A stretch of 64,000 nt of DNA from Halostella salina (GTDB lineage: Archaea; Halobacteriota; Halobacteria; Halobacteriales; Natronoarchaeaceae), in contig NZ_RCIH01000003.1 of NCBI RefSeq assembly GCF_003675855.1, positions 372,001 to 436,000 on the forward strand, given 5' to 3'. The notes beneath the pieces are model-generated. The model worked only from the letters and a program-made list of their open reading frames with translations. It ran no database searches and was not told where the DNA came from. Each line of letters opens with the position of its first letter. Position 1 is the first letter of the stretch. Below are positions 1-64,000 of this stretch, one piece after another. A program made the translations under genes and the position numbers.

Positions 1-432
1 ACGGACACCCACGTCGTCCACGAGCGCGACGACCCGACCACGATGGGCGGCGTCGTCGAGAGCGGCGAGCAGGCCTACGAGATGGCCGGGATCGGTCCGG
101 AGGACGTGGACGTGGCGGAACTGCACGACATGTTCACCATCCTCGAGTTCCTCCAGATGGAGGGGCTCGGCTTCGCCGACCCGGGCGAGGCCTGGCAAGC
201 GGTCGAAGAGGGCCGCACCGAGCGCGACGGCGAACTGCCGATCAACACCTCGGGCGGCCTGAAGTCGAAGGGCCACCCGCTCGGCGCGAGCGGCGTGGCG
301 CAGGTGTACGAGATCCACAAGCAGATCACCGGCGACGCCGGCCCCCGGCAGGTCGAAGCCGGGACCGGCCTCGCCTGCAACGTCGGCGGCTTCGGCAACT
401 GCGTGATCACCACCATTCTGGAGGAACCATGA
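1..432 (+). CDS. Thiolase family protein (acetyl-CoA C-acyltransferase / SCP-x type), C-terminal part
   Basis: The gene enters from the left edge and only its last 143 residues are visible, in frame from base 1. Thiolases condense or cleave acyl-CoAs. The visible part has the C-terminal thiolase landmarks: ELHDMF, then GGLKSKGHPLGASG with the catalytic His, and near the end LACNVGGFGNC, which carries the second catalytic Cys position. This is the SCP-x/lipid-transfer style of thiolase rather than the CxGGGQG bacterial type. Its stop overlaps the start of the DUF35 zinc-ribbon gene by four bases, so the two are co-translated. In archaea such pairs form thiolase-DUF35 complexes, for example the acetoacetyl-CoA thiolase of the mevalonate route. 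Exact acyl substrate is not decidable here. Confidence 0.93.
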   Translation, partial: TDTHVVHERDDPTTMGGVVESGEQAYEMAGIGPEDVDVAELHDMFTILEFLQMEGLGFADPGEAWQAVEEGRTERDGELPINTSGGLKSKGHPLGASGVAQVYEIHKQITGDAGPRQVEAGTGLACNVGGFGNCVITTILEEP

Positions 433-791
433 GCTTCGACGCACACCGCTGTCCGAACGGCCACGTCACCTACCCGGGCCACACCGTCTGCCCGGACTGC
501 GGCGAGGAACAGACCGAGACGATCGACCTCTCCGACGAGACCGGCGAGGTCGTCACGTGGACGAAAAGCACCGCGACGCCGCCCGGCGTCCGTCAGCCCA
601 ACACGCTCGCAATCGTCGAGTTCGACGTTGACGGCGCGTCCGTCCGCGCGCTCGGGCAGGCGACGACCGACGAAATCGAGACCGGCGACACGGTCGAACC
701 GGTGTACGTCGAGGAGCTCCGCGACCCCGACGCCGGTATCCGGGAGCGGGAGAGTCAGGCGTGGGATGGGTTCCGGTTCGAGCCGGTCTAA
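429..791 (+). CDS. Zn-ribbon OB-fold protein, DUF35 (thiolase partner)
   Basis: A 120-residue protein starting in an ATGA overlap with the thiolase stop. The N-terminus holds a rubredoxin-like zinc ribbon: Cys8, then C-P-D-C at about residues 21-24. The rest, from about residue 35, fits the OB-fold domain of the DUF35/DUF35_N family. These proteins bridge an acetoacetyl-CoA thiolase and HMG-CoA synthase or otherwise chaperone acyl-CoA substrates. The fixed pairing with a thiolase gene supports the family call. The last codons (RFEPV and stop) are included in a direct repeat that recurs 110 bp downstream. Confidence 0.9.
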   Translation: MSFDAHRCPNGHVTYPGHTVCPDCGEEQTETIDLSDETGEVVTWTKSTATPPGVRQPNTLAIVEFDVDGASVRALGQATTDEIETGDTVEPVYVEELRDPDAGIRERESQAWDGFRFEPV

Positions 792-911
792 GCGACGGTT
801 TATCGTCGCGGCACGGATCGAAGCGGAATGGTTCGAGCCGACGCAGTGAGCGCGTCGGCGCGAATCGTGGGGTCGAAGCGGAAAGGTTCGAGCCGGTCTA
901 AGCGGCGGTTT
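775..911 (+). repeat. Imperfect direct repeats at the 3' end of the DUF35 gene
   Basis: Bases 775-801 (end of the DUF35 gene, its stop and a few following bases) recur at 885-911 with one mismatch in 27. Between them, 819-840 and 874-895 also resemble each other (GAAGCGGAA followed by GGTTCGAGCCG), so the gene tail and its flank appear to have been duplicated more than once and then diverged. No gene lies between 792 and 933. The repeat looks like local slippage or tandem duplication; a function is not evident. Confidence 0.7.
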
Positions 912-933
912 CGCACGCCCTGGTTCGAGCTAC

Positions 934-1548
934 CTACTGCGAGCCGTCTTCGCCGTCGTCATCGGCACCGTCGTTTTCGCCGTCCTCGTCGCGGTACTGG
1001 TCGCGGAGCGAGTCGAGTTCGGCGTCCACGTCGACGTTCACGTCCTCCCCCGCTTCCGGTTCGTCGTCGAACTCGTCCAGCGTCCGCTCCTCGGCGGTCG
1101 CGTCGCGGAGCCGACGGTCGATCTCCCGGCGGAGGTCGCGGGCGTCCTCCAGCACCGGGGCGGCCGGCGAGTCGTCCGGGAGCCCGCCCGACTCGACGGC
1201 GCGCTGGAACTCCTCAAGGGCGGTGTCGACGCGCTGCAGGGTGGACCGGCTCAGGTCCGCCGCGCGGTCGCGGGCCTCGCCGCCGCGTTCGCGCGCCTCC
1301 CGGCCGGTTCGGGTTAGTTGAATCGCACGCTGGAGCGCTTCGAGGGCGCGCACGTTCGCCTCCAGGATCGCGACGAGCGCTGGGATCGCGGCCTCGTCGG
1401 CGAACCGCAGGAGTTCGTCGGGACGGGGCGGTCTGGGGAGGCCGAGCGGGCCGCGCGGCGGCTCCACGTCCCCCTGCAGCTCCCGGAGGGAGTCCGCGAG
1501 GTCCGCCGCCGCCCGGGCCAGGTCGTCGTCCGGCATCGTGTCGCTCAT
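934..1548 (-). CDS. Haloarchaeal hypothetical protein, helical with acidic tail
   Basis: A 204-residue protein read from MSDTMPDDDLARAA; a longer in-frame extension to 2112 runs antisense through the neighbouring gene and is rejected. The sequence is predicted mostly alpha-helical: a first helical block at about 8-28, a Pro-rich segment (PPRGPLGLPRPPRP) at about 31-45, long amphipathic helices to about 165, and a strongly acidic low-complexity tail rich in Asp and Glu. There is no signal peptide, membrane span or catalytic motif. It resembles conserved haloarchaeal proteins of unknown function. It is divergent from the gene starting at 1637, so the two share an 88-bp promoter region. Confidence 0.8.
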   Translation of the reverse strand: MSDTMPDDDLARAAADLADSLRELQGDVEPPRGPLGLPRPPRPDELLRFADEAAIPALVAILEANVRALEALQRAIQLTRTGREARERGGEARDRAADLSRSTLQRVDTALEEFQRAVESGGLPDDSPAAPVLEDARDLRREIDRRLRDATAEERTLDEFDDEPEAGEDVNVDVDAELDSLRDQYRDEDGENDGADDDGEDGSQ

Positions 1549-1636
1549 ACGGACGGCTTCGGGCGGACGGGCCAAAACGGTCACGCCCCGGCCAGACGCA
1601 ATGCTTATTGTATCCTCCGTGCATCTTCCCGGAAGA

Positions 1637-2299
1637 ATGCGTCCGGAGCACGGCGGTGGCCCGTCCGAGGGGACCGAGTTCTCGCAGGCGCTCGCCGACC
1701 TGAAGCGGGACGGCTGTAACGTGCTGGTCGTCGGCGGGGCGTCGGAGAGCGCCGACCGGGGCGTCTGCCGCCGCCTGCTGGGGGACGCCGGGGAGGACAC
1801 CCGAACCCGGCTGTTCGTGTTCACGGAGAACGTCGACGCCCGCGAACGCGTTCCGGAGGGGTTCGGCGACGGTGACAGGGTGCTCCTCCAGCACGACGCC
1901 GAGACGGCGGCCGAGCCGCCGGAGTGGGCGTCGGCGGTCGACGCCCGCATGCTCTCGGCGCTCTGCCGGGAGTTCGTCGCGGTCGTCGACGAGTACGAGG
2001 CGGAACGCGAGGGGCTCGACCCCGGCGAGCTACGGGTCTGTGTCGACTCGCTCGTGCCCCTCCTGAACGACCACGCCTCGGAGAACGTGTTCCGCCTGCT
2101 CCACATGGTCACCGCACGCGTCAGGGAGGCCGACGGGATGGGCCACTTTCACCTGCCCGTCGGCCGGGAGGCCGACGCCGTCAACCTGCTCGAACCCCTG
2201 TTCGACGCGGTCGTCGAGGTCAGAGCCGCGGACGGCACGCCGGAGCACCGGTGGCAGCTGCGCGAGTCCGGCGTGTCGAGCGACTGGATCGGACTCTAG
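1637..2299 (+). CDS. Haloarchaeal conserved protein with RecA/KaiC-like features (DUF7504-like)
   Basis: A 220-residue protein. The start at 1637 is preferred over upstream Met codons because a TATA-like CTTATTGTAT at 1605-1614 lies about 27 bases upstream, as expected for a leaderless mRNA. The N-terminal part (FSQALADLKRDGCNVLVVGG) reads like the first beta-strand of a P-loop-type domain, but Walker A is absent. Central residues include RTRLFVFTENV, and the C-terminus has a conserved-looking HFHLPVGREADAVNLLEPLFDAVVE stretch split around residue 175. This pattern matches a haloarchaea-specific family usually annotated DUF7504 next to signalling genes. Function is unknown; the degenerate P-loop fold is an inference. 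Confidence 0.7.
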   Translation: MRPEHGGGPSEGTEFSQALADLKRDGCNVLVVGGASESADRGVCRRLLGDAGEDTRTRLFVFTENVDARERVPEGFGDGDRVLLQHDAETAAEPPEWASAVDARMLSALCREFVAVVDEYEAEREGLDPGELRVCVDSLVPLLNDHASENVFRLLHMVTARVREADGMGHFHLPVGREADAVNLLEPLFDAVVEVRAADGTPEHRWQLRESGVSSDWIGL

Positions 2300-2373
2300 C
2301 GTGGGAGCGAGACAGCCGCCGCTACCCGTGTAGAAATACTGTGTTCTATCGCCGATGCCCTGCGGTTGCCGGC

Positions 2374-2568
2374 CTACAGGCGCTCCAGGTTCTTCGCCCG
2401 GGGGCCCTTGTCGGCCTGCTCTATCTCGAACTCGACCTCCTGACCTTCCTCCAGGTCCGGACCGCCGACGTCTTCCATGTGGAAGAACACGTCCTCGTCC
2501 GCGTCCTCGGTGTCGATGAAGCCGTAACCGCCAGTGTCGTTGAAGAAATCGACCGTACCTTGCGCCAT
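2374..2568 (-). CDS. cspA: Cold-shock domain protein
   Basis: A 64-residue CSD protein, the usual length of CspA homologues. The start MAQGTVDFFNDTGG gives the normal N-terminus; the longer upstream frame is not used. RNP1-like (GYGFIDT) and RNP2-like (DVFFHMEDV) motifs are present, so it should bind single-stranded nucleic acid as an RNA chaperone. A TATA-like element at 2596-2603 on the minus strand (TATTATATGC) lies about 30 bases before the start and implies a leaderless or nearly leaderless transcript. It is divergent from the HerA-like ATPase gene. Confidence 0.95.
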   Translation of the reverse strand: MAQGTVDFFNDTGGYGFIDTEDADEDVFFHMEDVGGPDLEEGQEVEFEIEQADKGPRAKNLERL

Positions 2569-2682
2569 TGCAGTTCCCAGTGAGACGACCAGAGCATATA
2601 ATAGTTTCCTGCCGGGCGGAGGTGTCCACGTTCCCGGAGTCCGTGGGTTCATTACGATGCGGGGAGACCATCCGACGAGCGA

Positions 2683-4446
2683 ATGACCGAGACCCAACAC
2701 GTCACCGTCGGCGAACTCCGGGCGGAGGACGGCGAGGCGGCCGACGGACCGGTCTCCCTGCCGGTGGTGCAACTGCTGACCGGCCGCGGGTTCGTCACCG
2801 GGAAGTCGGGCAGCGGGAAGTCAAACACCGCGAGCGTCGTCGGCGAGGAGCTACTGGAGGCGGGCTACCCGCTCCTGATCGTCGACACGGACGGCGAGTA
2901 CTACGGGCTGAAGGAGGAGTACGAACTGCTCCACGCCGGGGCCGACGAGGAGTGCGACATCCAGGTCGCGGCCGAGCACGCCGAGAAGGTCGCCACCATC
3001 GCGCTGGACGAGAACGTCCCCGTCATCCTCGACGTGTCGGGCTATCTCGACGAGGACGAGGCGGACGAACTGATCCGCGAGACGGCGCGGCACCTGTTCA
3101 CCAAGGAGAAGAAGCTGAAGAAGCCGTTCCTGCTCGTCGTCGAGGAGGTTCACGAGTACATCCCGGAGGGTGGCGGCCTCGGCGAGACCGGGAAGATGCT
3201 GATCAAGATCGGCAAGCGCGGCCGCAAGCACGGCCTCGGCATCCTCGGCATCAGCCAGCGCCCGGCCGACGTGAAGAAGGACTTCATCACGCAGGCTAAC
3301 TGGCTCGTCTGGCACCGACTCACCTGGGAGAACGACACGAAAGTCGTCGGCCGCATCGTCGACCGCGAGTACGGTGAGATGGTGTCGGATCTGGACGACG
3401 GCGAGGCGTTCCTCCAGACCGACTGGACGGAGGCCGACGTGCGTCGGGTCCAGTTCCGGCGCAAACGGACGTTCGACGCCGGCGCGACGCCGGGGCTGGA
3501 CGACTTCGAGCGCCCGGAACTGAAGTCGGTGAGCGACACGCTCGTCGAGGACTTACAGGACATCACCGAACGGCAGGAGCAACAGCAGGACCGCGTCGCC
3601 GAACTGGAGTCGAAGCTCGAACGCCGGGACGAACGCATCGCGGAACTGGAGAGCGAACTGGAGTCGGCCCGCGACGTGTCCGCCGCCGCCCGGAAGATGG
3701 CCAACGCCCTCCGCCACGGCGACGTGGAGCCGGCCGAGACCGAGCAGACCCAGCTCCCGACGGGCGAGGCGGCCGAACGGGAACGCGAACGGATTCAGGA
3801 ACTGGAGAGCGAACTCGCTGAGGCACGCGACCGCATCGAGGAACTTGAGGCGGAGACCGAGCGGCTCCAGCGCGAGAACGAACGGCTCGCAGCCCGCGCC
3901 GGCAATGCCGAGGTGGACGCGCTGGAGGAGCGCGTCGAGGAGCTGGAGACGGCGCTGGCACAGAAGGAGGTCAAACTGGAACACTACCGTGATCTGGCGG
4001 CCAACCAGTGGGGGGATGGTGCGGACGACCACGGCCAGCCTGACGACCAGCAGTCCGGTGACACGGCTGCCGGGCCGATCGGTGGAAGCCAGCGGGCCAA
4101 CGGCGGTCACGACGCGACGGCCGACACCCCGACCGACTCGTCGGCGGCCGACACCGCGGACGACGACATGGCGCTGCTCCGGTCGGAGCCGGTCAGCCGA
4201 CGGATCGCGCTGGCGCGCCGGGAGTCGCTGTGCAACGAGGACTACGCCTGGGACGTGCTGACGGTGCTCGCGAGCGACGGGCCGCTCCGGCCGCGGGCGG
4301 TCGAGCCGAAGGTCGACGCCTCGCTGGAGTCGGTCCGGAGCCTGCTCACGGAGCTCCGGTCGGACTCCATCGTGACCCGGGACGCCGACGGGGCGTACGA
4401 CTTCGACCGGCCGCGGCTGCGGCGACTGCGACGCGACGCCGACTGA
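2683..4446 (+). CDS. HerA-like (DUF87) ATPase with coiled coil and C-terminal winged helix
   Basis: A 587-residue P-loop ATPase of the HerA/FtsK group. Walker A is GKSGSGKS at about residues 40-47, followed by LLIVDTDGEYYGL. The Walker B-like acidic segment is FLLVVEEVHEYIPEG at about 148-162, and GLGILGISQRPADVKKDF around 187-204 is the sensor/arginine region typical of DUF87 proteins. A long coiled coil with repeated ELES units spans about 290-440, then comes a low-complexity acidic linker, and the last 75 residues resemble a winged-helix domain. There is no NurA, Mre11 or Rad50 gene nearby, so this is probably not the end-resection HerA but a related DNA translocase or regulator. Function is inferred from the fold only. 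Confidence 0.88.
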   Translation: MTETQHVTVGELRAEDGEAADGPVSLPVVQLLTGRGFVTGKSGSGKSNTASVVGEELLEAGYPLLIVDTDGEYYGLKEEYELLHAGADEECDIQVAAEHAEKVATIALDENVPVILDVSGYLDEDEADELIRETARHLFTKEKKLKKPFLLVVEEVHEYIPEGGGLGETGKMLIKIGKRGRKHGLGILGISQRPADVKKDFITQANWLVWHRLTWENDTKVVGRIVDREYGEMVSDLDDGEAFLQTDWTEADVRRVQFRRKRTFDAGATPGLDDFERPELKSVSDTLVEDLQDITERQEQQQDRVAELESKLERRDERIAELESELESARDVSAAARKMANALRHGDVEPAETEQTQLPTGEAAERERERIQELESELAEARDRIEELEAETERLQRENERLAARAGNAEVDALEERVEELETALAQKEVKLEHYRDLAANQWGDGADDHGQPDDQQSGDTAAGPIGGSQRANGGHDATADTPTDSSAADTADDDMALLRSEPVSRRIALARRESLCNEDYAWDVLTVLASDGPLRPRAVEPKVDASLESVRSLLTELRSDSIVTRDADGAYDFDRPRLRRLRRDAD

Positions 4447-4486
4447 CCGGCGAAACGCTTTGGTTCGGTCGGTCGTACGTAGGTGT

Positions 4487-4777
4487 ATGCCCGCTGCCCC
4501 GTCCCCGGACGCGGTGCGGGAGCGCGCGGAAGTCACGCACGTCGAGCCGCCGGTGTACGGACTGGACGAGGCGCTCTGGTCGGCGGAGGACCCCGAAACC
4601 GACTGCGTCGGCTACGGCCGCGTCGAGGCGGAAGCGGTCGGGAACCTGGTCGCCGTCGTCGTCGAACACGGCGACGACTCCCCGGTCGGCCACGTCAAAC
4701 TCCCGGGCGAGGTCGTCGAACGGACCTGGGAGCGCGACGCAGACGGGGTCCTCTCGCGGATCGGCGACCTGTTCTGA
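4487..4777 (+). CDS. Small haloarchaeal hypothetical protein
   Basis: A 96-residue acidic protein read from MPAAPSPDAVRERA; the nine codons upstream in the same frame are not needed. It begins 40 bases after the HerA-like gene. The centre has a Tyr/Trp-containing segment (PVYGLDEALWSAEDPETD) and a beta-rich stretch (NLVAVVVEHG, VGHVKLPGEVVERTW). It has no signal peptide, Cys cluster or membrane span. I do not recognise a family with a known role; the well-formed haloarchaeal codon pattern supports it being real. Confidence 0.7.
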   Translation: MPAAPSPDAVRERAEVTHVEPPVYGLDEALWSAEDPETDCVGYGRVEAEAVGNLVAVVVEHGDDSPVGHVKLPGEVVERTWERDADGVLSRIGDLF

Positions 4778-4830
4778 CGACCGCTGTGCCATTCGAAACC
4801 TTTGTTGCCCGGAGGTTCGGCCGATGAGAC

Positions 4831-5778
4831 ATGTCGCTGCTGTCGGCGCTGACCTCCTCTATCCTCCCGGTGCTGTCCGTCGCCGGCGTCGGCTACGTTC
4901 TCGGGCTGTACCGGGACATCGACGTCGACGCGCTGGCGGCCGTCGCACTCTACGTCCTCACGCCCGCGCTGGTGTTTCACAGCCTCGCTACGACGCCCAT
5001 CGCGGGGGACACCGCCGTCGCGCTGTTCGTCGCCGTCGGCGCGTTCACCGTCCTGATGGCGGCGGTGGCGGCGGGGTTCGGGTGGGCGACCGGCGAGCCG
5101 ACGGCGACCCGCGGTTCGCTGGTGTTGACCAGTAGCTTCCCGAACGCGGGCAACTACGGCATCCCGCTGTCGGCGTTCGCCTTCGGTGCCATCGGGCGGA
5201 GCACTGCGGTGCTGTTCATCGCCGCCCAGTCCGTTCTGATGTACACGCTCGGGGTGTACGTCGCGTCCAGAGACGGAACCGGGTCGCCCCGCGAGGCCGT
5301 GCGCACGGTGTTCAAACTCCCCCTCATCTACGCCGTCGTGGCGGCGGTCGCGGCGCGGGCTGTCGGCGTCGTTCCCGAGGCGGGGACGGCTGCGATGGAG
5401 ACGCTCAAGCTGACCGGGGACTCGGCCATCCCGGTGATGCTGCTGTTGCTCGGTATCCAGCTCGCCAACACGTCCTCGGGGACGCCGACGAGGCGCGTCT
5501 CCCCGGCCGTCGCGCTCAAACTGTTCGTCGCGCCGGTCGTCGCCGTCGCGGTCGCCCTCGTGGTCGGTCTCGACGGCCCGGTCGGCCGGGTGTTCGTGCT
5601 GGAGTGTGCGATGCCCGCCGCGGTGACGCCGCTGATGCTCACCGTCGAGTTCGGCGGCGATGCCGACGGGCTGTCGGCCGCCGACTACGTCAGCACGGCC
5701 ATCCTCGTCACGACGCTTGCGAGCACGGTGACGCTGACCGTCCTGATCTGGCTGTTGCAGACCGGGGCGGTGCTGTGA
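4831..5778 (+). CDS. AEC family transporter (auxin efflux carrier-like permease)
   Basis: A 315-residue integral membrane protein with about nine to ten hydrophobic segments, the normal size of the auxin efflux carrier/AEC family. The family signature appears in FPNAGNYGIPLSAFAFG around residues 105-121, where the Asn-Ala-Gly-Asn-Tyr-Gly crossover lies in the unwound helix. A second half begins near residue 160 (FKLPLIYAVV) and repeats the fold, with the matching ECAMPAAVTPLML segment near 255. Archaeal members probably export small carboxylates or amino acids; the substrate is unknown. It stands alone, followed by tRNA-Thr on the other strand. Confidence 0.93.
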   Translation: MSLLSALTSSILPVLSVAGVGYVLGLYRDIDVDALAAVALYVLTPALVFHSLATTPIAGDTAVALFVAVGAFTVLMAAVAAGFGWATGEPTATRGSLVLTSSFPNAGNYGIPLSAFAFGAIGRSTAVLFIAAQSVLMYTLGVYVASRDGTGSPREAVRTVFKLPLIYAVVAAVAARAVGVVPEAGTAAMETLKLTGDSAIPVMLLLLGIQLANTSSGTPTRRVSPAVALKLFVAPVVAVAVALVVGLDGPVGRVFVLECAMPAAVTPLMLTVEFGGDADGLSAADYVSTAILVTTLASTVTLTVLIWLLQTGAVL

Positions 5779-5804
5779 CCGCCCCCGTTTACGAAAACGC
5801 CGGA

Positions 5805-5878
5805 AGCCAGGGCAGGGATTTGAACCCTGGGAGTCTCGATTACAAGTCGAGTGCTTGAACCGCCCAAGCTCCCCTGGC
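5805..5878 (-). tRNA. tRNA-Thr (UGU anticodon)
   Basis: On the minus strand the 74-nt segment folds as a cloverleaf. The acceptor GCCAGGG pairs with CCCTGGC, the anticodon stem CTCGA/TCGAG encloses loop CTTGTAA with anticodon TGT, and the T-arm holds GGTTCAAATCC. The discriminator is U, as is usual for archaeal tRNA-Thr. CCA is not encoded and no intron is seen. Confidence 0.96.
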
Positions 5879-5890
5879 GCTACGTCGTCG

Positions 5891-6379
5891 TTATCGGTCG
5901 TCCTTTGAGTGAGTATCGCTTTCGTCCGCCAGCGGCTTCGTCATGGTGACGCGATGGCTGTCGTACCCCTCGCGGCGGTAGAACCGGCGTGCCGCCTCGT
6001 TCCCCGCGAGGACCTCGAGGCTGACGGCGTCCGCGCCGTCCTCGGCTAACGCTCGCTCCGCGGCCGCGAGCAGTTCGGAGCCCACCCCCTCCCCGCGGCG
6101 GTCCGGCCGGACGAACAGGTTGGTGACGGTCCCGGTCGTGACGTCCGTCTCGTAGGACCCCGTGTCGGGTTCGAACGTGACGAATCCGACGACTCCGCCG
6201 TCGTCGCGGCCGACGAGAGCGTTCCCGGTGACGACGCTTCTGGCGAGTGTTTCGCGGATCGGGCCGCGGTTCGAGTCGGCGAGGAGCCGGGAGCCGTGGT
6301 CCCGCTGTTCCGCCGCCAGCCGGACCCACTGGTCGACCAGCGTGGCGAGATCCTCCGTGGTCGGGGCTTCGACGTTCAT
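5891..6379 (-). CDS. GNAT family N-acetyltransferase
   Basis: A 162-residue GNAT protein. Start MNVEAPTTEDL is chosen because it opens at the normal first strand of the fold; the upstream extension to 6466 is Arg-rich and unlikely. The acetyl-CoA binding motif A is VTNLFVRPDRRGEGVGSELL (about residues 84-103), with the R/Q-x-x-G-x-G/A loop as RRGEGVG. Motif B follows as SLEVLAGNEAARRFYRREGY. The acceptor substrate is unknown. It ends 12 bases past the tRNA-Thr gene and is divergent from the livHMGF operon. Confidence 0.93.
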   Translation of the reverse strand: MNVEAPTTEDLATLVDQWVRLAAEQRDHGSRLLADSNRGPIRETLARSVVTGNALVGRDDGGVVGFVTFEPDTGSYETDVTTGTVTNLFVRPDRRGEGVGSELLAAAERALAEDGADAVSLEVLAGNEAARRFYRREGYDSHRVTMTKPLADESDTHSKDDR

Positions 6380-6571
6380 GGTGGACAACAGTCCGTACGA
6401 CCGGATATTCCAGTACGGTCTCTCGTTTGCTCGGTCAAAGGTGTTTGTACTCGGTCGGCGTGCCACCGAAAGAGGGTGATCGTGTGCAAGAATTCGCCCA
6501 CCGGCGTCAGTACGCTCAAGGAAAAGTTATTATGAGTTGGGTGCGGGAACGTGTTGTGTGGAGTGTTGCCA

Positions 6572-7684
6572 ATGGGTGTATCTGAAACGTATTCACGCGG
6601 TCGGCGGGTTGTCGTAGAGCAACCGTTCGCCATCGTGGTCGGCCTCGTGGCCGTCTGGATGGCGTGGTTTCTCATCGAGGGCCTGCTCACCGGGCGAATC
6701 CAGTTCAGCGACGTAGGCGGCTACGTCTGGGACGGCCTGATGCGCGGTCTGGTCGTTGGACTCGCCGGTGTCGGACTCTCGATGACGTACAGTATTCTCA
6801 ACTTCGCGAACTTCTCACACGGGGACTACCTCACGAGCGGCGCGTTCTCCGGGTGGGCGGTGACGTACCTCATCGCGGGGTACGGGAACGCCAACATCGG
6901 GTCGTTGCTGCTCGTCGGTGCCGGCGGGTCGGTGTTCGGCGGTGCCCTCAGCGTCGGCATCGTCACGTCCCCCCTCGCCGTGATAGTCGGGGCGCTCGTC
7001 GCCGGGGCGTCGACGATCGTGCTCTCGCTGGTGATCGACCGGTTCGTGTACAAACCGATCCGCGACGAGAGCGGGATCGCTCTGCTCATCACGAGCGTCG
7101 GCGTCGCCTTCGCGCTCCGATACCTGATGCAGTTCGTCTTCGGCCCGGGCGTCCGGGGCACAACTGACGCCGGGAGTCAGCCGGAGTGGAGCCTCCTGTT
7201 CATCGACGGCACGGTGTTCGTCCACGCACACGACATCACGCTGCTGGTCGTGGCCGTGTCGCTGATGCTCGGCGTCCACTTCCTGCTCCAGCGGACCAAA
7301 CTGGGCAAGGCGATGCGCGCGATGTCGGACAACGAGGACCTCGCCCGCGTCACCGGGATCCCGACCGAGCGGGTCATCCGTTCGACGTGGATCATCGGCG
7401 GCGGGCTGACGGGGATCGCCGGCTACATGTTCGTCCTCTGGAAGGGGACGCTCGGCTTCAACGACGGCTGGTTGCTCCTCCTGCTCGTGTTCGCCGCGGT
7501 CATCCTCGGCGGCATCGGGTCGATATACGGGGCGATCGCCGGTGGCATCATCATCGGGCTGACCGCCTCCACCTCCGTGATCTGGATCCCCTCGGCGTTC
7601 GGCCGGGCGGCGGCGTTCCTCGTGATGATAACCATCCTGCTGTTCAAGCCACAGGGCATCTTTAGTGGGAGGTCGACAGCATGA
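6572..7684 (+). CDS. livH: Branched-chain amino acid-type ABC transporter permease LivH
   Basis: A 370-residue permease with eight to nine membrane segments. The ATG at 6572 is preferred to a GTG at 6551; a TATA-like AGTTATTAT at 6525-6533 precedes it. LivH features include LSMTYSILNFANFSHGDYLTSGAFSGW in the first half (split here for length) and the cytoplasmic ATPase-coupling loop GKAMRAMSDNEDLARVTGI around 250-268. The C-terminus LLFKPQGIFSG is typical of the family. It opens a four-gene operon with LivM, LivG and LivF, each starting in an ATGA overlap. It probably imports branched-chain or related amino acids or short-chain amides; specificity would be set by the binding protein encoded convergently at 10752-12068. 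Confidence 0.93.
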   Translation: MGVSETYSRGRRVVVEQPFAIVVGLVAVWMAWFLIEGLLTGRIQFSDVGGYVWDGLMRGLVVGLAGVGLSMTYSILNFANFSHGDYLTSGAFSGWAVTYLIAGYGNANIGSLLLVGAGGSVFGGALSVGIVTSPLAVIVGALVAGASTIVLSLVIDRFVYKPIRDESGIALLITSVGVAFALRYLMQFVFGPGVRGTTDAGSQPEWSLLFIDGTVFVHAHDITLLVVAVSLMLGVHFLLQRTKLGKAMRAMSDNEDLARVTGIPTERVIRSTWIIGGGLTGIAGYMFVLWKGTLGFNDGWLLLLLVFAAVILGGIGSIYGAIAGGIIIGLTASTSVIWIPSAFGRAAAFLVMITILLFKPQGIFSGRSTA

Positions 7685-9075
7685 GCGAGACCGAAAGCAC
7701 GGGCGGTGGCGACAGCGGCAACCCGCTCGTCGACTTCCTCAACCGGGACCCCGGACTGGTCCTGGCGGTGCTGGGTGGCATCTACCTGGTGTACATCCTC
7801 TCGGGCGTGATCTTCGGGTTCACGCTCCGTGGACAGCTCAACACGGTCGCCAACCTCACGTTCTTCATCGGCGTGTTCGGGATGCTGGCCCTCGCGTTGA
7901 ACCTCCACTGGGGATACACGGGGCTGTTCAACATCGGCATCGTCGGGTTCATGGCGATCGGCGTTTACGTGACCGCGATAGTTTCCAAGCCGCCGGCGGG
8001 ACAGGGCGGCGCGGCGCAGATCGGCGGCCTCGGCCTGCCGCTCGGCGTCGGCGTGTTCGCCGGCGTCCTCGTCGCCGCGCTGTTCGGACTGCTGGTTGGC
8101 CTGCCCGCGCTCCGGTTGCGGGCCGACTACCTGGCGATCGTGACGATCGCCTTCTCCGAGATCATCCGGTTCACGCTGATGTCGCGGACGTTCCAGACGT
8201 ACCAGCTGCCCGATACGATCGACCTGTGGCTGTTTACCATCGACCCGGCCGCGGACACGATCGGGCTTGGCGGCGGCGGGGGGCTCATCCTCAACTACAC
8301 GCAGCCGCTGGAGGCGATCCTCCAGACCCTGTTCCTCTGGGGTCCGTATCTCGGCTTCGTCGACTTCGTCCAACAGAACTTCATCTCGAACAACCCCAAG
8401 CCGGTCATCGACGGGCTCACGTACGGCCTGATCCTGTTGCTGACCTGTGGGCTGTTCTACTGGCTGCTCACCCGGACCGGCTCGTCGCCGTTCGGCCGCG
8501 TCCTCAAGGCGATCCGCGAGGACGAGGACGTCGCCAACGCCCTGGGGAAGAACACGAACCGCTTCAAGCTGAAGTCGTTCGTGTTCGGCTGTGCGCTGAT
8601 GGGGCTGGGCGGCATCCTCTGGTACGCCGGCCGCGGGAGCATCACGCCCCCGTCGTTCCGGCCGAACATCACGTTCTACATCTGGATCGCGCTGATCATC
8701 GGCGGGGCCGGCTCCAACACCGGGAGCTTCCTCGGCGGAGCTGTCTTCGCGGCGGCGCTGTACGAGGGTCCGCGGCTCGTCAAGAACCTCGTCGAGGCGG
8801 CGGTCGGATCCCTCGAAGGCCCGGGTGGCTTCGGACCGGCGATGGCCGCCATGGGTTCGTTCGACCCGTGGCCGATGCTGGCGTACACGCTCAACAGCAT
8901 CAGCCAGCTTCGACTGGTAATCATGGGGGTCGTCCTCATCTGGTTGATGCACAACCGGCCCGAGGGGATGCTCGGTCACCGCAAGGAGACCGCGTCGAGC
9001 ATCGACCTCTCTCGGCCCGAAAGTAGCAGCACGGAGTCGGACGCGACGGCGGCGGACGGAGGCGAGCAACAATGA
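7681..9075 (+). CDS. livM: Branched-chain amino acid-type ABC transporter permease LivM
   Basis: A 464-residue permease partner of LivH. After a hydrophilic Ser/Gly-rich start it has eight to nine membrane spans. The diagnostic LivM segments are ALNLHWGYTGLFNIGIVGF near residues 72-90 and the coupling loop GRVLKAIREDEDVANALGK near 271-289. The region RLRADYLAIVTIAFSEIIRF near 142-161 is also typical. At 464 residues it is longer than bacterial LivM because of an expanded periplasmic loop around 180-260 and a polar tail rich in Ser and Asp, as seen in haloarchaea. Start overlaps livH and stop overlaps livG by four bases each. Confidence 0.93.
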   Translation: MSETESTGGGDSGNPLVDFLNRDPGLVLAVLGGIYLVYILSGVIFGFTLRGQLNTVANLTFFIGVFGMLALALNLHWGYTGLFNIGIVGFMAIGVYVTAIVSKPPAGQGGAAQIGGLGLPLGVGVFAGVLVAALFGLLVGLPALRLRADYLAIVTIAFSEIIRFTLMSRTFQTYQLPDTIDLWLFTIDPAADTIGLGGGGGLILNYTQPLEAILQTLFLWGPYLGFVDFVQQNFISNNPKPVIDGLTYGLILLLTCGLFYWLLTRTGSSPFGRVLKAIREDEDVANALGKNTNRFKLKSFVFGCALMGLGGILWYAGRGSITPPSFRPNITFYIWIALIIGGAGSNTGSFLGGAVFAAALYEGPRLVKNLVEAAVGSLEGPGGFGPAMAAMGSFDPWPMLAYTLNSISQLRLVIMGVVLIWLMHNRPEGMLGHRKETASSIDLSRPESSSTESDATAADGGEQQ

Positions 9076-9905
9076 GCGGCACCACCAACACGACCGACGG
9101 ATCGAGCCTCTCACAGGGCGATGTCGACACAGACGATGAGACCCCGCTCGAAGTCGAGGGGCTGCGCAAGACGTTCGGCGGCATCACCGCCGTCGACGAC
9201 GTCACCTTCGGCGTCGAGAAAGGGTCGATCACCGGGCTCATCGGCCCCAACGGTGCCGGGAAGTCGACGACGTTCAACCTGATCACCGGGATGCACGACG
9301 CCGACGGCGGCACGGTCCGGTTCAACGGCGAGGACATCACGGGGCTCCCTCCTCACGAGATCGCGAACCGGGGGCTCGCTCGCACCTTCCAGATCGCCCG
9401 GGAACTGGAGGAGATGACGGTGCTGGAGAACATGATGCTCGCGCCCAAGGGCCAGATCGGCGAGGCGCTGTGGCGCTCGATCGCGCCCGGCGCGCGCGAC
9501 AACGTCAAGCGTCAGGAGGCCGAGCATCTCGAACGGGTGTGGGAGGTGCTCGACTTCTTCGAGATCGACCACCTCGCCGACGAGTACGCGGAGAACCTCT
9601 CGGGCGGCCAGCGGAAGCTGCTGGAGATGGCCCGCGCGCTGCTGACCGATCCGGACGTGCTCCTGCTGGACGAGCCGTTCGCCGGCGTCAACCCCTCTCT
9701 GGAGAAGCGCCTGCTCAAGCACATCCACGAACTCCGGGAGGATGGCTACACCTTCCTCATCGTCGAGCACGACATGGATCTCATCATGGAGAACTGTGAG
9801 CGTGTCATCGTCATGCATCAGGGCCGGGTGCTCAAGGACGGTACCCCGGCGGAGGTCAAGGAGAGCGAGGACGTCATCGAGGCGTACCTCGGGGGTGAAG
9901 TATGA
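9072..9905 (+). CDS. livG: Branched-chain amino acid-type ABC transporter ATPase LivG
   Basis: A 277-residue nucleotide-binding subunit. Walker A GPNGAGKST lies at about residues 58-66, the signature LSGGQ at about 176-180 and Walker B VLLLDEPFAGVNP at about 195-207, followed by the H-loop IVEHDMD. The long insert between Walker A and the signature (GARDNVKRQEAEHLERVW) is characteristic of LivG as opposed to LivF. An acidic stretch of about 30 residues precedes the domain. It energises the LivH/LivM pore together with LivF from the same operon. Confidence 0.95.
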   Translation: MSGTTNTTDGSSLSQGDVDTDDETPLEVEGLRKTFGGITAVDDVTFGVEKGSITGLIGPNGAGKSTTFNLITGMHDADGGTVRFNGEDITGLPPHEIANRGLARTFQIARELEEMTVLENMMLAPKGQIGEALWRSIAPGARDNVKRQEAEHLERVWEVLDFFEIDHLADEYAENLSGGQRKLLEMARALLTDPDVLLLDEPFAGVNPSLEKRLLKHIHELREDGYTFLIVEHDMDLIMENCERVIVMHQGRVLKDGTPAEVKESEDVIEAYLGGEV

Positions 9906-10606
9906 GCCTGCTCGAAGTCCGCGACCTGGACGCCGGGTACGGCGACCTCCAGATCCTCACGGACGTCGACCTCGACGTCGGCGACGAGGAGTACGTCACC
10001 ATCGTCGGCCCGAACGGGGCCGGCAAGTCGACCGTGATGAAGTCCGTGTTCGGGCTGACGACCCACATGGGCGGGACGATAACCTTCGCCCGGGAGGACA
10101 TCACCGGTATCGAACCGGAGGACGTCATCCACAAGGGGATGGGCTACGTCCCGCAGAGCGACAACGTGTTCGCCGAGCTGTCGGTCCGGGAGAACCTGGA
10201 GATGGGCGCGTACATCCTCGATGAGGTGCCCGAGGACGCGCTGGCGGAGGTGTACGAGCGGTTCCCCATCCTGGAGGAGCGCGAGGACCAGAAGGCCGGC
10301 ACGATGAGCGGCGGCCAGCAGCAGATGCTGGCGATGGGCCGGGCGCTGATGCTCGACCCCGACCTGCTCCTGCTGGACGAACCAAGCGCCGGGCTTGCCC
10401 CGGATCTGGTCGACGAGATGTTCGACAAGATCGACGAGATCAACGACAACGGGACGGCTGTCCTGATGGTCGAGCAGAACGCCAAGGAGGCGCTGAGCCG
10501 CTGTGACCGCGGCTACGTGCTCGCCAACGGCCAGAACAGGTACGTCGACGAGGGCGAGAAGCTGCTGAACGACGAGGAAGTCAGAAAGCAGTTCCTCGGC
10601 GGCTGA
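9902..10606 (+). CDS. livF: Branched-chain amino acid-type ABC transporter ATPase LivF
   Basis: A 234-residue ATPase, the standard LivF length. It has Walker A GPNGAGKST at about residues 37-45, signature MSGGQQQMLAMGRAL at about 138-152, Walker B LLLLDEPSAGLAP, and H-loop region MVEQNAKEAL. The dimer would pair with LivG. It is the last gene of the operon. A 145-bp spacer without a gene separates it from the convergent substrate-binding protein gene, and a T-rich stretch shortly after the stop (TTCTTTTGCCGCTGTTTTGC) could end transcription. Confidence 0.95.
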   Translation: MSLLEVRDLDAGYGDLQILTDVDLDVGDEEYVTIVGPNGAGKSTVMKSVFGLTTHMGGTITFAREDITGIEPEDVIHKGMGYVPQSDNVFAELSVRENLEMGAYILDEVPEDALAEVYERFPILEEREDQKAGTMSGGQQQMLAMGRALMLDPDLLLLDEPSAGLAPDLVDEMFDKIDEINDNGTAVLMVEQNAKEALSRCDRGYVLANGQNRYVDEGEKLLNDEEVRKQFLGG

Positions 10607-10751
10607 CCGCTCGGGATTCGTTCTTTTGCCGCTGTTTTGCCGTCACTACGCCAGTCGCGTTTACCGACAGCGGCGTCGCGGCTGGTGACGCAGTCGCTCG
10701 CCGTACAGTGTGTAAAAAATCGCGGTGGTTCGTGGGGTCGCGGCCGACCGA

Positions 10752-12068
10752 CTATCCGCTCGACAGCGCCGAGTCGATGACGTTGGAGTACGACGACGCG
10801 CCGATGTTGAAGCTGATCTGGTCGTACACCTCGCCGTCGAACGACTGCTCGAACACGTTGGTGAAGCGGTTCGAGAGCTGCTGGCCGTAGTCGTTGTTGA
10901 CGTACAGCGTCGCGGCCGTCTCGGCACCGAGCCGTTCGGAGGCGACCTGTGCCATCACGCGGCCCTGCAGCTGGTCGCTCGGCGCGGTGCGGAAGATGTA
11001 GTCGTCGTCGTCGAGGTTCGTCACCGACAGCGCGGTGCTGGACGGGGAACAGCCGACGATCTCGTTCGGGATGAACGCCTCCTGACAGACGGGGACGTTC
11101 ACGCCGGACGACGCTGTGCCGTTGACCGCGGGGACGCCGCCGCTGATGAGCGACTCCGCGCCGCTGACCCCCTGGTCGGGGGAGGTCTGGGTGTCCTCGA
11201 ACTGGACGTTCACCTCGAGGTCCAGGTCGGAGTTGTTCACCTGCATGGGCGGGATCTCGGAGGCGTTGATCATCGGCCCACCGGTCGACGCCAGGTCACC
11301 CGTCTCGGGGAGCAGGATGCCGAGTTCGATGGTGCGGCCCAGTCCGCCCGGCGAGCTATCAGCCGACGGGCCGGAACCTCCGGGGTTCTCCCCGGAGAAG
11401 TTCTGGGTCTCCTGCACGTCGACGGTGTCGGCGTCCTGGCCGGCGAACTCCCAGATCTGGTACGCCGCGGAGGCGGGGTCGCCGTTCTGGTCGAAGTTCA
11501 CGGCGCTGGACGCGCCCTGGTAGTTGATGTTCTCGCCGTTGGCGGCGGCCTCGACCGCTGAGACGAACTCGCTGGGCCCGTACTCGGTACCCTCGGGGTT
11601 GGCCATCCGGCGCATCTGGTCGCGGACAGCCGTCCCGTCGTTCTCGCCGGCCGCAGCGTTGGCGAGGATGAGGATCGCGCTGGAGTCGTACGACTGGGAC
11701 GTGAACACGCCCGGCGACGACCCGTACTCGTCCTCATAGAGGCTCGCGAACGCCTCCTGGTTCGGACCGCCCGCCGCCGGTGCCGTCCCGGTGACGTTGT
11801 TCATATCGTTCCCCACCTGTCCCGGCAGCGCCGGGTCCTGCAGGCCGTCGGGAATGAGGATGTCCTCGGAGCCGTCGGAGGCGCTGTAGTAGTCGCGGAA
11901 CAGCTGGATACCGCTCTCGGGGTAGCCGATGACGGTCAGCAGGTCGGGACCGCTCCCGCCGTCACCGCCGCCGCCGTTCTCCTCGCTACCGATGCAGCCG
12001 GCGACGCCGAGCATCCCAGCGGCACCGGCACCCTTCAACACGTCACGCCTTCTCACACGGTATGACAT
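10752..12068 (-). CDS. Circularly permuted type 1 substrate-binding lipoprotein of the liv ABC transporter
   Basis: A 438-residue Tat lipoprotein: RRRDVLKG at residues 6-13 and lipobox GVAGC with Cys25, then a Gly-rich linker. The mature part is in the wrong order for a LivK-like (Peripla_BP_6) protein. Residues 41-225 (PDLLTVIGYPESGIQLFRDY onward) match the second half of such proteins. After a Gly/Pro/Ser linker at 226-244, residues 245-438 begin with TIELGILLPETGDLASTGG, the usual mature N-terminus. They end at SSYSNVIDSALSSG, which normally runs directly into DLLTVIGYPE. All expected parts are present once, so the fold should form with new termini in lobe 2. It is convergent with livHMGF and most likely serves it. 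Order is read directly; permutation is inferred from family knowledge. Confidence 0.88.
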   Translation of the reverse strand: MSYRVRRRDVLKGAGAAGMLGVAGCIGSEENGGGGDGGSGPDLLTVIGYPESGIQLFRDYYSASDGSEDILIPDGLQDPALPGQVGNDMNNVTGTAPAAGGPNQEAFASLYEDEYGSSPGVFTSQSYDSSAILILANAAAGENDGTAVRDQMRRMANPEGTEYGPSEFVSAVEAAANGENINYQGASSAVNFDQNGDPASAAYQIWEFAGQDADTVDVQETQNFSGENPGGSGPSADSSPGGLGRTIELGILLPETGDLASTGGPMINASEIPPMQVNNSDLDLEVNVQFEDTQTSPDQGVSGAESLISGGVPAVNGTASSGVNVPVCQEAFIPNEIVGCSPSSTALSVTNLDDDDYIFRTAPSDQLQGRVMAQVASERLGAETAATLYVNNDYGQQLSNRFTNVFEQSFDGEVYDQISFNIGASSYSNVIDSALSSG

Positions 12069-12090
12069 GTGTACCCATATAGGGGCATCT

Positions 12091-12100
12091 GTTATAAGTA
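12091..12100 (-). promoter_or_regulatory. TATA box for the substrate-binding protein gene
   Basis: On the minus strand TACTTATAAC lies 23-32 bases before the ATG at 12068, the spacing expected for a leaderless haloarchaeal transcript. A second A/T run, ATATGGG, lies nearer the start. No other gene is visible in 12069-12299. Confidence 0.55.
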
Positions 12101-12299
12101 TATCCCTCCGATGTTCACCGATCCGGGGGATAAATGATCATAGCCTCCGTGATCCGAAAATATATGAAAATACCGAATAATCGGGTTCTGGACCGCAGCG
12201 CCGTCAGATCCGAGGGATCGATCCTTCCGGCGGGCCGACATTCGGTGACCGCCGGTCCGTGACGGAGGCGGCGTGCCGGCACGACGGCCGGCAGCCTGG

Positions 12300-12893
12300 T
12301 CACACCTCGCGGCACTCCGCACAGACGAGTTGCCCGTTGAACTCCCGAAGCGTGTCGGCGAGCGCGCCACACGTTTCACAGACTCCCTGGTCGGCGTAGC
12401 CGCCGTTTCCGTTCGGCTCCGTCCGGGCGCGGGCGTCGCGCTGCCCCCCATCGACCGGCGTTCCGCCGACCGAGTTGTCGGCGAGCGGCGCGGCCGGATT
12501 GGACTCGGGCGCGGAGGCGGTGGCGGTGGCCGCGATCACGTCGCGCTCGGTCAGCACGCCGACGACCTCGCCGTCGTCGGTCACGACCAGCCTGCGGACA
12601 CGCTCGCGGGACATCTTCCCGGTCGCCGTCCTGAGTCCCTCGTCCGCGGGGACGGTGAGCACCGGCTCCGACATCACCGAGGCGACGGTCGTCTCCGCCG
12701 GGTCGGCCTCGTCGGCGACGAGTCCGAGCACGTCCCACTCGGTCAGCACGCCGACCGGGTCGCTGCCCCGGAGAACGACCACGCTGCCGGACTCCTCCTC
12801 GCGCATCAGCCGGACCGCGCCGAGGACGGTGTCGGACTCGCTGACGCCGACGTACTCCCTGGTCATCACGTCCCTGATCGTCACGCTCTCCAT
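12300..12893 (-). CDS. Paired CBS domain protein with C-terminal zinc ribbon
   Basis: A 197-residue protein. Two CBS domains fill residues 1-125: the first starts IRDVMTREYVGVSESDTVLG and includes VGVLTEWDVLGLV, and the second starts VASVMSEPVLTVPADEGL and includes VGVLTERDVIAA. Such pairs bind adenine nucleotides or related ligands. An unstructured Pro/Asn-rich linker leads to a C-terminal zinc ribbon of the form CxxC at about 172-175 and CAEC at about 191-194. The ligand and target are unknown. A TATA-like ATTTTAG at about 12924-12932 (minus strand) precedes the gene. Confidence 0.9.
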   Translation of the reverse strand: MESVTIRDVMTREYVGVSESDTVLGAVRLMREEESGSVVVLRGSDPVGVLTEWDVLGLVADEADPAETTVASVMSEPVLTVPADEGLRTATGKMSRERVRRLVVTDDGEVVGVLTERDVIAATATASAPESNPAAPLADNSVGGTPVDGGQRDARARTEPNGNGGYADQGVCETCGALADTLREFNGQLVCAECREV

Positions 12894-13106
12894 ATGCGAA
12901 ACGTTGCCACGGTGTGTCTAAAATCTACCCCCGCTATCTTTAAGCGAGCCCGCGTCGAACTATACAGATCGGCCAACTGTCCTGCGGTTGTGTGGTGCGA
13001 CAGCGGGGGCTCGATGCGGGAGCGCGCAGAAACTGGGCGGCCGACGACGGCCGGACGAACCGGGCTGACGCTCGGCCGAGCGAACGACGAGCAGAAGATG
13101 CCCGGC

Positions 13107-13427
13107 TCAGGCGGGGTTGTGCTCGGGGTCCTCGCCCTGCGGGTGGTACTCCCAGAAGTCGCCTTCGCGCATCGCACGGCCGACGCCCTTGTGGAAGGAG
13201 ACGATGTCCTCGAACTCGTCCTCGCGGACGTGTTCGAACACGTCGGCGACGCTGACGACGCGGCGGTGGTTGAGCCGGAGCGGTTCGTCCCCGTGCTCCG
13301 CGACGAACTCGTCGACGTCGAGCGGGAAGCCCTCGTCCTCGTCCAGCTTCTTGGCGAGGATCGCCATCCCGTACTTCCGCATCCCTTCGCTGCCTTCGTC
13401 GCCGTCGGGGTCGTGGGGCCAGTCCAT
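13107..13427 (-). CDS. DUF5785 family haloarchaeal protein
   Basis: A 106-residue protein that starts MDWPHDPDGDEGSEGMRKYG, the typical opening of the haloarchaeal DUF5785 family; 13 extra codons upstream are excluded. The middle has FPLDVDEFVAEHGDEPLRLN and VVSVADVFEHV, and the C-terminus ends FWEYHPQGEDPEHNPA. It is soluble and acidic without a recognised catalytic motif. Function is unknown. It lies between the CBS protein and the CoA-transferase on the same strand; 12894-13106 upstream of the CBS gene contains no gene. Confidence 0.85.
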   Translation of the reverse strand: MDWPHDPDGDEGSEGMRKYGMAILAKKLDEDEGFPLDVDEFVAEHGDEPLRLNHRRVVSVADVFEHVREDEFEDIVSFHKGVGRAMREGDFWEYHPQGEDPEHNPA

Positions 13428-13515
13428 GACGGGACCTGTGAACGGGCGGCGCAAAAGGATTTCCATAGCGTCGATCCGGCGGCCGACAGCCGACCTCGGA
13501 GGTTCGCCCGGCCAG

Positions 13516-14682
13516 TCAGTCGTCGTCGGCCGTCCGCACCGGGCCCAGTATCTCGCCGCGGTGTTCGTCCAGCAGCGGCGCGCGGTCGCCCGGCTCCGGC
13601 GGCGTCTCGGTCATCTTGATCGGCGTTCCGGCGACGGTGACCTGCCGGTCCGCACCCGGTTGGTCGACCTCGACCAGCATCTCCCGGTTGCGGACGTGCG
13701 GGTCGTCGAACACGTCGGCGGTGTCCTGCACCGGCGCGACCGGGATGCCGTCCAGCGTCTCGACCACCTCGTCGGTCGTCCGGTCGGCGGTCCACGCGGC
13801 GATCGTCTCGCGGAGCGAGTCGCGATTGCGCAGGCGGCTCCCGGCGTCGGGGTAGTCGGCCGCGAGGTCCGGGCGGTCCATCGACTCGCACAGCGCGGTC
13901 CAGTGGTTGTCGCCGAACGCCGCGACGACGACGTGCCCGTCCGCGGTTTCGAAGGCGTTGTACGGGAACAGCGTCGGATGAGCGTTCCCGCGCCGCGTCG
14001 GTGACTCGCCGGTGTAGGAGTACTGGTACACCGTCCGCTCGCACAGCGAGAGGATCGAGTCGTACATCCCGGTGTCGACGAACTGGCCCTCGCCGGTCCG
14101 CTCGCGGTGGTGGACCGCCGCGAGGATCCCCACGGCGTTCAGCGCCGCGGTGAACAGGTCCCCGATGCCGGGGCCGACCTTCGTCGGCGGGCCGTCCTCC
14201 TGCCCGGTGATCTCCATGACGCCGCCGAGCGCCTGCGCGACGAGGTCGAACGAGGGCTGGCCCTGCCGGTGCGTCTCGCCCGTGCGCGGGTCGCCGAAGC
14301 CGCGGATCGCGCTGTACACGAGTTCGGGGTTGCGCTCGCGGAGCCGCTCGTAGCCGAGCTCGAACCGCTCCATCGTCCCGGCGCGGTAGTTCTCGACGAC
14401 CACGTCCGCGCGCTCGACGAGGTCGAGGAACGCCTCGCGGTCGGCGTCGTCCCCGAGGTCGAGTTCCAGGCTCCGCTTGCCGCGGTTGACGCTCTGGAAG
14501 TAGCCGCCGTACGCCTCCGCCTCGGGATCCTCGGCAAAGGGCGGGTTCGACCGGATGAGGTCGCCGCCGGGCCGTTCGATCTTTACCACGTCCGCGCCCA
14601 TGTCCGCGAGCAACATCGTGCAGTACGGGCCGGCGAGCACCTGCGTCAGGTCGAGCACGCGCAGGTCGTCGAGCGCTCCCAT
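13516..14682 (-). CDS. Class III CoA-transferase, probable succinyl-CoA:mesaconate CoA-transferase
   Basis: A 388-residue CaiB/BaiF family protein, close to the usual 390-410. The N-terminus has VLDLTQVLAGPYCTMLLADMGADVVKIE, the family signature, with the CoA-binding ENYRAGTMERFEL segment and the catalytic Asp region GDLFTAALNAVGILAAVHHR following. Class III transferases use a covalent aspartyl-CoA intermediate. Its position, divergent from the glutamate mutase operon, supports the methylaspartate-cycle role of moving CoA from succinyl-CoA to mesaconate. Substrate specificity is inferred from context. TATA-like CTATAG at 14719-14724 lies upstream on this strand. Confidence 0.88.
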   Translation of the reverse strand: MGALDDLRVLDLTQVLAGPYCTMLLADMGADVVKIERPGGDLIRSNPPFAEDPEAEAYGGYFQSVNRGKRSLELDLGDDADREAFLDLVERADVVVENYRAGTMERFELGYERLRERNPELVYSAIRGFGDPRTGETHRQGQPSFDLVAQALGGVMEITGQEDGPPTKVGPGIGDLFTAALNAVGILAAVHHRERTGEGQFVDTGMYDSILSLCERTVYQYSYTGESPTRRGNAHPTLFPYNAFETADGHVVVAAFGDNHWTALCESMDRPDLAADYPDAGSRLRNRDSLRETIAAWTADRTTDEVVETLDGIPVAPVQDTADVFDDPHVRNREMLVEVDQPGADRQVTVAGTPIKMTETPPEPGDRAPLLDEHRGEILGPVRTADDD

Positions 14683-14765
14683 ACGGCTTCCTGCGTCGAC
14701 CCGCCCGAAAAACCTTGGCTATAGATCGTTAACATTGTGGTTGTCTCTCACATCCATATCAAAAG

Positions 14766-14800
14766 ACCATTAAGGAGTATTATCATGAAAAACCATTAGG
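14766..14800 (+). promoter_or_regulatory. Direct repeats before the glutamate mutase operon promoter
   Basis: ACCATTAAGG at 14766-14775 and ACCATTAGG at 14792-14800 form a direct repeat with 26-bp spacing. The second copy directly abuts a TATA-like TTTATTG at 14801-14807, about 30 bases before the mutS start. The interval between the divergent CoA-transferase and mutase genes is unusually A/T-rich. This looks like a regulator site for the cycle genes; the regulator is not identified. Confidence 0.45.
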
Positions 14801-14834
14801 TTTATTGGGCCGGTCGCGGTCCGTGGTGGTACCG

Positions 14835-15272
14835 ATGGCCCAGACAGTCATCCTCGGCGTTATCGGGTCGGATGCCCACGTCGTCGGCATCACGATCTTG
14901 GAACAGACGCTGGACGCGGCCGGGTTCGACGTCGTCAACCTCGGCGTCCAGAGTTCACAGGCTGAGTTCGCGAGCGCTGCGGACGCACACGACGCCGAGG
15001 CGGTACTGGTCTCCTCGCTGTACGGCCACGCCGAACAGGACTGCCGGGACTTCCACGACACCCTCGCCGAACACGGGGCCGACGCGGTCACCTACATCGG
15101 CGGGAACCTCTCGGTCGGACAGACCGACTTCGCCGAGACGCGGGAGCGGTTCCGCCGGCTCGGCTTCGACCGGGTCTTCGACTCCGAGACCGACCCGGAG
15201 GAGGCGGTCGCCGCTCTGCGACAGGACCTGGGGATCCACAGCACGGAGCCCGACGAACGGGTTCGCGCGTAG
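14835..15272 (+). CDS. glmS: Glutamate (methylaspartate) mutase small subunit, B12-binding
   Basis: A 145-residue cobalamin-binding protein, matching the 130-150 residues usual for GlmS/MutS. The B12 motif DxHxxG is present as SDAHVVG at about residues 13-19, and the second part SSLYGHAEQDCRDF and YIGGNLSVGQ match the GlmS loop regions. With GlmE it interconverts L-glutamate and 3-methylaspartate using adenosylcobalamin. ATG 14835 is favoured over an upstream ATG at 14805, as it gives the normal first strand and sits about 30 bases after a TATA box. It is first in a five-gene operon. Confidence 0.96.
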   Translation: MAQTVILGVIGSDAHVVGITILEQTLDAAGFDVVNLGVQSSQAEFASAADAHDAEAVLVSSLYGHAEQDCRDFHDTLAEHGADAVTYIGGNLSVGQTDFAETRERFRRLGFDRVFDSETDPEEAVAALRQDLGIHSTEPDERVRA

Positions 15273-15278
15273 CGACGC

Positions 15279-16721
15279 ATGACACGCGACGAACGCCTGC
15301 CCCCCGAGGAGTTGCGACGCATCGACGAGTCCGTCCGGAGCGACTGGCCGACCGGCGAGACGGTCGACTTCGAGGCGGCGGTCGCCTACCACGAGTCCCT
15401 GCCCGACGGGAAGCGATTCGCGCGCGTGCTGGAGTCGGCGGACCGCCCGCTCCTACAGCCACGCGCCGGCGTCCCGTGTCTCGACGACCAGATCGAACTG
15501 CTTCGTCACCTGGAGCGCGAGGGACTCGCGGACCTGCTCCCGACGACCATCGACTCGTACACGCGCGACAACGAGTACGAGAAGGCCCAGCAGGGGCTGG
15601 AGGAGGCCCGCGAGACCGGCGAGGACGCGCTCAACGGCTTCCCGGCGGTCAACCACGGCGTCGACGGCTGCCGGGAGCTGATCGAGGCGCTGGACCGCCC
15701 GATAGAGGTGCGCCACGGGACGCCCGACGCGCGCCTGCTCGCCGCCGTCACGTTCGCCGGCGGGTTCGAGAGCTTCGAGGGCGGGCCGATCTCCTACAAC
15801 ATTCCCTACACGAAGGAGGACGACCTGGAGACGACGATCGAGCACTGGCAGTACGTCGACCGCCTCGCCGGGGCGTACACCGAGCGCGGCGTCCGGATCA
15901 ACCGCGAGCCGTTCGGCCCGCTGACCGGGACGCTCGTCCCGCCGTGTATCGCCATCGCGGTGATGCTCGTGGAGGGGTTGCTCGCGGCGACACAGGGCGT
16001 CCGCTCGCTCACGCTCGGCTACGGACAGGTCGGCAACGTCGTGCAGGACGTGGCCGCCCTGCGCGCGCTCCGCGAACTCGGGGAGGAGTACCTCCCCGAC
16101 GCGGTGACCGTGACGACCGTCTTCCACGAGTGGATGGGCGGCTTCCCGCCGGACGAGGCCCGCGCCAGCGGCGTCATCGGGCTCGGCGGCGCGACGGCCG
16201 CCATCGCACAGCCGGACAAGATCATCACGAAGTCCCCGCAGGAGTTCCAGGGCGTCCCGACGAAGGAGGCCAACGCCGCGGGGCTTCGCACCACCAGACA
16301 GCTGATCGACATGCTCATCGAGCAGGACATCGACATCGACGGCATCGACGAGGAACAGGAGCTGATCGAGCGGGCGACACACGACCTGATGGATGCGGTC
16401 GACCGGCACGGCAACGGCGACGTGGCCCGGGGCGTAGTCGGGGCGTTCGAAGCGGGCGATCTGGACGTGCCTTTCGCCCCGAGCGACAGCGCGGCGGGCG
16501 ACGTGCTCCCCGCCCGCGACGACGACGGTCGGGTCCGGATCTTCACGTTCGCGGACCTCGCGGTGAGCGACGAGATCAAGGAAGTCCACGGCGCGCGCCT
16601 CGCCGACCGGGCGCGCACCGAGGACCGCGACCGCTCGTTCACGATGGTCGCCGACGACGTCGACGCTATCAGCGACGGGAAGCTCATCGGCCGCCCCGGA
16701 GGTGGCACGGATGCGGATTGA
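15279..16721 (+). CDS. glmE: Glutamate (methylaspartate) mutase large subunit E
   Basis: A 480-residue homologue of GlmE/MutE, the TIM-barrel subunit that binds glutamate and the adenosylcobalamin base. Characteristic segments are LLPTTIDSYTRDNEYEKAQQ, ALNGFPAVNHGVDGC, VRHGTPDARLLAAVTFAGGF and GGPISYNIPYTKEDDLE, all in the first 200 residues. It begins six bases after glmS and its last eleven bases overlap the next gene, fitting co-translation. It carries out the first committed step of the methylaspartate cycle when paired with the upstream small subunit. Confidence 0.96.
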   Translation: MTRDERLPPEELRRIDESVRSDWPTGETVDFEAAVAYHESLPDGKRFARVLESADRPLLQPRAGVPCLDDQIELLRHLEREGLADLLPTTIDSYTRDNEYEKAQQGLEEARETGEDALNGFPAVNHGVDGCRELIEALDRPIEVRHGTPDARLLAAVTFAGGFESFEGGPISYNIPYTKEDDLETTIEHWQYVDRLAGAYTERGVRINREPFGPLTGTLVPPCIAIAVMLVEGLLAATQGVRSLTLGYGQVGNVVQDVAALRALRELGEEYLPDAVTVTTVFHEWMGGFPPDEARASGVIGLGGATAAIAQPDKIITKSPQEFQGVPTKEANAAGLRTTRQLIDMLIEQDIDIDGIDEEQELIERATHDLMDAVDRHGNGDVARGVVGAFEAGDLDVPFAPSDSAAGDVLPARDDDGRVRIFTFADLAVSDEIKEVHGARLADRARTEDRDRSFTMVADDVDAISDGKLIGRPGGGTDAD

Positions 16722-17982
16722 GCGCGTCAGCGCCGTCCCGACGGTCTCGGGCTTTTTCTTCGACGACCAGCGGGCGATCACCGACGGCGCGACACGCGAC
16801 GGGTTCACCTACGAGGGCGACCCCGTCACGCCGGGCTTCGACCGGATTCGCGAGGCCGGCGAGGCGCTGTCGGTCGACCTCGAACTTTCGGACGGGGCCG
16901 TCGTCTCCGGCGACTGCGCCGCCGTCCAGTACTCGGGAGCCGGCGGGCGCGACCCGCTGTTCCGCGCCGACCGCTACGCCGACGCCGTCGAGGGACCGGT
17001 CGCCGACGTGATCGCGGGCCGCCCAGCCGACGCGTTCGCCGAGAACGCGGCCGTCGTCGAGGACCTCCCGCCGGTCGAGAGCGGCGGCGACCGCCTCCAC
17101 ACCGCAGTCCGGTACGGTGTCTCGCAGGCGTTGCTCGCGGCGGCCGCCCACGCCCGACGGACGACGCGGACCGACGTGCTCGCCGACGCGCTCGGCACGA
17201 CGCCGGCCGACCGCCCCGTACCGGTGTTCGGCCAGTCCGGGGACGCGCGCCGGGAGAACGCCGAGAAGATGCTCGTCAAGGGCGTCCCCGTCCTCCCGCA
17301 CGGCCTGTTCAACGGCGAGGGGAAGGTCGGCGAGGACGGCGGGAAACTGGTCGACTATCTCGGCTGGCTGTCGACCAGAGCCGAGGAACTCGGCCCGGAG
17401 GACTACGCGCCGCGGTTCCACGTCGACGTGTACGGCACGCTCGGCGACCTGTTCGGGCCGCCGTACGACCGCGAGGAGGTGGCCGACTACTTCGCCGACC
17501 TGCGCGCGGCGGCCGCGCCGTACCCGCTGCAGGTCGAGGGGCCGATGGACGCCGGCGGGCGCGCTGAACAGATCCACGCGATGGCCGAACTCCGCGACGG
17601 TCTCGCGGACGCCGGCGTCGGCGTCGATATCGTCGCCGACGAGTGGTGCAACACGGCAGACGACGTGCGGGCGTTCGTCGACGCGGGCGCGGCGGACGTG
17701 GTCCAGGTGAAGACCCCCGACCTCGGTGGTATCCAGCGCTCCGGCGAGGCCGTGCGCTACTGCGAGGGGACCGACACCCGTGCCTACCTCGGCGGCACCT
17801 GCAACGAGACGGTCACGTCGGCACGCGCCTGCGCGCACGTCGCGCTCGCCACCGACGCCGCGCAGGTGCTGGCCAAGCCCGGGATGGGGTTCGACGAGGG
17901 GTACATGGCCGTCACGAACGAGATGCGCCGCACGCTCTCGCGTCGGACCCGCGACGCGCCGGAGGTGACCGCCGGTGACTGA
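16711..17982 (+). CDS. mal: Methylaspartate ammonia-lyase
   Basis: A 423-residue member of the enolase superfamily, matching the roughly 410-residue MAL family. ATG 16711 gives the family N-terminus MRIERVSAVPTVSGFFFDDQ. Hallmarks include KMLVKGVPVLPHGLFN near residue 188, the metal-ligand region VEGPMDAGGR, and the C-terminal VQVKTPDLGGIQRSGEAVRY with the catalytic Lys, then LGGTCNETVTSARACAHVAL. It eliminates ammonia from 3-methylaspartate to give mesaconate. It overlaps the glmE stop and shares an overlap with the hydratase start. Confidence 0.96.
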   Translation: MRIERVSAVPTVSGFFFDDQRAITDGATRDGFTYEGDPVTPGFDRIREAGEALSVDLELSDGAVVSGDCAAVQYSGAGGRDPLFRADRYADAVEGPVADVIAGRPADAFAENAAVVEDLPPVESGGDRLHTAVRYGVSQALLAAAAHARRTTRTDVLADALGTTPADRPVPVFGQSGDARRENAEKMLVKGVPVLPHGLFNGEGKVGEDGGKLVDYLGWLSTRAEELGPEDYAPRFHVDVYGTLGDLFGPPYDREEVADYFADLRAAAAPYPLQVEGPMDAGGRAEQIHAMAELRDGLADAGVGVDIVADEWCNTADDVRAFVDAGAADVVQVKTPDLGGIQRSGEAVRYCEGTDTRAYLGGTCNETVTSARACAHVALATDAAQVLAKPGMGFDEGYMAVTNEMRRTLSRRTRDAPEVTAGD

Positions 17983-19060
17983 CTGGACCGACCCCGACAC
18001 GTTCGGCGCGGCGCTCGACCGCGCGACGACGCTGGAGAAGGGCAACTACTTCGAGGCGTTCGCGGAGGGCGACCGAATCGAGCACGACGCCGGGATCCGG
18101 CTCACCCGGCACGGCAACGACGAGTGGCTGAGCCGGACCCTCAACCACGACCCGGCGTACTGGCGGACCGACGCCGCCCGCGAACGCGGGTTCGACGAGC
18201 CGCCGGTCCACCCGGACTACCTCGTCGCCTGCACGATGGGACCGAGCGTCGAGGACCTGAGCGAGAAGGGCGGCTACTTCCTCGGCCGCGACGACGTGAC
18301 CGTCCACGAGCCGGCGGTGTATCCGGGGACCGAACTCCACGTCGAGTCCGAGGTGCTCGCGACGCGCGAGTCGAGTTCCCGGCCGGACTACGGCATCGTC
18401 ACCTGGGAGACCAGAGGGGTCGACGCCGACACCGGCGAGGCGCTGCTCTCCTACGAGCGCACGAACATGGTGCCGCGCCGGGAGCCGCTGGAGACCGACG
18501 GCAGGGAGGCGGAGCGGGACGGTCGCGGATCAGACGCCGACGACATCCCAGCGCTCCCCGACGAACTGATCGCGCCCGACGGTCCCGCGTTCGGCGACTT
18601 CCGCCGGGCGCTCGACCGGGCGGCCGACCGCGACGCCGCCGTCGCGTACCGCCACGAGCGCGGCCGGACGATGGACGCCGAACTCGTCTCCGGGCTCCCC
18701 CTGGCCACGCTTAACACCGCGAAACAGCACCACGACGCGAACCGCATGGCCGACTCGCCGTCCGGCGGGCTGGTCGCCTACGGGGACGTGACCCGTTCCG
18801 TCGCGCTCGCACACGCCCGGTCCGACGAACTGACCCACCGCGAACTCGGCTACGACGACGAGCGGTTCCACGACTTCGTGACGCCGGGCGACACCGTCTA
18901 CGGGTTCACCCGCGTCCTCGACGCCGACCGGTCGGACGGGCCGCCCAATGGCGGCCGGGTCCGGTTCCAGCATATCGCGTTCAACCAGCACGATGAGCCG
19001 GTGTACTCCGGCATCAGAACCGCGCTCGTCCGGGGCGGGAACAGCACACACACACCATGA
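17975..19060 (+). CDS. mch: Mesaconyl-CoA hydratase (MaoC-like double hotdog)
   Basis: A 361-residue protein with a GTG start that overlaps the ammonia-lyase stop by eight bases. It reads as two hotdog-like domains: one at about 10-160, with TRHGNDEWLSRTLNHDPAYW and the hydratase loop PPVHPDYLVACTMGPSVEDLS, and a second at about 215-355, with FGDFRRALDRAADRDA, GDVTRSVALAHARSDELTHR and VRFQHIAFNQHDEPVYSG. This double-domain layout fits haloarchaeal mesaconyl-CoA hydratase, which forms beta-methylmalyl-CoA. Placement between the lyase steps of the cycle makes the assignment firm, although no assay is visible here. Confidence 0.92.
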   Translation: MTDWTDPDTFGAALDRATTLEKGNYFEAFAEGDRIEHDAGIRLTRHGNDEWLSRTLNHDPAYWRTDAARERGFDEPPVHPDYLVACTMGPSVEDLSEKGGYFLGRDDVTVHEPAVYPGTELHVESEVLATRESSSRPDYGIVTWETRGVDADTGEALLSYERTNMVPRREPLETDGREAERDGRGSDADDIPALPDELIAPDGPAFGDFRRALDRAADRDAAVAYRHERGRTMDAELVSGLPLATLNTAKQHHDANRMADSPSGGLVAYGDVTRSVALAHARSDELTHRELGYDDERFHDFVTPGDTVYGFTRVLDADRSDGPPNGGRVRFQHIAFNQHDEPVYSGIRTALVRGGNSTHTP

Positions 19061-20091
19061 CACGACTCTGCCGCACGTTCCAGACCGCACCGGCCGCCGT
19101 CGCCAAGGAGAACTCGGCGAAGTACCTCGACTCCGCGCTCGCCGCCGAGGGGTTCGAGGCCCCCGACTGGCTCGTCCCCGACCTGGAGGACGGCACCGCG
19201 CCGAACCGCAAGGACGAGGCGCTGGAAAACGTCGTCGACCGCCTCGCCGGCGGCACCGGCTTCGCCGGCGAACTCTGGCCGCGCGTCCAGTGGGGGTACG
19301 ACAGCGAGCGCGACCGGGAGCGCGGCCGCGAGGAGATCCGGACGATCGTCCGCGAGGCGGGCGACGCCGTCGACGGCGTCGTCGTCCCCAAGGTCGGCCG
19401 CGTCGCGGACGTGGAGCGCGCCGCCGAGGCGGTCGCCGAGGCCGAGCGCGAGTACGGCCACCCCGACGGCTCGGTCGAACTCTCGGTCATCGTCGAGACG
19501 GCCCGCGCGAAGTCGGACCTCCGCGAGATCGCCCGGTTCGGCGCGGACTCGCGGCTCGCCGGCCTCGTCTTCGGCCCGGTCGACTACACCGCAGAACTGG
19601 GCGGCCGGGCCATCGACGGTCAGCGCCCGACGTGGGACGGCCTCCTCGCGGACCTCTCGAACGAGGCGAGCGCGAATGACCTCGTCGCGGTCGGCGGCCC
19701 GTTCGACGACCTGTTCCGCGAGCGGGCGGGCGTCCGCTTCTACAACGGCGACGCCTACGCGGACCAGGTGGAGCGCGAGGCGACGCTCGGGCTGGACGGA
19801 AGCTGGTCGCTGTACCCGAAACAGACCGCACAGGCCAACCGCATCCACATGCCGACCCCCGAGGAACTCCGACGGGACGTGCGCAAGATCGAACGGTTCG
19901 AGGCGGCGAAGGCGGAGGGAACCGGAGCCGTCACGCTCGACGGGCAGATGGTCGACGAGGCGACGTTCAAGAACTTCGCGAACACCGTGCGGACGGTCCA
20001 CCGGATAGACGCGGCCCGCCCGGCACAGACCGAGGCGGCGTACGACCCGGACCTGCTGGACCGTGCGCTCGGTCTGGACCCCGAGTGGTGA
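19057..20091 (+). CDS. Beta-methylmalyl-CoA lyase (CitE/HpcH-like)
   Basis: A 344-residue TIM-barrel enzyme of the HpcH/CitE family, of the usual length for haloarchaeal methylmalyl-CoA lyases. Visible motifs are RTFQTAPAAVAKENSAKYLDSA at the start, PDLEDGTAPNRKDEA with the Mg-binding acidic pair, VIVETARAKSDLREIA with the second metal Glu, and GLVFGPVDYTAELGGR. It splits beta-methylmalyl-CoA into glyoxylate and propionyl-CoA, the end of the mesaconate branch. The next cycle enzyme, malate synthase, is not in this window. It is the last gene of the operon and faces a convergent HalX regulator. Confidence 0.93.
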   Translation: MTRLCRTFQTAPAAVAKENSAKYLDSALAAEGFEAPDWLVPDLEDGTAPNRKDEALENVVDRLAGGTGFAGELWPRVQWGYDSERDRERGREEIRTIVREAGDAVDGVVVPKVGRVADVERAAEAVAEAEREYGHPDGSVELSVIVETARAKSDLREIARFGADSRLAGLVFGPVDYTAELGGRAIDGQRPTWDGLLADLSNEASANDLVAVGGPFDDLFRERAGVRFYNGDAYADQVEREATLGLDGSWSLYPKQTAQANRIHMPTPEELRRDVRKIERFEAAKAEGTGAVTLDGQMVDEATFKNFANTVRTVHRIDAARPAQTEAAYDPDLLDRALGLDPEW

Positions 20092-20100
20092 GGACCGACC

Positions 20101-20682
20101 TCAGGAGTCCCCGACGAGGTCGTCCACGTCCGCCACGGCGTCGGTGTCGTCCACGGCTTCCTGCAGGTCGTCGTACAGCGACTCGGCGAGGACGGTGAGC
20201 ATCTCGAACCGGTCGCTCTCCGCGAGCTCCTCCTCGGTTTTCTCCTCGCGGAGGACCTCGATCTTCGAGCGCAGTCGCAGGTACTCGTTGACCTCCGCGT
20301 CGTGGCTCGCCCGCAGGAGCTGGCGCTCGACGACGGCGTTTATCTCCGCCTTGTCGGTCGGTTTCACGACGTAGTCGTCGAACGGCATGTCGACGATGTC
20401 CATGGTCGGCTCCAGGGCGGTGACCAGCACCACCTGGCAGTCGTACCCCTCCTCCCGAATCGCGTCGAGCACCTCGTCGCCGGACATGTCCGGCATCTGC
20501 CGGTCGAGCAACACCACGTCCACGTCTTCGTCGACCGCCCCCAGCGCGCCCTCCCCGTCGTACGCGCGCCGCACGTCGAACGCCGGTTCGAGATAGCCGG
20601 CGTAGAGGTCGGTTACTTTCGGCTCGTCGTCGGCGACCACCACTGTCGCGCCGTCGCCAGCCGGATCACCGCTGTCGCCCAT
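20101..20682 (-). CDS. Response regulator with HalX domain
   Basis: A 193-residue protein. The receiver domain (about 12-125) has the acidic pair in VVVADDEP, phospho-acceptor Asp60 in LLDRQMPDMSG, the Thr/Ala switch LVTALEP and the conserved Lys108 in VVKPTDK. The C-terminal helical part (about 127-175) with EVNEYLRLRSKIEVLREEKT is the HalX domain found in haloarchaeal regulators. It has no DNA-binding domain of a known type, so output is unclear. The start at 20682 gives a normal receiver; the frame continuing to 21369 is antisense to the GrpB gene. No histidine kinase is adjacent. Confidence 0.92.
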   Translation of the reverse strand: MGDSGDPAGDGATVVVADDEPKVTDLYAGYLEPAFDVRRAYDGEGALGAVDEDVDVVLLDRQMPDMSGDEVLDAIREEGYDCQVVLVTALEPTMDIVDMPFDDYVVKPTDKAEINAVVERQLLRASHDAEVNEYLRLRSKIEVLREEKTEEELAESDRFEMLTVLAESLYDDLQEAVDDTDAVADVDDLVGDS

Positions 20683-20823
20683 TACGTACGAACCCTGAAT
20701 CCGGCGGCAAATGAGGGTTCTGGTCCGGGCAGTCGCCGTACGAGCCACGCCGGCAACGTGCCCGGCAGAGCCCGATCCCCGGCTGTCGAAAGAACTACCC
20801 CCCTCCGCGGCCCCGAGTCCGGC

Positions 20824-21393
20824 ATGGTCGGACTGGCACGCGGGACGGTGTCGCTTGCACCACACGACCCGGCGTGGGCGGAGCGGTACGCGGCCGAGGT
20901 CGACCGCCTCCGGGCCGTCGTGGGCGACGACATCAGTGAGTTTCACCACGTCGGGAGCACGGCGGTTCCCGGGGTCCCGGCCAAACCGATCGTCGACGTG
21001 CTCGCGGTCGTCCCGAGCCGCGAGACGGCGCGTGCACTCGTGCCGACTCTGGAGGCGAACGGCTACGAACACCGGCCAAACGATGGCGTCCCCGACCGCG
21101 TCTTCCTCGCGAAGGGCCCGCGGTCGAACCGTACGCACTACCTCTCGCTGACCGAGCGGGGAAGCGACACCTGCGCCGAACAGATCGCGTTTCGCGACTA
21201 TCTCCGCGCGAACCCGCCCGTCGCCGCGGCGTACGCGGGCCTGAAACGCGACCTTGCGGCACGGTTCCCGGACGACCGGGCGGCGTACACCGAGCGCAAA
21301 GGGGAATTCGTCGAGCGCGTGCTCGACCGTGCAGGGGACGGACCGCCCTATTCGTCGACCGAGACGCACTCACCGGTCTCGGCCGACCGATAG
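20824..21393 (+). CDS. GrpB family protein (UPF0157, nucleotidyltransferase fold)
   Basis: A 189-residue GrpB-like protein. Signature sequences are VSLAPHDPAWAERYAAEVDRL, FHHVGSTAVPGVPAKPIVDV with the nucleotidyltransferase GS and DxD-like Asp residues, and AFRDYLRANPPVAAAYAGLKR. The family has a nucleotidyltransferase fold, but its reaction is not established. Its last 46 bases overlap the end of the convergent oxidoreductase gene; the final roughly 15 residues (PYSSTETHSPVSADR) are therefore an extension encoded antisense to the neighbour and may be non-essential. Confidence 0.9.
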   Translation: MVGLARGTVSLAPHDPAWAERYAAEVDRLRAVVGDDISEFHHVGSTAVPGVPAKPIVDVLAVVPSRETARALVPTLEANGYEHRPNDGVPDRVFLAKGPRSNRTHYLSLTERGSDTCAEQIAFRDYLRANPPVAAAYAGLKRDLAARFPDDRAAYTERKGEFVERVLDRAGDGPPYSSTETHSPVSADR

Positions 21394-22430
21394 ATGGCGT
21401 CGATGACGCGCTGGACGGTCAGCGCCTGCTCGACCGTGTTCCTCTCGGGCGCTTCGCCCGCCGCCACGGCGTCGAGGAACAGCTCGGCGCTTCCCTCCCA
21501 GCCGGTGTGGTCCAGCGAGCCGCCGGATGCGGTGGACTCGACGAGGTGGTCCGCGCCGTGTTTCTCCGCGTCGTAGATCGTCAGCTCCTCGCCGCCCAGG
21601 GTCAGCTCCGCGCCGGCCTCGGTCCCGCGGATGACGAACTGGTTGGACTCCGGCTCGTTGGCGGCCCAGGCGACTTCGAGCGAGATGGTCCGGTCGTCGG
21701 CACACCGGATCAGCGCGGTCGCGGAGTCCTCCACGTCGAACACCGCCTCGGCCGTCTCGTCGTACCAGTCGTCGGGGTCGACGTAGTCCTCGCGGTTGCC
21801 GAACTGGCTCCGCGTGACCGCCGATACCGTCTCGACCTCGGGGAAGTCCATCGCGTACAGCGCGAAGTCGATGGCGTGGACGCCGATGTCGACGACCGCG
21901 CCGCCGCCGGAGAGCCGCTCGTTGGTGAACCACGATCCGACGCCGGGGATGCCGCGCGTCCGGACGTAGTCGGCCCGGACGTGGGAGATATCGCCGAACT
22001 CCCCGTCCGCCTGATACGCCTTGAACATCTCGGCGGCGGCCGAGATGCGGTTGTGGAAGTTCACCGCGCAGAACGCGTCGGCGTCGGCGGCCGCCGCCGC
22101 GATGCGCTCGGCGCTCGCCAGGTCGTGGGCCAGCGGCTTCTCACAGAGCACGTCGTAGCCGCGTTCGAGCGCCGGGACGACCGCCTCCTCGTGGACCGAG
22201 TTCGGCGTCGACACCGCGACGGCGTCGAGTTCTTCGGCGTCGTACATCGCCTCGAACCCCTCGTAGGTCGCCGCGCCGAACGTCTCCGCGAAGTCCTCGC
22301 GCGCCTCCGGCGCGAGGTCCGCGCCGGCGACCACCTCGTGCCCGAGCGTCTCCGCGTTCGTCGCGTGCGTCCGCCCCATAAAACCAAGTCCGACGACACC
22401 TAGCCGTACCGTCTCCGAGTTCTCGGTCAT
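21348..22430 (-). CDS. Gfo/Idh/MocA family NAD(P)-dependent oxidoreductase
   Basis: A 360-residue dehydrogenase. The N-terminal Rossmann domain has GVVGLGFMGRTHA at about 11-23 and the characteristic CEKPLAHDLASAE with catalytic Lys at about 95-107. The C-terminal domain has VDIGVHAIDFALYAMDFPEV with the catalytic Asp/His pair at about 178-185. Such enzymes oxidise or reduce sugars, inositols or related alcohols; the substrate cannot be told. No transporter or sugar operon adjoins it. The start is MTENSETVRLGVVG and its 3' end overlaps the GrpB gene by 46 bases. Confidence 0.93.
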   Translation of the reverse strand: MTENSETVRLGVVGLGFMGRTHATNAETLGHEVVAGADLAPEAREDFAETFGAATYEGFEAMYDAEELDAVAVSTPNSVHEEAVVPALERGYDVLCEKPLAHDLASAERIAAAAADADAFCAVNFHNRISAAAEMFKAYQADGEFGDISHVRADYVRTRGIPGVGSWFTNERLSGGGAVVDIGVHAIDFALYAMDFPEVETVSAVTRSQFGNREDYVDPDDWYDETAEAVFDVEDSATALIRCADDRTISLEVAWAANEPESNQFVIRGTEAGAELTLGGEELTIYDAEKHGADHLVESTASGGSLDHTGWEGSAELFLDAVAAGEAPERNTVEQALTVQRVIDAIYRSAETGECVSVDE

Positions 22431-22515
22431 CGGCTCGACTACTGTATCGGCCGACTGAAGAAACTTCGTTTGTGGGAATATATCGTCGGTGCGGCGGGGC
22501 GGGCCGGCCCGTCAG

Positions 22516-23661
22516 CTACGGGTGGAACCGCTCGCGGTGGACGACCTGTGCCTCGCCGTCGGTCGTCAGCGTCACCACGACCTCGTCGCCGTCGGGGTCG
22601 ATCCCGAGGGTGGCGTAATTGATACTCGACGGCGAGTCGGTCGACACCGATCCGCCGGCGACCGTCGACTCGGCGGCGAGTCGCTCGCCCTCGGCGTTCC
22701 CTGTGAACTCGACCCTGGCCGTCGCGTCGTACAGGTCGGTGTCGGGGTCGGTGTCGTACGTGACCTCGTCGACGACCCGGTGTGAGTCGGGGTATCGCTC
22801 GCGGTGGATCGGCCGCGACTCGCCGTCCAGCGTCGCGCTCACGAGCACGGCGTCGCCCTCCGGGTCGAGGTACACCGTGAGATACTCGACGGGTTCGGGC
22901 GTGCTCGTCGAGTTCGAGGAGAACCTGTGTTTCGCCTCGACCGTGACGCTGTCGGCGACCGGCGAGTCGACGAAGTGAACCCGCGCGCTGTCCTCCTCGG
23001 CGTCGAACGTCACGTCGTCGACGACGCGGGTCTCGAACTGCGACGAGCCGTCCGCCCGGTCCTCGTCGGGGGATTCGATCCCCTGTGCGAGCACGACCCA
23101 CTCGCCGTCGGCCGTGACGGTGACCGAGCGGAACTCGGTCGTCTCCTCGTTCCCGTACGTCACCGTCGCGTCGACCACGGCCGTCCGCCCGCCGTCGATC
23201 GCTTCGCCGACGGCGTCCCGGCTGACCTCCGACATCCGGAACAGCGGTGCCGAAAAGACGGTGTCGGTCGTCACCTCGGCGTCCTCGACGACTTCGGTTT
23301 TCACCTCCTCGACCTCCCGGTCCAGCAGCAGCCACTCCTCGGCCTCCTCCTCGATGTTGTCCGGGTGGAACGGGTGGACGGGGTGGAAGTACGACCCGAC
23401 GACGTCCGGGTCGTCCGCCGTCGCGCTGGCTTCGACGTACCCGGCAACCGGGTCCGCCGGGCTGCCGGTCACTTCGGCCTCCCGTTCCTCGGTCGTCGGC
23501 TGTTCGGTGTCGGTGTTCGTGGCTGCCTGTTCGTCGGTCGCGTCCGTCTCCGTGTCGTCGCTCTCGTCGGTACCGGTGTCGCCTGCACAGCCTGCGAGGG
23601 CGGCGATAGCGAGCATGGAGAGGCCGGACGCATAGCGTCGTCGCGTCGTGCGGGGAACCAT
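22516..23661 (-). CDS. Haloarchaeal lipoprotein with repeated beta-rich domain
   Basis: A 381-residue secreted lipoprotein. The N-terminus RTTRRRYASGLSMLAIAALAGC has a Tat-like arginine cluster and a lipobox with Cys at about residue 25, then a Thr/Asp/Glu-rich linker to about residue 75. Two related beta-rich segments appear at about 210-290 and 295-378: each contains VVDDVTFDAEEDSARVHFVD or VVDEVTYDTDPDTDLYDATA and ends in H-R-E-R-Y/F-P, suggesting an internal duplication. No enzyme motif is seen. The function is unknown; it should sit on the outer face of the membrane. Confidence 0.85.
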   Translation of the reverse strand: MVPRTTRRRYASGLSMLAIAALAGCAGDTGTDESDDTETDATDEQAATNTDTEQPTTEEREAEVTGSPADPVAGYVEASATADDPDVVGSYFHPVHPFHPDNIEEEAEEWLLLDREVEEVKTEVVEDAEVTTDTVFSAPLFRMSEVSRDAVGEAIDGGRTAVVDATVTYGNEETTEFRSVTVTADGEWVVLAQGIESPDEDRADGSSQFETRVVDDVTFDAEEDSARVHFVDSPVADSVTVEAKHRFSSNSTSTPEPVEYLTVYLDPEGDAVLVSATLDGESRPIHRERYPDSHRVVDEVTYDTDPDTDLYDATARVEFTGNAEGERLAAESTVAGGSVSTDSPSSINYATLGIDPDGDEVVVTLTTDGEAQVVHRERFHP

Positions 23662-23833
23662 TGCACTCGTTGAATCGGTGCCCCGACCACTTAATCCGGG
23701 GAGCGGTGTTCTCCGAGCGGAAACGCGGAGAAAGGTATTTACGAGGGCGACAGGGTGGGATCCGGACCACGTCCGGACGGGCTACTTCAAACCCAAGTCG
23801 GCCCGCTGTTCGCTCACGTCCGTTCGCTCACAA

Positions 23834-23990
23834 GCGGTGGGGCTGGGATTTGAACCACGCCGAGACAGTCCTGCTCGGTCGCTTCGCTCCCTGTGCGGGC
23901 TGTGACTCGTCTACTTCAAATCCCAGCGTGGACGCGTCGCTCCTCGTGCAAGCACTCGGAGCAGACGCGGTGGGGCTGGGATTTGAACCC
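23834..23990 (-). repeat. Duplicated 3' fragment of tRNA-Ser(UGA) with inverted piece
   Basis: The 23-nt 3' end of tRNA-Ser(UGA), GCGGTGGGGCTGGGATTTGA plus ACC on the plus strand, occurs in the intact gene at 23966-23988 and again at 23834-23856. Between them, TTCAAATCCCAGC at 23917-23929 is an inverted copy of the T-arm piece and could pair with 23842-23854. The repeated block of about 130 bp also shares a CTACTTCAAA start (near 23783 and 23913). This resembles an attachment-site scar of an element integrated at a tRNA 3' end. The 306-bp gap 23662-23967 contains no convincing gene. Confidence 0.65.
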
Positions 23991-24051
23991 AGGAGTCCTC
24001 TCGGACACCTGCTCTCAAGGCAGGCGCAATAGGCCGCTCTGCCACCCCACC
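23968..24051 (-). tRNA. tRNA-Ser (UGA anticodon)
   Basis: An 84-nt minus-strand class II tRNA. The acceptor GGTGGGG pairs with CCCCACC, discriminator G follows, and U8 G9 and GCAGAG start the D arm. The anticodon stem CCTGC/GCAGG holds loop CTTGAGA with anticodon TGA, and a long variable arm (GTCCGAGAGGAC) precedes the T-arm GGGTTCAAATCCC. CCA is not encoded. Confidence 0.96.
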
Positions 24052-24177
24052 TCGGTCCGCAATACAGCGCGGCCGGTTTAAGATGTGTCGGAACGCACCG
24101 ACCCCCGCAACGGCGTGACTACAGCGGTTCCTGTACTCTCCACAAAGCACCTTATACCGGCTGTGGTAGCACCGGAT

Positions 24178-25296
24178 ATGCCCCCGACATCAAGACGAAC
24201 GACCCTCCGACTCGGCGGCGCGACGCTCGCGGCCGCGCTGGCCGGCTGTCTCGGAAGTGCGGACTCCGGCGACGAAGATACGACCGGCGACGGCGAAGCC
24301 GACGAGCCGGCCGAACTGGTCGACAGCGAGGTACAGCAAGCGCCGTCCGTCGGACGGCTCGGCTGGGACGGCGGCGAGACGACGGCGGACCTCGTCGTCA
24401 TCGACAGCCGGGAACGTGCGGACGCGGCGCTCGGGAGCGGGCTCTCCGACCCGACCCGTAGCTTCGTCGGCGACACTGATTTCGAGACGTCGACGCTGCT
24501 GCTCGTGACCGCGGCCGCGCCGAACGGCTGTTACCGCGAACTGTCCGTGAGCGATGTCTCGCTGGCCGACGGCGCGGTGACGGCCGAGGCGTCCGCGGTC
24601 GACGGAAGCGACGAAAACACGATGTGTACGCAGGCGATCACCTACCCGAGCGCGCTGGTCCGCGCGACGTTCGACGGCGACCCGGTCCCGGAGGCGACGG
24701 TGACCGTCACCGACGGCTGGGGCGAGACGACCGAACTCTCGGCGACGGCCGACGACCCGCTCGGGCCGGACCCCGAGTCGCTGCCCGGCCACGTCCGGCC
24801 CGACGGTGACCCCGAGACGGTGCCTGCGGCGCTGTCCTGCGAGGACGACGGGTTCGAACGCCACCCGGCGGGCTTCGACGAGGACGAACTCGCCTGGGGC
24901 GAGGCGTCCCGCGACGGTACCGATCCGGGGTTCGCGCTGCGCGTCGACGAACTGACCGCCGGCCCCGGCGACGAGGTGGTCGTGCGCCTGACGAACGTCA
25001 GCGACTCGGAACTGTCCACCGGGAACCGGTACAAGTACAACCTGCAGGTGCAAACCGAGGGCGGCTGGCAGGACGTTCGCGGCATCGCCGGCGACGGGGC
25101 GTTCGATTACACGGACGAAGCCGTCTCCCACGCGCCGGGCGAGGGGTTCGAGTGGCGGCTCCCGATGACCGAGGACGGCGTGGTCGAGGACCACCCGAAC
25201 GCGAGCGACCTCGAAGTCTGTCCCGGGCTTCCGGCCGGGCGCTACCGGTTCGTCTACTGGGAGCCGGCCGTCGCCGTGGCCTTCGACCTGCGCTAG
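24178..25296 (+). CDS. Haloarchaeal Tat lipoprotein, unknown function
   Basis: A 372-residue lipoprotein. The start at 24178 opens MPPTSRRTTLRLGGATLAAA with a twin-Arg motif and lipobox ALAGC (Cys at about 24); a TATA-like CTTATACC at 24151-24158 lies about 25 bases upstream. An acidic linker follows, then a domain with STLLLVTAAAPNGCYRELSV and CTQAITYPSALVRATFDG, and a C-terminal Ig-like region (about 260-370) with VVVRLTNVSDSELSTGNRYK and LPAGRYRFVYWEPAVAVAFD. Conserved Cys residues in the middle may form a disulfide. It probably faces the outside; no enzymatic role can be assigned. The 3' end overlaps the convergent gene by four bases. Confidence 0.87.
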   Translation: MPPTSRRTTLRLGGATLAAALAGCLGSADSGDEDTTGDGEADEPAELVDSEVQQAPSVGRLGWDGGETTADLVVIDSRERADAALGSGLSDPTRSFVGDTDFETSTLLLVTAAAPNGCYRELSVSDVSLADGAVTAEASAVDGSDENTMCTQAITYPSALVRATFDGDPVPEATVTVTDGWGETTELSATADDPLGPDPESLPGHVRPDGDPETVPAALSCEDDGFERHPAGFDEDELAWGEASRDGTDPGFALRVDELTAGPGDEVVVRLTNVSDSELSTGNRYKYNLQVQTEGGWQDVRGIAGDGAFDYTDEAVSHAPGEGFEWRLPMTEDGVVEDHPNASDLEVCPGLPAGRYRFVYWEPAVAVAFDLR

Positions 25297-26042
25297 TCGC
25301 GGACCACGGCGGGGCCGTCGCCGCCCTCCGCGACGCGCAGCCCGAGGTCCGCGACCACTGACGCCGTGTGCTCCGGGATGGACAGTTCCGCACGGGTCCG
25401 GGCGCGGACGGTCGAGACGACCGACGCGAGGTCCCGCCCCGTCTCGATCAGGGGGAGCATCGGCAGGTACTCGACCGCGTGCCCGGCGTCCGCCCCGCGG
25501 TTCGTCAGCGTCTCAAGCACCGGCGGCGTGTACGCGCCCTCGAAGTCGACCGGATCGGTGAAGCCGGCGTAGTACGCGCGGCCGGCCTCGCCCGGGCCGA
25601 GAACGACCTCGTTCCGGCGGAGCTTCATCGCCGCCTCGTCTATTTTCGTCCGGTCGACCAGCGGCGCGGCGGGCGAGAGCACCGCCGCCGACTGGACGCT
25701 CTCGGTCTCCAGCAAGTGCGTCACCGTGTTGCCGACCCGGGCGGCCCGGGAGGAGCCGACCTGCACTTCGAACCGGACGTCGTCGGGGCTCCCCAGCGCG
25801 TCCACGACCGCGGCGCGGAGCTGTGCCTCGGCGCTCTCGCCGTCCCACGACGGCAGGTCCTCGTCGTCGCGGTAGTTCACGAGGAGATCCGCGCCGCTGC
25901 CGTCGACCGCCGTGACGGTGTCTTTGAACGTCGCCTCGTAGAGGTCGGCCGCCTCGTCGGCAGAGAGCGGCGACGTGTCCGGGAGCCGGGGCAGTACGAC
26001 GCCCTCGCGGGGCGGGTCGGCGGGGACTGCGACGACTGTCAT
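25293..26042 (-). CDS. DUF2064-like (GT-A fold) hypothetical protein
   Basis: A 249-residue protein. The pattern MTVVAVPADPPREGVVLPRL, then SADEAADLYEATFKDTVTAV, then AVLSPAAPLVDRTKIDEAAM and RNEVVLGPGEAGRAYYAGFT resembles the TIGR04282/DUF2064 proteins, which have a GT-A glycosyltransferase or nucleotidyltransferase-like fold. The normal GxDxP near the middle is SPAAPLVD here, so the metal-binding Asp is not clearly kept. The haloarchaeal version carries an extended C-terminus. Function is unknown and the family call is moderate. Confidence 0.65.
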   Translation of the reverse strand: MTVVAVPADPPREGVVLPRLPDTSPLSADEAADLYEATFKDTVTAVDGSGADLLVNYRDDEDLPSWDGESAEAQLRAAVVDALGSPDDVRFEVQVGSSRAARVGNTVTHLLETESVQSAAVLSPAAPLVDRTKIDEAAMKLRRNEVVLGPGEAGRAYYAGFTDPVDFEGAYTPPVLETLTNRGADAGHAVEYLPMLPLIETGRDLASVVSTVRARTRAELSIPEHTASVVADLGLRVAEGGDGPAVVRD

Positions 26043-26110
26043 GTCCGTGGCTCGGGCGGCCGCTCCCTTAGGTGCGCCGTTTTATTACCTCGGCGCGACG
26101 ATAGGCGTCC

Positions 26111-26302
26111 GTGCACTGGACGAAGCCACTCGCCGGACTCGCGACGCTTCTGACCGCCGTCGCCATCGTCGGCGGACCGGCCGTCCTTGTCCTCGAAACC
26201 ACCCGGACGGCGGCACTGGCGACGGCCGCGCTGGTCGCCGTCCTCGTCGTCGGCTGGACCGCACTCGGCCGACGCGGCGGTGACGAGACGCCGTACTGGT
26301 GA
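26111..26302 (+). CDS. Small two-helix membrane protein
   Basis: A 63-residue protein with a GTG start. Two hydrophobic stretches, PLAGLATLLTAVAIVGGPAV and AALATAALVAVLVVGWTAL, form likely membrane helices, followed by a polar RRGGDETPYW tail. It resembles small conserved haloarchaeal membrane proteins. No function can be assigned. It precedes the acetyltransferase gene by 33 bases but the latter has its own TATA-like element. Confidence 0.65.
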   Translation: MHWTKPLAGLATLLTAVAIVGGPAVLVLETTRTAALATAALVAVLVVGWTALGRRGGDETPYW

Positions 26303-26335
26303 AAGAACTAATACGTTACATTGCTAACGTGTACC

Positions 26336-26872
26336 ATGGCGTTCCTCGAAGGTTCCAGCGTCGAGCTCGTCCCACTGGACCCTGACCGGACGGCTCACGT
26401 CCGGGCCTACGCGCAGTCGCGGACGGACCCGGAGATGCGGACGACGGGCGCGTACGGCGGCACGGTGACCCGGGAGGAGGCCAGCGAGTGGATCGAACGG
26501 AAGCAGTCGACCGAGGCTCCCAACGCGCTGTGTGCGATACGCGTCGCCGGGGATGTCGTCGGCTGGGCCGGATGCACGCTGCAGGACCTGCGTGCCCGGA
26601 CCGCGACGCTCGGGTTCTACGTGCTGCCGGAGGAGCAGGGCAACGGGTACGCGACGGAGGCCATGTCGCTGCTCGTCGACTACGCGTTCGACGAACTGAA
26701 CGCTCACAAGGTCGAAGCGAAGGTCCAGTGTGGTGCCGGTGCCAGCGAGCGCGTGCTGGAAAAGCTCGGGTTCGAACACGAGGGGACCCGCCGGGACCAC
26801 TACTTCAAGGACGGCGAGTACAAGGACATCTGTCTGTGGGGCGCGATGGAGGACGAGATCGACCCGCCGTAA
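26336..26872 (+). CDS. GNAT acetyltransferase, RimJ/RimL type
   Basis: A 178-residue protein whose start MAFLEGSSVELVPLDPDR gives the normal first strand; a TATA-like ACTAATACG lies near 26308. The acetyl-CoA region TATLGFYVLPEEQGNGYATE at about 85-104 holds the Q-x-x-G-x-A loop (EQGNGYA). It is followed by LNAHKVEAKVQCGAGASERV and LEKLGFEHEGTRRDHYFKDG, the RimJ/RimL hallmark. Such enzymes acetylate N-terminal or small-molecule amines. The substrate is unknown. Confidence 0.93.
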   Translation: MAFLEGSSVELVPLDPDRTAHVRAYAQSRTDPEMRTTGAYGGTVTREEASEWIERKQSTEAPNALCAIRVAGDVVGWAGCTLQDLRARTATLGFYVLPEEQGNGYATEAMSLLVDYAFDELNAHKVEAKVQCGAGASERVLEKLGFEHEGTRRDHYFKDGEYKDICLWGAMEDEIDPP

Positions 26873-26906
26873 GGCACCCCGCCGCGTAGCTGTCCTCTCC
26901 TGCTGC

Positions 26907-27539
26907 CTACCGGCTGCGCCGACCCTTCGTCTGCCGGTAGTCGCTGGCCATCAGCTCCGAGAACGACTCGACGAACGTCTGGGTCCGTTCGTCGCTGGCG
27001 TCGCCCGGCGGGACCATCGGGACGAGTTCGAACCCCCGCCCGCGGATCGGCTCGCCGTGGTGCTCGGCGATGTCGAACTCCTCGGCCGGCGTCGTCGTGT
27101 ACTCGGTCGCTATCTCCGCGAGCGCGCGCTCCCCGACGGGAACGATGATCTCCGGGTTTATCATCCGGACCTCGGCGTTGAGGTACGGCTCACAGGTCCG
27201 GATCTCCTCGTCGGTCGGCGGGCGCTCGGGGTCCCGACAGCGCGTGAGATACGTCAGGAAGGCGTTGTGTAGCTCCGGCTCGTCGCTGTCGGCCGGGGAG
27301 GCACAGAGTCCGAGTCGGCGTAGGACCGAGAGGAACGCCTCGCTGTCCGAATCGCCGGTGAAGGGGACGCCCGTCTGGTCCGCGCCCGGACCGGGGCGTT
27401 CGCCGACGAAGACGAAGTCCGCGCCAACGTCGCCGTAGCCGTGGACGACCTGCTCCCGTGTCTCGCAGAGGGCGGGACAGTTCTCGCAGTCCTCGTCCAT
27501 CCCGAACGGGTTCGCGGTGTCCTGCTGGTGTGCGTCCAC
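26907..27539 (-). CDS. Uracil-DNA glycosylase superfamily protein (Fe-S type)
   Basis: A 210-residue family 4/5-like uracil-DNA glycosylase. The N-terminal cluster ligands are in CENCPALC (Cys18, Cys21 and Cys25). Motif 1 is FVGERPGPGADQTGVPF, with the usual GExPG, and the leader PFTGDSDSEAFLSVLRRLGL follows. The helix with Cys in LTRCRDPERPPTDEEIRTCEPYL supplies the other Fe-S residues. Motif 3 normally has HP(S/N); the end here reads VPMVPPGDASD, so the usual His is missing and activity may differ. It removes deaminated cytosine (uracil) from DNA if active. Confidence 0.85.
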   Translation of the reverse strand: MDAHQQDTANPFGMDEDCENCPALCETREQVVHGYGDVGADFVFVGERPGPGADQTGVPFTGDSDSEAFLSVLRRLGLCASPADSDEPELHNAFLTYLTRCRDPERPPTDEEIRTCEPYLNAEVRMINPEIIVPVGERALAEIATEYTTTPAEEFDIAEHHGEPIRGRGFELVPMVPPGDASDERTQTFVESFSELMASDYRQTKGRRSR

Positions 27540-27609
27540 GCGTCAGCCGAGGGGGTCCAGCGTAAAAACGGCCGCGGTGCGCTGCGGCTGCTCGTCCGTC
27601 CCGCGCGTA

Positions 27610-27825
27610 TCAGCGCTCCAGCCCGCCCTGCTCTTTGACGTTCAGGATGTTCCGGACGTTCAGATAGATCTCCTGCGGGTCGGTGTCCTCGTCGGCGTCG
27701 TACAGGTCGCTGACGCGGTAGAGGATCGCCGCGATCTGCTTGCTCTCGGAGCTGTCACCGCGCACGTCGTCAGCGACCGCCCGGAGCGTCTCGACGCGCT
27801 CGGGGTCGGGGTCGAAGTCGGACAT
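27610..27825 (-). CDS. Small conserved haloarchaeal protein
   Basis: A 71-residue soluble protein beginning MSDFDPDPERVETLRAVADD; the 21 extra codons to 27888 are excluded as they overlap the spacer. It is acidic and helical, with ESKQIAAILYRVSDLYD and PQEIYLNVRNILNVKEQGG. No metal motif or membrane span is visible. I recognise it only as a type common in haloarchaea, of unknown function. It lies between the uracil-DNA glycosylase and the Mrp ATPase. Confidence 0.75.
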   Translation of the reverse strand: MSDFDPDPERVETLRAVADDVRGDSSESKQIAAILYRVSDLYDADEDTDPQEIYLNVRNILNVKEQGGLER

Positions 27826-27906
27826 GTCGCCCGCTACGGACGGGGTGGTGTTAACCGCTACGCGACGGGTCCGTGCCTGAACACGCACGCCCCGGCCCGA
27901 GACGGT

Positions 27907-28938
27907 CTACTGCCGGCGGCGCTTGACGATGCCGACGTTGTTGGCGACGCGCTCGGTCATGTCGCGGAACGCCTGGCCCGTCTCGCTGTCCTCGTCCAGC
28001 ACGATGGGTTCGCCCTCGTCGCCGCCGTGGCGCACCGCCGGGTCGAGCGGCACGGAGCCGAGGAACGGCATGTCATTCTCGGCGGCAAAGCGCTCGCCGC
28101 CGCCCTCGCCGAAGATGGGGTGTTCGCCGCCGCAGTCGGGACATTTGAACGTCGCCATGTTCTCGGCGATCCCGAGGACGGGCGTGTCGTGCTTGCCGAA
28201 CATCTCCAGGCCCTTGCGGGCGTCGTCCAGCGCCACCTCCTGGGGCGTCGTGACGATGACGGCCCCGGCGATGGGGACGCTCTGGAGCAGGGTGAGCTGG
28301 GTGTCGCCGGTGCCCGGCGGCAGGTCGACGACCATGTAATCGAGGTGGCCCCACTCCACGTCCTCCCACAGCTGCGTGAGGATCTTGTGGACCATCGGGC
28401 CGCGCCAGATGACGGGGTCGTCCTCGCCGACGAGGAAGGCCATGCTCATCAGCTGCATCCCGTACTGCTCGGGCGGGACGATCGTCTCGTCGGCCGTCGC
28501 CTGTGGCACCTCGTCGGCGTCGACCATCCGCGGCACGTTCGGGCCGTACACGTCGGCGTCGAACAGGCCGACCCGCGCGCCGAGCTTCGACAGCCCGGCC
28601 GCGAGGTTGACGGCGACCGTGCTCTTGCCGACGCCGCCTTTCCCGCTCGCCACGGCGATGATGTTCTCGACGTTGGGCAACACCTGCTCGTCGGCCGAGA
28701 TGCCGTCGTCGACCTCGGCGGAGAGGTCCGCTTCCAGCCCCGCGTCGGCGAGCACCTCGCGCACGCGGTCCGCGATCCCCGTCTCGTTCGGGGAGTACGG
28801 CGCGCCGAGCGCCAGCGACACTCGCGCCGTCTCGCCGTCGACGGTCACGTCGTTGACGAGGTTCAGGGAGACGATGTCGTCGCCGAGGTCCGGGTCCTCG
28901 ACCTCGCGCAACAGGTCGAGCACGTCGTCTGCGTCCAT
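27907..28938 (-). CDS. mrp: Mrp/NBP35 family Fe-S cluster carrier ATPase
   Basis: A 343-residue ApbC/Mrp-type ATPase. Residues 1-85 form a MIP18/DUF59 domain (DDVLDLLREVEDPDLGDDIV). The P-loop deviant Walker A is ASGKGGVGKST at about 92-102, followed by VNLAAGLSKLGARVGLFDAD and VYGPNVPRMV. The later VVDLPPGTGDTQLTLLQSVP matches Walker B and switch regions. A CPDCGG pair near residue 266 may bind the transferred cluster. It acts in cytosolic iron-sulfur cluster assembly as a scaffold or carrier. It is followed on the same strand by an independent small gene. Confidence 0.95.
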   Translation of the reverse strand: MDADDVLDLLREVEDPDLGDDIVSLNLVNDVTVDGETARVSLALGAPYSPNETGIADRVREVLADAGLEADLSAEVDDGISADEQVLPNVENIIAVASGKGGVGKSTVAVNLAAGLSKLGARVGLFDADVYGPNVPRMVDADEVPQATADETIVPPEQYGMQLMSMAFLVGEDDPVIWRGPMVHKILTQLWEDVEWGHLDYMVVDLPPGTGDTQLTLLQSVPIAGAVIVTTPQEVALDDARKGLEMFGKHDTPVLGIAENMATFKCPDCGGEHPIFGEGGGERFAAENDMPFLGSVPLDPAVRHGGDEGEPIVLDEDSETGQAFRDMTERVANNVGIVKRRRQ

Positions 28939-29008
28939 ACCCGGGAATAGGCGCTGATGCGCCGATAAGGGTTTTCGTCCCGTCGGCCCGCCCCCGGCGA
29001 CTCCGCGG

Positions 29009-29629
29009 TCAGCGTCGCCCCGCCTCGATCCGCTCGGCGGCGGCCGCGAACCCCTCGCGCGTGTTCACGTTCTCGAACGTGTCGAGCGAGCCGACCGCCC
29101 GGATGTCGGCCTCGTCGACGGCGACGTAGTCGAGGTCGGCCAGCGCGTCCGCGACCTTGCGGTTTCCCGCGGCGAGGGTATCCTCGCAGGCCGCCGCCAT
29201 CGCCGACGCCCGGTAGACCGCATGGGTCGGCTCGACGTGTTCGCCGCGGCGCGGTACCGCGGCGTCGTGGCCCTCGGCGCGCTCGAACAACAGTGTCGCC
29301 ACGTTCGGGTCGACGAACGGCATGTCGCAGGCGACGACGAGTGCGTACTCGTCGCCGACGGCGCGGAGTCCCGTTCGGATCCCCGCGATCGGCCCCTCGT
29401 CCGGTTCCGGGTCCTCCGCGTACGTCACCGGACGCTCGTACCCCGCCAGCGCCTCCCGGATCGCCGCCGTCTGGTCCGTCCGGCAGTTCACCACCAGGGC
29501 GTCCACGGCGGGCGCTATCCGGTCGGCGACCCGGCGGATCATCGGCGTCCCGGCCAGTTCCGCCACGGCTTTGTCCGCCTCGCCGAACCGCGTCGAGCGC
29601 CCGCCGGCGACGATCACGCCCGTTGACAT
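29009..29629 (-). CDS. mobA: Molybdenum cofactor guanylyltransferase
   Basis: A 206-residue MobA. Start MSTGVIVAGGRSTRFGEADK gives the GGxSxRFG and Lys signature at about residues 9-20; the 25 codons upstream are not used. The GTP-binding and metal region DEYALVVACDMPFVDPNVAT has the invariant Asp near residue 99, and the short acidic loop AEDPEPDEGPIAGIRTGL fits the family. It attaches GMP to molybdopterin. It lies divergent from the second proteasome beta gene; a MoaA gene lies 2.5 kb away. Confidence 0.93.
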   Translation of the reverse strand: MSTGVIVAGGRSTRFGEADKAVAELAGTPMIRRVADRIAPAVDALVVNCRTDQTAAIREALAGYERPVTYAEDPEPDEGPIAGIRTGLRAVGDEYALVVACDMPFVDPNVATLLFERAEGHDAAVPRRGEHVEPTHAVYRASAMAAACEDTLAAGNRKVADALADLDYVAVDEADIRAVGSLDTFENVNTREGFAAAAERIEAGRR

Positions 29630-29680
29630 CGTCCGTGTGTTTCCGTTCCACCCGGGTAACTCACACGGCGAACGCCCCCG

Positions 29681-29698
29681 GCTAAAATATATTTTAGC
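29681..29698. promoter_or_regulatory. Perfect 18-bp palindrome in the mobA-psmB2 spacer
   Basis: GCTAAAATATATTTTAGC reads identically on both strands and sits 36 bases before the psmB2 start and 52 bases before the mobA start. A second A/T-rich stretch TAACATATTT follows at 29699-29708. It contains TATA-like sequence in both directions, so it may be a shared promoter core, an operator, or both. It is far too symmetrical and A/T-rich for the local GC-rich background. Confidence 0.6.
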
Positions 29699-29733
29699 TA
29701 ACATATTTCCCGGGGCGGCCCCGACTGGCTCAC

Positions 29734-30414
29734 ATGGAACGACCCTCCGGGCCGGCGACGGCCCACGGCCGAACGGACGCGACGACAGACCACGGCGACG
29801 GCACCGCGACGGACGCGCCCGTCGCGAAGACCGGCACCACCACCGTCGGCCTCGCAGCCGCCGACGGCGTCGTCCTCGCGGCCGACCGCCGGGCGAGCCT
29901 CGGCGGGCGGTTCGTCGCGAACAAGGGCGTCGACAAGGTCGAGCAGGTCCACCCGACCGCGGCGATGACGCTGTCGGGGTCGGTCGGCGACGCGCAGGCG
30001 GTCGTCCGGCAGATCCGCTCCGAGGCGAGCCTCTACGAGACGCGGCGCGGTCGCCCGATGTCGATGGACGCGCTGGCGCGGGTGACCGGCGACCTGCTCC
30101 GCGGTGCGCCTGTGACCCCCGTGCTCGGCGGGGTTGACGCCGACGGCTCCCACGTCTACGACCTCGACGGCGGGGGCGGCGTGATGGCCGACGACTACGC
30201 CGCGACGGGCAGCGGGATGCAGCTCGCGTACGGCGTCCTCGAACGGCGGTACGACCCGGACGCGAGCCTCGACGACGCGGTCGGCGCTGCGGCCGACGCC
30301 ATCGCCGCCGCCAGCGAACGCGACAACGCCAGCGGGAACGGCGTGCTGGTCGCCCGTGTCACGGACGACGGCGTGACGTTCGAGCCACACGACGACGCGG
30401 CGGAGGTGGCGTAG
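29734..30414 (+). CDS. psmB2: Second 20S proteasome beta subunit (beta2)
   Basis: A 226-residue beta subunit. The propeptide of about 34 residues ends KTG before TTTVGL, so autolysis would expose catalytic Thr35. Other family marks are VVLAADRRASLGGRFVANKG with the catalytic Asp and Lys, SGSVGDAQAVVRQI, and MADDYAATGSGMQLAYGVLE with the conserved SG. It is shorter and more divergent than the beta subunit at 51968-52702; where the second copy has VIATDMRASL this one has VLAADRRASL. Stop and the alpha gene start are adjacent, so both are co-expressed. It probably forms an alternative 20S core. Confidence 0.94.
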   Translation: MERPSGPATAHGRTDATTDHGDGTATDAPVAKTGTTTVGLAAADGVVLAADRRASLGGRFVANKGVDKVEQVHPTAAMTLSGSVGDAQAVVRQIRSEASLYETRRGRPMSMDALARVTGDLLRGAPVTPVLGGVDADGSHVYDLDGGGGVMADDYAATGSGMQLAYGVLERRYDPDASLDDAVGAAADAIAAASERDNASGNGVLVARVTDDGVTFEPHDDAAEVA

Positions 30415-31095
30415 ATGCAGGGACACGATCAGACGGCCTACGACCGCGGCGTCACGGTGTTCTCGCCGGACGGCCGGCTGTATCAGGTTGAGTACGCCCG
30501 CGAGGCAGTCACGCGTGGCCACCCCGTCGTCGGCGTCCGGTACGACGACGGCGTCGCCCTCGCGGCGAACGGCCGAAGGCGCTCGCCGCTCCAGGAGGCC
30601 GACAGCGTCGAGAAGCTCCATGCCGTCGACGACCACCTCGGGATCGCCACCGCGGGCCACGTCGCCGACGCCCGGCGGCTCGTCGACCACGCCCGCGTGA
30701 CCGCCCAGCGCGAGCGCCTGCGCTACGGCGAGCCGATGCCCGTCGAGGCGCTCGCCAAGTCGCTGGCCGACCTCGTGCAGGAGACGACTCAGACCGGCGG
30801 CGCGCGGCCGTTCGGCGCGGCGCTGCTCGTCGCGGGCGTCGACCGGGACGGCCCCGCGCTGTACGAGGTCGACCCCTCCGGCACGCCGACCGGCTGGCGG
30901 GCCGCGGCGGTCGGCGGCGACGGGACGGTCGTCGAACATCTCGAAGGTGCGTACGAGTCGGACCTCGGGGAATCCGGGGCCGTCGAGATCGCGCTGGACG
31001 CGCTCCGGACGGACGCGGATGACGAGCTGTCGGACGAGGACGTGGACGTTGCGACGGTGACGGCGGACGGCTACCGGGCGGGTGCGCTCGACTGA
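30415..31095 (+). CDS. psmA2: Divergent 20S proteasome alpha subunit (alpha2)
   Basis: A 226-residue alpha-type subunit. The alpha N-terminal signature YDRGVTVFSPDGRLYQVEYA is complete (residues 9-28), which in alpha rings forms the gate. The central part departs from canonical alpha: where archaeal alpha1 has a VVLAADKR-like strand this protein has VALAANGRRRSPLQEADSVE, then HLGIATAGHVADARRLVDHA. GGARPFGAALLVAGVDRDG is typical. It starts the base after the beta2 stop. No canonical alpha gene is in the window, so mixed or separate rings cannot be judged. Confidence 0.94.
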   Translation: MQGHDQTAYDRGVTVFSPDGRLYQVEYAREAVTRGHPVVGVRYDDGVALAANGRRRSPLQEADSVEKLHAVDDHLGIATAGHVADARRLVDHARVTAQRERLRYGEPMPVEALAKSLADLVQETTQTGGARPFGAALLVAGVDRDGPALYEVDPSGTPTGWRAAAVGGDGTVVEHLEGAYESDLGESGAVEIALDALRTDADDELSDEDVDVATVTADGYRAGALD

Positions 31096-31106
31096 CCGCG
31101 GAACGC

Positions 31107-32039
31107 TCAGGCCGACGCACCCTCGCTCTCGTCATCGACGGCCGCCGCCTCCGACCCCTCGACGCGCGATTCCTCGGTCACTTCGCTTCGGCCCTCCACC
31201 TCCCGCCGCCGGTGCTCCACGACGGTCGCGTCGCGGGCGACGAACAGCTGTAGCTCCTCGTCGTCAAGCCGGGTCGTCACCCGGACACACCACGGCTCCT
31301 CGGAGACGACGCGCTCGCGCCACTCGTCGCCGACGTTCCACAGCGGCCGGTCGCGCACGTCGCGGCCGTGGTCGTGGTAGAAGGCGACGACCGCGGGGTG
31401 GTTCAGGGTCGCCAGCGTCACCGGACAGCGTAGCCGCGCGCCGCAGGCCTCGCAGGTGAACGTCGCCACCGCGGGCCCCGGGTCGCCCGCCGCCTCCGCT
31501 TCCGCGTCGACCGCGCCGCCACACTCCGGACAGACGCCCTCGGAGAACCCGGCGATCCGGTGGCGGTGATGCACGTCGAATGCCCGCGGCAGGTCGTCGC
31601 CGTGCGTGTCGTGGCCGCTGGGCGGGAAGGGGAGTTCCAGCACCGCCCGGTCACAGGCGTCGCAGGCGACGGTCGTCACGTTGTCAGCGACCGTCGCGAC
31701 AAGCGCCGCCTCGCCACAGAGCGGGCAGTCGTCGTCGAGGGGGATCGGGTCGCTGTCCACGCTCTCGGTGTACGTCCCGGCCGCGACGGCGCGGGCGACG
31801 CGGAGCCCGGCGTAGGTGAGTTCGTACGACTCCTCGTCCTTCCGGACGTAGCGGTCGGTCAGCTGCCGGAGGTGGTACGAGAAGCCCGCCGTCGTGTCGA
31901 CATCGGTCGCCTCGAACAGCTCCGAGAACGACCGGCTGGTCGGTCGCCCCTCGTCGTCGACGAGCGCGCGCAGCGCCCTGAGACGCGGCTCGCTTCCGAG
32001 CGCCTCGAACGCGGCGTCGGCACCGGCGGGGTCGTCCAT
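31107..32039 (-). CDS. ArsR-like winged-helix protein with zinc ribbons
   Basis: A 310-residue protein. Residues 1-85 form a winged-helix domain (FEALGSEPRLRALRALVDDE and TAGFSYHLRQLTDRYVRKDE). Then come zinc ribbons: CPLCG paired with CDACD, and CPECG paired with CEACG. A further beta-rich region with FYHDHGRDVRDRPLWNVGDE and an acidic, low-complexity tail follow. This HTH plus double-ribbon layout is found in haloarchaeal proteins of unknown target. The start at 32039 is chosen; the much longer frame upstream is antisense to moaA. It is divergent from moaA. Confidence 0.87.
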   Translation of the reverse strand: MDDPAGADAAFEALGSEPRLRALRALVDDEGRPTSRSFSELFEATDVDTTAGFSYHLRQLTDRYVRKDEESYELTYAGLRVARAVAAGTYTESVDSDPIPLDDDCPLCGEAALVATVADNVTTVACDACDRAVLELPFPPSGHDTHGDDLPRAFDVHHRHRIAGFSEGVCPECGGAVDAEAEAAGDPGPAVATFTCEACGARLRCPVTLATLNHPAVVAFYHDHGRDVRDRPLWNVGDEWRERVVSEEPWCVRVTTRLDDEELQLFVARDATVVEHRRREVEGRSEVTEESRVEGSEAAAVDDESEGASA

Positions 32040-32168
32040 GCGCCTCTTTGGCACCCGACGGGTCATAAGCGCTGTGCGACGGCGCTCGCCGGCTGAGTAA
32101 CTGAAACTGGTTTCGAAACGGCTGTGTTCGACGGCGGATTTAATAACTCCCGGTGGCAACCCTGTGGT

Positions 32169-33182
32169 ATGCTCGCGGACGACTTCGGTCGGGAGGTGAC
32201 GGGGGTCAGGGTGTCGCTCACCGACCGGTGTAACTTCGACTGCGTCTACTGCCACAACGAGGGGCTGGGCGACACCCGCGGCCCGATGGACCCGCAGGAC
32301 GACGAGATGACCGCCGACGAAGTCGTCCGCTTCCTCGAGGTCGCCGCGGAGTTCGACGTCGACTCCGTGAAGTTCACCGGTGGCGAGCCGATGCTCCGCG
32401 ACGACCTGGCGGAGATCGTCCGCCGCACGCCCGACGAGATGGAGGTGTCGATGACGACCAACGGGACGTTCCTCCCCGGACGCGCCGAGGACCTCGTGGA
32501 CGCGGGGCTCGAACGCGTCAACGTCTCGCAGGACGCGCTGGACCCCGACGACTTCGCGAAGGTGACCAAAAGCGGCGCGTACGAGCAGGTCATCGAGGGC
32601 GTCGAGGCCGCCCTCGACGCCGGACTCGACCCCGTGAAGCTCAACATGGTCGTGTTCGAGCAGACCGCGGGGTACGTCCCCGAGATGGTCGATCACGTCG
32701 CCGAAAACGAGGGGCTGCAGCTTCAGCTCATCGAGTACATGCCCGAACTGACTGGCCGCCCGGAGTGGGCGGTCGACATCGAGCGCGTCCACGGCTGGCT
32801 GGAGGAGCAGGCCGACCGGATCGAGCGCCGCGAGATGCACGGCCGCCGGCGCTACTGGGTGAGCGCGGACGACGGGAGCGCGGCAGCGGGCGACGCGGAC
32901 GAAGTGGCGGCGGACGGCGACGCCGGGATGGTCGAGATCGTCGACCCCGTCGAAAACAAGTCGTTCTGCGCGAACTGCCACCGCGTGCGTGTCACGCACG
33001 AAGGATACCTCAAGGGCTGTCTCAACCGCAACGACGACCTGCGGTCGATGGGCGAGATGACGAAGCCGGAGATCCGCGAGACGTTCCGCGAGACGGTGGC
33101 CAACCGCGTCCCCTACTACGGCGAGTACATGGTCGAGAACGAGGACGGCGAGTGGGAGATGAACGAGGAGTACCTGGCGTAA
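32169..33182 (+). CDS. moaA: GTP 3',8-cyclase MoaA (radical SAM)
   Basis: A 337-residue radical SAM enzyme, the family length. The first cluster motif is CNFDCVYC (Cys21, Cys25, Cys28). [10 protein letters not shown] and TTNGTFLPG follow at the S-adenosylmethionine pocket. The C-terminal cluster ligands are in [19 protein letters not shown]. The two-Gly tail of some MoaA proteins is absent; it ends NEEYLA. It performs the first step of molybdopterin biosynthesis, and MobA is nearby. A TATA-like TTTAATAA near 32139-32146 lies upstream of the ATG at 32169. Confidence 0.95.
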
Positions 33183-33287
33183 GGCGGCGCGTCGCGCCCG
33201 AACTGCTCCCCCTCAATCCCCGCCACGGTTCCCGACCGCTGGGAACCAGCACAACGCTGTTGGCCGTACCGCCGCTATCTCTCGGTG

Positions 33288-33500
33288 ATGACACGGACCG
33301 TCGCCGACACGGTCGACTCGATCCTCGAACGCGTCGAGGAGCAGGTCGACGACCCCGACCTCGCCTTCGACGTCCGGACGGCCCGCCAGCTCGTCGTGCT
33401 GCTCGGCGAGGAACTTGACCTCGCTCACGAAGCTATCGACGACGCCGACATCGACGAGGGCCTGCGCGAGGACCTCCGGGAACTGGGTTACCTCGACTGA
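33288..33500 (+). CDS. Small haloarchaeal acidic helical protein
   Basis: A 70-residue protein starting MTRTVADTVDSILERVEEQV; a GTG one codon upstream is possible. It is acidic and predicted helical, with QLVVLLGEELDLAHEAIDDA. It ends GLREDLRELGYLD. No domain is recognised. It is separated from moaA by 105 bases and from tRNA-Ser by 165. Confidence 0.7.
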   Translation: MTRTVADTVDSILERVEEQVDDPDLAFDVRTARQLVVLLGEELDLAHEAIDDADIDEGLREDLRELGYLD

Positions 33501-33575
33501 GCGTCGCGAACCCCTTCGATGCAGGCGGTTTTCCCGCGCTGTCCCACGGTCGGTCGCGCCCGGTACTTTCGTGAC

Positions 33576-33584
33576 GCTTAAGTA
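33576..33584 (+). promoter_or_regulatory. Promoter for the tRNA-Ser / ribosomal protein operon
   Basis: GCTTAAGTA matches the haloarchaeal TATA-box form and lies about 80 bases before tRNA-Ser(GCU). It would give a transcript starting near 33610, upstream of the tRNA, and could also feed rps13. Placement, not measurement, is the basis. Confidence 0.45.
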
Positions 33585-33665
33585 CCCTCCACGGAGTATT
33601 CCAGTACGCAATACGATGTAGGGGTACCGGGCCCCGAGTCCGGAAGGGCGACAATAGACACGCGA

Positions 33666-33750
33666 GTCGTGGTAGCCTAGCCTGGCCCAAGGCGCAGGGT
33701 TGCTAACTCTGTGGCGTCAAGCCTCCGGGGTTCAAATCCCCGCCACGACG
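33666..33750 (+). tRNA. tRNA-Ser (GCU anticodon)
   Basis: An 85-nt class II tRNA. The acceptor GTCGTGG pairs with CCACGAC, with G discriminator; the anticodon stem CAGGG/CTCTG encloses TTGCTAA with anticodon GCT. A long variable arm (GGCGTCAAGCC) and T-arm GGGGTTCAAATCCCC follow. It stands directly before rps13, as in other euryarchaeal ribosomal clusters. Confidence 0.96.
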
Positions 33751-33843
33751 TCGTACCGAACCGGACTTCCGGTTCGCAGGGGGTTCACCCCGCCGCAACC
33801 ATCGAAGCGTTTTCAGCGCTTCGACCCAGACACCAGACAAGCT

Positions 33844-34371
33844 ATGAGTGCAGAAGAACCACAGGACGACCCCGAAGACGATGAGGACCTTCGGTACTTC
33901 GTCCGCATCGGGCAGACGGACCTCGATGGGACGAAGGCCGTAGAGCGATCCCTCATCGAGATGAACGGCATCGGGCGACGAACAGCCCGCATCATCGCCG
34001 ACGAGGCCGATGTCGACCGCAAGGCGACGTTCGGCCGCCTCGACGACGACGAGATCGACCGCGTGGTCGACGAGGTGGAGAGCTACGCGGACACGGTTCC
34101 GGAGTGGCTCACCAACCGCCGGAACGACTTCTTCTCCGGCGAGACCACCCACGAGACCGGCAACGACCTCTCGATGACCCGCCGGCAGGACATCAACCGG
34201 ATGAAGATGATCAGTTCCTACAAGGGCGTGCGCCACCAGCGCGGACAGAAGGTCCGCGGACAGCGCACCAAGTCCACCGGCCGTACCGAGGGGACTATCG
34301 GCGTCAACGTCGAGGAGATCCGCGAGGAAGCCGCCGAGGAAGAAGCCGCCGAGGAGGGTGGTGAGGAATAA
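33844..34371 (+). CDS. rps13: 30S ribosomal protein uS13
   Basis: A 175-residue uS13. The ATG at 33844 gives [20 protein letters not shown], an acidic haloarchaeal extension before the S13 core. Core marks are [20 protein letters not shown], a helix-hairpin-helix as [14 protein letters not shown], and the basic C-terminal [18 protein letters not shown] that contacts 16S rRNA in the head. The tail is Glu/Ala-rich. It opens the run rps13-rps4-rps11-rpoD; its stop overlaps the rps4 start by one base. Confidence 0.98.
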
Positions 34372-34895
34372 TGCCGCTCGGTAGCAAGACGAAGGCCTAC
34401 GAGACGCCGAACCACCCGTTCCAGGGCGAGCGCATCGCCTCGGAGCACGACCTGGTCGGCCGCTACGGCCTCAAGAACAAGGAGGAACTCTGGCGCGCCC
34501 AGTCCGAACTGCGTTCGTACCGCCGCGAGGCGCGGGCGCTGCTCGGTCGCGCACAGGGCGACGCGGAGGTCGCCGCCCAGCGGGGCGACGAGTTCCTCGC
34601 CCGCCTGAAGCGCATCGGCGTGCTCGACGAGGAGGACAGCCTCGACGACATCCTGTCCCTGGAGATCAACGACGTGCTCGAGCGTCGTCTCCAGACCGTC
34701 GCCTACCGCAAGGGCCTGGCGAACACGCCCGAGCAGGCGCGGCAGTTCATCGTTCACGGCCACGTCGTCGTCGGCGACGCCCGCGTCACGCGGCCGTCGT
34801 ACAAGGTCGACGTCGACGAGGAGGCTCACGTCGACTTCGACGAGACGAGCCCGCTCGCGGACGAACTCCACCCCGAACGCGCGGAGGAACAATAA
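34371..34895 (+). CDS. rps4: 30S ribosomal protein uS4
   Basis: A 174-residue uS4, the archaeal length. N-terminus [20 protein letters not shown] is typical. The S4 RNA-binding domain occupies about 104-160 ([20 protein letters not shown] and [20 protein letters not shown]). It nucleates assembly of the small subunit body. ATG overlaps the last base of the rps13 stop. Confidence 0.98.
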
Positions 34896-34896
34896 C

Positions 34897-35289
34897 ATGA
34901 GCGAATCCGAAGACGCGAAGTGGGGCATCGCCCACGTGCACGCATCGTTCAACAACACCATCATCACCGTCACTGACCTGACCGGCGCGGAGACGGTCGC
35001 GAAGTCCTCCGGCGGCGCGGTCGTCAAGCAGAACCGCGACGAGGCGTCCCCGTACGCGGCCATGCAGATGGCCGAGACGGTGGCCGAGGAGGTGCTGGCG
35101 GCCGGCGTCGAGGGCGTTCACGTCCGCGTGCGCGGCCCCGGCGGCAACCTCCAGAAGAGCCCCGGCCCGGGCGCACAGGCGACGATCCGAGCGCTCGCCC
35201 GCGCCGGCCTGGAGATCGGTCGCATCGAGGACGTCACGCCGATCCCGCACGACGGGTCGCGCGCCCCCAAAGGGAAGGGCGGATTCTAA
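34897..35289 (+). CDS. rps11: 30S ribosomal protein uS11
   Basis: A 130-residue uS11. Family marks are [40 protein letters not shown], and the terminal [17 protein letters not shown]. It lines the platform of the small subunit near the mRNA exit. It begins one base after the rps4 stop, in operon with the RNA polymerase subunit gene that follows. Confidence 0.98.
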
Positions 35290-35292
35290 CCC

Positions 35293-36072
35293 ATGGCTGA
35301 GGAGTACGACGTCCAGTTCATCGAACGCGAGGACCGGTCCGCCAGGTTCCTCGTCCGGGGCGTCACGCCGGCCTTCGCCAACGGCATCCGCCGGGCGATG
35401 ATCGCCGACGTGCCGACGCTCTCGGTCGAGACCGTGCGGGTGATCGAGAACTCGTCGGTGATGTTCGACGAGCAGATCGCACACCGGCTCGGCATGGTGC
35501 CGCTGACGACGCCCGCCGACGAATTCGAGGCTGGCGACACGGTCACCCTGAGCATCGACGTGGAGGGGCCGGACACGGCCTACTCCGGTGACCTCGTCAG
35601 CGCCGACAGCCAGGTCGAACCGGCCGACGACAACGTGCCGATCATCGACCTGAAGGACGACCAGCGCCTCGAACTGGAGGCCGAAGCGGTGCTCGACACC
35701 GGGAAGGACCACGCCAAACACCAGGGCGGGGTCGCGGTCGGCTACCGCCACCTCCAGTACGTCGAGGTCCTCGGCGACGCCAGCGAGTTCGAGGAGCAGG
35801 AGTCGAACGTCCTGCGCGGCGTCATCGAGGAGCGCGAGGCCGAACACGCCGACGCCGACGCGGCGAACGGCGACCTCGTGCTCACCGAGTCGTTCGACAA
35901 CGACCTCTCGGAGCGCTACCCCGGCAAGGAGGTCGCGGTCCACGACGTCGACAACGCGTTCGTGTTCCACGTCGAGACCGACGGCTCGTTCACGGTCGAA
36001 GAACTCGTGACCCGGGCGGTCGACACGCTGGAGGACCGGGCGACGGAACTCCGCGACGCGGTCCAACTATAG
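35293..36072 (+). CDS. rpoD: DNA-directed RNA polymerase subunit D (Rpo3)
   Basis: A 259-residue alpha-like subunit. The dimerisation domain begins [20 protein letters not shown] and contains [20 protein letters not shown] and [15 protein letters not shown]. The inserted domain of many archaeal RpoD proteins carries Fe-S Cys residues; here the segment [20 protein letters not shown] lacks Cys, so no cluster is expected. The C-terminal [20 protein letters not shown] closes the dimer. With subunit L it starts polymerase assembly. It lies three bases after rps11. Confidence 0.98.
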
Positions 36073-36215
36073 AGTACAGATGACCCTTCACACCGGTTCC
36101 CTGACGGCGGTTCGCCCCTTCGACGGCGACAGCCGCGGGACCCGACTCCGGTCGGCAACCGAAACTGGTTTGAAGGGCCGGCAAGAACGAACGGATGCCT
36201 ACGAAGGCCCGACGT

Positions 36216-36300
36216 GCAGGGATAGCCAAGTTAGGCCAACGGCGCAGCGTTCAGGGCGCTGTCTCGTAGGAGTCCGCAGGTTCAAATCCTGCTCCCTGCA
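36216..36300 (+). tRNA. tRNA-Leu (CAG anticodon)
   Basis: An 85-nt class II tRNA. Acceptor GCAGGGA pairs with TCCCTGC, and A is the discriminator. The anticodon stem CAGCG/CGCTG holds TTCAGGG with anticodon CAG. The variable arm and GCAGGTTCAAATCCTGC T-arm follow. It lies within the ribosomal superoperon between rpoD and rpl18e; an upstream GAAACTGGTTTGAAG at 36161-36175 may be its promoter. Confidence 0.96.
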
Positions 36301-36327
36301 TCACTTCTTCAATTCAGGAGGTACGTT

Positions 36328-36678
36328 ATGAGTAAGACAAATCCGAGGCTGAGCAGTCTTGTCGCCGAGCTGAAATCGGTGGCGCGAGATGCGGACGCGA
36401 ACGTCTGGAAGGACGTCGCGGCCCGCCTCGAGAAACCACGCCGTACGCACGCTGAAGTCAATCTCGGCCGCATCGAGCGGTACGCCGAGGAGGACGAGAC
36501 GGTCATCGTGCCCGGCAAGGTTCTCGGGAGCGGCGCGCTGCAGAAGAGCGTCACCGTCGCCGCCGTCGACTTCTCGTCGACGGCCGAGACGAAGATCGAA
36601 CAGGTCGGCGAGACCGTCCAGCTCGAACAGGCAGTCGAACAGAACCCCGACGGAACCAACGTGCGGGTGATCCGATGA
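36328..36678 (+). CDS. rpl18e: 50S ribosomal protein eL18
   Basis: A 116-residue archaeal/eukaryotic L18e protein. It begins [20 protein letters not shown], with [20 protein letters not shown] and the strand [20 protein letters not shown] typical of the uL15-related fold. The C-terminus ends [13 protein letters not shown]. Its stop overlaps the rpl13 start by four bases. Confidence 0.98.
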
Positions 36679-37112
36679 GTATCGCCGAGTTCGAAGCCGA
36701 CCTCGTCGTGGATGCGGGCGACTGCATCCTCGGTCGGGTCGCAAGTCAGGTCGCGGAAGCAGCACTGAACGGCGACCGCGTCGCCGTGATCAACGCCGAG
36801 GAGGCGGTCATCACGGGCGGCGAGGAGGACATCATGTCCACCTTCCGGAAGCGCCGGGAACTGGGCTCCGACAGCGGGCCGTACTACCCGAAGCGGCCGG
36901 ACGAGATCCTGAAGCGCTCGATCCGCGGGATGCTCCCCTACAAGAAGCAGCGCGGTCGCGAGGCGTTCGAGAACGTCCGCGTCTACGTGGGCAACCCCCA
37001 CGACCGCGACGGGGAGATCCTCGAGGGCACGTCGCTGGACCGGCTGTCGAACATCCGTTTCGTCCATCTGGGCGATGTCAGCGAGCAACTGGGTGCTAAC
37101 GTCACATGGTAA
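36675..37112 (+). CDS. rpl13: 50S ribosomal protein uL13
   Basis: A 145-residue uL13. Marks are [20 protein letters not shown] at the N-terminus, [20 protein letters not shown], and the conserved [20 protein letters not shown]. It contacts 23S rRNA domain II. Its last seven bases overlap the rps9 start. Confidence 0.98.
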
Positions 37113-37501
37113 CCAACACGAGCGGCAAGAAGAAGACCGCAATCGCCCGCGCCACCGTGAGCGACGGGGACGGTAAGGTCCGTATCAACTCCCAGCCAGT
37201 CGAGCTGGTCGAACCGGAGCTCTCGCGCCTGAAGATGCTGGAGCCGTTCCGCATCGCCGGCGACGAGCGCGAGCAGGTCGACGTCGACGTCCGCGTCGAG
37301 GGCGGCGGCGTCAGCGGACAGGCCGACGCCGTCCGCACCGCCATCGCTCGCGGCGTCGTCCAGCACCTCGGGGACGCCGAACTCCGCGACGCGTTCATGG
37401 AGTTCGACCGCTCCCTGCTGGTCAACGACGTGCGCCAGTCCGAGCCCAAGAAGTGGGGCGGCCCCGGCGCACGGGCCCGCTACCAGAAGTCCTACCGCTA
37501 A
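37106..37501 (+). CDS. rps9: 30S ribosomal protein uS9
   Basis: A 131-residue uS9. It begins [20 protein letters not shown] and ends [12 protein letters not shown]; the extreme C-terminal Lys/Arg tail normally reaches the P-site tRNA. The central [20 protein letters not shown] is conserved. Its start overlaps rpl13 and its stop is two bases before the next gene. Confidence 0.98.
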
Positions 37502-37503
37502 CC

Positions 37504-37698
37504 ATGATGGTCCCAGTCCGGTGTTTCACCTGCGGCAACGTCGTGGGCGAACACTGGGAGGAGTTCAAGGCCCGGTCGCGCGAGGGCGACGAGGACCCGG
37601 AGAAGGTCCTCGACGAGCTTGGCGTCGAGCGGCACTGCTGCCGCCGGATGCTCGTGTCGCACAAGGACCTGGTCGACATCGTCGCACCCTACCAGTAA
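37504..37698 (+). CDS. rpoN: DNA-directed RNA polymerase subunit N (Rpo10)
   Basis: A 64-residue zinc-binding subunit. The ligands are CFTCGN near the start and the paired CC in [12 protein letters not shown], the classic Rpo10 CX2C...CC bundle. A second ATG at 37507 is an equally good start. It bridges subunits D/L with the large subunits. Its stop overlaps the rpoK start. Confidence 0.98.
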
Positions 37699-37880
37699 TG
37701 TCCACCAACGAACGCTTCACACGGTACGAGAAGGCACGCATCCTCGGCGCGCGAGCGCTGCAGGTGTCCTACGGCGCGCCGGTGCTCATCGACACGGACC
37801 AGACGGAGCCGATCCTGATCGCCGCCGAGGAGTACGACGCCGGCGTGCTGCCCTTCACCGTCAACAGGGAGATGCAATGA
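37698..37880 (+). CDS. rpoK: DNA-directed RNA polymerase subunit K (Rpo6)
   Basis: A 60-residue omega-like subunit. It has the RpoK core [20 protein letters not shown] followed by [20 protein letters not shown]. It aids folding and attachment of the largest subunit. It is overlapped at both ends by one base (rpoN) and four bases (eno). Confidence 0.97.
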
Positions 37881-39082
37881 CGCTCATCACCACCGTCCGA
37901 CTGCGCCGCGTGCTCGACTCCCGCGGGAACGCCACCGTCGAGGCCGACGTGCTCACCGAGAGCGGCGGGTTCGGCCGCGTGGCGGCACCCAGCGGCGCGA
38001 GCACGGGCGAGTACGAGGCGATCGAACTACCGGCACAGGAGGCCATCGCGAAGGCCCGCGAACTCGCCGTCCCCCGACTGGAGGGGCAGGTGTACGCGGG
38101 CAACCAGCGCGACGTCGACGCCGCGCTGCGCGGCGCGGACGGCACCGACGACTTCTCGGAGATCGGCGCGAACAGCGCCGTCGCCATCAGCATGGCCGCC
38201 GCGAAGGCCGGTGCCGACGTGCTGGGCGCGCCGACGTACCAGCACCTCGGCGGCACGTTCCGGGGCGAGAACTACCCGACGCCGCTGGGCAACGTTATCG
38301 GCGGCGGCGAGCACGCCGCGGACGCGACCCACATCCAGGAGTTCCTCGCCGCGCCGGTCGGCGCGCCGAGCGTCGCCGACGCCGTGTTCGCCAACGCGGC
38401 CGTCCACGACGAGGTCGCCGAGATCCTCGACGAGCGCGGCGTCCCCGCGGGCAAGGGCGACGAGGGCGCGTGGGCACCCTCGATCGACGACGCCGACGCG
38501 TTCGAGATCATGGACGAAGCCGTCGACACGGTCTCCGACCAGTTCGGCTTCGAGATCGGCTTCGGCCTCGACATGGCCGGTGCCGAACTGTACGACGCCG
38601 ACGAGGACGGCTACGTCTACGGCGACCGGGTCCGCGACACCGACGAGCAGATCGACTACGTCGCGGAGCTGGTCGACGAGTACGACCTCGTCTACGTCGA
38701 GGACCCCCTCGACGAGGACGACTACGAGGGCTTCGCCGAGCTGACCGACCGCGTGGGCGAGCAGACGCTCATCTGTGGCGACGACCTGTTCGTGACGAAC
38801 ACGGCGCGCCTGGGGGACGGCATCGACGCCGGTGCCGGCAACAGCATCCTCATCAAGCCCAACCAGATCGGCACGCTCACCGACGCGTTCGACGCGATCG
38901 AACTCGCCGAGGAGCACGGCTACGACGCCGTCGTCTCCCACCGCAGCGGCGAGACGGAGGACGCGACGATCGCACACCTCGCCGTGGCGACCGACGCGCC
39001 GTTCATCAAGACCGGCACCGTCGGCGGCGAGCGAACCGCTAAACTCAACGAACTCATCCGCATCGCGGACGACGCACTATGA
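37877..39082 (+). CDS. eno: Enolase
   Basis: A 401-residue enolase, slightly shorter than bacterial forms. It has [20 protein letters not shown] at the N-terminus, the catalytic Glu loop YQHLGG, metal ligands in [21 protein letters not shown] and [10 protein letters not shown], and catalytic Lys in [13 protein letters not shown], with [18 protein letters not shown] later. It interconverts 2-phosphoglycerate and phosphoenolpyruvate. As in many euryarchaea it lies between rpoK and rps2. Confidence 0.98.
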
Positions 39083-39852
39083 CAGAGAACGACGCAGAAC
39101 AGGAGGGGCTCGACGCGGCCGAGGAGGAGGTCGACCCGGAGCCGGCGGCAGGTGCCGGTCCGGCGGCCGAGGCCGAGGACGCCGAGCCCGCTGAGGAAGC
39201 GACCGCCGAGGACGCCGACGAGGCGACCGAGGACGAACCACAGCTGGACGAGGACGTGATGTCCGACGAGGAGGCCGACCTCCTCATCCCGGTCGAGGAT
39301 TACCTCGGGGCCGGCGTCCACATCGGGACCCAGCAGAAGACCCAGGACATGGAGCGGTACATCCACCGCGTCCGGACCGACGGGCTGTACGTGCTGGACG
39401 TCTCGAAGACCGACAGCCGGATCCGCACCGCCGCGGACTTTCTGGCGAACTACGACCCCGAGCAGATCCTGGTCACGTCCTCGCGCCAGTACGGCCGCTT
39501 CCCGGCCGAAAAGTTCGCCGAGGCCGTGGGCGCTCGCGCCCGCACCGGCCGCTTCATCCCGGGCACGCTGACCAACCCCAAGTACGAGGGGTACATCGAG
39601 CCGGACGTGCTGGTCGTCACCGACCCCATCGGCGACGCCCAGGCCGTCAAGGAGGCCATCACGGTCGGCATCCCGGTCATCGCGATGTGTGACTCCAACA
39701 ACAGCCTCGGCAACGTCGACCTCGTCGTCCCCACGAACAACAAGGGGCGCAAGGCGCTGTCGGTCGTCTACTGGCTGCTCGCCAACGAGACGCTCGACCG
39801 CCGCGGGGCCGAGCCCGCCTACTCGCTCGACGACTTCGAGAGCGGGATTTAA
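39079..39852 (+). CDS. rps2: 30S ribosomal protein uS2
   Basis: A 257-residue uS2. The first 60 residues form a strongly acidic low-complexity extension ([20 protein letters not shown]), longer than in many archaea. The core begins [20 protein letters not shown] and includes [20 protein letters not shown] and [20 protein letters not shown]. It binds the neck of the small subunit. It ends the ribosomal operon with a four-base overlap at its start. Confidence 0.97.
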
Positions 39853-39969
39853 CGTTTCGCGCTTCGACTCGTTTTCCGTTCTCCACCCCCGGCAGCGGTC
39901 GCTCCGCCGCACGGCCGTCGCCCGCCCGCCGGCCACACGATTAAGCCGCTGTAGTCCCTAGCCGTGTCG

Positions 39970-41316
39970 ATGGCAGGCACACCCCCCGGACCGAACGGGG
40001 AACCGCTGTTCGGCGACAGCCGGCGCTACGCGCGGGACCCGTTCGGGTTCATTTCGGCGCTGGAGGAGACGTACGGCGACGTGTCGCGGTTCGACATGGG
40101 GCCGCTCGACACCTACGTGCTGTGTGCGCCCGAGGCGATCGAGCGCGTGCTCGTCTCCGAGGCCGACAAGTACCGGAAACCCGACTTTCAGGGCGACGCG
40201 CTCGGCGACCTGCTCGGGGACGGGCTCCTGCTCTCGGAGGGCGACACCTGGGAGCGCCAGCGCGATCTGGCTCAACCCGCGTTCTCGATGCGCCGCCTCT
40301 CCGGGATGGCCGACCGGGTCACCGACCACGCCGAGGCCCGGATCGAGCCGTGGGCGGACGGGGCGACGGTCGACGCCGAGGACGAGATGACCCGCGTCAC
40401 GCTCGATGTGATCCTCGATCTGATGATGGGCGTTCGGCTCTCCGAGGAGCGCGTCCGGACGGTCCAGGAGCAACTGGAGCCGCTCGGCGCGCGGTTCGAG
40501 CCGGACCCGATCCGCTTCGCCGCCCCGGAGTGGGCCCCGATGCCGGGCGACGCGGAGTTCGAGCGGGCCGTCGACGCGCTCGACGACGTGCTGGACGAGA
40601 TCATCGCAACACGGCAGGGGACGACGGGCGACGAGGACGGCCCGATGGACTTCCTCTCGGTCCTGCTACGCGCCCGGGACCGCGGCGAGCAGTCGGCCGA
40701 CCAGCTCCGCGACGAGATGATGACGATGCTGCTCGCGGGCCACGACACGACCGCGCTCACGCTCACGTACACCTGGTTCCTGCTCTCGGAGCACCCCGAG
40801 GCCGAGCGACGGGTCCACGAGGAGGTCGATACCGTGCTCGACGGCGACCGCCCCGGCTGGGAGCACGTCCAGCAGTTCGACCACGTCGAGCGCGTGATCC
40901 AGGAGGCGATGCGACTCTACCCGCCGGTGTACACGATCTTCCGGGAGCCGACGGTCGACGTGGAGCTTGCGGGGTACGAGATCGACGCCGGGACGACGCT
41001 GATGCTCCCCCAGTGGGGGGTCCACCGCTCCGAGCGGTTCTGGGACGACCCCGAGGCGTTCGACCCGGATCGGTGGCTGCCCGAGCGGTCCCGCGACCGG
41101 CCGCGGTTCGCGTACTTCCCGTTCGGCGGCGGGCCGCGACACTGCATCGGGAAGCACCTCGCGATGCTGGAGGCGCAACTGATCGTCGCGACCGTCGCCA
41201 GCGAGTACCGACTGGAGTACGTCGGCGAGACGCCGCTCGACCTGTTGCCCTCGCTGACCGCCCACCCGCGGCAGACAATGTCGATGCAGGTCACGGAGCG
41301 GTCCGAAAACTCCTAA
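39970..41316 (+). CDS. Cytochrome P450
   Basis: A 448-residue P450. The heme ligand is Cys392 in FGGGPRHCIGKHLAMLEAQ. The ExxR pair is Glu312 and Arg315 in QEAMRLYPPVY. The I-helix oxygen-binding motif is AGHDTTALTLTYTW, and the PERF-like part is FDPDRWLPE. There is no membrane anchor, so it is soluble like haloarchaeal CYP174. A GTG at 39964 is an alternative start. The substrate is unknown; location between rps2 and the mevalonate kinase gene makes an isoprenoid or carotenoid substrate conceivable but unproven. A redox partner is not nearby. Confidence 0.95.
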   Translation: MAGTPPGPNGEPLFGDSRRYARDPFGFISALEETYGDVSRFDMGPLDTYVLCAPEAIERVLVSEADKYRKPDFQGDALGDLLGDGLLLSEGDTWERQRDLAQPAFSMRRLSGMADRVTDHAEARIEPWADGATVDAEDEMTRVTLDVILDLMMGVRLSEERVRTVQEQLEPLGARFEPDPIRFAAPEWAPMPGDAEFERAVDALDDVLDEIIATRQGTTGDEDGPMDFLSVLLRARDRGEQSADQLRDEMMTMLLAGHDTTALTLTYTWFLLSEHPEAERRVHEEVDTVLDGDRPGWEHVQQFDHVERVIQEAMRLYPPVYTIFREPTVDVELAGYEIDAGTTLMLPQWGVHRSERFWDDPEAFDPDRWLPERSRDRPRFAYFPFGGGPRHCIGKHLAMLEAQLIVATVASEYRLEYVGETPLDLLPSLTAHPRQTMSMQVTERSENS

Positions 41317-41340
41317 CCCCCTCGGTCCGCACGGGCCGGT

Positions 41341-42342
41341 ATGACTGTCTCCAGCGCTCCCGGGAAGGTGTACCTGTTCGGGGAGCACGCGGTCGTCTAC
41401 GGCGAGCCGGCGGTCCCCTGCGCGATCGAACGCCGCGCGCGGGTCACCGCCGAGAAGCGGAGCGACGGGAAGCTCCTGGTCCACGCCGAGGACCTCTCCC
41501 TCGACGGCTTCACCGTCGAGTACAGCGGCGAGTCCGAGACACATCCGGACGTGGACGTCTCCGAGTCGCTCCTGGAGGCGGCCATGGGCTACGTCGACGC
41601 CGCCGTCGCGCAGGCCAGGGACGCCGCCGACGCGCCCGACGCCGGGTTCGAGGTGACCATCGAGAGCGACATTCCGCTCGGGGCCGGGCTCGGCTCCTCC
41701 GCGGCGGTCACCGTCGCGGGCATCGACGCCGCGACGCGGGAACTGGGCGTCGAACTCGCCCCCGAGGAGCTCGCCGACCGCGCCTACCGCGCCGAGTACG
41801 AGGTCCAGGACGGGCAGGCCTCGCGGGCCGACACCTTCTGCTCGGCGATGGGCGGGGCGGTCCGCGTCGAGGGCGACGACTGCCGCCGGATCGACGCGCC
41901 CGACATCCCGTTCGTCATCGGCTTCGACGGCGGCGCGGGCGACACCGGGAAGCTCGTCGCGGGCGTCCGCGAGCTCCGCGAGGAGTACGGCTTCGCCGCC
42001 GACACCGTCGGGACCATCGGGGACATCGTCTCGGAGGGCGAGCGCGTGCTCGCCGCCGCCGAGAACCCGGACGGCGACTGGATCGCGGAGCTCGGCGACC
42101 TGATGGACTTCAACCACGGCCTGCTGGAGTCGCTCGGCGTCTCCTCGCGCTCGCTGGACGCGATGGTGTGGGCCGCCCGCGACGCCGGCGCGTACGGCGC
42201 GAAGCTCACCGGCGCGGGCGGCGGCGGCTGCATCGTCGCGCTGGACGAGACCGAGGAGACGGAGACGGCGCTCAAGTTCACGCCCGGCTGCGAGGAGGCG
42301 TTCCGCGCCGAACTGGCGACCGAGGGGGTGCGTCGGGAGTGA
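41341..42342 (+). CDS. mvk: Mevalonate kinase
   Basis: A 333-residue GHMP kinase. Start MTVSSAPGKVYLFGEHAVVY is the mevalonate kinase N-terminus; the ATP loop PLGAGLGSSAAVTVA begins near residue 112, the acidic FDGGAGDTGKLVAGVRE follows, and the C-terminal AKLTGAGGGGCIVAL is motif 3. It makes mevalonate 5-phosphate. Its stop overlaps the start of isopentenyl phosphate kinase by four bases, matching the modified archaeal mevalonate pathway. Confidence 0.97.
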   Translation: MTVSSAPGKVYLFGEHAVVYGEPAVPCAIERRARVTAEKRSDGKLLVHAEDLSLDGFTVEYSGESETHPDVDVSESLLEAAMGYVDAAVAQARDAADAPDAGFEVTIESDIPLGAGLGSSAAVTVAGIDAATRELGVELAPEELADRAYRAEYEVQDGQASRADTFCSAMGGAVRVEGDDCRRIDAPDIPFVIGFDGGAGDTGKLVAGVRELREEYGFAADTVGTIGDIVSEGERVLAAAENPDGDWIAELGDLMDFNHGLLESLGVSSRSLDAMVWAARDAGAYGAKLTGAGGGGCIVALDETEETETALKFTPGCEEAFRAELATEGVRRE

Positions 42343-43073
42343 TCGTCCTGAAGCTCGGCGGGAGCGTAATCACCGAGAAGGACCGCCCGGAAACGCTCGA
42401 CGGCCCGGCGCTGGACCGGGCGGCGGACGCCGTCGCCGACGCGGACGAGGACCTAGTCGTCGTCCACGGGGCCGGGAGCTTCGGCCACCACTACGCCGAG
42501 AAACACGGGACGTCGACGACCGAGGGAACGCACGACCCGGACGCGGTGCTGGACATCCACGGGGCGATGACGACGCTGAACCGCTTCGTGATCTCGCGGC
42601 TACGGGCGCGGGACGTGCCCGCGCTCCCGGTGCATCCGCTCTCGGCCGCCTCGCGCGACGACGGCGGTCGGCTGTCGCTGCCGACCGAACAGGTGGCGAC
42701 GATGGTCGGCGAGGGGTTCGTGCCGGTGCTCCACGGTGACATGATCGCTCACGAGGACGAGGGGACCACCGTCCTCTCGGGTGACGAAGTCGTGACGCGC
42801 GTCGCCGCGGCCCTGGACGCGGACCGCGTCGGCGTCTGCTCGACCGTGCCGGGCGTGCTGGACGCCGACGGGGACGTGGTAGACACCGTCGAGGCGTTCG
42901 CGGACGTGGCCGACGCAGTCGGCGAGAGCGAAGCGACCGACGTGAGCGGCGGGATGGCCGGGAAGGTGCGGGAACTGCTCGCGCTCTCCCAGCCTGCCTC
43001 CGTGTTCGACCTGGACGGACTCGACGCGTTCCTCGCCGGCGAGGCCCCTGGAACGACGATCCACGGGGATTGA
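42339..43073 (+). CDS. ipk: Isopentenyl phosphate kinase
   Basis: A 244-residue amino acid kinase-fold enzyme with a GTG start overlapping mvk. N-terminal VIVLKLGGSVITEKDRPETL and VVHGAGSFGHHYAEKHG with catalytic His50 are the IPK signature. Later VLHGDMIAHEDEGTTVLSGD and TDVSGGMAGKVRELLALSQ match nucleotide and phosphate binding. It converts isopentenyl phosphate to the diphosphate in the archaeal mevalonate route. A much longer frame reading through mvk is a shadow. Confidence 0.96.
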   Translation: MIVLKLGGSVITEKDRPETLDGPALDRAADAVADADEDLVVVHGAGSFGHHYAEKHGTSTTEGTHDPDAVLDIHGAMTTLNRFVISRLRARDVPALPVHPLSAASRDDGGRLSLPTEQVATMVGEGFVPVLHGDMIAHEDEGTTVLSGDEVVTRVAAALDADRVGVCSTVPGVLDADGDVVDTVEAFADVADAVGESEATDVSGGMAGKVRELLALSQPASVFDLDGLDAFLAGEAPGTTIHGD

Positions 43074-43257
43074 TGGGCGAACCGGCGACGCAAACCACCC
43101 GCGGAGCGACGCGTCGCGCGACCGCTCACCGCTCCGCGGTGAACTCCCAGCGCATGGCCCTGGCTGGTTCCGTCCCCCGTTGTAAACCTGTGGACGTGCG
43201 AGTTCGGTGTCGCGCCCGCCAACCCACGCAGTTTTTAACACCAGGGTGTGTAGAGGT

Positions 43258-43430
43258 CAGTAACGGAAACCCGCGGGCAAGTGTGGAACGCCGTCTTGCC
43301 GTGCTGTGGGCCTGCTGGCCCTGCGTTCCACATAGCGGGTGCGTGGCCGACGTGCTGTAAGACGCCGGGGTCGACGTATCCGTCCCCCGTGGGGAGTTTC
43401 AGTGAGCGACATCGCCACGACGCCGTGGCT
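43258..43430 (+). other. Structured non-coding region before the RNase J gene; possible ncRNA or leader
   Basis: Within the 377-bp gap 43074-43450 a TATA-like GTTTTTAACA at 43231-43240 is well placed to start an RNA near 43260. Perfect 10-bp arms at 43282-43291 and 43323-43332 (TGTGGAACGC and its complement) form a strong stem, with an internal GGGCC/GGCCC hairpin at 43308-43321. A separate TATA-like CTTTCAA at 43427-43433 could serve the RNase J gene itself, so the structured RNA may be independent. No SRP RNA, RNase P RNA or box C/D motif is recognisable. The first part (43074-43230) shows no gene. Confidence 0.35.
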
Positions 43431-43450
43431 TTCAATGCTCGGATCAAACC

Positions 43451-44797
43451 ATGGAAATCGAAATCGCAACCATCGGCGGCTACGAAGAAGTCGGCCGGCA
43501 GATGACTGCCGTCCGCGCAGGCGACGACGTCGTCGTCTTCGACATGGGTCTGAACCTCTCGCAGGTTCTGATCCACGACAACGTCGAGACCGAGAAGATG
43601 CACAGCCTCGACCTGATCGACATGGGCGCCATCCCCGACGACCGGGTGATGAGCGAACTCGAAGGTGACGTGAAGGCGATCGTGCCGACGCACGGCCACC
43701 TCGACCACATCGGCGCGATCAGCAAGCTCGCGCACCGCTACAACGCGCCCGTCGTCGCCTCGCCGTACACGATCGAGCTGGTCAAACAGCAGATCGAGAG
43801 CGAGCAGAAGTTCGGGGTCGAGAACAACCTCGTGAAGATGGAAGCGGGCGAGACGATGAGCATCGGCGAGCGCAACGAACTCGAGTTCGTGAACGTCACG
43901 CACTCGATCATCGACGCGATCAACCCGGTGCTGCACACGCCCGAGGGGGCGATCGTGTACGGGCTGGACAAGCGGATGGACCACACGCCGGTCATCGGCG
44001 ACCCCATCGACATGAAGCGGTTCCGGGAGATCGGCCGCGAGGACAACGGCGTCCTCTGTTACATCGAGGACTGTACCAACGCCAACAAGAAGGGCCGTAC
44101 CCCCAGCGAGTCCGTCGCGCGGCGGCACCTGAAGGACGCGCTGTACAGCATGGAGGACTACGACGGCGGCATCGTCGCCACGACGTTCTCCAGCCACATC
44201 GCGCGCGTCCGGAGCCTCGTCGAGTTCGCCAAGGACATCGGCCGCCAGCCGGTGTTGCTGGGACGCTCGATGGAGAAGTACTCCGGCACCGCGGAACGCC
44301 TCGACTTCGTCGACTTCCCGGAGGACCTGGGGATGTTCGGCCACCGCAAGTCCGTCGACCGGACGTTCAAGCGGATCATGAAGGAGGGCAAGGAGGACTA
44401 CCTGCCCGTCGTCACGGGCCACCAGGGCGAGCCACGCGCGATGCTCACCCGGATGGGTCGGGGCGAGACGCCGTACGAACTGGACGACGGCGACAAGGTC
44501 GTCTTCTCGGCCAGGGTCATCCCGGAGCCGACCAACGAGGGCCAGCGCTACCAGTCCGAGCGCCTGCTGAAGATGCAGGGCGCGCGCATCTACGACGACA
44601 TCCACGTCTCCGGCCACCTGAACCAGGAGGGTCACTACGAGATGCTCGACGCGCTCCAGCCACAGCACGTCATCCCGGCTCACCAGGACATGAGCGGCTA
44701 CTCCTCGTACGTCAACCTCGCGGAGAACGAGGGGTACAAGCTGGGCCGCGACCTGCACGTCACCCGCAACGGCAACCTGATCCAGCTGGTCGAGTAG
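43451..44797 (+). CDS. rnj: Ribonuclease J (archaeal beta-CASP metallo-beta-lactamase)
   Basis: A 448-residue 5'-3' exoribonuclease of the aRNase J group. The metallo-beta-lactamase motif HGHLDHIG begins at residue 81 (His81, His83, Asp85, His86). Beta-CASP features include [35 protein letters not shown], the [16 protein letters not shown] motif, and [20 protein letters not shown] and [13 protein letters not shown] near the end. It acts in RNA turnover and processing. The gene is followed four bases later by the prenyl diphosphate synthase gene, a conserved archaeal arrangement. Confidence 0.95.
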
Positions 44798-44801
44798 AGT
44801 C

Positions 44802-45851
44802 ATGACAAGCCCTGAGGCGCGCGAGGAGACGGTGCTGTCGGCGGTCGCGGAGCGACGCGAACTGGTCAACGACGCCATCGAGGAGTCGCTCCCGGTCGAG
44901 GAGCCGGAGCGACTGTACGAGGCGTCCCGCTACCTGCTGGACGCCGGCGGGAAGCGCCTCCGGCCGACCGTGCTGCTGACCGTCGCCGAGGCGCTCGGCG
45001 ACGAGTCGCCGGCGACGGCCGATTACCGGGCGTTCCCGGACCTCACGGACGGGGTCGTCGACGTGATGGCCGCTGCCGTGAGCGTCGAGGTCATCCAGTC
45101 GTTTACCCTGATCCACGACGACATCATGGACGACGACGACCTCCGGCGCGGCGTCCCGGCGGTCCACCGCGAGTACGACGTTGAGACGGCGATACTGGCC
45201 GGCGACACGCTGTACTCGAAGGCGTTCGAGATCATGCTGGACACCGGCGCGCCGGCCGAGCGGTCCGTCGAGGCGCTGGACGTGCTCGCCAACACCTGCA
45301 CGCAGATCTGCGAGGGGCAGTCCCTCGACGTCGAGTTCGAGAGCCGCCGCGACGTGCTCCCCGACGAGTACCTCGGGATGGTCGAGCAGAAGACCGCGGT
45401 CCTGTACGCGGCCAGCGCCGCGCTGCCGGCCATCCTGCTCGGCGCGGACGACGAGACGGTCGACGCGCTGTACGGCTACGGGCTGGACGTGGGCCGCGCG
45501 TTCCAGATCCAGGACGACGTGCTCGACCTGACGGTGCCGAGCGACCGGCTCGGCAAACAGCGCGGGAGCGACCTCGTGGAGAACAAGCGGACGCTGATCA
45601 CGCTCCACGCGCGCGAACAGGGGATCGATGTGGACTCGCTCGTCGACACCGACGACGTCGACGCCGTCACCGAGGCGGAGATCGACGAGGCCGTCGCCGC
45701 CCTGGCGGACGCGGGAAGCATCGATTACGCGAAAGAGACCGCCGAGGAACTGGTCGAAAACGGGAAAGACAGGCTCACGGTCCTGCCCGACAACGACGCC
45801 CGGCGGCTGCTGGAGCAGATCGCCGACTACCTGATCGAGCGCGGCTATTAA
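44802..45851 (+). CDS. idsA: Prenyl diphosphate synthase (geranylgeranyl/farnesyl type)
   Basis: A 349-residue isoprenyl synthase. The first Asp-rich motif is IHDDIMDDDDLRRG at about 104-117 and the second is FQIQDDVLDLTV at about 235-246. YLLDAGGKRLRPTVLLTVAE matches the N-terminal diphosphate-binding region. It condenses isopentenyl diphosphate with allylic diphosphates; in haloarchaea the C20 and C25 chains feed archaeal lipids. Chain length cannot be read with certainty: the residue region before the first Asp motif has SVEVIQSFTLIHDD, with Phe-Thr at the usual chain-length positions. Confidence 0.95.
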   Translation: MTSPEAREETVLSAVAERRELVNDAIEESLPVEEPERLYEASRYLLDAGGKRLRPTVLLTVAEALGDESPATADYRAFPDLTDGVVDVMAAAVSVEVIQSFTLIHDDIMDDDDLRRGVPAVHREYDVETAILAGDTLYSKAFEIMLDTGAPAERSVEALDVLANTCTQICEGQSLDVEFESRRDVLPDEYLGMVEQKTAVLYAASAALPAILLGADDETVDALYGYGLDVGRAFQIQDDVLDLTVPSDRLGKQRGSDLVENKRTLITLHAREQGIDVDSLVDTDDVDAVTEAEIDEAVAALADAGSIDYAKETAEELVENGKDRLTVLPDNDARRLLEQIADYLIERGY

Positions 45852-45890
45852 AGCCGCCACTTCTCCCCGTTCGCCGCCCGGATAGCGGCG

Positions 45891-46391
45891 CTACTCGTCG
45901 CCCGACGGTCCGTCCTCGTCGACCCAGTAGTCAACCGCGTCGTCGGCCCGGTAGTATCCGTGGACCGTTCGCTCCGCCTCGCTCCCGGGCGCTGACCCGG
46001 CGAACACGCCCACTTTGCCGGAGTCGGGATACACCGTCACGTCCGGGTCGTCCATCGTCGACACCATCAGGTAGCGGAGCGGTTCGTCCGAGTCGTTGAT
46101 GACGCGGTGGCCGCTGTCCTCGCCGGGCGGCAGTGCGACGTAGTCGTCGGTCTCCAGCGGGACGCGCTCCCCGTCGAGCCGGAGTGATCCCTCCCCCGAG
46201 AGCACGAAGATGGCCTCCTCGTTGCCGGTGTGGTAGTGGTACGGCCACGACCGCCGGCCCGGCGGGATGCGGTAGAGGCTGCAGCCGATCCGGTCTCCGT
46301 CGGCCGCGGCGGCGAGCTTTCGGCGTTCGAACGCCGTGTCGCCGCGCTCGGTGCGGGCCGGCTCCACGTCCTCGGCGTTGACTTTTCCCAT
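45891..46391 (-). CDS. Cupin domain protein
   Basis: A 166-residue single-cupin protein. Cupin motif 1 is YHYHTGNEEAIFVLSGEGSL, with His-His-Glu metal ligands, and motif 2 is LPPGEDSGHRVINDSDEPLR. The start MGKVNAEDVEPARTER is preferred to the upstream frame. A C-terminal extension with VGVFAGSAPGSEAERTVHGY and acidic tail is typical of haloarchaeal homologues. It probably binds a metal and a sugar or small acid; no specific reaction is evident. It lies on the opposite strand between the prenyl synthase and AI-2E genes. Confidence 0.93.
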   Translation of the reverse strand: MGKVNAEDVEPARTERGDTAFERRKLAAAADGDRIGCSLYRIPPGRRSWPYHYHTGNEEAIFVLSGEGSLRLDGERVPLETDDYVALPPGEDSGHRVINDSDEPLRYLMVSTMDDPDVTVYPDSGKVGVFAGSAPGSEAERTVHGYYRADDAVDYWVDEDGPSGDE

Positions 46392-46437
46392 GACGGATCG
46401 TAGTATGCCGCCGACAAGTAGGTTGGTGGGGGCGCGG

Positions 46438-47706
46438 TCAGTCGGTCGGCGTCTCGTCCGAAGCGTCGTCTCTCCCGTCGTCGGGGTCGTCCTCCCCGCC
46501 GCCGGGGATGTCCGTGGACCCGTCCGCCACCGGGGCCTCGTCGTCGTCGTCCTCGGCACCCTCGTCGGGGACGGCGTCGTCGCCCGGCTCGACGCCCGTC
46601 GGCGGCGGTACCGACGCCCCCGCGGTCAACGGCTCCCCGCGCACGAGCTCCGGCAGGACGATCCGGGCGAACTCCACGACGAGCACGAGCAGGAGTGGCC
46701 CGAGGAAGATGCCGTACCAGCCAAAGAGGAGCGGGCCGAAGATGTAGGCGAACAGAACGAGACCGACGTGCAGGTCACGGCCGGAGATGTAGGGCCGCAG
46801 GAGTACCTCGGGGACGGTGTCGACCACGACGAACGTGACGACGGCGAAGACGGCACCGAACCAGAGCAGGGCTGGGTTCGTCGCCGCCGCGACGGCGAGC
46901 AGGTACAGCGCGGCGGGCACCCAGATTATCTTCATCCCCACGACGGGGACGAGGCTGCCGACGCCGGTCAGCAGACCGAGCAGGGTGGGGGCCGGCACGG
47001 CGAGTTCGGCCGGCGAGACCAGATCGAGCGCGTTGTAGGCGACCGTCGCCACCGCGGCGTTGGCCGCCGCAAAGAGGATGTTGCCGAAGTAGATCGACTC
47101 CATGTTGCGGTCGACTGCGGTGAGGAAGGCGTCGGCGGTCGACCCCTCGCCGGCGAACTCCTCGCGGACCCACCCGGCGAGGCGGCGGTCGTCGCGAAGG
47201 AGGTAGAAGGCGACGGTCAGCGCGATGAAGAGGTGGACGGCGACGTTGACGACCACCCCGAGCGAGCTTGCGACCGCCGACGCCGCGTCGAGTGCGTTTC
47301 CGGGCGACGCGACGGCACCGAGACGGCCCGGGTCGGCAACGAGGTCGGAGACCAGTTGCTGGGGGTCCTGCAGCCACGCGGCGTCGACGTACGGTTCGAG
47401 CGCGCTCGTGTACCCCTCCGGGACCGCGTCGTCGGCCTCCCGTGCGGCGATGACGACGGCGTAGCCGAGCACCAGCAACACCGGCAGCGCGATGGTCGAC
47501 AGCGAGACGATGGCCGCGAGCGACGGTGGACTGATCCGCCGGCGTGTGCGGCGGTGGATCCGCCGCGTCGCGTAGTAGACGAACAGGCCGAGGACCAGCG
47601 TGCCGACGTACGTGTACGCGACGAAGGCAAGCGCCGCGAAGAGGGCGACGGCGACGAGCCACCATGCGACACGTCCGCGTCCGGGCGTCGTCCCGGTCGA
47701 TGCCAT
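46438..47706 (-). CDS. AI-2E family transporter
   Basis: A 422-residue membrane protein of the AI-2E/PerM family. About eight helices are visible, including VAWWLVAVALFAALAFVAYT at the N-terminus and FGWYGIFLGPLLLVLVVEFA near the end; the family region GSLVPVVGMKIIWVPAALY lies around 270. The last 70 residues are a disordered acidic tail. Substrate of the archaeal members is unknown; the family fold exports small molecules or ions. The frame continuing upstream to 49593 is antisense to gltX and is rejected. Confidence 0.93.
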   Translation of the reverse strand: MASTGTTPGRGRVAWWLVAVALFAALAFVAYTYVGTLVLGLFVYYATRRIHRRTRRRISPPSLAAIVSLSTIALPVLLVLGYAVVIAAREADDAVPEGYTSALEPYVDAAWLQDPQQLVSDLVADPGRLGAVASPGNALDAASAVASSLGVVVNVAVHLFIALTVAFYLLRDDRRLAGWVREEFAGEGSTADAFLTAVDRNMESIYFGNILFAAANAAVATVAYNALDLVSPAELAVPAPTLLGLLTGVGSLVPVVGMKIIWVPAALYLLAVAAATNPALLWFGAVFAVVTFVVVDTVPEVLLRPYISGRDLHVGLVLFAYIFGPLLFGWYGIFLGPLLLVLVVEFARIVLPELVRGEPLTAGASVPPPTGVEPGDDAVPDEGAEDDDDEAPVADGSTDIPGGGEDDPDDGRDDASDETPTD

Positions 47707-47787
47707 ACCCTGCGTACCCAGGGGAGTCACAAGTAGGTCGGGGAAAATCCACGGGGGTTTAGTCGGCCGGGCCAGTAGCCGGGGGTA

Positions 47788-49521
47788 ATGAACGAGGACC
47801 TCCGAGCGGCGATCGAGCGGGAGGCGGAGAAACACGCCCTGCTCAACGCGGTGAAACACGAGAGCGACCCGGACGTCGGGGCGATCATGGGCCCGCTGAT
47901 GGGCGACAACCCCGAGTTCCGGGAGCACGGCGACGAGATCCCGGGCGTCGCCGGCGGGGTCGTCAGCGAAGTCGGCGGCCTCTCCCACGAAGAGCGCATC
48001 GCACGGCTGGAGGAGATCGCACCCGACGAACTGGACGAGATCCTCGCCGAGGACGAGGGCGACGACCGCGCCCTCCCCGACCTCCCGAATGCGGACGAGT
48101 ACGACGAGGTCCGGATGCGCAGCGCCCCGAACCCAAACGGCCCGTGGCACATCGGTCACGCACGGATGCCAGCCGTCATCGGGACGTACAGGGACCTGTA
48201 CGACGGCTGGTTCTGCGTCCGCTTCGACGACACGGACCCCGAGACCAAGCGCCCGGACCTCGACGCCTACGACGACATCCTGGAGGACATCGAGTATCTC
48301 GGCTTCGAACCCGACGCCGTCTACCGGGCCAGCGACCGGATGGAGACGTACTACGAGCACGCCCGCGACCTCATCGAGGCCGGCGGCGCGTACACCTGCT
48401 CGTGTCCGCAGGGGGAGTTCTCCGACATGAAAAACAGCGGCGAGGCCTGCCCTCACAGGGAGAAAGACGCCGAGACGACGCTGTCGGAGTTCGAGTCGAT
48501 GGTCGACGGCGAGTACGACAGCGGCGAGATGGTGCTCCGCGTTCGCACTGAAATCGAGCACAAGAACCCCGCGCTCCGGGACTGGGTGGCGTTCCGGATG
48601 ATCGATACGCCACACCCCCGCGAGGAGGCCAGCGACTACCGCTGCTGGCCGATGCTGGACTTCCAGAGCGGCGTGGACGACCACCTGCTCGGGGTCACGC
48701 ACATCATCCGGGGCATCGACCTGCAGGACTCCGCGAAACGCCAGCGCTTCGTCTACGACTACTTCGGCTGGGAGTACCCCGAGGTCCTCCACTGGGGCCA
48801 CGTCCAGATCGACGCGTTCGACGTGAAGATGTCGACCTCCCGGATCAAGGAACTCATCGAGGCCGGCGAACTCGACGGCTGGGACGACCCGCGTGCGCCG
48901 ACCGTCGCCGCCTTCCGCCGCCGGGGGATCCGCGGTGAGGCGATCACCGAGGCGATGGTGGAACTGGGGACCTCCACGAGCGACGTGGACTTGGCGATGA
49001 GCGCCGTCTACGCGAACAACCGCGAACTGGTCGACGACGACGCGAACCGCTACTTCCTCGTCCGCGATGGCGGCGACTACGACGCCGTCACGCTCCCGCT
49101 GGCCGGCGACGCGCCGAGCGAGGCGACGCCGCCGGTTCACCCGGAACACGAGGACCGCGGCACCCGGTCGATCCCGGTCGGTGACGCCGTCCGCCTGGAG
49201 TCCCGCGACCTCCCGGCCGAGGGCGAGACGCTCTGGCTGAAGGGGTACGGCCCGGTCGAGTACACCGGGGACGGACTGCGCTACACCGACGACGACATCT
49301 CGGTGGTCCGCGAGGGCGACGCCGACGTGGTCCACTGGGTGCCCGCCGACGGCGCGGTGCCGACCCGGCTCCGGACGCCCGAGGGCGACGTGACGGGGTA
49401 CGCCGAGCCGTCGTTCGCCGACACCGAAGTCGACGGAATGGTTCAGTTCGTCCGCGTCGGCTTCGCGCGGGTCGACGCCCACGGCGACGAGGAGTCGGTC
49501 GCGTACTTCGCCCACGAGTAG
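47788..49521 (+). CDS. gltX: Glutamyl-tRNA synthetase
   Basis: A 577-residue archaeal-type synthetase. An N-terminal helical domain of about 105 residues precedes HIGH as WHIGHARMPAV, and KMSKS appears as VKMSTSRIKEL at about 345. DDTDPETKRPDLDAYDDI and AFRRRGIRGEAITEAMVELG match the class I core. A C-terminal anticodon-binding beta-barrel ends SVAYFAHE. It charges tRNA-Glu and likely tRNA-Gln, since haloarchaea use an amidotransferase for Gln-tRNA. Confidence 0.97.
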   Translation: MNEDLRAAIEREAEKHALLNAVKHESDPDVGAIMGPLMGDNPEFREHGDEIPGVAGGVVSEVGGLSHEERIARLEEIAPDELDEILAEDEGDDRALPDLPNADEYDEVRMRSAPNPNGPWHIGHARMPAVIGTYRDLYDGWFCVRFDDTDPETKRPDLDAYDDILEDIEYLGFEPDAVYRASDRMETYYEHARDLIEAGGAYTCSCPQGEFSDMKNSGEACPHREKDAETTLSEFESMVDGEYDSGEMVLRVRTEIEHKNPALRDWVAFRMIDTPHPREEASDYRCWPMLDFQSGVDDHLLGVTHIIRGIDLQDSAKRQRFVYDYFGWEYPEVLHWGHVQIDAFDVKMSTSRIKELIEAGELDGWDDPRAPTVAAFRRRGIRGEAITEAMVELGTSTSDVDLAMSAVYANNRELVDDDANRYFLVRDGGDYDAVTLPLAGDAPSEATPPVHPEHEDRGTRSIPVGDAVRLESRDLPAEGETLWLKGYGPVEYTGDGLRYTDDDISVVREGDADVVHWVPADGAVPTRLRTPEGDVTGYAEPSFADTEVDGMVQFVRVGFARVDAHGDEESVAYFAHE

Positions 49522-49550
49522 AACTGTAGCGGGCGCGGGAGACTCGCCGG

Positions 49551-49892
49551 CTACGCCCGCTCGTGGACCACACCGGCGGCGAACCCGGTCCACGCGAGCA
49601 CCAGCCCGAGCACGCCGGACGCGATGTTGTCCGAGGATCCAGCGCCGATCAGCAGCGCGAGCGTGCCGAACGTGGCCGCGCCGGCGAACGCGCCCGCCGC
49701 CCAGTTCGGGCTGTCTCTTCGCTCCCGGAACGGGGCGGGGTCGGCGAGGACGAGGGCCGCGCCGACGAAGGAGACGACGGCGATGCCGGCGAGGAGGGGG
49801 AGCGTCCAGCCCTCGTCGGGGGTGAGCGCGACGCCGCCAGCGAGGGCGGCGGCGACGACGGTAGCGGTCGCGTACCGCGGTGCGGGGTCCAT
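49551..49892 (-). CDS. Small haloarchaeal membrane protein
   Basis: A 113-residue protein with four hydrophobic segments: TATVVAAALAGGVALT, LPLLAGIAVVSFVGAALVLA, AAGAFAGAATFGTLALLIGA and ASGVLGLVLAWTGFAAGVVH. The middle loop is DPAPFRERRDSPN. It is a type frequent in haloarchaea and without known function. It is followed, on the same strand and 30 bp from gltX convergent end, by other small membrane genes. Confidence 0.8.
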   Translation of the reverse strand: MDPAPRYATATVVAAALAGGVALTPDEGWTLPLLAGIAVVSFVGAALVLADPAPFRERRDSPNWAAGAFAGAATFGTLALLIGAGSSDNIASGVLGLVLAWTGFAAGVVHERA

Positions 49893-49939
49893 GTGGTCAC
49901 GATCGCGGGCGGTGGCCTAATGGTTTGTGCGGCGACGGG

Positions 49940-50416
49940 TTAGAGGAAGACGACCAGCACGAACGCGACCAGCATCGTCGCGGTGAGCAGCACCTGCGCG
50001 ACCGCGGAGCCGAGCATCCCGACGGTGGCGAACAGCGCCGCCCGCGCGCCGGCCGTCCGGGACCGGCCCCGGTACGCCTCCACGAGGAACACGGTCAGCG
50101 CGACGGCGACGAGCGCGCCGAGCGGTCCCGTCGCCAGCAGCGCGACGACGCCGACGACCCCGGCAGCGACCGACGCCAGCCACGACGCGCCGCCGGCCTT
50201 CGCGGAGATGGCCCCGGCGAAGTAGTCCACGGCGACCGCCAGCGCGCCGACGGCGACGAGCGCCGCCAGGGTCAGCCCCGACGGCACGTCGAGATACCAC
50301 CAGTGGAGGACGACCGCGCCCGTCGACAGCAACGCGCCCGGCACCAGCGGCACGACGCTTCCGACGACGCCCGCGACGAGCAACGCGACCGCGAGGAGGG
50401 TGACCGTCTCGACCAT
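49940..50416 (-). CDS. DUF456 family membrane protein
   Basis: A 158-residue membrane protein. It has TLLAVALLVAGVVGSVVPLV at the N-terminus, LVAVGALAVAVDYFAGAISA with the family Asp-Tyr, and a Gly/Ala-rich second half ending LATGPLGALVAVALTVFLVE. This matches the DUF456 pattern with repeated Gly-zipper segments. The reaction or substrate is unknown. It lies alone with a start 81 bases upstream of the HTH-CBS gene end. Confidence 0.88.
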   Translation of the reverse strand: MVETVTLLAVALLVAGVVGSVVPLVPGALLSTGAVVLHWWYLDVPSGLTLAALVAVGALAVAVDYFAGAISAKAGGASWLASVAAGVVGVVALLATGPLGALVAVALTVFLVEAYRGRSRTAGARAALFATVGMLGSAVAQVLLTATMLVAFVLVVFL

Positions 50417-50497
50417 GCACCCGGGTTCGACCGCGTCCCGGAAAGGCCTGACTAGACGGGTCTGGCGGAGCGAGTCGTATTCGTCGCGGTCCGTCGG

Positions 50498-51037
50498 TCA
50501 GGACAGTCGCGCCGCGAGGTCGGCCTCGGTGACGATGCCGACCGTCTCGCCGTCCTCGGTGACCATGATTGCCTTGTAGTGGTCCAGCAGGCTGCTGATC
50601 TCGTCGAGCGTCGCGCTCCTGGAGACGGTGGGGAACGACTCGCTCATGTACTCGCGCACCGGCTCGCCGCGGGCGTCCTCGTCGGCGTGGACCAGGTCGC
50701 TCTCGCTGATGCTCCCGACCGGGATCCCCTCCTGGATGACCGGTAGCTGGGAGTACGCCTCCTCCTCCATCTTCCGGACGGCGTCTCGGAGTTCGTCGTC
50801 CGGCGAGACGTTGATCACCGTCTCGTGCATCAGGTCCTCGGCGCGGACGATACCGCCCTCGGCGGCCTCCAGCGCGTTGACGATCCGCCGGAGCGTCGAC
50901 AGCCGCGGGTCCACGTCGCCCCCCTCGATGCGGGCGATCAGCGGCTGTGACACCTCCGCGCGCTCGGCGAGTTCGCTCTGGGTCAGTCCGAGTTCGTTCC
51001 GTCGCTCCCGCAGGTCGGCGGGCGTCGGCAGGTCCAT
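50498..51037 (-). CDS. HTH-CBS regulator (XRE-type HTH fused to two CBS domains)
   Basis: A 179-residue protein. Residues 1-55 form an XRE-like HTH (LRERRNELGLTQSELAERAE and VSQPLIARIEGGDVDPRLST). Two CBS domains follow, at about 66-120 (MHETVINVSPDDELRDAVRK) and 122-178 (MSESFPTVSRSATLDEISSL, TVGIVTEADLAARLS). The arrangement suggests DNA binding controlled by an adenylate ligand. It is common in archaea, but targets are not known. Upstream (51038-51075) has A/T-rich promoter sequence. Confidence 0.94.
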   Translation of the reverse strand: MDLPTPADLRERRNELGLTQSELAERAEVSQPLIARIEGGDVDPRLSTLRRIVNALEAAEGGIVRAEDLMHETVINVSPDDELRDAVRKMEEEAYSQLPVIQEGIPVGSISESDLVHADEDARGEPVREYMSESFPTVSRSATLDEISSLLDHYKAIMVTEDGETVGIVTEADLAARLS

Positions 51038-51075
51038 GCCGGTGGATTACTTTCGGTTATAAAATAAGCTTTGGG

Positions 51076-51444
51076 TCACTCCCCGTCGAGTTCGTCCTCG
51101 TCCTCGTACTCGATGGTCTCGACGACCGACAGCGGTACGTCGCGCAGCGCGCCGCCGACCTCGCTTTTGGCGATGCGCTGGGCATGCTCCTGGCTGTCGG
51201 CGTTGAACACCTTCATCTCCAGCACCAGCCCCACAAGCGCCGTGTCGGCGGCGATGAAGGCGGAGTCGAACGGCTCGCCGCAGGCCGGACAGCCCGTCGC
51301 GCCCACGTCGACCTCCACGTAGTCCATGTCCTGCTCGTTCAGTCGCTTGCCGGCCTCGCTGACCGCGACGCCGATGGCGTCGTCGACCGCTTCCACGTCA
51401 CGAACCAACCAGGCCGCCTCCATCACGACGAGATAGTTGCTCAT
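51076..51444 (-). CDS. UPF0212 (DUF555) family protein
   Basis: A 122-residue protein starting [20 protein letters not shown]. The DUF555 markers are [40 protein letters not shown] with a CxxC pair, and [20 protein letters not shown]. An acidic [10 protein letters not shown] tail ends it. It is archaeal-specific and of unknown function; a metal site at the CPAC pair is likely. The frame extending to 51687 upstream is not used. Confidence 0.92.
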
Positions 51445-51727
51445 GGGTACGTCTGTGGCCCGGAGGGTTTCCCCCTTTTCGGTTCGTCCCCGCCGCGCTC
51501 GACCGCGCACGTCAACGGGATAATGCTCATAACTTATAGCAATCCCCGGCGTTGGCGGGCGGGTACGTACCGATGACTCGACACGAATCCGCCCGAAGAC
51601 GGGTTCGATACAAGTCCAGTTGAATCGCACGACGTGACGGGGGTCGAACCCGAACGAACTATCGGGACCGTCCCGGTTCGTCGGCAAGACTTATATACGA
51701 CCCCCGGCTGGGGACGGCTGAAGTTCA

Positions 51728-51901
51728 ATGATACAACGGGTGTATCGGGCAACGCTACTCGCCCTGTACCAGATCAGCCTCGCAGTCGGCATCCTCCTGA
51801 TGCCGCTCGCGCTCGTCGCGAACCGCGCCGGCCTCACGCTGCCGGTCCACAAGCTCATCGACCGCCTCGACGCCGCATACGAGGGCGTCCGCGACGCCTG
51901 A
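51728..51901 (+). CDS. 57-aa haloarchaeal membrane-associated microprotein
   Basis: A 57-residue ORF starting ATG 51728 and ending TGA 51901. It reads MIQRVYRATLLALYQISLAV then GILLMPLALVANRAGLTLPV and ends AYEGVRDA. One hydrophobic helix at about 8-30 is likely membrane-spanning, with a short amphipathic region with HKLIDRLDAA. A TATA-like CTTATATAC at 51690-51698 lies about 30 bases upstream. It lies 66 bases before the proteasome beta gene. Function is unknown; length and codon use are consistent with a real small protein. The rest of 51445-51727 shows no other gene. Confidence 0.7.
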   Translation: MIQRVYRATLLALYQISLAVGILLMPLALVANRAGLTLPVHKLIDRLDAAYEGVRDA

Positions 51902-51967
51902 TCCGGTCGCCCCGGCGGCGAGTCCGAACGTTGCACTTTTTATGCGTCCGGGGAGAACCAACGAGCA

Positions 51968-52702
51968 ATGCGTACGCCTATGCAGGAGTCCGAGTTCTCG
52001 CGGAACCGGGATCGGCTCTCGGGGACCCACGCCGGCCCCTTCGAGCCGGAAGTCGGGACGCTGCCGGAGAACTCCGTGACCGAGGAGGACATCGAGAACG
52101 TGAGCAAGACGGGGACGACGACGGTCGGCCTCGTCACCGCTGACGGCGTCGTCATCGCGACGGACATGCGGGCGAGCCTCGGCGGCCGGTTCGTCTCGAA
52201 CAAGAACGTCCAGAAGGTCGAGCCGATCCACGACACGGCGGCGCTGACCCTCGTGGGTTCGGTCGGCGGCGCGCAGTCGTTCATCCAGAACCTCCGCGCC
52301 GAGGCGAACCTGTACGAGGCGCGCCGCGGCGAGTCGATGAGCATCAACGCGCTGTCCACGCTTGCGGGTAACTTCGCCCGTGGCGGCCCGTTCTTCGCCA
52401 TCAACCCCATTCTGGGCGGCGTCGACGACGACGGCCACCACGTCTACTCGATCGACCCCGCTGGCGGCGTCATGGCCGACGACTACACCGTCACCGGCTC
52501 GGGGATGCAACTGGCCTACGGCGTCCTCGAACAGGAGTACGAGGAGGGACTCTCGAACGAGGAAGCCAAGACCGTCGCCGCTCGGTCGGTCAAGAGCGCC
52601 GCCGAGCGCGACACCGGCTCCGGCAACGGCGTGTTCCTCGCCGAGATCACCGACGATGGCGTCGACATTCACGGCCACACCGACTTCGACGAGGTCCTGT
52701 AG
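51968..52702 (+). CDS. psmB: 20S proteasome beta subunit (canonical type)
   Basis: A 244-residue beta subunit. The propeptide of 49 residues ends SKTG before TTTVGLVTADG, giving Thr50 as nucleophile. Catalytic region VIATDMRASLGGRFVSNKNV and GSVGGAQSFIQNLRAEANLY follow, and GGVMADDYTVTGSGMQLAYG closes the active site. It matches the haloarchaeal housekeeping PsmB1. Compared with the second beta at 29734-30414 it keeps a longer propeptide and a longer C-terminal helix. It stands without an alpha gene next to it. Confidence 0.96.
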   Translation: MRTPMQESEFSRNRDRLSGTHAGPFEPEVGTLPENSVTEEDIENVSKTGTTTVGLVTADGVVIATDMRASLGGRFVSNKNVQKVEPIHDTAALTLVGSVGGAQSFIQNLRAEANLYEARRGESMSINALSTLAGNFARGGPFFAINPILGGVDDDGHHVYSIDPAGGVMADDYTVTGSGMQLAYGVLEQEYEEGLSNEEAKTVAARSVKSAAERDTGSGNGVFLAEITDDGVDIHGHTDFDEVL

Positions 52703-52751
52703 CCGCCGCGACTCGCGACGTTTTTTCACCGAGAACGCCGAACCGGGGCGC

Positions 52752-53981
52752 ATGAAGACGATCAAGGACAGCGTCCACGACCACATCACGGTCGACGGCG
52801 TGGCCCGGGACCTGCTTGATACCCCCGCAGTCCAGCGACTCCGCCGGATCAAACAGCTCGGCACGGTGTCGCTGGTGTACCCCTCCGCGAACCACACGCG
52901 CTTCGAGCACAGCCTCGGCGTCTACCACCTCGCCTGCGAGGCGCTGGACCAGCTCGGCGTCTCCGGCGACCGGGCCGCCCGCGTCGAGGCCGCCGCCCTC
53001 CTGCACGACGTGGGCCACAGCCCGTACAGCCACAACGTCGAGGCGCTGCTCCACCGGCGGACCGGCAAGTACCACGACGACGTCCACGACCTGATCGCGG
53101 GCGGTGCGGTCGGGGAGGTCCTCCGCGACCACGACATCTCGCCGGACGCCGTCGCCGACCTGGTCGCCGGCGACGGCCGGTTCGGCCAGATCGTCTCGGG
53201 CGAACTCGACGTGGACCGGATGGACTACCTCGTCCGGGACGCCCACCATACCGGGGTCCCGTACGGCACGATCGACCACGAGCGCCTGATCCGCGAGCTG
53301 ACGTTCGAGGGCGGCGAACTGGTGCTGGCCGAGGGCAACGTGCAGGCCGCCGAGAGCCTGCTGGTCGCGCGGGCGCTGATGAACCCGACCGTCTACAGCC
53401 ACCACGTCGCCCGGATCAGCAAATCGATGCTCCGGCGCGGGACCGAGCGCCTGCTCGACGAGGCGGGGTACGACGCCACCGAGGTTCGCCGGCTGGACGA
53501 CCCCGGTCTGCTGTCGGCGCTCCGGGCCGAGCCGGAGACCGAGCGCGTCGCCGAGCGGCTCTGCAACCGCGACCTGTTCAAGCGCGCGCTGTGGGTCGAA
53601 CTGGAGGACGTGCCGGAGGGCGTCATCACGGCGGACCACGACGCGATCCGGGAGTTCGAACACGAGATCGCGGCGGCCGCCGACCGCGACCGCGAGGACG
53701 TGATCCTCGACGTGCCCGCCCGCCCGGAGATGACCGAGAGTTCGACCCGCGTCGTCGTCAGCGGCGAGATCCGCCGCCTCGACCAGCAGTCGCCGCTGGT
53801 CGAGGCGCTGCGGGCGGCACAGCGCTCCCAGTGGCGGCTCGGCGTGTACGCCCCCGAAGGCAAGACGGACCGCGTCGGCCGCGCCGCCGTGGAGACGCTC
53901 GGACTCGACATCGACGGCGCGCTCGTCAACGAGCGCCGGAGCGGGTGGAACACCCGGCTCGACGAGTTCGCCGAGCGGTAG
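52752..53981 (+). CDS. HD domain phosphohydrolase
   Basis: A 409-residue HD protein. The metal ligands are in RFEHSLGVYHLACEAL (His at about 51), LLHDVGHSPYSHNVEALLH with the HD pair, and ELDVDRMDYLVRDAHHTGVP with the distal Asp. This layout is the SAMHD1/YwfO-like dNTPase group. It could hydrolyse dNTPs or nucleotides; activity is inferred. The start at 52752 avoids a long frame read through the proteasome gene. An oligomerisation and C-terminal domain follows without a further motif. Confidence 0.92.
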   Translation: MKTIKDSVHDHITVDGVARDLLDTPAVQRLRRIKQLGTVSLVYPSANHTRFEHSLGVYHLACEALDQLGVSGDRAARVEAAALLHDVGHSPYSHNVEALLHRRTGKYHDDVHDLIAGGAVGEVLRDHDISPDAVADLVAGDGRFGQIVSGELDVDRMDYLVRDAHHTGVPYGTIDHERLIRELTFEGGELVLAEGNVQAAESLLVARALMNPTVYSHHVARISKSMLRRGTERLLDEAGYDATEVRRLDDPGLLSALRAEPETERVAERLCNRDLFKRALWVELEDVPEGVITADHDAIREFEHEIAAAADRDREDVILDVPARPEMTESSTRVVVSGEIRRLDQQSPLVEALRAAQRSQWRLGVYAPEGKTDRVGRAAVETLGLDIDGALVNERRSGWNTRLDEFAER

Positions 53982-54027
53982 CCGCTCGGCCGAGCCACTC
54001 ATTACGGAGTCCTCACAACGCCCGTAC

Positions 54028-55041
54028 ATGGAGCTAGAGGGGACGATACTTCGGGGTCGCGAGTTCGACCCCGTCGAGGGACGGGTCGTCGTCGAGGACG
54101 GCGAGATCGCGGCCGTCGAGGAAACGTCGGTCGAGAGCGACGCCATCGTCTGTCCGGCGTTCGTCAACGCCCACACCCATCTGGGCGACTCGATCGCCAA
54201 GGAGGCCGGCCGCGGTCTCACGCTGGAGGAACTGGTCGCGCCGCCGGACGGCCTGAAACACCGGCTGCTGCGGCAGGCCGACCGGTCGGAACTGGTCGAC
54301 GGGATGCGGCGCTCGCTCCGGTTCATGGAGTCGACCGGCACCGCGGCGACGGTCGAGTTCCGCGAGGGCGGCGTCGAGGGCGTGTACGCCATCGAGGAGG
54401 CCGCCGAAGGCCTCGGGATCGACCCCGTCGTGCTGGGCCGCGAGACGGTCGACGCGATGGCGGCGGCCGACGGCTTCGGCGCGAGCGGCGCGAACGACGC
54501 CCACTTCGACCACGAGCGCCGGGAGACCCGCGAGGCCGGCAAGCTGTTCGGCATCCACGCCGGCGAGGTCGACGAGAGCGACATCAACCCGGCGATGGAC
54601 CTGGAGCCGGACTTCCTCGTCCACATGGTTCACCCCGAGCCGATCCATCTGGAGCGGCTGGCCGACACCGAGATCCCGGTCGTTCTCTGCCCGCGCTCGA
54701 ACCTAGTCACGGACGTCGGGCTGCCGCCGGCTGCGGCGCTGGCCGAGCGCACGACGCTCGCGCTGGGGACGGACAACGTGATGACCAACAGCCCGTCGAT
54801 GTTCCGCGAGATGGCGGTTGCCGCCAAGGTCCTCGACCTGTCGGCCCCCGAGGTGCTGCGGATGGCGACCGTCAACGGCGCGGAGATCGCGGGTCTGAAC
54901 TGTGGGCTGGTCGAACCGGGACGGGACGCGAAGCTGCTGGTGCTCGACGGCGACTCCGACAACCTCGCCGGCGTGCGTGACCCCGTCCGGGCCGTCGTCC
55001 GCCGGGCCGGTGCGAGCGACGTGGACCGCGTCGTGCTGTAG
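54028..55041 (+). CDS. Amidohydrolase (cytosine deaminase / chlorohydrolase-like)
   Basis: A 337-residue amidohydrolase with a short beta-sandwich N-terminus (FDPVEGRVVVEDGEIAAVEE). Metal ligands are NAHTHLGDS at about 48-56 (His49, His51), the bridging segment LFGIHAGEVDESD, and VHMVHPEPIHLERL, with catalytic Asp in LALGTDNVMTNSPSMFREM. The C-terminus has RDAKLLVLDGDSDNLAG. This fits an adenosine- or guanine-deaminase-like hydrolase, but the ring substrate is unknown. It follows the HD gene by 46 bases. Confidence 0.9.
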   Translation: MELEGTILRGREFDPVEGRVVVEDGEIAAVEETSVESDAIVCPAFVNAHTHLGDSIAKEAGRGLTLEELVAPPDGLKHRLLRQADRSELVDGMRRSLRFMESTGTAATVEFREGGVEGVYAIEEAAEGLGIDPVVLGRETVDAMAAADGFGASGANDAHFDHERRETREAGKLFGIHAGEVDESDINPAMDLEPDFLVHMVHPEPIHLERLADTEIPVVLCPRSNLVTDVGLPPAAALAERTTLALGTDNVMTNSPSMFREMAVAAKVLDLSAPEVLRMATVNGAEIAGLNCGLVEPGRDAKLLVLDGDSDNLAGVRDPVRAVVRRAGASDVDRVVL

Positions 55042-55095
55042 CCGGGGGCGCGGAGGGTTTTTATCACCCCCTGTCCTATGCCACTCCATACCACG

Positions 55096-55578
55096 ATGTA
55101 CGACCGGATCCTCGTCCCGACGGACGGCTCCGAGGGCGTCGAGCGGGCCATCGAACACGCCATCGACCTGGCGGTCGCCCACGGAGCGAGCGTCCACGCG
55201 GTGTACGTCGTCAACTCGGCGAGCTACGGCACCATCCCGATGGAGACGTCCTGGGAGGGGATCGCCGACGTGCTCCGGGACGAGGGGGAGTCGGCGCTCG
55301 ACCGCGTTCGCACCCTCGCCGACGAGGCGGGCGTCGAAGTCGAGACGGCACTGCTCGACGGCTCGCCGAGCAAGGAGGTCGTCCGCTACGCCGACGCCGA
55401 GGGCTGTGACCTGATCGTGATGGGGACCCACGGCCGGGGGGGTATCGACCGACTGCTTCTGGGGAGCGTCGCCGAACGCGTCGTGCGCTCGGCGGACGTG
55501 CCCGTCCTGACGGTCCGGGTCAGCGGCGACGGCGAGGACCGGCAGGAGCCGTCGGTCGTCGAGGACGCCGAGGGGTAG
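55096..55578 (+). CDS. Universal stress protein (UspA)
   Basis: A 160-residue single-UspA protein. Start MYDRILVPTDGSEGVERAIE is preferred to the upstream ATG at 55078 since a TATA-like TTTTTATC at 55058-55065 lies at the right distance. The ATP-binding loop GTHGRGGIDRLLLGSVAERV contains the G-2x-G-9x-G(S/T) type pattern. A short acidic tail ends it. Uncharacterised stress role. It converges exactly with the birA gene end. Confidence 0.95.
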   Translation: MYDRILVPTDGSEGVERAIEHAIDLAVAHGASVHAVYVVNSASYGTIPMETSWEGIADVLRDEGESALDRVRTLADEAGVEVETALLDGSPSKEVVRYADAEGCDLIVMGTHGRGGIDRLLLGSVAERVVRSADVPVLTVRVSGDGEDRQEPSVVEDAEG

Positions 55579-56508
55579 CTACTCCGCCGGCCGGAGGTGT
55601 TCGCAGTCGCCGGCGTGGACGCGGCGCTCGCCGTCGTCCGTCGCCACGACCAGCGTCCCGGGTGATTCGATGTCGACCGCCTCGCCGACGACATCGCCGG
55701 TCGGCGTCTCGACGCGGACGCGCCTGCCGAGGGTCAGCGCCTGTTCGCGCCACGCGTCCAGTACGGCGTCGGAGTCCCCGAGCAGGTCGTGGAACGTCTC
55801 CAGAAGTCGCTGGACGAACGCGCGGCGGGACACGTCGCCGACGCGCTCCCTGACGCTCGTCGCCGTCTCCGGCAGGTCGGCGGCGTCGACGTTGACGTTC
55901 GCGCCGACACCGACGACGACCCAGTTCACGCGGTCGGCCTCACCCTCCATCTCCGTGAGGATCCCCGCCAGTTTCCGGCCGTCGTCGCGGGCCAGCACGT
56001 CGTTGGGCCACTTGATCCCGGCGTCGACGCCCGCCTCGCGGAACGCGCGGGTCGTCGCCACCGCCGCCGCCAGCGTGACCAGTGGGACGCCGGCGGGCGA
56101 GAGGTCGGGCCGGACGACGACGCTCGCCCACACTCCGCCGCTCGGCGCGGTCCACTCGCGGTCGAGTCGCCCCTTGCTGCTGGTCTGCTCGTCGGCCAAC
56201 ACGACCACGTCGTCCGCGCCGGCCGCCGCGCGTTCGCGGGCGCGGTCGTTCGTGCTGCCGACCGCGTCGTGGTACTCCACCTCGTACGGCGCGTCCAGTT
56301 CGTACTCGACTGCGGTGCCGCCGTACTCCGGAACGCCGGTCAGCCGGTAGCCGTCCCCGTCGCTCTCCACGTCGAACCCCGCCTCGCGGAGCGCCTCGAC
56401 GTGCTTCCAGACGGCGGCCCGCGAGACGCCCGTCTGCTCGGCCAGATCCGGGCCGGCCGCCGGCCCGTCGGAGAGCGCCCGCAACACCGCGCGTCGCGTG
56501 TCGTTCAT
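55579..56508 (-). CDS. birA: Biotin-protein ligase / biotin operon repressor type (BirA)
   Basis: A 309-residue BirA. An N-terminal winged helix (RRAVLRALSDGPAAGPDLAE and TGVSRAAVWKHVEALREAGF) is joined to the catalytic domain. The biotin-AMP loop is SSKGRLDREWTAPSGGVWAS, the second is VDAGIKWPNDVLARDDGRKL, and GVGANVNVDAADLPETATSV follows. A C-terminal SH3-like domain holds GRRVRVETPTGDVVGEAVDI. It attaches biotin to carboxyltransferase components; the wHTH suggests an additional regulatory role. Confidence 0.95.
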   Translation of the reverse strand: MNDTRRAVLRALSDGPAAGPDLAEQTGVSRAAVWKHVEALREAGFDVESDGDGYRLTGVPEYGGTAVEYELDAPYEVEYHDAVGSTNDRARERAAAGADDVVVLADEQTSSKGRLDREWTAPSGGVWASVVVRPDLSPAGVPLVTLAAAVATTRAFREAGVDAGIKWPNDVLARDDGRKLAGILTEMEGEADRVNWVVVGVGANVNVDAADLPETATSVRERVGDVSRRAFVQRLLETFHDLLGDSDAVLDAWREQALTLGRRVRVETPTGDVVGEAVDIESPGTLVVATDDGERRVHAGDCEHLRPAE

Positions 56509-56588
56509 GCCGGGGGCTACGCGCTTCCGCGACTTGAATCGCCCGAGAACCGATGCACGCCGTCAGGACTGAGCGCCGTCCCGACGGC

Positions 56589-56945
56589 TCAGGATTCCGC
56601 CGACGCGCCCTCGCCGAGCCACTCGGCCGCCCAGTCCTCTATCTCGTCGAACACGGGGCAGAGCGACTCGCCCTTCGCCGTGAGGCTGTAGTACGTCGCC
56701 ACCGGCGCGTCCTCCTCCAGGCGTCGCGTGACGAAACCGAGGTCGCTCAGGTCGTCGAGCACCCGGGACAGCGTCCGGGAGTTCGCGCCGGTCGACCGCT
56801 TCAGTTCGTTGAACCGCTTTTCCCCGTCCCGCAGGTCGCTGAGCACGATGAGCCGCCACTGCGAGCCGATCTGCTCGATCGATTCGACCACGTCGCAGGC
56901 GTCGGCGTTTTTCTCCTCGGGCGTGGGCGACGTCTCCAATGACAT
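56589..56945 (-). CDS. HxlR family transcriptional regulator
   Basis: A 118-residue winged-helix regulator. HxlR markers are CDVVESIEQIGSQWRLIVLS with Cys at about 17 and Trp, and GEKRFNELKRSTGANSRTLS, DDLSDLGFVTRRLEEDAPVA. The wing YYSLTAKGESLCPVFDEIED ends the domain. A redox or ligand-sensing role is typical. It is divergent from a DoxX-like gene, and an inverted repeat sits in their shared spacer, implying local control. Confidence 0.93.
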   Translation of the reverse strand: MSLETSPTPEEKNADACDVVESIEQIGSQWRLIVLSDLRDGEKRFNELKRSTGANSRTLSRVLDDLSDLGFVTRRLEEDAPVATYYSLTAKGESLCPVFDEIEDWAAEWLGEGASAES

Positions 56946-56949
56946 GGAT

Positions 56950-57009
56950 GTTACCTGCTAACCCCTTCGTCCGGGAACGGCTAAAAGGTTCGCTATCGTA
57001 CCAGGTAAC
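56950..57009. promoter_or_regulatory. Inverted-repeat operator between hxlR and doxX genes
   Basis: GTTACCTG at 56950-56957 and CAGGTAAC at 57002-57009 are perfect inverted copies, 44 bases apart. The left copy lies just before the hxlR start, and a minus-strand TATA-like CCTTTTAG (56982-56989) lies between. The arms fit a dimer-bound wHTH regulator such as the HxlR protein itself. Confidence 0.5.
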
Positions 57010-57083
57010 GTGATGAAACCACATTGCGCGACGCAACTTCAGCACGATTCGACGACTGTCCGCGGCGACGGGGTGAGCGCCTG

Positions 57084-57506
57084 ATGGCGCTCGAACTCTC
57101 GGCCGCCGGCGAGGTCATCTTCCTCGTCGGGCGGGCGCTGTTCGGCGTCGTCCTCGCGTTCATGGGACTGAACCACTTCATGGACACGGAGTCGATGGCC
57201 GGCTACGCCGAGGCGAAGGGCGTCCCGGCGGCCGGTCTCATGGTCCCGTTCACTGGCGGCATGCTGCTGGTGGGCGGCCTGCTCGTCGCGGTCGGGGCGT
57301 ATCCGATCGTCGGCGCGGGCGCGCTGGCCGTCTTCCTGCTCGTGACGACGCCGGTGATGCACGACTTCTGGACCGTCGACGACCCGCAGGAGCGGCAGAG
57401 CGAGATGATCAACTTCCTGAAAAACGTCGGCCTGTTCGGCACCGCGCTCGCGCTGCTGGCGCTCGGCGCGGAGGCGTGGCCCTACGCCGTCGGCGTCGGC
57501 CTGTAG
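57084..57506 (+). CDS. DoxX family membrane protein
   Basis: A 140-residue membrane protein with four helices: IFLVGRALFGVVLAFMGLNH, LLVGGLLVAVGAYPIVGAGA, ALAVFLLVTTPVMHDFW and FGTALALLALGAEAWPYAV. The DoxX pattern is FMGLNHFMDTESMAGYAEAK and PVMHDFWTVDDPQERQSEMI. It probably belongs to quinone-linked or stress membrane complexes; the reaction is unknown. Start is the ATG at 57084, rejecting the polar upstream extension. The divergent HxlR protein likely controls it. Confidence 0.93.
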   Translation: MALELSAAGEVIFLVGRALFGVVLAFMGLNHFMDTESMAGYAEAKGVPAAGLMVPFTGGMLLVGGLLVAVGAYPIVGAGALAVFLLVTTPVMHDFWTVDDPQERQSEMINFLKNVGLFGTALALLALGAEAWPYAVGVGL

Positions 57507-57570
57507 CCCGGTCCTTCGTTCTCCGCCGACAGCGAATTTAACTGCCGTCGGTCCGACGGTCACGTATCGA

Positions 57571-58527
57571 ATGATCGAGGTGGCGGACCTCCGGAAGGAG
57601 TACGGCGGTTTCGTCGCGGTCGAGGACAGCACGTTCACCGTCGAACCCGGCGAGGTGTTCGGCATCGTCGGCCCGAACGGGGCCGGCAAGACGACGACGC
57701 TGAAGGCCGTCGCCGGCCTGATCGAGCCGACCGCCGGCACGGTGACGGTCGACGGCGGCGACGCCGACGACCCGGAGACGCGGCGCAACCTCGGCTTCCT
57801 CCCCGAGGAGTCGCCGCTGTACGAGGAGATGACCGCGACCTCCTACCTCCACTTCTTCGCGGACCTGTACGACGTGCCCGACGACGCGGCCGCCGAGCGC
57901 ATCGACGACGCGCTGACGCGGCTGGAACTGGAACACCGGGAGCGCCGGATCGGCGACATGTCCAAGGGGATGAAACGGAAGGTCGCCATCGCCCGCGCGC
58001 TGGTCAACGACCCGGACGTGCTCGTCTTCGACGAGCCGGCGAGCGGTCTCGACCCGCTGACGACCAACTACGTCATCGAGTTCACCCGCGAGCTGAGCGA
58101 GGCCGGCAAGACCGTCGTGTTCAGCGCGCACAACCTCTACCACGTCGAGGAGGTCTGCGACCGCGTCGTCATCATGAACCGCGGCGAGATCGTCGCCCGG
58201 GGCACCGTCGAGGGGATCCGCGACCGGCACGGCCGGACCGAATACCGCGTGTACACGTCGGTACCGGTCGAGGGGTCGGAGCCCGTCGACGAGAGCGACG
58301 CCGGGGCGCGCGACCTCGGGGGGCAGGCGGACGCGGACGACCCCACCGGCGACCAGCGCCGCCACCGCACGACGGTCGCCGACATGGACGCCGTCGAGGC
58401 GGTCCGGGAGGCGGCGCGGGACGCCGGCGGCGAGGTCGTCGACATCCGGACGGACGAGCCGAGTCTGGAGGAGATCTTCCTCGACGTAGCGGGCGAGTCG
58501 CCGCTGGAGGCGGAGGCCGAGCCGTGA
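57571..58527 (+). CDS. ABC-2 type transporter ATP-binding protein
   Basis: A 318-residue ATPase. Walker A is GPNGAGKTTTLKAV at about 35-48, signature MSKGMKRKVAIARALV at about 130-145 and Walker B VLVFDEPASGLDPLTTNYVI at about 150-169, with the H-loop VFSAHNLYHVEEVCD. After residue 230 it carries a long C-terminal accessory region rich in Asp, typical of haloarchaeal export ATPases. Overlap with the permease-protease gene is four bases, so it drives the two permeases downstream. Operon promoter lies in 57507-57570. Confidence 0.94.
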   Translation: MIEVADLRKEYGGFVAVEDSTFTVEPGEVFGIVGPNGAGKTTTLKAVAGLIEPTAGTVTVDGGDADDPETRRNLGFLPEESPLYEEMTATSYLHFFADLYDVPDDAAAERIDDALTRLELEHRERRIGDMSKGMKRKVAIARALVNDPDVLVFDEPASGLDPLTTNYVIEFTRELSEAGKTVVFSAHNLYHVEEVCDRVVIMNRGEIVARGTVEGIRDRHGRTEYRVYTSVPVEGSEPVDESDAGARDLGGQADADDPTGDQRRHRTTVADMDAVEAVREAARDAGGEVVDIRTDEPSLEEIFLDVAGESPLEAEAEP

Positions 58528-60347
58528 CCCCGTCGAAGGTCCTCCGGATCGCGCGCTGGGAGGTCAGCAAGAGCGCGGGCACGGTCGACCGCCGCACCGC
58601 CGTCCTGGCCGTCGTCGGCGTCGTCTTCGGCGCGCTGGTCGGCCCGGCGGTCGTCTCGGGCGGGCTGGCGCTGAACGAGGGGATCTACCGCGTCGGCGTC
58701 GCCGACGACAGCCCGTACCACGACGTGGTCGAGTCGTCGCCGGCGTTCGCGCCGGGCGAACCGACCGCCGACGCGCTGGCGGAGAACCGCGTCGACCTCG
58801 TCGTCGTCGACGGAACGGTCCGAACGAACCCGGACACGCCCGCCAAGAGCGACGCCGCGCTCGCCGAGTTCCGGTCGGCAGTCGAGCGCTACAACGACGA
58901 CGTGTTGATGCGGGCCGAACCGGACCAGAACGCCGCTTTCCCCGTCGAAGTCGCCGTCAGGTACGAGTCCCGAACCGTCGCCCAACCGACCGCTGGCGGT
59001 GCAGGTGGCGGCGACACGGCCGGGGGCGGGACGACCGACGGCGGAACCGACGGCGGTACGACGGGCGACGGCACCGACGGCGGAGCGACGGACGGCAGTG
59101 GTGACACCAGCGACGGGAGTGCCGGGGCAGGAGCCGACGGCTCCGACGGCGACGTACAGGCCCCGAACGTGGGTGGTGGCGTGTTCGGCGGCGGCGATGG
59201 CGACGGGACGCCCGGTGGCCTCAGCCCGCCGTTCCCGTTCACCTCGCTCGTGCTCGCCTTCCTCTTCGTCGTCCCGATGAACTTCGTCGTGCAGGCGTAC
59301 GGCTCGACGATCATGGACGAGCGGCTCAACCGCCGGGGCGAACTCATGCTCGTTTCACCCGTGACGCGGGGCGACATCGTCGCCGGCAAGACGCTGCCGT
59401 ATCTGGTCGCGCTGCTCGCGGTCACGGTCGGCGTCGCCGCGGCGGTGGGCGGCGGCCCACTCTCCGTGGCTGCCGTCGTCCCGCTGGCGCTGCTGTTCCT
59501 GGGGGCGACGTTCGTCGGTGCGATGTTCGCACGCTCGTTCAAGGAGCTCACCTTCGTCACGATCACGGTGAGCGTGTTCCTCACGTCGTACGCCTTCGTC
59601 CCGGCCATCTTCGCGGACGTGACGCCGATCGCGCTCATCTCGCCGCTGACGCTGGTCGTCTGGGACCTCGGGTCCCGCCCCGTGTCCGTCGCGGAGTTCG
59701 CGTTCTCGGCCGGCCCGGCGCTGCTCACTGCGGTCCTGCTGTTCGTGCTGGGGGCGGGCGTCTACCGTGAGGAGGACATGTTCACCCAGCGGCCGGTCCC
59801 GCTGAAGGCCCTGGACGCGCTGGCGACGCGGATCAGCCGCCCGCGCTCGGTGGCGCTCGTCACCGCCGCGTCGATCCCCTTCGTCTTCGTCGTCGAACTG
59901 CTCGCGGTGGCGCTCCTGTTCGCGCTCCCGCTGGAGGCGTCGCTGCCGGTCCTGCTCGTCGCCATCGCCGTGATCGAGGAGGTGGCAAAGAGCGTCGGGA
60001 GCTACGCCGGGTTCGTCCACGCGCGGTACGACCGCGCGCTCGGGACGGCGCTGGTCGTCGGCGCGCTCTCCGGCGTCGGGTTCTTCGCCGCCGAGAAGGT
60101 CACTGCCATCGTGCAGGCGGTCGGGCTGACACAGCTGGAGCTGGGCCGCGCCGCCTTCGCCACGGCCGGCGGCACCGGCGGCTCGCTCTTGCTCGTCGGG
60201 CTGGCCGCGTCGCTCGCGCTGCACGTCGTCACGGCGGCCATCTCCGCAGTTGGCGCGCGCCGCGGGCCGTACCAGTGGGTCGCCGGCGTCGGCGTCGCCG
60301 TCATCGTCCACGTCGCCTACAACGCGGCGGTGATCGGCAGTGTCTGA
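58524..60347 (+). CDS. ABC-2 permease fused to a PrsW-type intramembrane protease domain
   Basis: A 607-residue membrane protein with GTG start. After a first helix (TAVLAVVGVVFGALVGPAVV) comes an external domain, then a Gly/Thr/Asp-rich spacer at about 151-236. The ABC-2 permease region (STIMDERLNRRGELMLVSPV and GAMFARSFKELTFVTITVSV) spans about 240-420. The last 150 residues contain all four PrsW/M82 motifs: EEVAK (Glu485, Glu486, Lys489), FFAAE (Glu524), His567 in LHVVTAA, and VHVAYN (His596, Asn600). A fused export and proteolysis function is implied; the substrate is unknown. Confidence 0.88.
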   Translation: MTPSKVLRIARWEVSKSAGTVDRRTAVLAVVGVVFGALVGPAVVSGGLALNEGIYRVGVADDSPYHDVVESSPAFAPGEPTADALAENRVDLVVVDGTVRTNPDTPAKSDAALAEFRSAVERYNDDVLMRAEPDQNAAFPVEVAVRYESRTVAQPTAGGAGGGDTAGGGTTDGGTDGGTTGDGTDGGATDGSGDTSDGSAGAGADGSDGDVQAPNVGGGVFGGGDGDGTPGGLSPPFPFTSLVLAFLFVVPMNFVVQAYGSTIMDERLNRRGELMLVSPVTRGDIVAGKTLPYLVALLAVTVGVAAAVGGGPLSVAAVVPLALLFLGATFVGAMFARSFKELTFVTITVSVFLTSYAFVPAIFADVTPIALISPLTLVVWDLGSRPVSVAEFAFSAGPALLTAVLLFVLGAGVYREEDMFTQRPVPLKALDALATRISRPRSVALVTAASIPFVFVVELLAVALLFALPLEASLPVLLVAIAVIEEVAKSVGSYAGFVHARYDRALGTALVVGALSGVGFFAAEKVTAIVQAVGLTQLELGRAAFATAGGTGGSLLLVGLAASLALHVVTAAISAVGARRGPYQWVAGVGVAVIVHVAYNAAVIGSV

Positions 60348-61392
60348 CCCGCGCTTCGCGGTCGCGCGGCGGGAGCTGGCCGCGCTGAAAAGCGAGAAGA
60401 CGATCGTCCTCGCGCTCTCGATCCAGCTGTTTATCGCCGCGTTCTCCTCCTTCCTCGTGGTCGGTCTCGTCTCGCTGTACGACCCCGGCAACGTCGAGGG
60501 GTACACCCCCTCCGTCGGCGTCGCGGGCAACGCCAGCGACGACCTCGGCGCGGCGATCGACGAGGTCGGCGGTATGGCCGAGACTCAGTACGGGAGCACC
60601 GGCGAGGCTCGCGCCGCCTTCGCGGACGGCCGGGTCGACGCGACGCTGGTCGCCAACCGCACGGCCAACGGGACGGTCCAGGTCACCGCGACGGTCCCGG
60701 AGGAGAACCTCCGGACGACGGTGCTGATAGTGAAACTGCGCAACGTGCTGGAGCAACTGGAGCGGTCCGAGCGCGACCGGCTGGCCGACCGCCTCGAACG
60801 CCAGCCGCTCGACCTCCCGGGACGGGTCGCCGCCAGCCCGTACTTCAGTTTCACCTACACCGTGCTGGTCCCGCTGCTCGTCTTCCTGCCGGTGTTCATC
60901 AGCGGGAGCGTCGCCGTCGACTCGCTCACCGAGGAGGTCCAGCAGGGGACGCTCGAACTCCTGCGGGTCGCGCCGCTGTCGCTCGGCGACGTGGTGGACG
61001 GGAAACTGCTCGCGGCCGCGGGACTCGCGCCCGCGCAGGTCGCCCTCTGGCTCGGCCTCCTCTCGTTCAACGGCACGCGGATCGCCCACCCGGTCGCGCT
61101 GGTCGCCGTCGGCGCGGGCTTCTCGCTGGCGGTCGTGGCGGTGGGACTTGCCATCTCCCTGCTCGCGCCGGACCGCCGGCAAGCCCAGTTGCTGTACTCC
61201 TCTGGGATCCTGCTCGTGTTCACCGCCGCGACCCTGCTGCCGGCGTCGCCGCCGAACGTCGTCGCGAAACTCGCAATCGGGAGCGCGACAACGCTGACGT
61301 GGACTGCCGCCGCGGGCTACGTCGCGCTCGGCGTCGTCACCGTCGCACTGGTCCGGGCGGGCGTCCGGCGGACGAACCCTGAGAACCTGTAA
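60340..61392 (+). CDS. ABC-2 type transporter permease
   Basis: A 350-residue permease with six main hydrophobic segments, including VLALSIQLFIAAFSSFLVVG near the start and YTVLVPLLVFLPVFISGSVA. The coupling segment DSLTEEVQQGTLELLRVAPL and GDVVDGKLLAAAGLAPAQVA match ABC-2 exporters. GTG start overlaps the preceding gene by eight bases. It probably pairs with the fusion permease and the ATPase at 57571 to form one export complex. The substrate is not evident. Confidence 0.93.
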   Translation: MSDPRFAVARRELAALKSEKTIVLALSIQLFIAAFSSFLVVGLVSLYDPGNVEGYTPSVGVAGNASDDLGAAIDEVGGMAETQYGSTGEARAAFADGRVDATLVANRTANGTVQVTATVPEENLRTTVLIVKLRNVLEQLERSERDRLADRLERQPLDLPGRVAASPYFSFTYTVLVPLLVFLPVFISGSVAVDSLTEEVQQGTLELLRVAPLSLGDVVDGKLLAAAGLAPAQVALWLGLLSFNGTRIAHPVALVAVGAGFSLAVVAVGLAISLLAPDRRQAQLLYSSGILLVFTAATLLPASPPNVVAKLAIGSATTLTWTAAAGYVALGVVTVALVRAGVRRTNPENL

Positions 61393-61442
61393 CCGTCGCC
61401 CCCTCCCCCACCCTCTTGCACCGGGAACCCCTACTCCGGGCC

Positions 61443-62417
61443 ATGGAGTACACGACGCTCGGTTCCACGGGGATGGAGGTCAGCCGGATCTGTCTTGGCT
61501 GCATGAGCTTCGGCACCAGCGACTGGCGCGAGTGGGTGCTGGACGAGGACGAGAGCCACGCGGTCATCGACCGCGCCATCGACCTCGGGATCAACTTCTT
61601 CGACACCGCCAACATGTACTCCGAGGGCGAGAGCGAGCGCGTCCTCGGGAACGCCCTCGACGGCCGCCGCGACGAGGCCGTCGTCGCGACGAAGGGGTAC
61701 TTCCAGATGGACGAGGACGACCCCAACTCCGGCGGCCTCTCGCGGAAGGCGATCGAGCAGGAGCTGTCCAACAGCTTAGACCGGCTCGGGATGGACACGG
61801 TGGACCTCTACCAGATCCACCGCTGGGACGACGACACGCCCATCGAAACCACGATGCGGGCGCTCGACGACGCCGTCCGGCGCGGGCAGGTGCGCTACCT
61901 CGGCGCGAGTTCGATGTGGGCTCACCAGTTCGCGGAGGCGCTGCACGCCAGCCAGCGTCTCGGACTCGAACGCTTCGTCACGATGCAGAACCACTACAAC
62001 CTGCTGTACCGGGAGGAGGAACGCGAGATGCTGCCACTCTGCGAGAAGGAGGACGTCGGCGTGATCCCGTGGAGTCCGCTGGCGCGGGGGTACCTCACTC
62101 GCCCGCACGAGGCGTTCGACGAGACGACGCGCGGCGAGACTGACGACTACGCCCGCGAACACCCCTACTTCGAGGGCGGCGGTCGCGAGGTCAACGAGCG
62201 GGTCGCGGACCTCGCGGACGACCACAACGCGACGATGGCGCAGATAGCGCTCGCGTGGGTGCTCCACCGGGACGCCGTCGACGCGCCCATCGTCGGAACG
62301 ACCAGCGTCGAGCATCTGGAGGACGCCGTCGAGGCCGTCGAGATCACGCTGTCCGACGACGAACTCGACTATCTGGAGGAACCGTACGAGCCGGTCCGCG
62401 TCTCCGGCCACGAGTGA
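61443..62417 (+). CDS. Aldo/keto reductase
   Basis: A 324-residue NADPH-dependent aldo/keto reductase. Start MEYTTLGSTGMEVSRICLGC is typical. Catalytic tetrad residues are in FFDTANMYSEGESERVLGNA (Asp and Tyr), VVATKGYFQ (Lys) and LYQIHRWDDDTPIETTM (His). The cofactor phosphate region is near VDAPIVGTTSVEHLEDAVEA. It is a YajO/Tas-like form that reduces small carbonyls; substrate is unknown. It stands alone. Confidence 0.95.
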   Translation: MEYTTLGSTGMEVSRICLGCMSFGTSDWREWVLDEDESHAVIDRAIDLGINFFDTANMYSEGESERVLGNALDGRRDEAVVATKGYFQMDEDDPNSGGLSRKAIEQELSNSLDRLGMDTVDLYQIHRWDDDTPIETTMRALDDAVRRGQVRYLGASSMWAHQFAEALHASQRLGLERFVTMQNHYNLLYREEEREMLPLCEKEDVGVIPWSPLARGYLTRPHEAFDETTRGETDDYAREHPYFEGGGREVNERVADLADDHNATMAQIALAWVLHRDAVDAPIVGTTSVEHLEDAVEAVEITLSDDELDYLEEPYEPVRVSGHE

Positions 62418-62452
62418 GGCGGCGACGGCGCACCGCGACCGCGGCTCCCTAC

Positions 62453-62962
62453 CTACGACTCCCGCACCTCCTCGCTGACCCGCTGGACGATGTCGAACTC
62501 CTCGTCGCTGTACGCGATGAAACGCACGTCCGAAAGCGCGTCCGATTCGTAGTCGTGGATCGTCTCGCAGATGATCCGCGCGCCAGCTTCGAGGTCGAAC
62601 CCGGCGACGCCACAGCCCAATGCGGGGATCACCAGCGACTCGCAGCCGAGGTCGTCGGTGCGGGCGAGCGCGTTTCGCGTGGCGTCCCGGATGCTGCCGG
62701 CCGTCGCCTGCCCGTCCCCGTAGTGGGGCATCGCGGCGGCGTGGATCACGTACTCGGCGTCGAGGTCGAACGCGTCCGTGACGGCGACGGCTCCCAGGTC
62801 GACCGGCCCCTTCGCCATGGCGGCCTCGTTAATGTCGCCGCCCGCCCGCCGGCGGAGCGCGCCCGCGACGCCGCTGCCCATCCGGAGGCTCGTGCCGGCG
62901 GCGTTGACCAGTGCGTCGGCGGACTGTGCCGCGATGTCGCCCTGAATCACGTTCCAGTCCAT
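62453..62962 (-). CDS. Macrodomain (ADP-ribose-binding) protein
   Basis: A 169-residue Appr-1-p processing family protein. It has VIQGDIAAQSADALVNAAGT with the ADP-ribose binding region, GSGVAGALRRRAGGDINEAA, VIHAAAMPHYGDGQATAGSI and LVIPALGCGVAGFDLEAGAR. This layout matches the MacroD/TARG-like hydrolases that remove ADP-ribose. Target is unknown. Its start lies in the spacer shared with the small acidic gene, which also holds DtxR-like boxes. Confidence 0.94.
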   Translation of the reverse strand: MDWNVIQGDIAAQSADALVNAAGTSLRMGSGVAGALRRRAGGDINEAAMAKGPVDLGAVAVTDAFDLDAEYVIHAAAMPHYGDGQATAGSIRDATRNALARTDDLGCESLVIPALGCGVAGFDLEAGARIICETIHDYESDALSDVRFIAYSDEEFDIVQRVSEEVRES

Positions 62963-63015
62963 ATGCGACCGTCCGTGCCGATCGGTGGTAAGGATCGGGG
63001 TGGAACCCTACGGTC

Positions 63016-63055
63016 TTAGGTCGACCAAAACCCTTTTTGCTTTAGGCTCACCTAA
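63016..63055. promoter_or_regulatory. Two DtxR/IdeR-like iron boxes
   Basis: TTAGGctcaCCTAA at 63042-63055 is a perfect match to the core TTAGGnnnnCCTAA of DtxR/IdeR operators. TTAGGtcgaCCAAA at 63016-63029 differs by one base. They are spaced 26 bases and flank the TATA-like CCTTTTTGC (63030-63039) of the small acidic gene. This is a strong iron-dependent repressor site. Haloarchaeal Idr/SirR proteins belong to this family. Confidence 0.65.
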
Positions 63056-63064
63056 TCCCTGGTA

Positions 63065-63229
63065 ATGGCAGTTCACGGCAGCACGGAAGCCGAAGAGACG
63101 ATGTCCGACACGGAAGAGGAAACGCTGGTGACGGCCTGCGAAACGCGCCCCGGGCGGACCGTTTTCACCGAGGCTGACAACAGCGACGCCTGGATCGCGA
63201 CCGACCTGACGGTCGACCTCGAACGATAA
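63065..63229 (+). CDS. 54-aa acidic small protein, iron-box controlled
   Basis: A 54-residue ORF from ATG 63065 to TAA 63229. It reads MAVHGSTEAEETMSDTEEET then LVTACETRPGRTVFTEADNS and ends TDLTVDLER. The N-terminus is acidic and disordered; the C-terminal half resembles small haloarchaeal proteins that end in a DAWI-type segment. One Cys is present. The TATA box and two DtxR-like boxes lie just upstream. It could be a small metal-stress factor; this is inferred from the promoter only. Confidence 0.68.
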   Translation: MAVHGSTEAEETMSDTEEETLVTACETRPGRTVFTEADNSDAWIATDLTVDLER

Positions 63230-63249
63230 AAAAACCGCGTCCCCGTCGT

Positions 63250-63783
63250 CTACCAGTCCTTCAGCGAGTCGTCCTCGAGGTAGTGCTCGATGTGGTGGGC
63301 GTACTCCTCGGTCTCGACGAGCTGGTCCCGGAGCATCTCGGCTGTCGCGTGGTCGCCGAGGTTCTCTGCCAGTTCGATGTGGTCGCGCATCGTCTCGATG
63401 ATGTCGCCGTACATCTCCAGGTCGTTTTTCAGTGACGTGCGCACGTCGTACACGTCCTCGCCCTCGGGTTCGACCGGGGCGGCCTCCTGCAGGTCGGACA
63501 TCCCGCTGATCGGGACGCCGCCGAGCGCCTGTACGCGCTCGGCCTGCTCGTCGGCCGCGCGCTCGGCGACCTCGTAGGCCTCCTCGAGGAACTCGTGGAG
63601 CGGGAGGAACTCCGCGCCCTCGACGTTCCAGTGGTGCTTTTTCAGCTGGTGGTACAGCACGTACGACGCCGCAAGGTCGGTGTTCAGCGCGTCGACGATC
63701 TGTTCGGCCTTCTCCTCGTCGATGCGGAGCGCGGACTGTTCGACGGTGCCTGCCTCTCGACGGACGGACTTCTGAGTGCTCAT
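63250..63783 (-). CDS. dpsA: DNA-protecting ferritin-like protein Dps
   Basis: A 177-residue Dps. Ferroxidase ligands are in YVLYHQLKKHHWNVEGAEFL (His) and LHEFLEEAYEVAERAADEQA (Asp/Glu), the Dps intersubunit site. EDVYDVRTSLKNDLEMYGDI and YAHHIEHYLEDDSLKDW end the helical bundle. The start MSTQKSVRREAGTVEQSALR is the haloarchaeal DpsA N-terminus. It stores iron and protects DNA from peroxide damage. A TATA-like ATCTTTAAGT (63808-63817, minus strand) and a DtxR-like box at 63841-63854 lie upstream. Confidence 0.95.
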   Translation of the reverse strand: MSTQKSVRREAGTVEQSALRIDEEKAEQIVDALNTDLAASYVLYHQLKKHHWNVEGAEFLPLHEFLEEAYEVAERAADEQAERVQALGGVPISGMSDLQEAAPVEPEGEDVYDVRTSLKNDLEMYGDIIETMRDHIELAENLGDHATAEMLRDQLVETEEYAHHIEHYLEDDSLKDW

Positions 63784-63840
63784 GTTCGTCTCGACGTACG
63801 CGTTACAGGTACTTAAAGATTCACCTCCGGGAAACATATT

Positions 63841-63854
63841 TTTGGCTTTCCTAA
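63841..63854. promoter_or_regulatory. DtxR/IdeR-like iron box before dpsA
   Basis: TTTGGctttCCTAA matches the TTAGGnnnnCCTAA core with one mismatch. It sits about 24 bases upstream of the dpsA TATA box, so it may activate rather than block. It pairs logically with the two boxes at 63016-63055. Confidence 0.5.
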
Positions 63855-63885
63855 AATATTGTCCTCGGGATCGAATTCGAAGTTC

Positions 63886-63900
63886 GTTCCCACCGGGAAC
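63886..63900. promoter_or_regulatory. Inverted repeat upstream of the Bat-like regulator gene
   Basis: GTTCCC-ACC-GGGAAC is a perfect 6-bp inverted repeat with a three-base centre. A palindrome TCGAATTCGA lies just before at 63871-63880, and a TATA-like AGTTTTAC at 63918-63925 follows. It may be an operator for the gene starting at 63949. Confidence 0.4.
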
Positions 63901-63948
63901 AACGGGGTGTGACGATAGTTTTACACCGGATCCCGCGGACGGGAAATT

Positions 63949-64000
63949 ATGGGCGTCATCGCGGAGTTCACGGTCGACGACGGCTCCCTGCTGCTCATGG
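63949..64000 (+). CDS. Start of a probable Bat-type (HTH-10) regulator, truncated by the window
   Basis: Only 17 codons are visible: MGVIAEFTVDDGSLLLM. This is the usual N-terminus of haloarchaeal bacterioopsin-activator-like proteins, in which a ligand- or GAF-like front domain is followed by a C-terminal HTH-10. The gene continues past the right edge, so the family call is provisional. A TATA-like element lies 24-31 bases upstream. Confidence 0.55.
   Translation, partial: MGVIAEFTVDDGSLLLM

Follow-up and report, generated by a model that had tools for sequence, protein, structure and literature searches.

Reversed halves in a LivK-type binding lipoprotein of Halostella salina: a circular permutation that probably arose more than once at a single haloarchaeal locus

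The 64,000-nucleotide stretch of DNA analysed here (the window; Halostella salina, contig NZ_RCIH01000003.1, positions 372,001 to 436,000) encodes a substrate-binding lipoprotein in which the two halves of a type I periplasmic-binding fold follow each other in the reverse of the usual order. This locus raises the question of whether such an order is real and, if so, how it came about and how often. Natural circular permutations are usually viewed as a single ancient event between very distant proteins. The features of the gene and of its surroundings are collected in Table 1; the open reading frame, the strand and the residue numbers given in the initial annotation, which had called the protein circularly permuted, match the translation.

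Table 1. The binding-protein gene, its parts and its neighbours, numbered from the first nucleotide of the window.
Feature	Position	Strand	Basis
Gene for a permuted type I substrate-binding lipoprotein, 438 aa and a stop codon	10752..12068	(-)	translation; Pfam PF13458/PF01094
Tat signal peptide RRRDVLKG... and lipobox VAGC, residues 1-25	11994..12068	(-)	sequence
Gly-rich tether, residues 26-40	11949..11993	(-)	sequence
C-half in first place, residues 41-225 (about LIVBP 194 to C-terminus); contains Y49 and D74	11394..11948	(-)	
Linker ENPGGSGPSADSSPGGLGR, residues 226-244, from old C-terminus to old N-terminus	11337..11393	(-)	
N-half in last place, residues 245-438 (from the usual mature N-terminus as far as about LIVBP 193); contains S321 and T345	10755..11336	(-)	
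livH-like permease (BPD_transp_2)	6551..7684	(+)	
livM-like permease (BPD_transp_2)	7681..9075	(+)	
livG-like ATPase	9072..9905	(+)	
livF-like ATPase, its gene converging on that of the binding protein in almost every relative, whichever the order	9902..10606	(+)	
CBS-domain protein, upstream; neighbour kept at permuted and normal-order loci	12300..12893	(-)	
DUF5785 protein; neighbour kept at both kinds of locus	13107..13466	(-)	

The reversal of the halves is apparent with both Pfam and phmmer. Peripla_BP_6 and ANF_receptor are the only Pfam families that the 438-residue protein matches; residues 246-438 align with positions 1-190 of the Peripla_BP_6 model (PF13458) and residues 41-225, taken as an isolated segment, with positions 195-312, in each case above the cut-off. 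In its native order the protein scores 102.4 bits in two stretches, versus 109.0 bits in one continuous stretch over model positions 1-312 when the halves are swapped, a comparison that the initial annotation had proposed. In the same way, phmmer aligns the protein with T. maritima LivK (PDB 3td9) in two out-of-order segments (residues 245-435 with 15-201, and 41-160 with 205-327). Both Pfam and a search of the genome return one copy of each half, as had been claimed, and the gene is the single full-length copy in its genome; since each half is present once, a truncation or a duplication is ruled out. The protein thus departs from the canonical N-to-C order of the type I HAAT/Peripla_BP_6 family, of which it is a topological variant. 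Alignment to E. coli LIVBP puts the break near residue 193/194, where it had been placed before; by the usual domain limits we take this position to belong to lobe 2, and with those limits the claim that the new ends lie in lobe 2 stands as well. The protein begins with the signal and lipobox stretch RRRDVLKGAGAAGMLGVAGC and, judged by motif only (the Tat motif and the lipobox VAGC), would be exported and lipid-anchored. The length of the tether that follows varies widely among relatives.

The arrangement is common in Halobacteria. Scanning species genomes gave 80 loci, and in all 80 the two halves lie in one frame with the C-half ahead of the N-half; by their record titles all are from Halobacteria, and they cover many genera. 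Another species of the genus carries a gene that is 91% identical and likewise permuted. Chance is excluded by the identical half order of these 80 loci and the congeneric gene. By our count, about 108 of 242 Halobacteria genomes have a colinear permuted gene, and the search for the same breakpoint in haloarchaea that had been suggested earlier recovered the permuted order in many genomes, with the break within a few residues. We found no NCBIfam model of the permuted order and, in literature searches, no haloarchaeal case of a permuted binding protein; profile-based annotation labels these proteins as plain Liv-type binders and misses their topology.

Some variation was seen within this set. 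A Tat motif together with a lipobox-like pattern is present in 131 of 141 permuted ORFs, about ten being without a lipobox-like Cys. Members of both orders that have the Tat motif without this Cys (L055, L064, L069, L070, L075, L079, L102, L132 and L134) are probably not lipid-anchored. At L064, L069, L070 and L151 (Haladaptatus and G128) two permuted genes stand in tandem, the copy next to livF being without the lipobox Cys. L147 (G131) has a permuted gene at one locus and, at another, a homologue in the normal order that is accompanied by a livHMGF of its own, and both kinds are present at locus L018. At L157 (7076-9874) a transposase-like ORF (8198-9364) splits a permuted gene that is of L088 type; in the query, the two pieces of the gene have a few residues in common, as would follow from a target-site repeat.

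In the other Halobacteria genomes the search gave two matches in the opposite order, and the ORFs extracted there proved to be normal-order genes, as a rule 45-62% identical per half to the H. salina protein. Where these lie at the same locus (for example L118-L121, L124 and L138), they read signal, N-half, C-half without an internal linker, and their junction is intact at the point that forms the ends of the permuted protein, e.g. LQSALSNDPDTLVV. Loci of both orders have a common neighbourhood, with the CBS-domain and DUF5785 genes upstream, then the binding protein and then the convergent livF-livG-livM-livH, so that genes for LivH/M permeases and LivG/F ATPases accompany that of the binding protein. 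The earlier suggestion that a non-permuted ancestor with a different domain pairing might explain the order has failed, the relatives being normal-order orthologues. Outside Halobacteria only the normal order was found among the matches listed. Because no other order was seen outside the class in these matches and both orders occur at one locus within it, sequence comparison indicates that the permuted state is derived and that the gene was rearranged in place. Farther along the window lies a methylaspartate-cycle cluster (13516-17982), with a succinyl-CoA:mesaconate CoA-transferase gene on the (-) strand and genes for the S and E chains of methylaspartate mutase and for methylaspartate ammonia-lyase on the (+) strand. 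Among relatives of either order, some also have genes of this cycle beside the binding-protein locus, and a link between the ligand and the methylaspartate pathway is possible.

A tree of the binding protein, built on re-rotated sequences, divides the permuted rows into several groups: the main clade, with H. salina among its 31 rows; L088, L090, L156, L183 and L184; L178 and L181; and L185. The order changes four times on this tree over the 5-95% bootstrap range, and a single change was seen in 0/200 bootstrap trees. Within the main group the linker hardly varies, ENPDGAGPSADESPGGLG, and the alignment of permuted proteins shows several Pro, Gly and Arg columns conserved to 90% or more; for these reasons it is probably a structural element rather than a loose spacer. 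Between the main, L088 and L178 groups the linkers are unlike, EFGAELTDEDNAAVAEDPVGVDDG and DFSSSGEIPQPEPSGSGSDAG being impossible to match to the main type; that of L185 is somewhat like the main-group linker. All permuted groups break within a few residues of one helix-strand loop. At least three groups of permuted genes can be told apart, their linkers unlike and their breakpoint the same.

Topology tests on the whole protein reject one permuted clade (p-AU 0.0105), and the N-half by itself rejects both one clade (0.005) and every pairwise merger of the groups (AU p 0.003-0.013). With the C-half by itself, a single permuted clade fits no worse than any other tree (p-AU 0.51), and so does the L088 group placed with its normal-order relatives (p-AU 0.44); the C-half is therefore uninformative, lacking power, and is not contrary to several origins. 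The linked LivHMGF proteins serve as an independent test: in their tree the order changes three times, each time on a supported branch, and a single clade of permutants is rejected with p-AU 1.1e-6 in a test on 37 rows pruned from a 55-row set, with L018 left out and the simpler model LG+G4. The placement of L185 differs between the trees, being separate in that of the binding protein and with L178 and L181 in that of LivHMGF. Since one clade is rejected by LivHMGF, by the N-half and by the whole protein, and since the linkers are unlike, at least three in-place permutations are favoured, though not proven, over one origin with recombination. We lean clearly towards the reading that one orthologous gene at one locus underwent three or more independent permutations, each at the same lobe-2 helix-strand loop, which were then fixed in large clades.

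In the alternative of a single permutation, some lineages would have had their N-half and transporter genes replaced later, by recombination with normal-order loci. Such an exchange would fit the breakpoint common to all groups, the tolerance of the C-half for one clade and the partial resemblance of the L185 linker to the main group, and the N-half is indeed the part of the permuted gene that adjoins the transporter genes, on the livF side. However, the linkers would be expected to travel with the C-half or the junction, and they are unlike in the main, L088 and L178 groups; the C-half accepts the L088 group with normal-order relatives equally; one clade is rejected by both the N-half and the transporters; and if a normal-order gene had been the replacement, surplus C-halves would be left over, of which the extracted ORFs show none. 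We consider this history unlikely.

Whichever way it arose, the permuted chain is predicted to fold. AlphaFold2 models of permuted sequences are confident (pLDDT 90.7, pTM 0.90, linker region about 78-96), modelling being a check that the initial annotation had proposed, and the same holds for a second permuted group with another linker (pLDDT 89.1, pTM 0.89). In Foldseek searches LivK-type proteins come top with only about 192-197 of 399 columns aligned in sequence order, a half-chain alignment as expected for a permutant. The chain would run from a lobe-2 strand to the old C-terminus, enter lobe 1 at the old N-terminus by way of the linker of about 19 residues, and end just before its starting point; the tether would hold lobe 2 rather than lobe 1. 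Because the old C-terminus (lobe 2) is joined to the old N-terminus (lobe 1), a fourth interlobe crossing is predicted to be required.

The pocket appears to be retained. LIVBP residues S79, T102, Y202 and E226 correspond to S321, T345, Y49 and D74 of the permuted protein; we take S79, T102 and E226 to be amino-acid pocket residues, and since the ligand residues come from both halves the pocket must reassemble. S321, T345, Y394 and D74 are present in 39/39 dereplicated permuted sequences, Asp replacing Glu226, and 37 of the 42 columns conserved in normal-order proteins are retained in permuted ones. The PDB sequences nearest to the permuted protein are Leu/Ile/Val binders, and an amino-acid-type binding protein for LivHMGF is the likely identity. 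The product would be the extracytoplasmic substrate-binding lipoprotein of the adjacent HAAT-type ABC importer, which would fold, bind an amino-acid-like ligand and feed the permeases as the normal-order proteins do. It is improbable that the permuted protein has instead become a sensor or scavenging receptor that is no longer part of an importer, the permutation reflecting that change: the livHMGF operon adjoins nearly every permuted locus and the pocket residues are unchanged, even if the missing lipobox Cys of some permuted members and the two tandem copies of Haladaptatus would suit such a role.

A fusion of halves from different paralogous binding proteins is very improbable. Two-part architectures can come from fragment fusion, and several Liv-type paralogues are present in these genomes; however, the main permuted clade consists of the same 31 rows in the trees of both halves, with support of 95 for the N-half and 99 for the C-half, and both halves are closest to one positional orthologue family at the same locus. 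An assembly or annotation artefact in the H. salina genome, which the initial annotation had named as grounds for refutation, can be dismissed, as the same order recurs in independent assemblies from many genera, including the complete chromosomes CP040678, NZ_CP085301 and NZ_CP122312.

Taken as a whole, the explanation that we hold with good confidence is that of a LivHMGF binding lipoprotein with a permuted type I fold and an importer role, probably rearranged in place at least three times. In the standard route to permutation by duplication, tandem copies fuse and the outer halves then drop out (PMC3320104). Here, tandem duplication and fusion would have come first, the old tether region becoming the linker, and the outer halves of the fused copy would then have been lost; this course is probable. 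The L185 linker, GGSDGGGGSDSIPGSSSD, is rich in Gly, Ser and Asp and resembles a lipoprotein tether, as expected if the tether of the second copy became the linker. Duplicated intermediates with three or four halves, and free halves, were absent from the extracted ORFs. Half-only matches in L076, a metagenome contig, and in L157 were considered as free halves and rejected, the permuted gene having a frame break in the former and an IS-like insertion in the latter. Re-anchoring cannot be the whole reason for the permutation, since about ten permuted ORFs are without a lipobox-like Cys and proteins of both orders are mostly Tat lipoproteins with long tethers.

The setting in which the permutation is found offers close orthologues of both orders, about 45-62% identical, at one locus in many culturable relatives. 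Such pairs allow direct tests of how a permutation arises, of whether it is neutral, and of anchoring as a driver. If at least three permutations did take place, they would amount to a repeated, convergent topological re-wiring of the binding protein of a transporter, and would provide replicate normal and permuted pairs with which to test selection for an anchor on the other lobe.

Among the closest known systems are the normal-order haloarchaeal orthologues, which have the per-half identity given above and the same flanks and differ by their signal-N-C order and the absence of a linker. LIVBP/LeuBP and other Peripla_BP_6 proteins (HAAT; PDB 3td9, 4n0q and 2liv) have in common with the permuted protein the family, the fold, the pocket equivalents S79/T102/Y202/E226 and LivHMGF neighbours, and, unlike it, these HAAT binders have the normal N-to-C order. 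DNA methyltransferases and swaposin are natural permutants for which duplication is the standard model, with duplication intermediates documented for the methyltransferases (PMC3320104); their folds are unrelated to that of the binding protein, and no intermediate was found in the haloarchaeal case.

Treponema pallidum TpMglB-2 (Tp0684), with its relatives, is the nearest precedent. Its crystal structure is described as circularly permuted, and a 'Type Ic / Cluster Bc' was proposed for it; a fourth lobe crossing is needed, ligand binding and conformational change were shown experimentally, and its authors suggested that anchoring favoured the topology (PMC4990184). Like the haloarchaeal protein, it is a natural permuted type I lipoprotein beside its own ABC transporter genes. 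TpMglB-2 is a bacterial sugar binder related to MglB, whereas the haloarchaeal protein belongs to the LivK/HAAT type and is not MglB-like. The break also differs: in TpMglB-2 it lies in the N lobe, the first three strands having moved to the C-terminus, and in the haloarchaeal protein at about LIVBP 193/194, in lobe 2. The moved part of TpMglB-2 is about 13% identical to MglB, whereas both haloarchaeal halves are clearly homologous to normal-order orthologues; the accessible text describes no close normal-order orthologue of TpMglB-2 at the same locus, and in haloarchaea one is present. The origin of TpMglB-2 is remote (PMC4990184); several origins are likely for the haloarchaeal permutation. 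A permuted type I binding protein thus has a published precedent, and what is surprising here is the likely recurrence of the permutation at one site and one locus.
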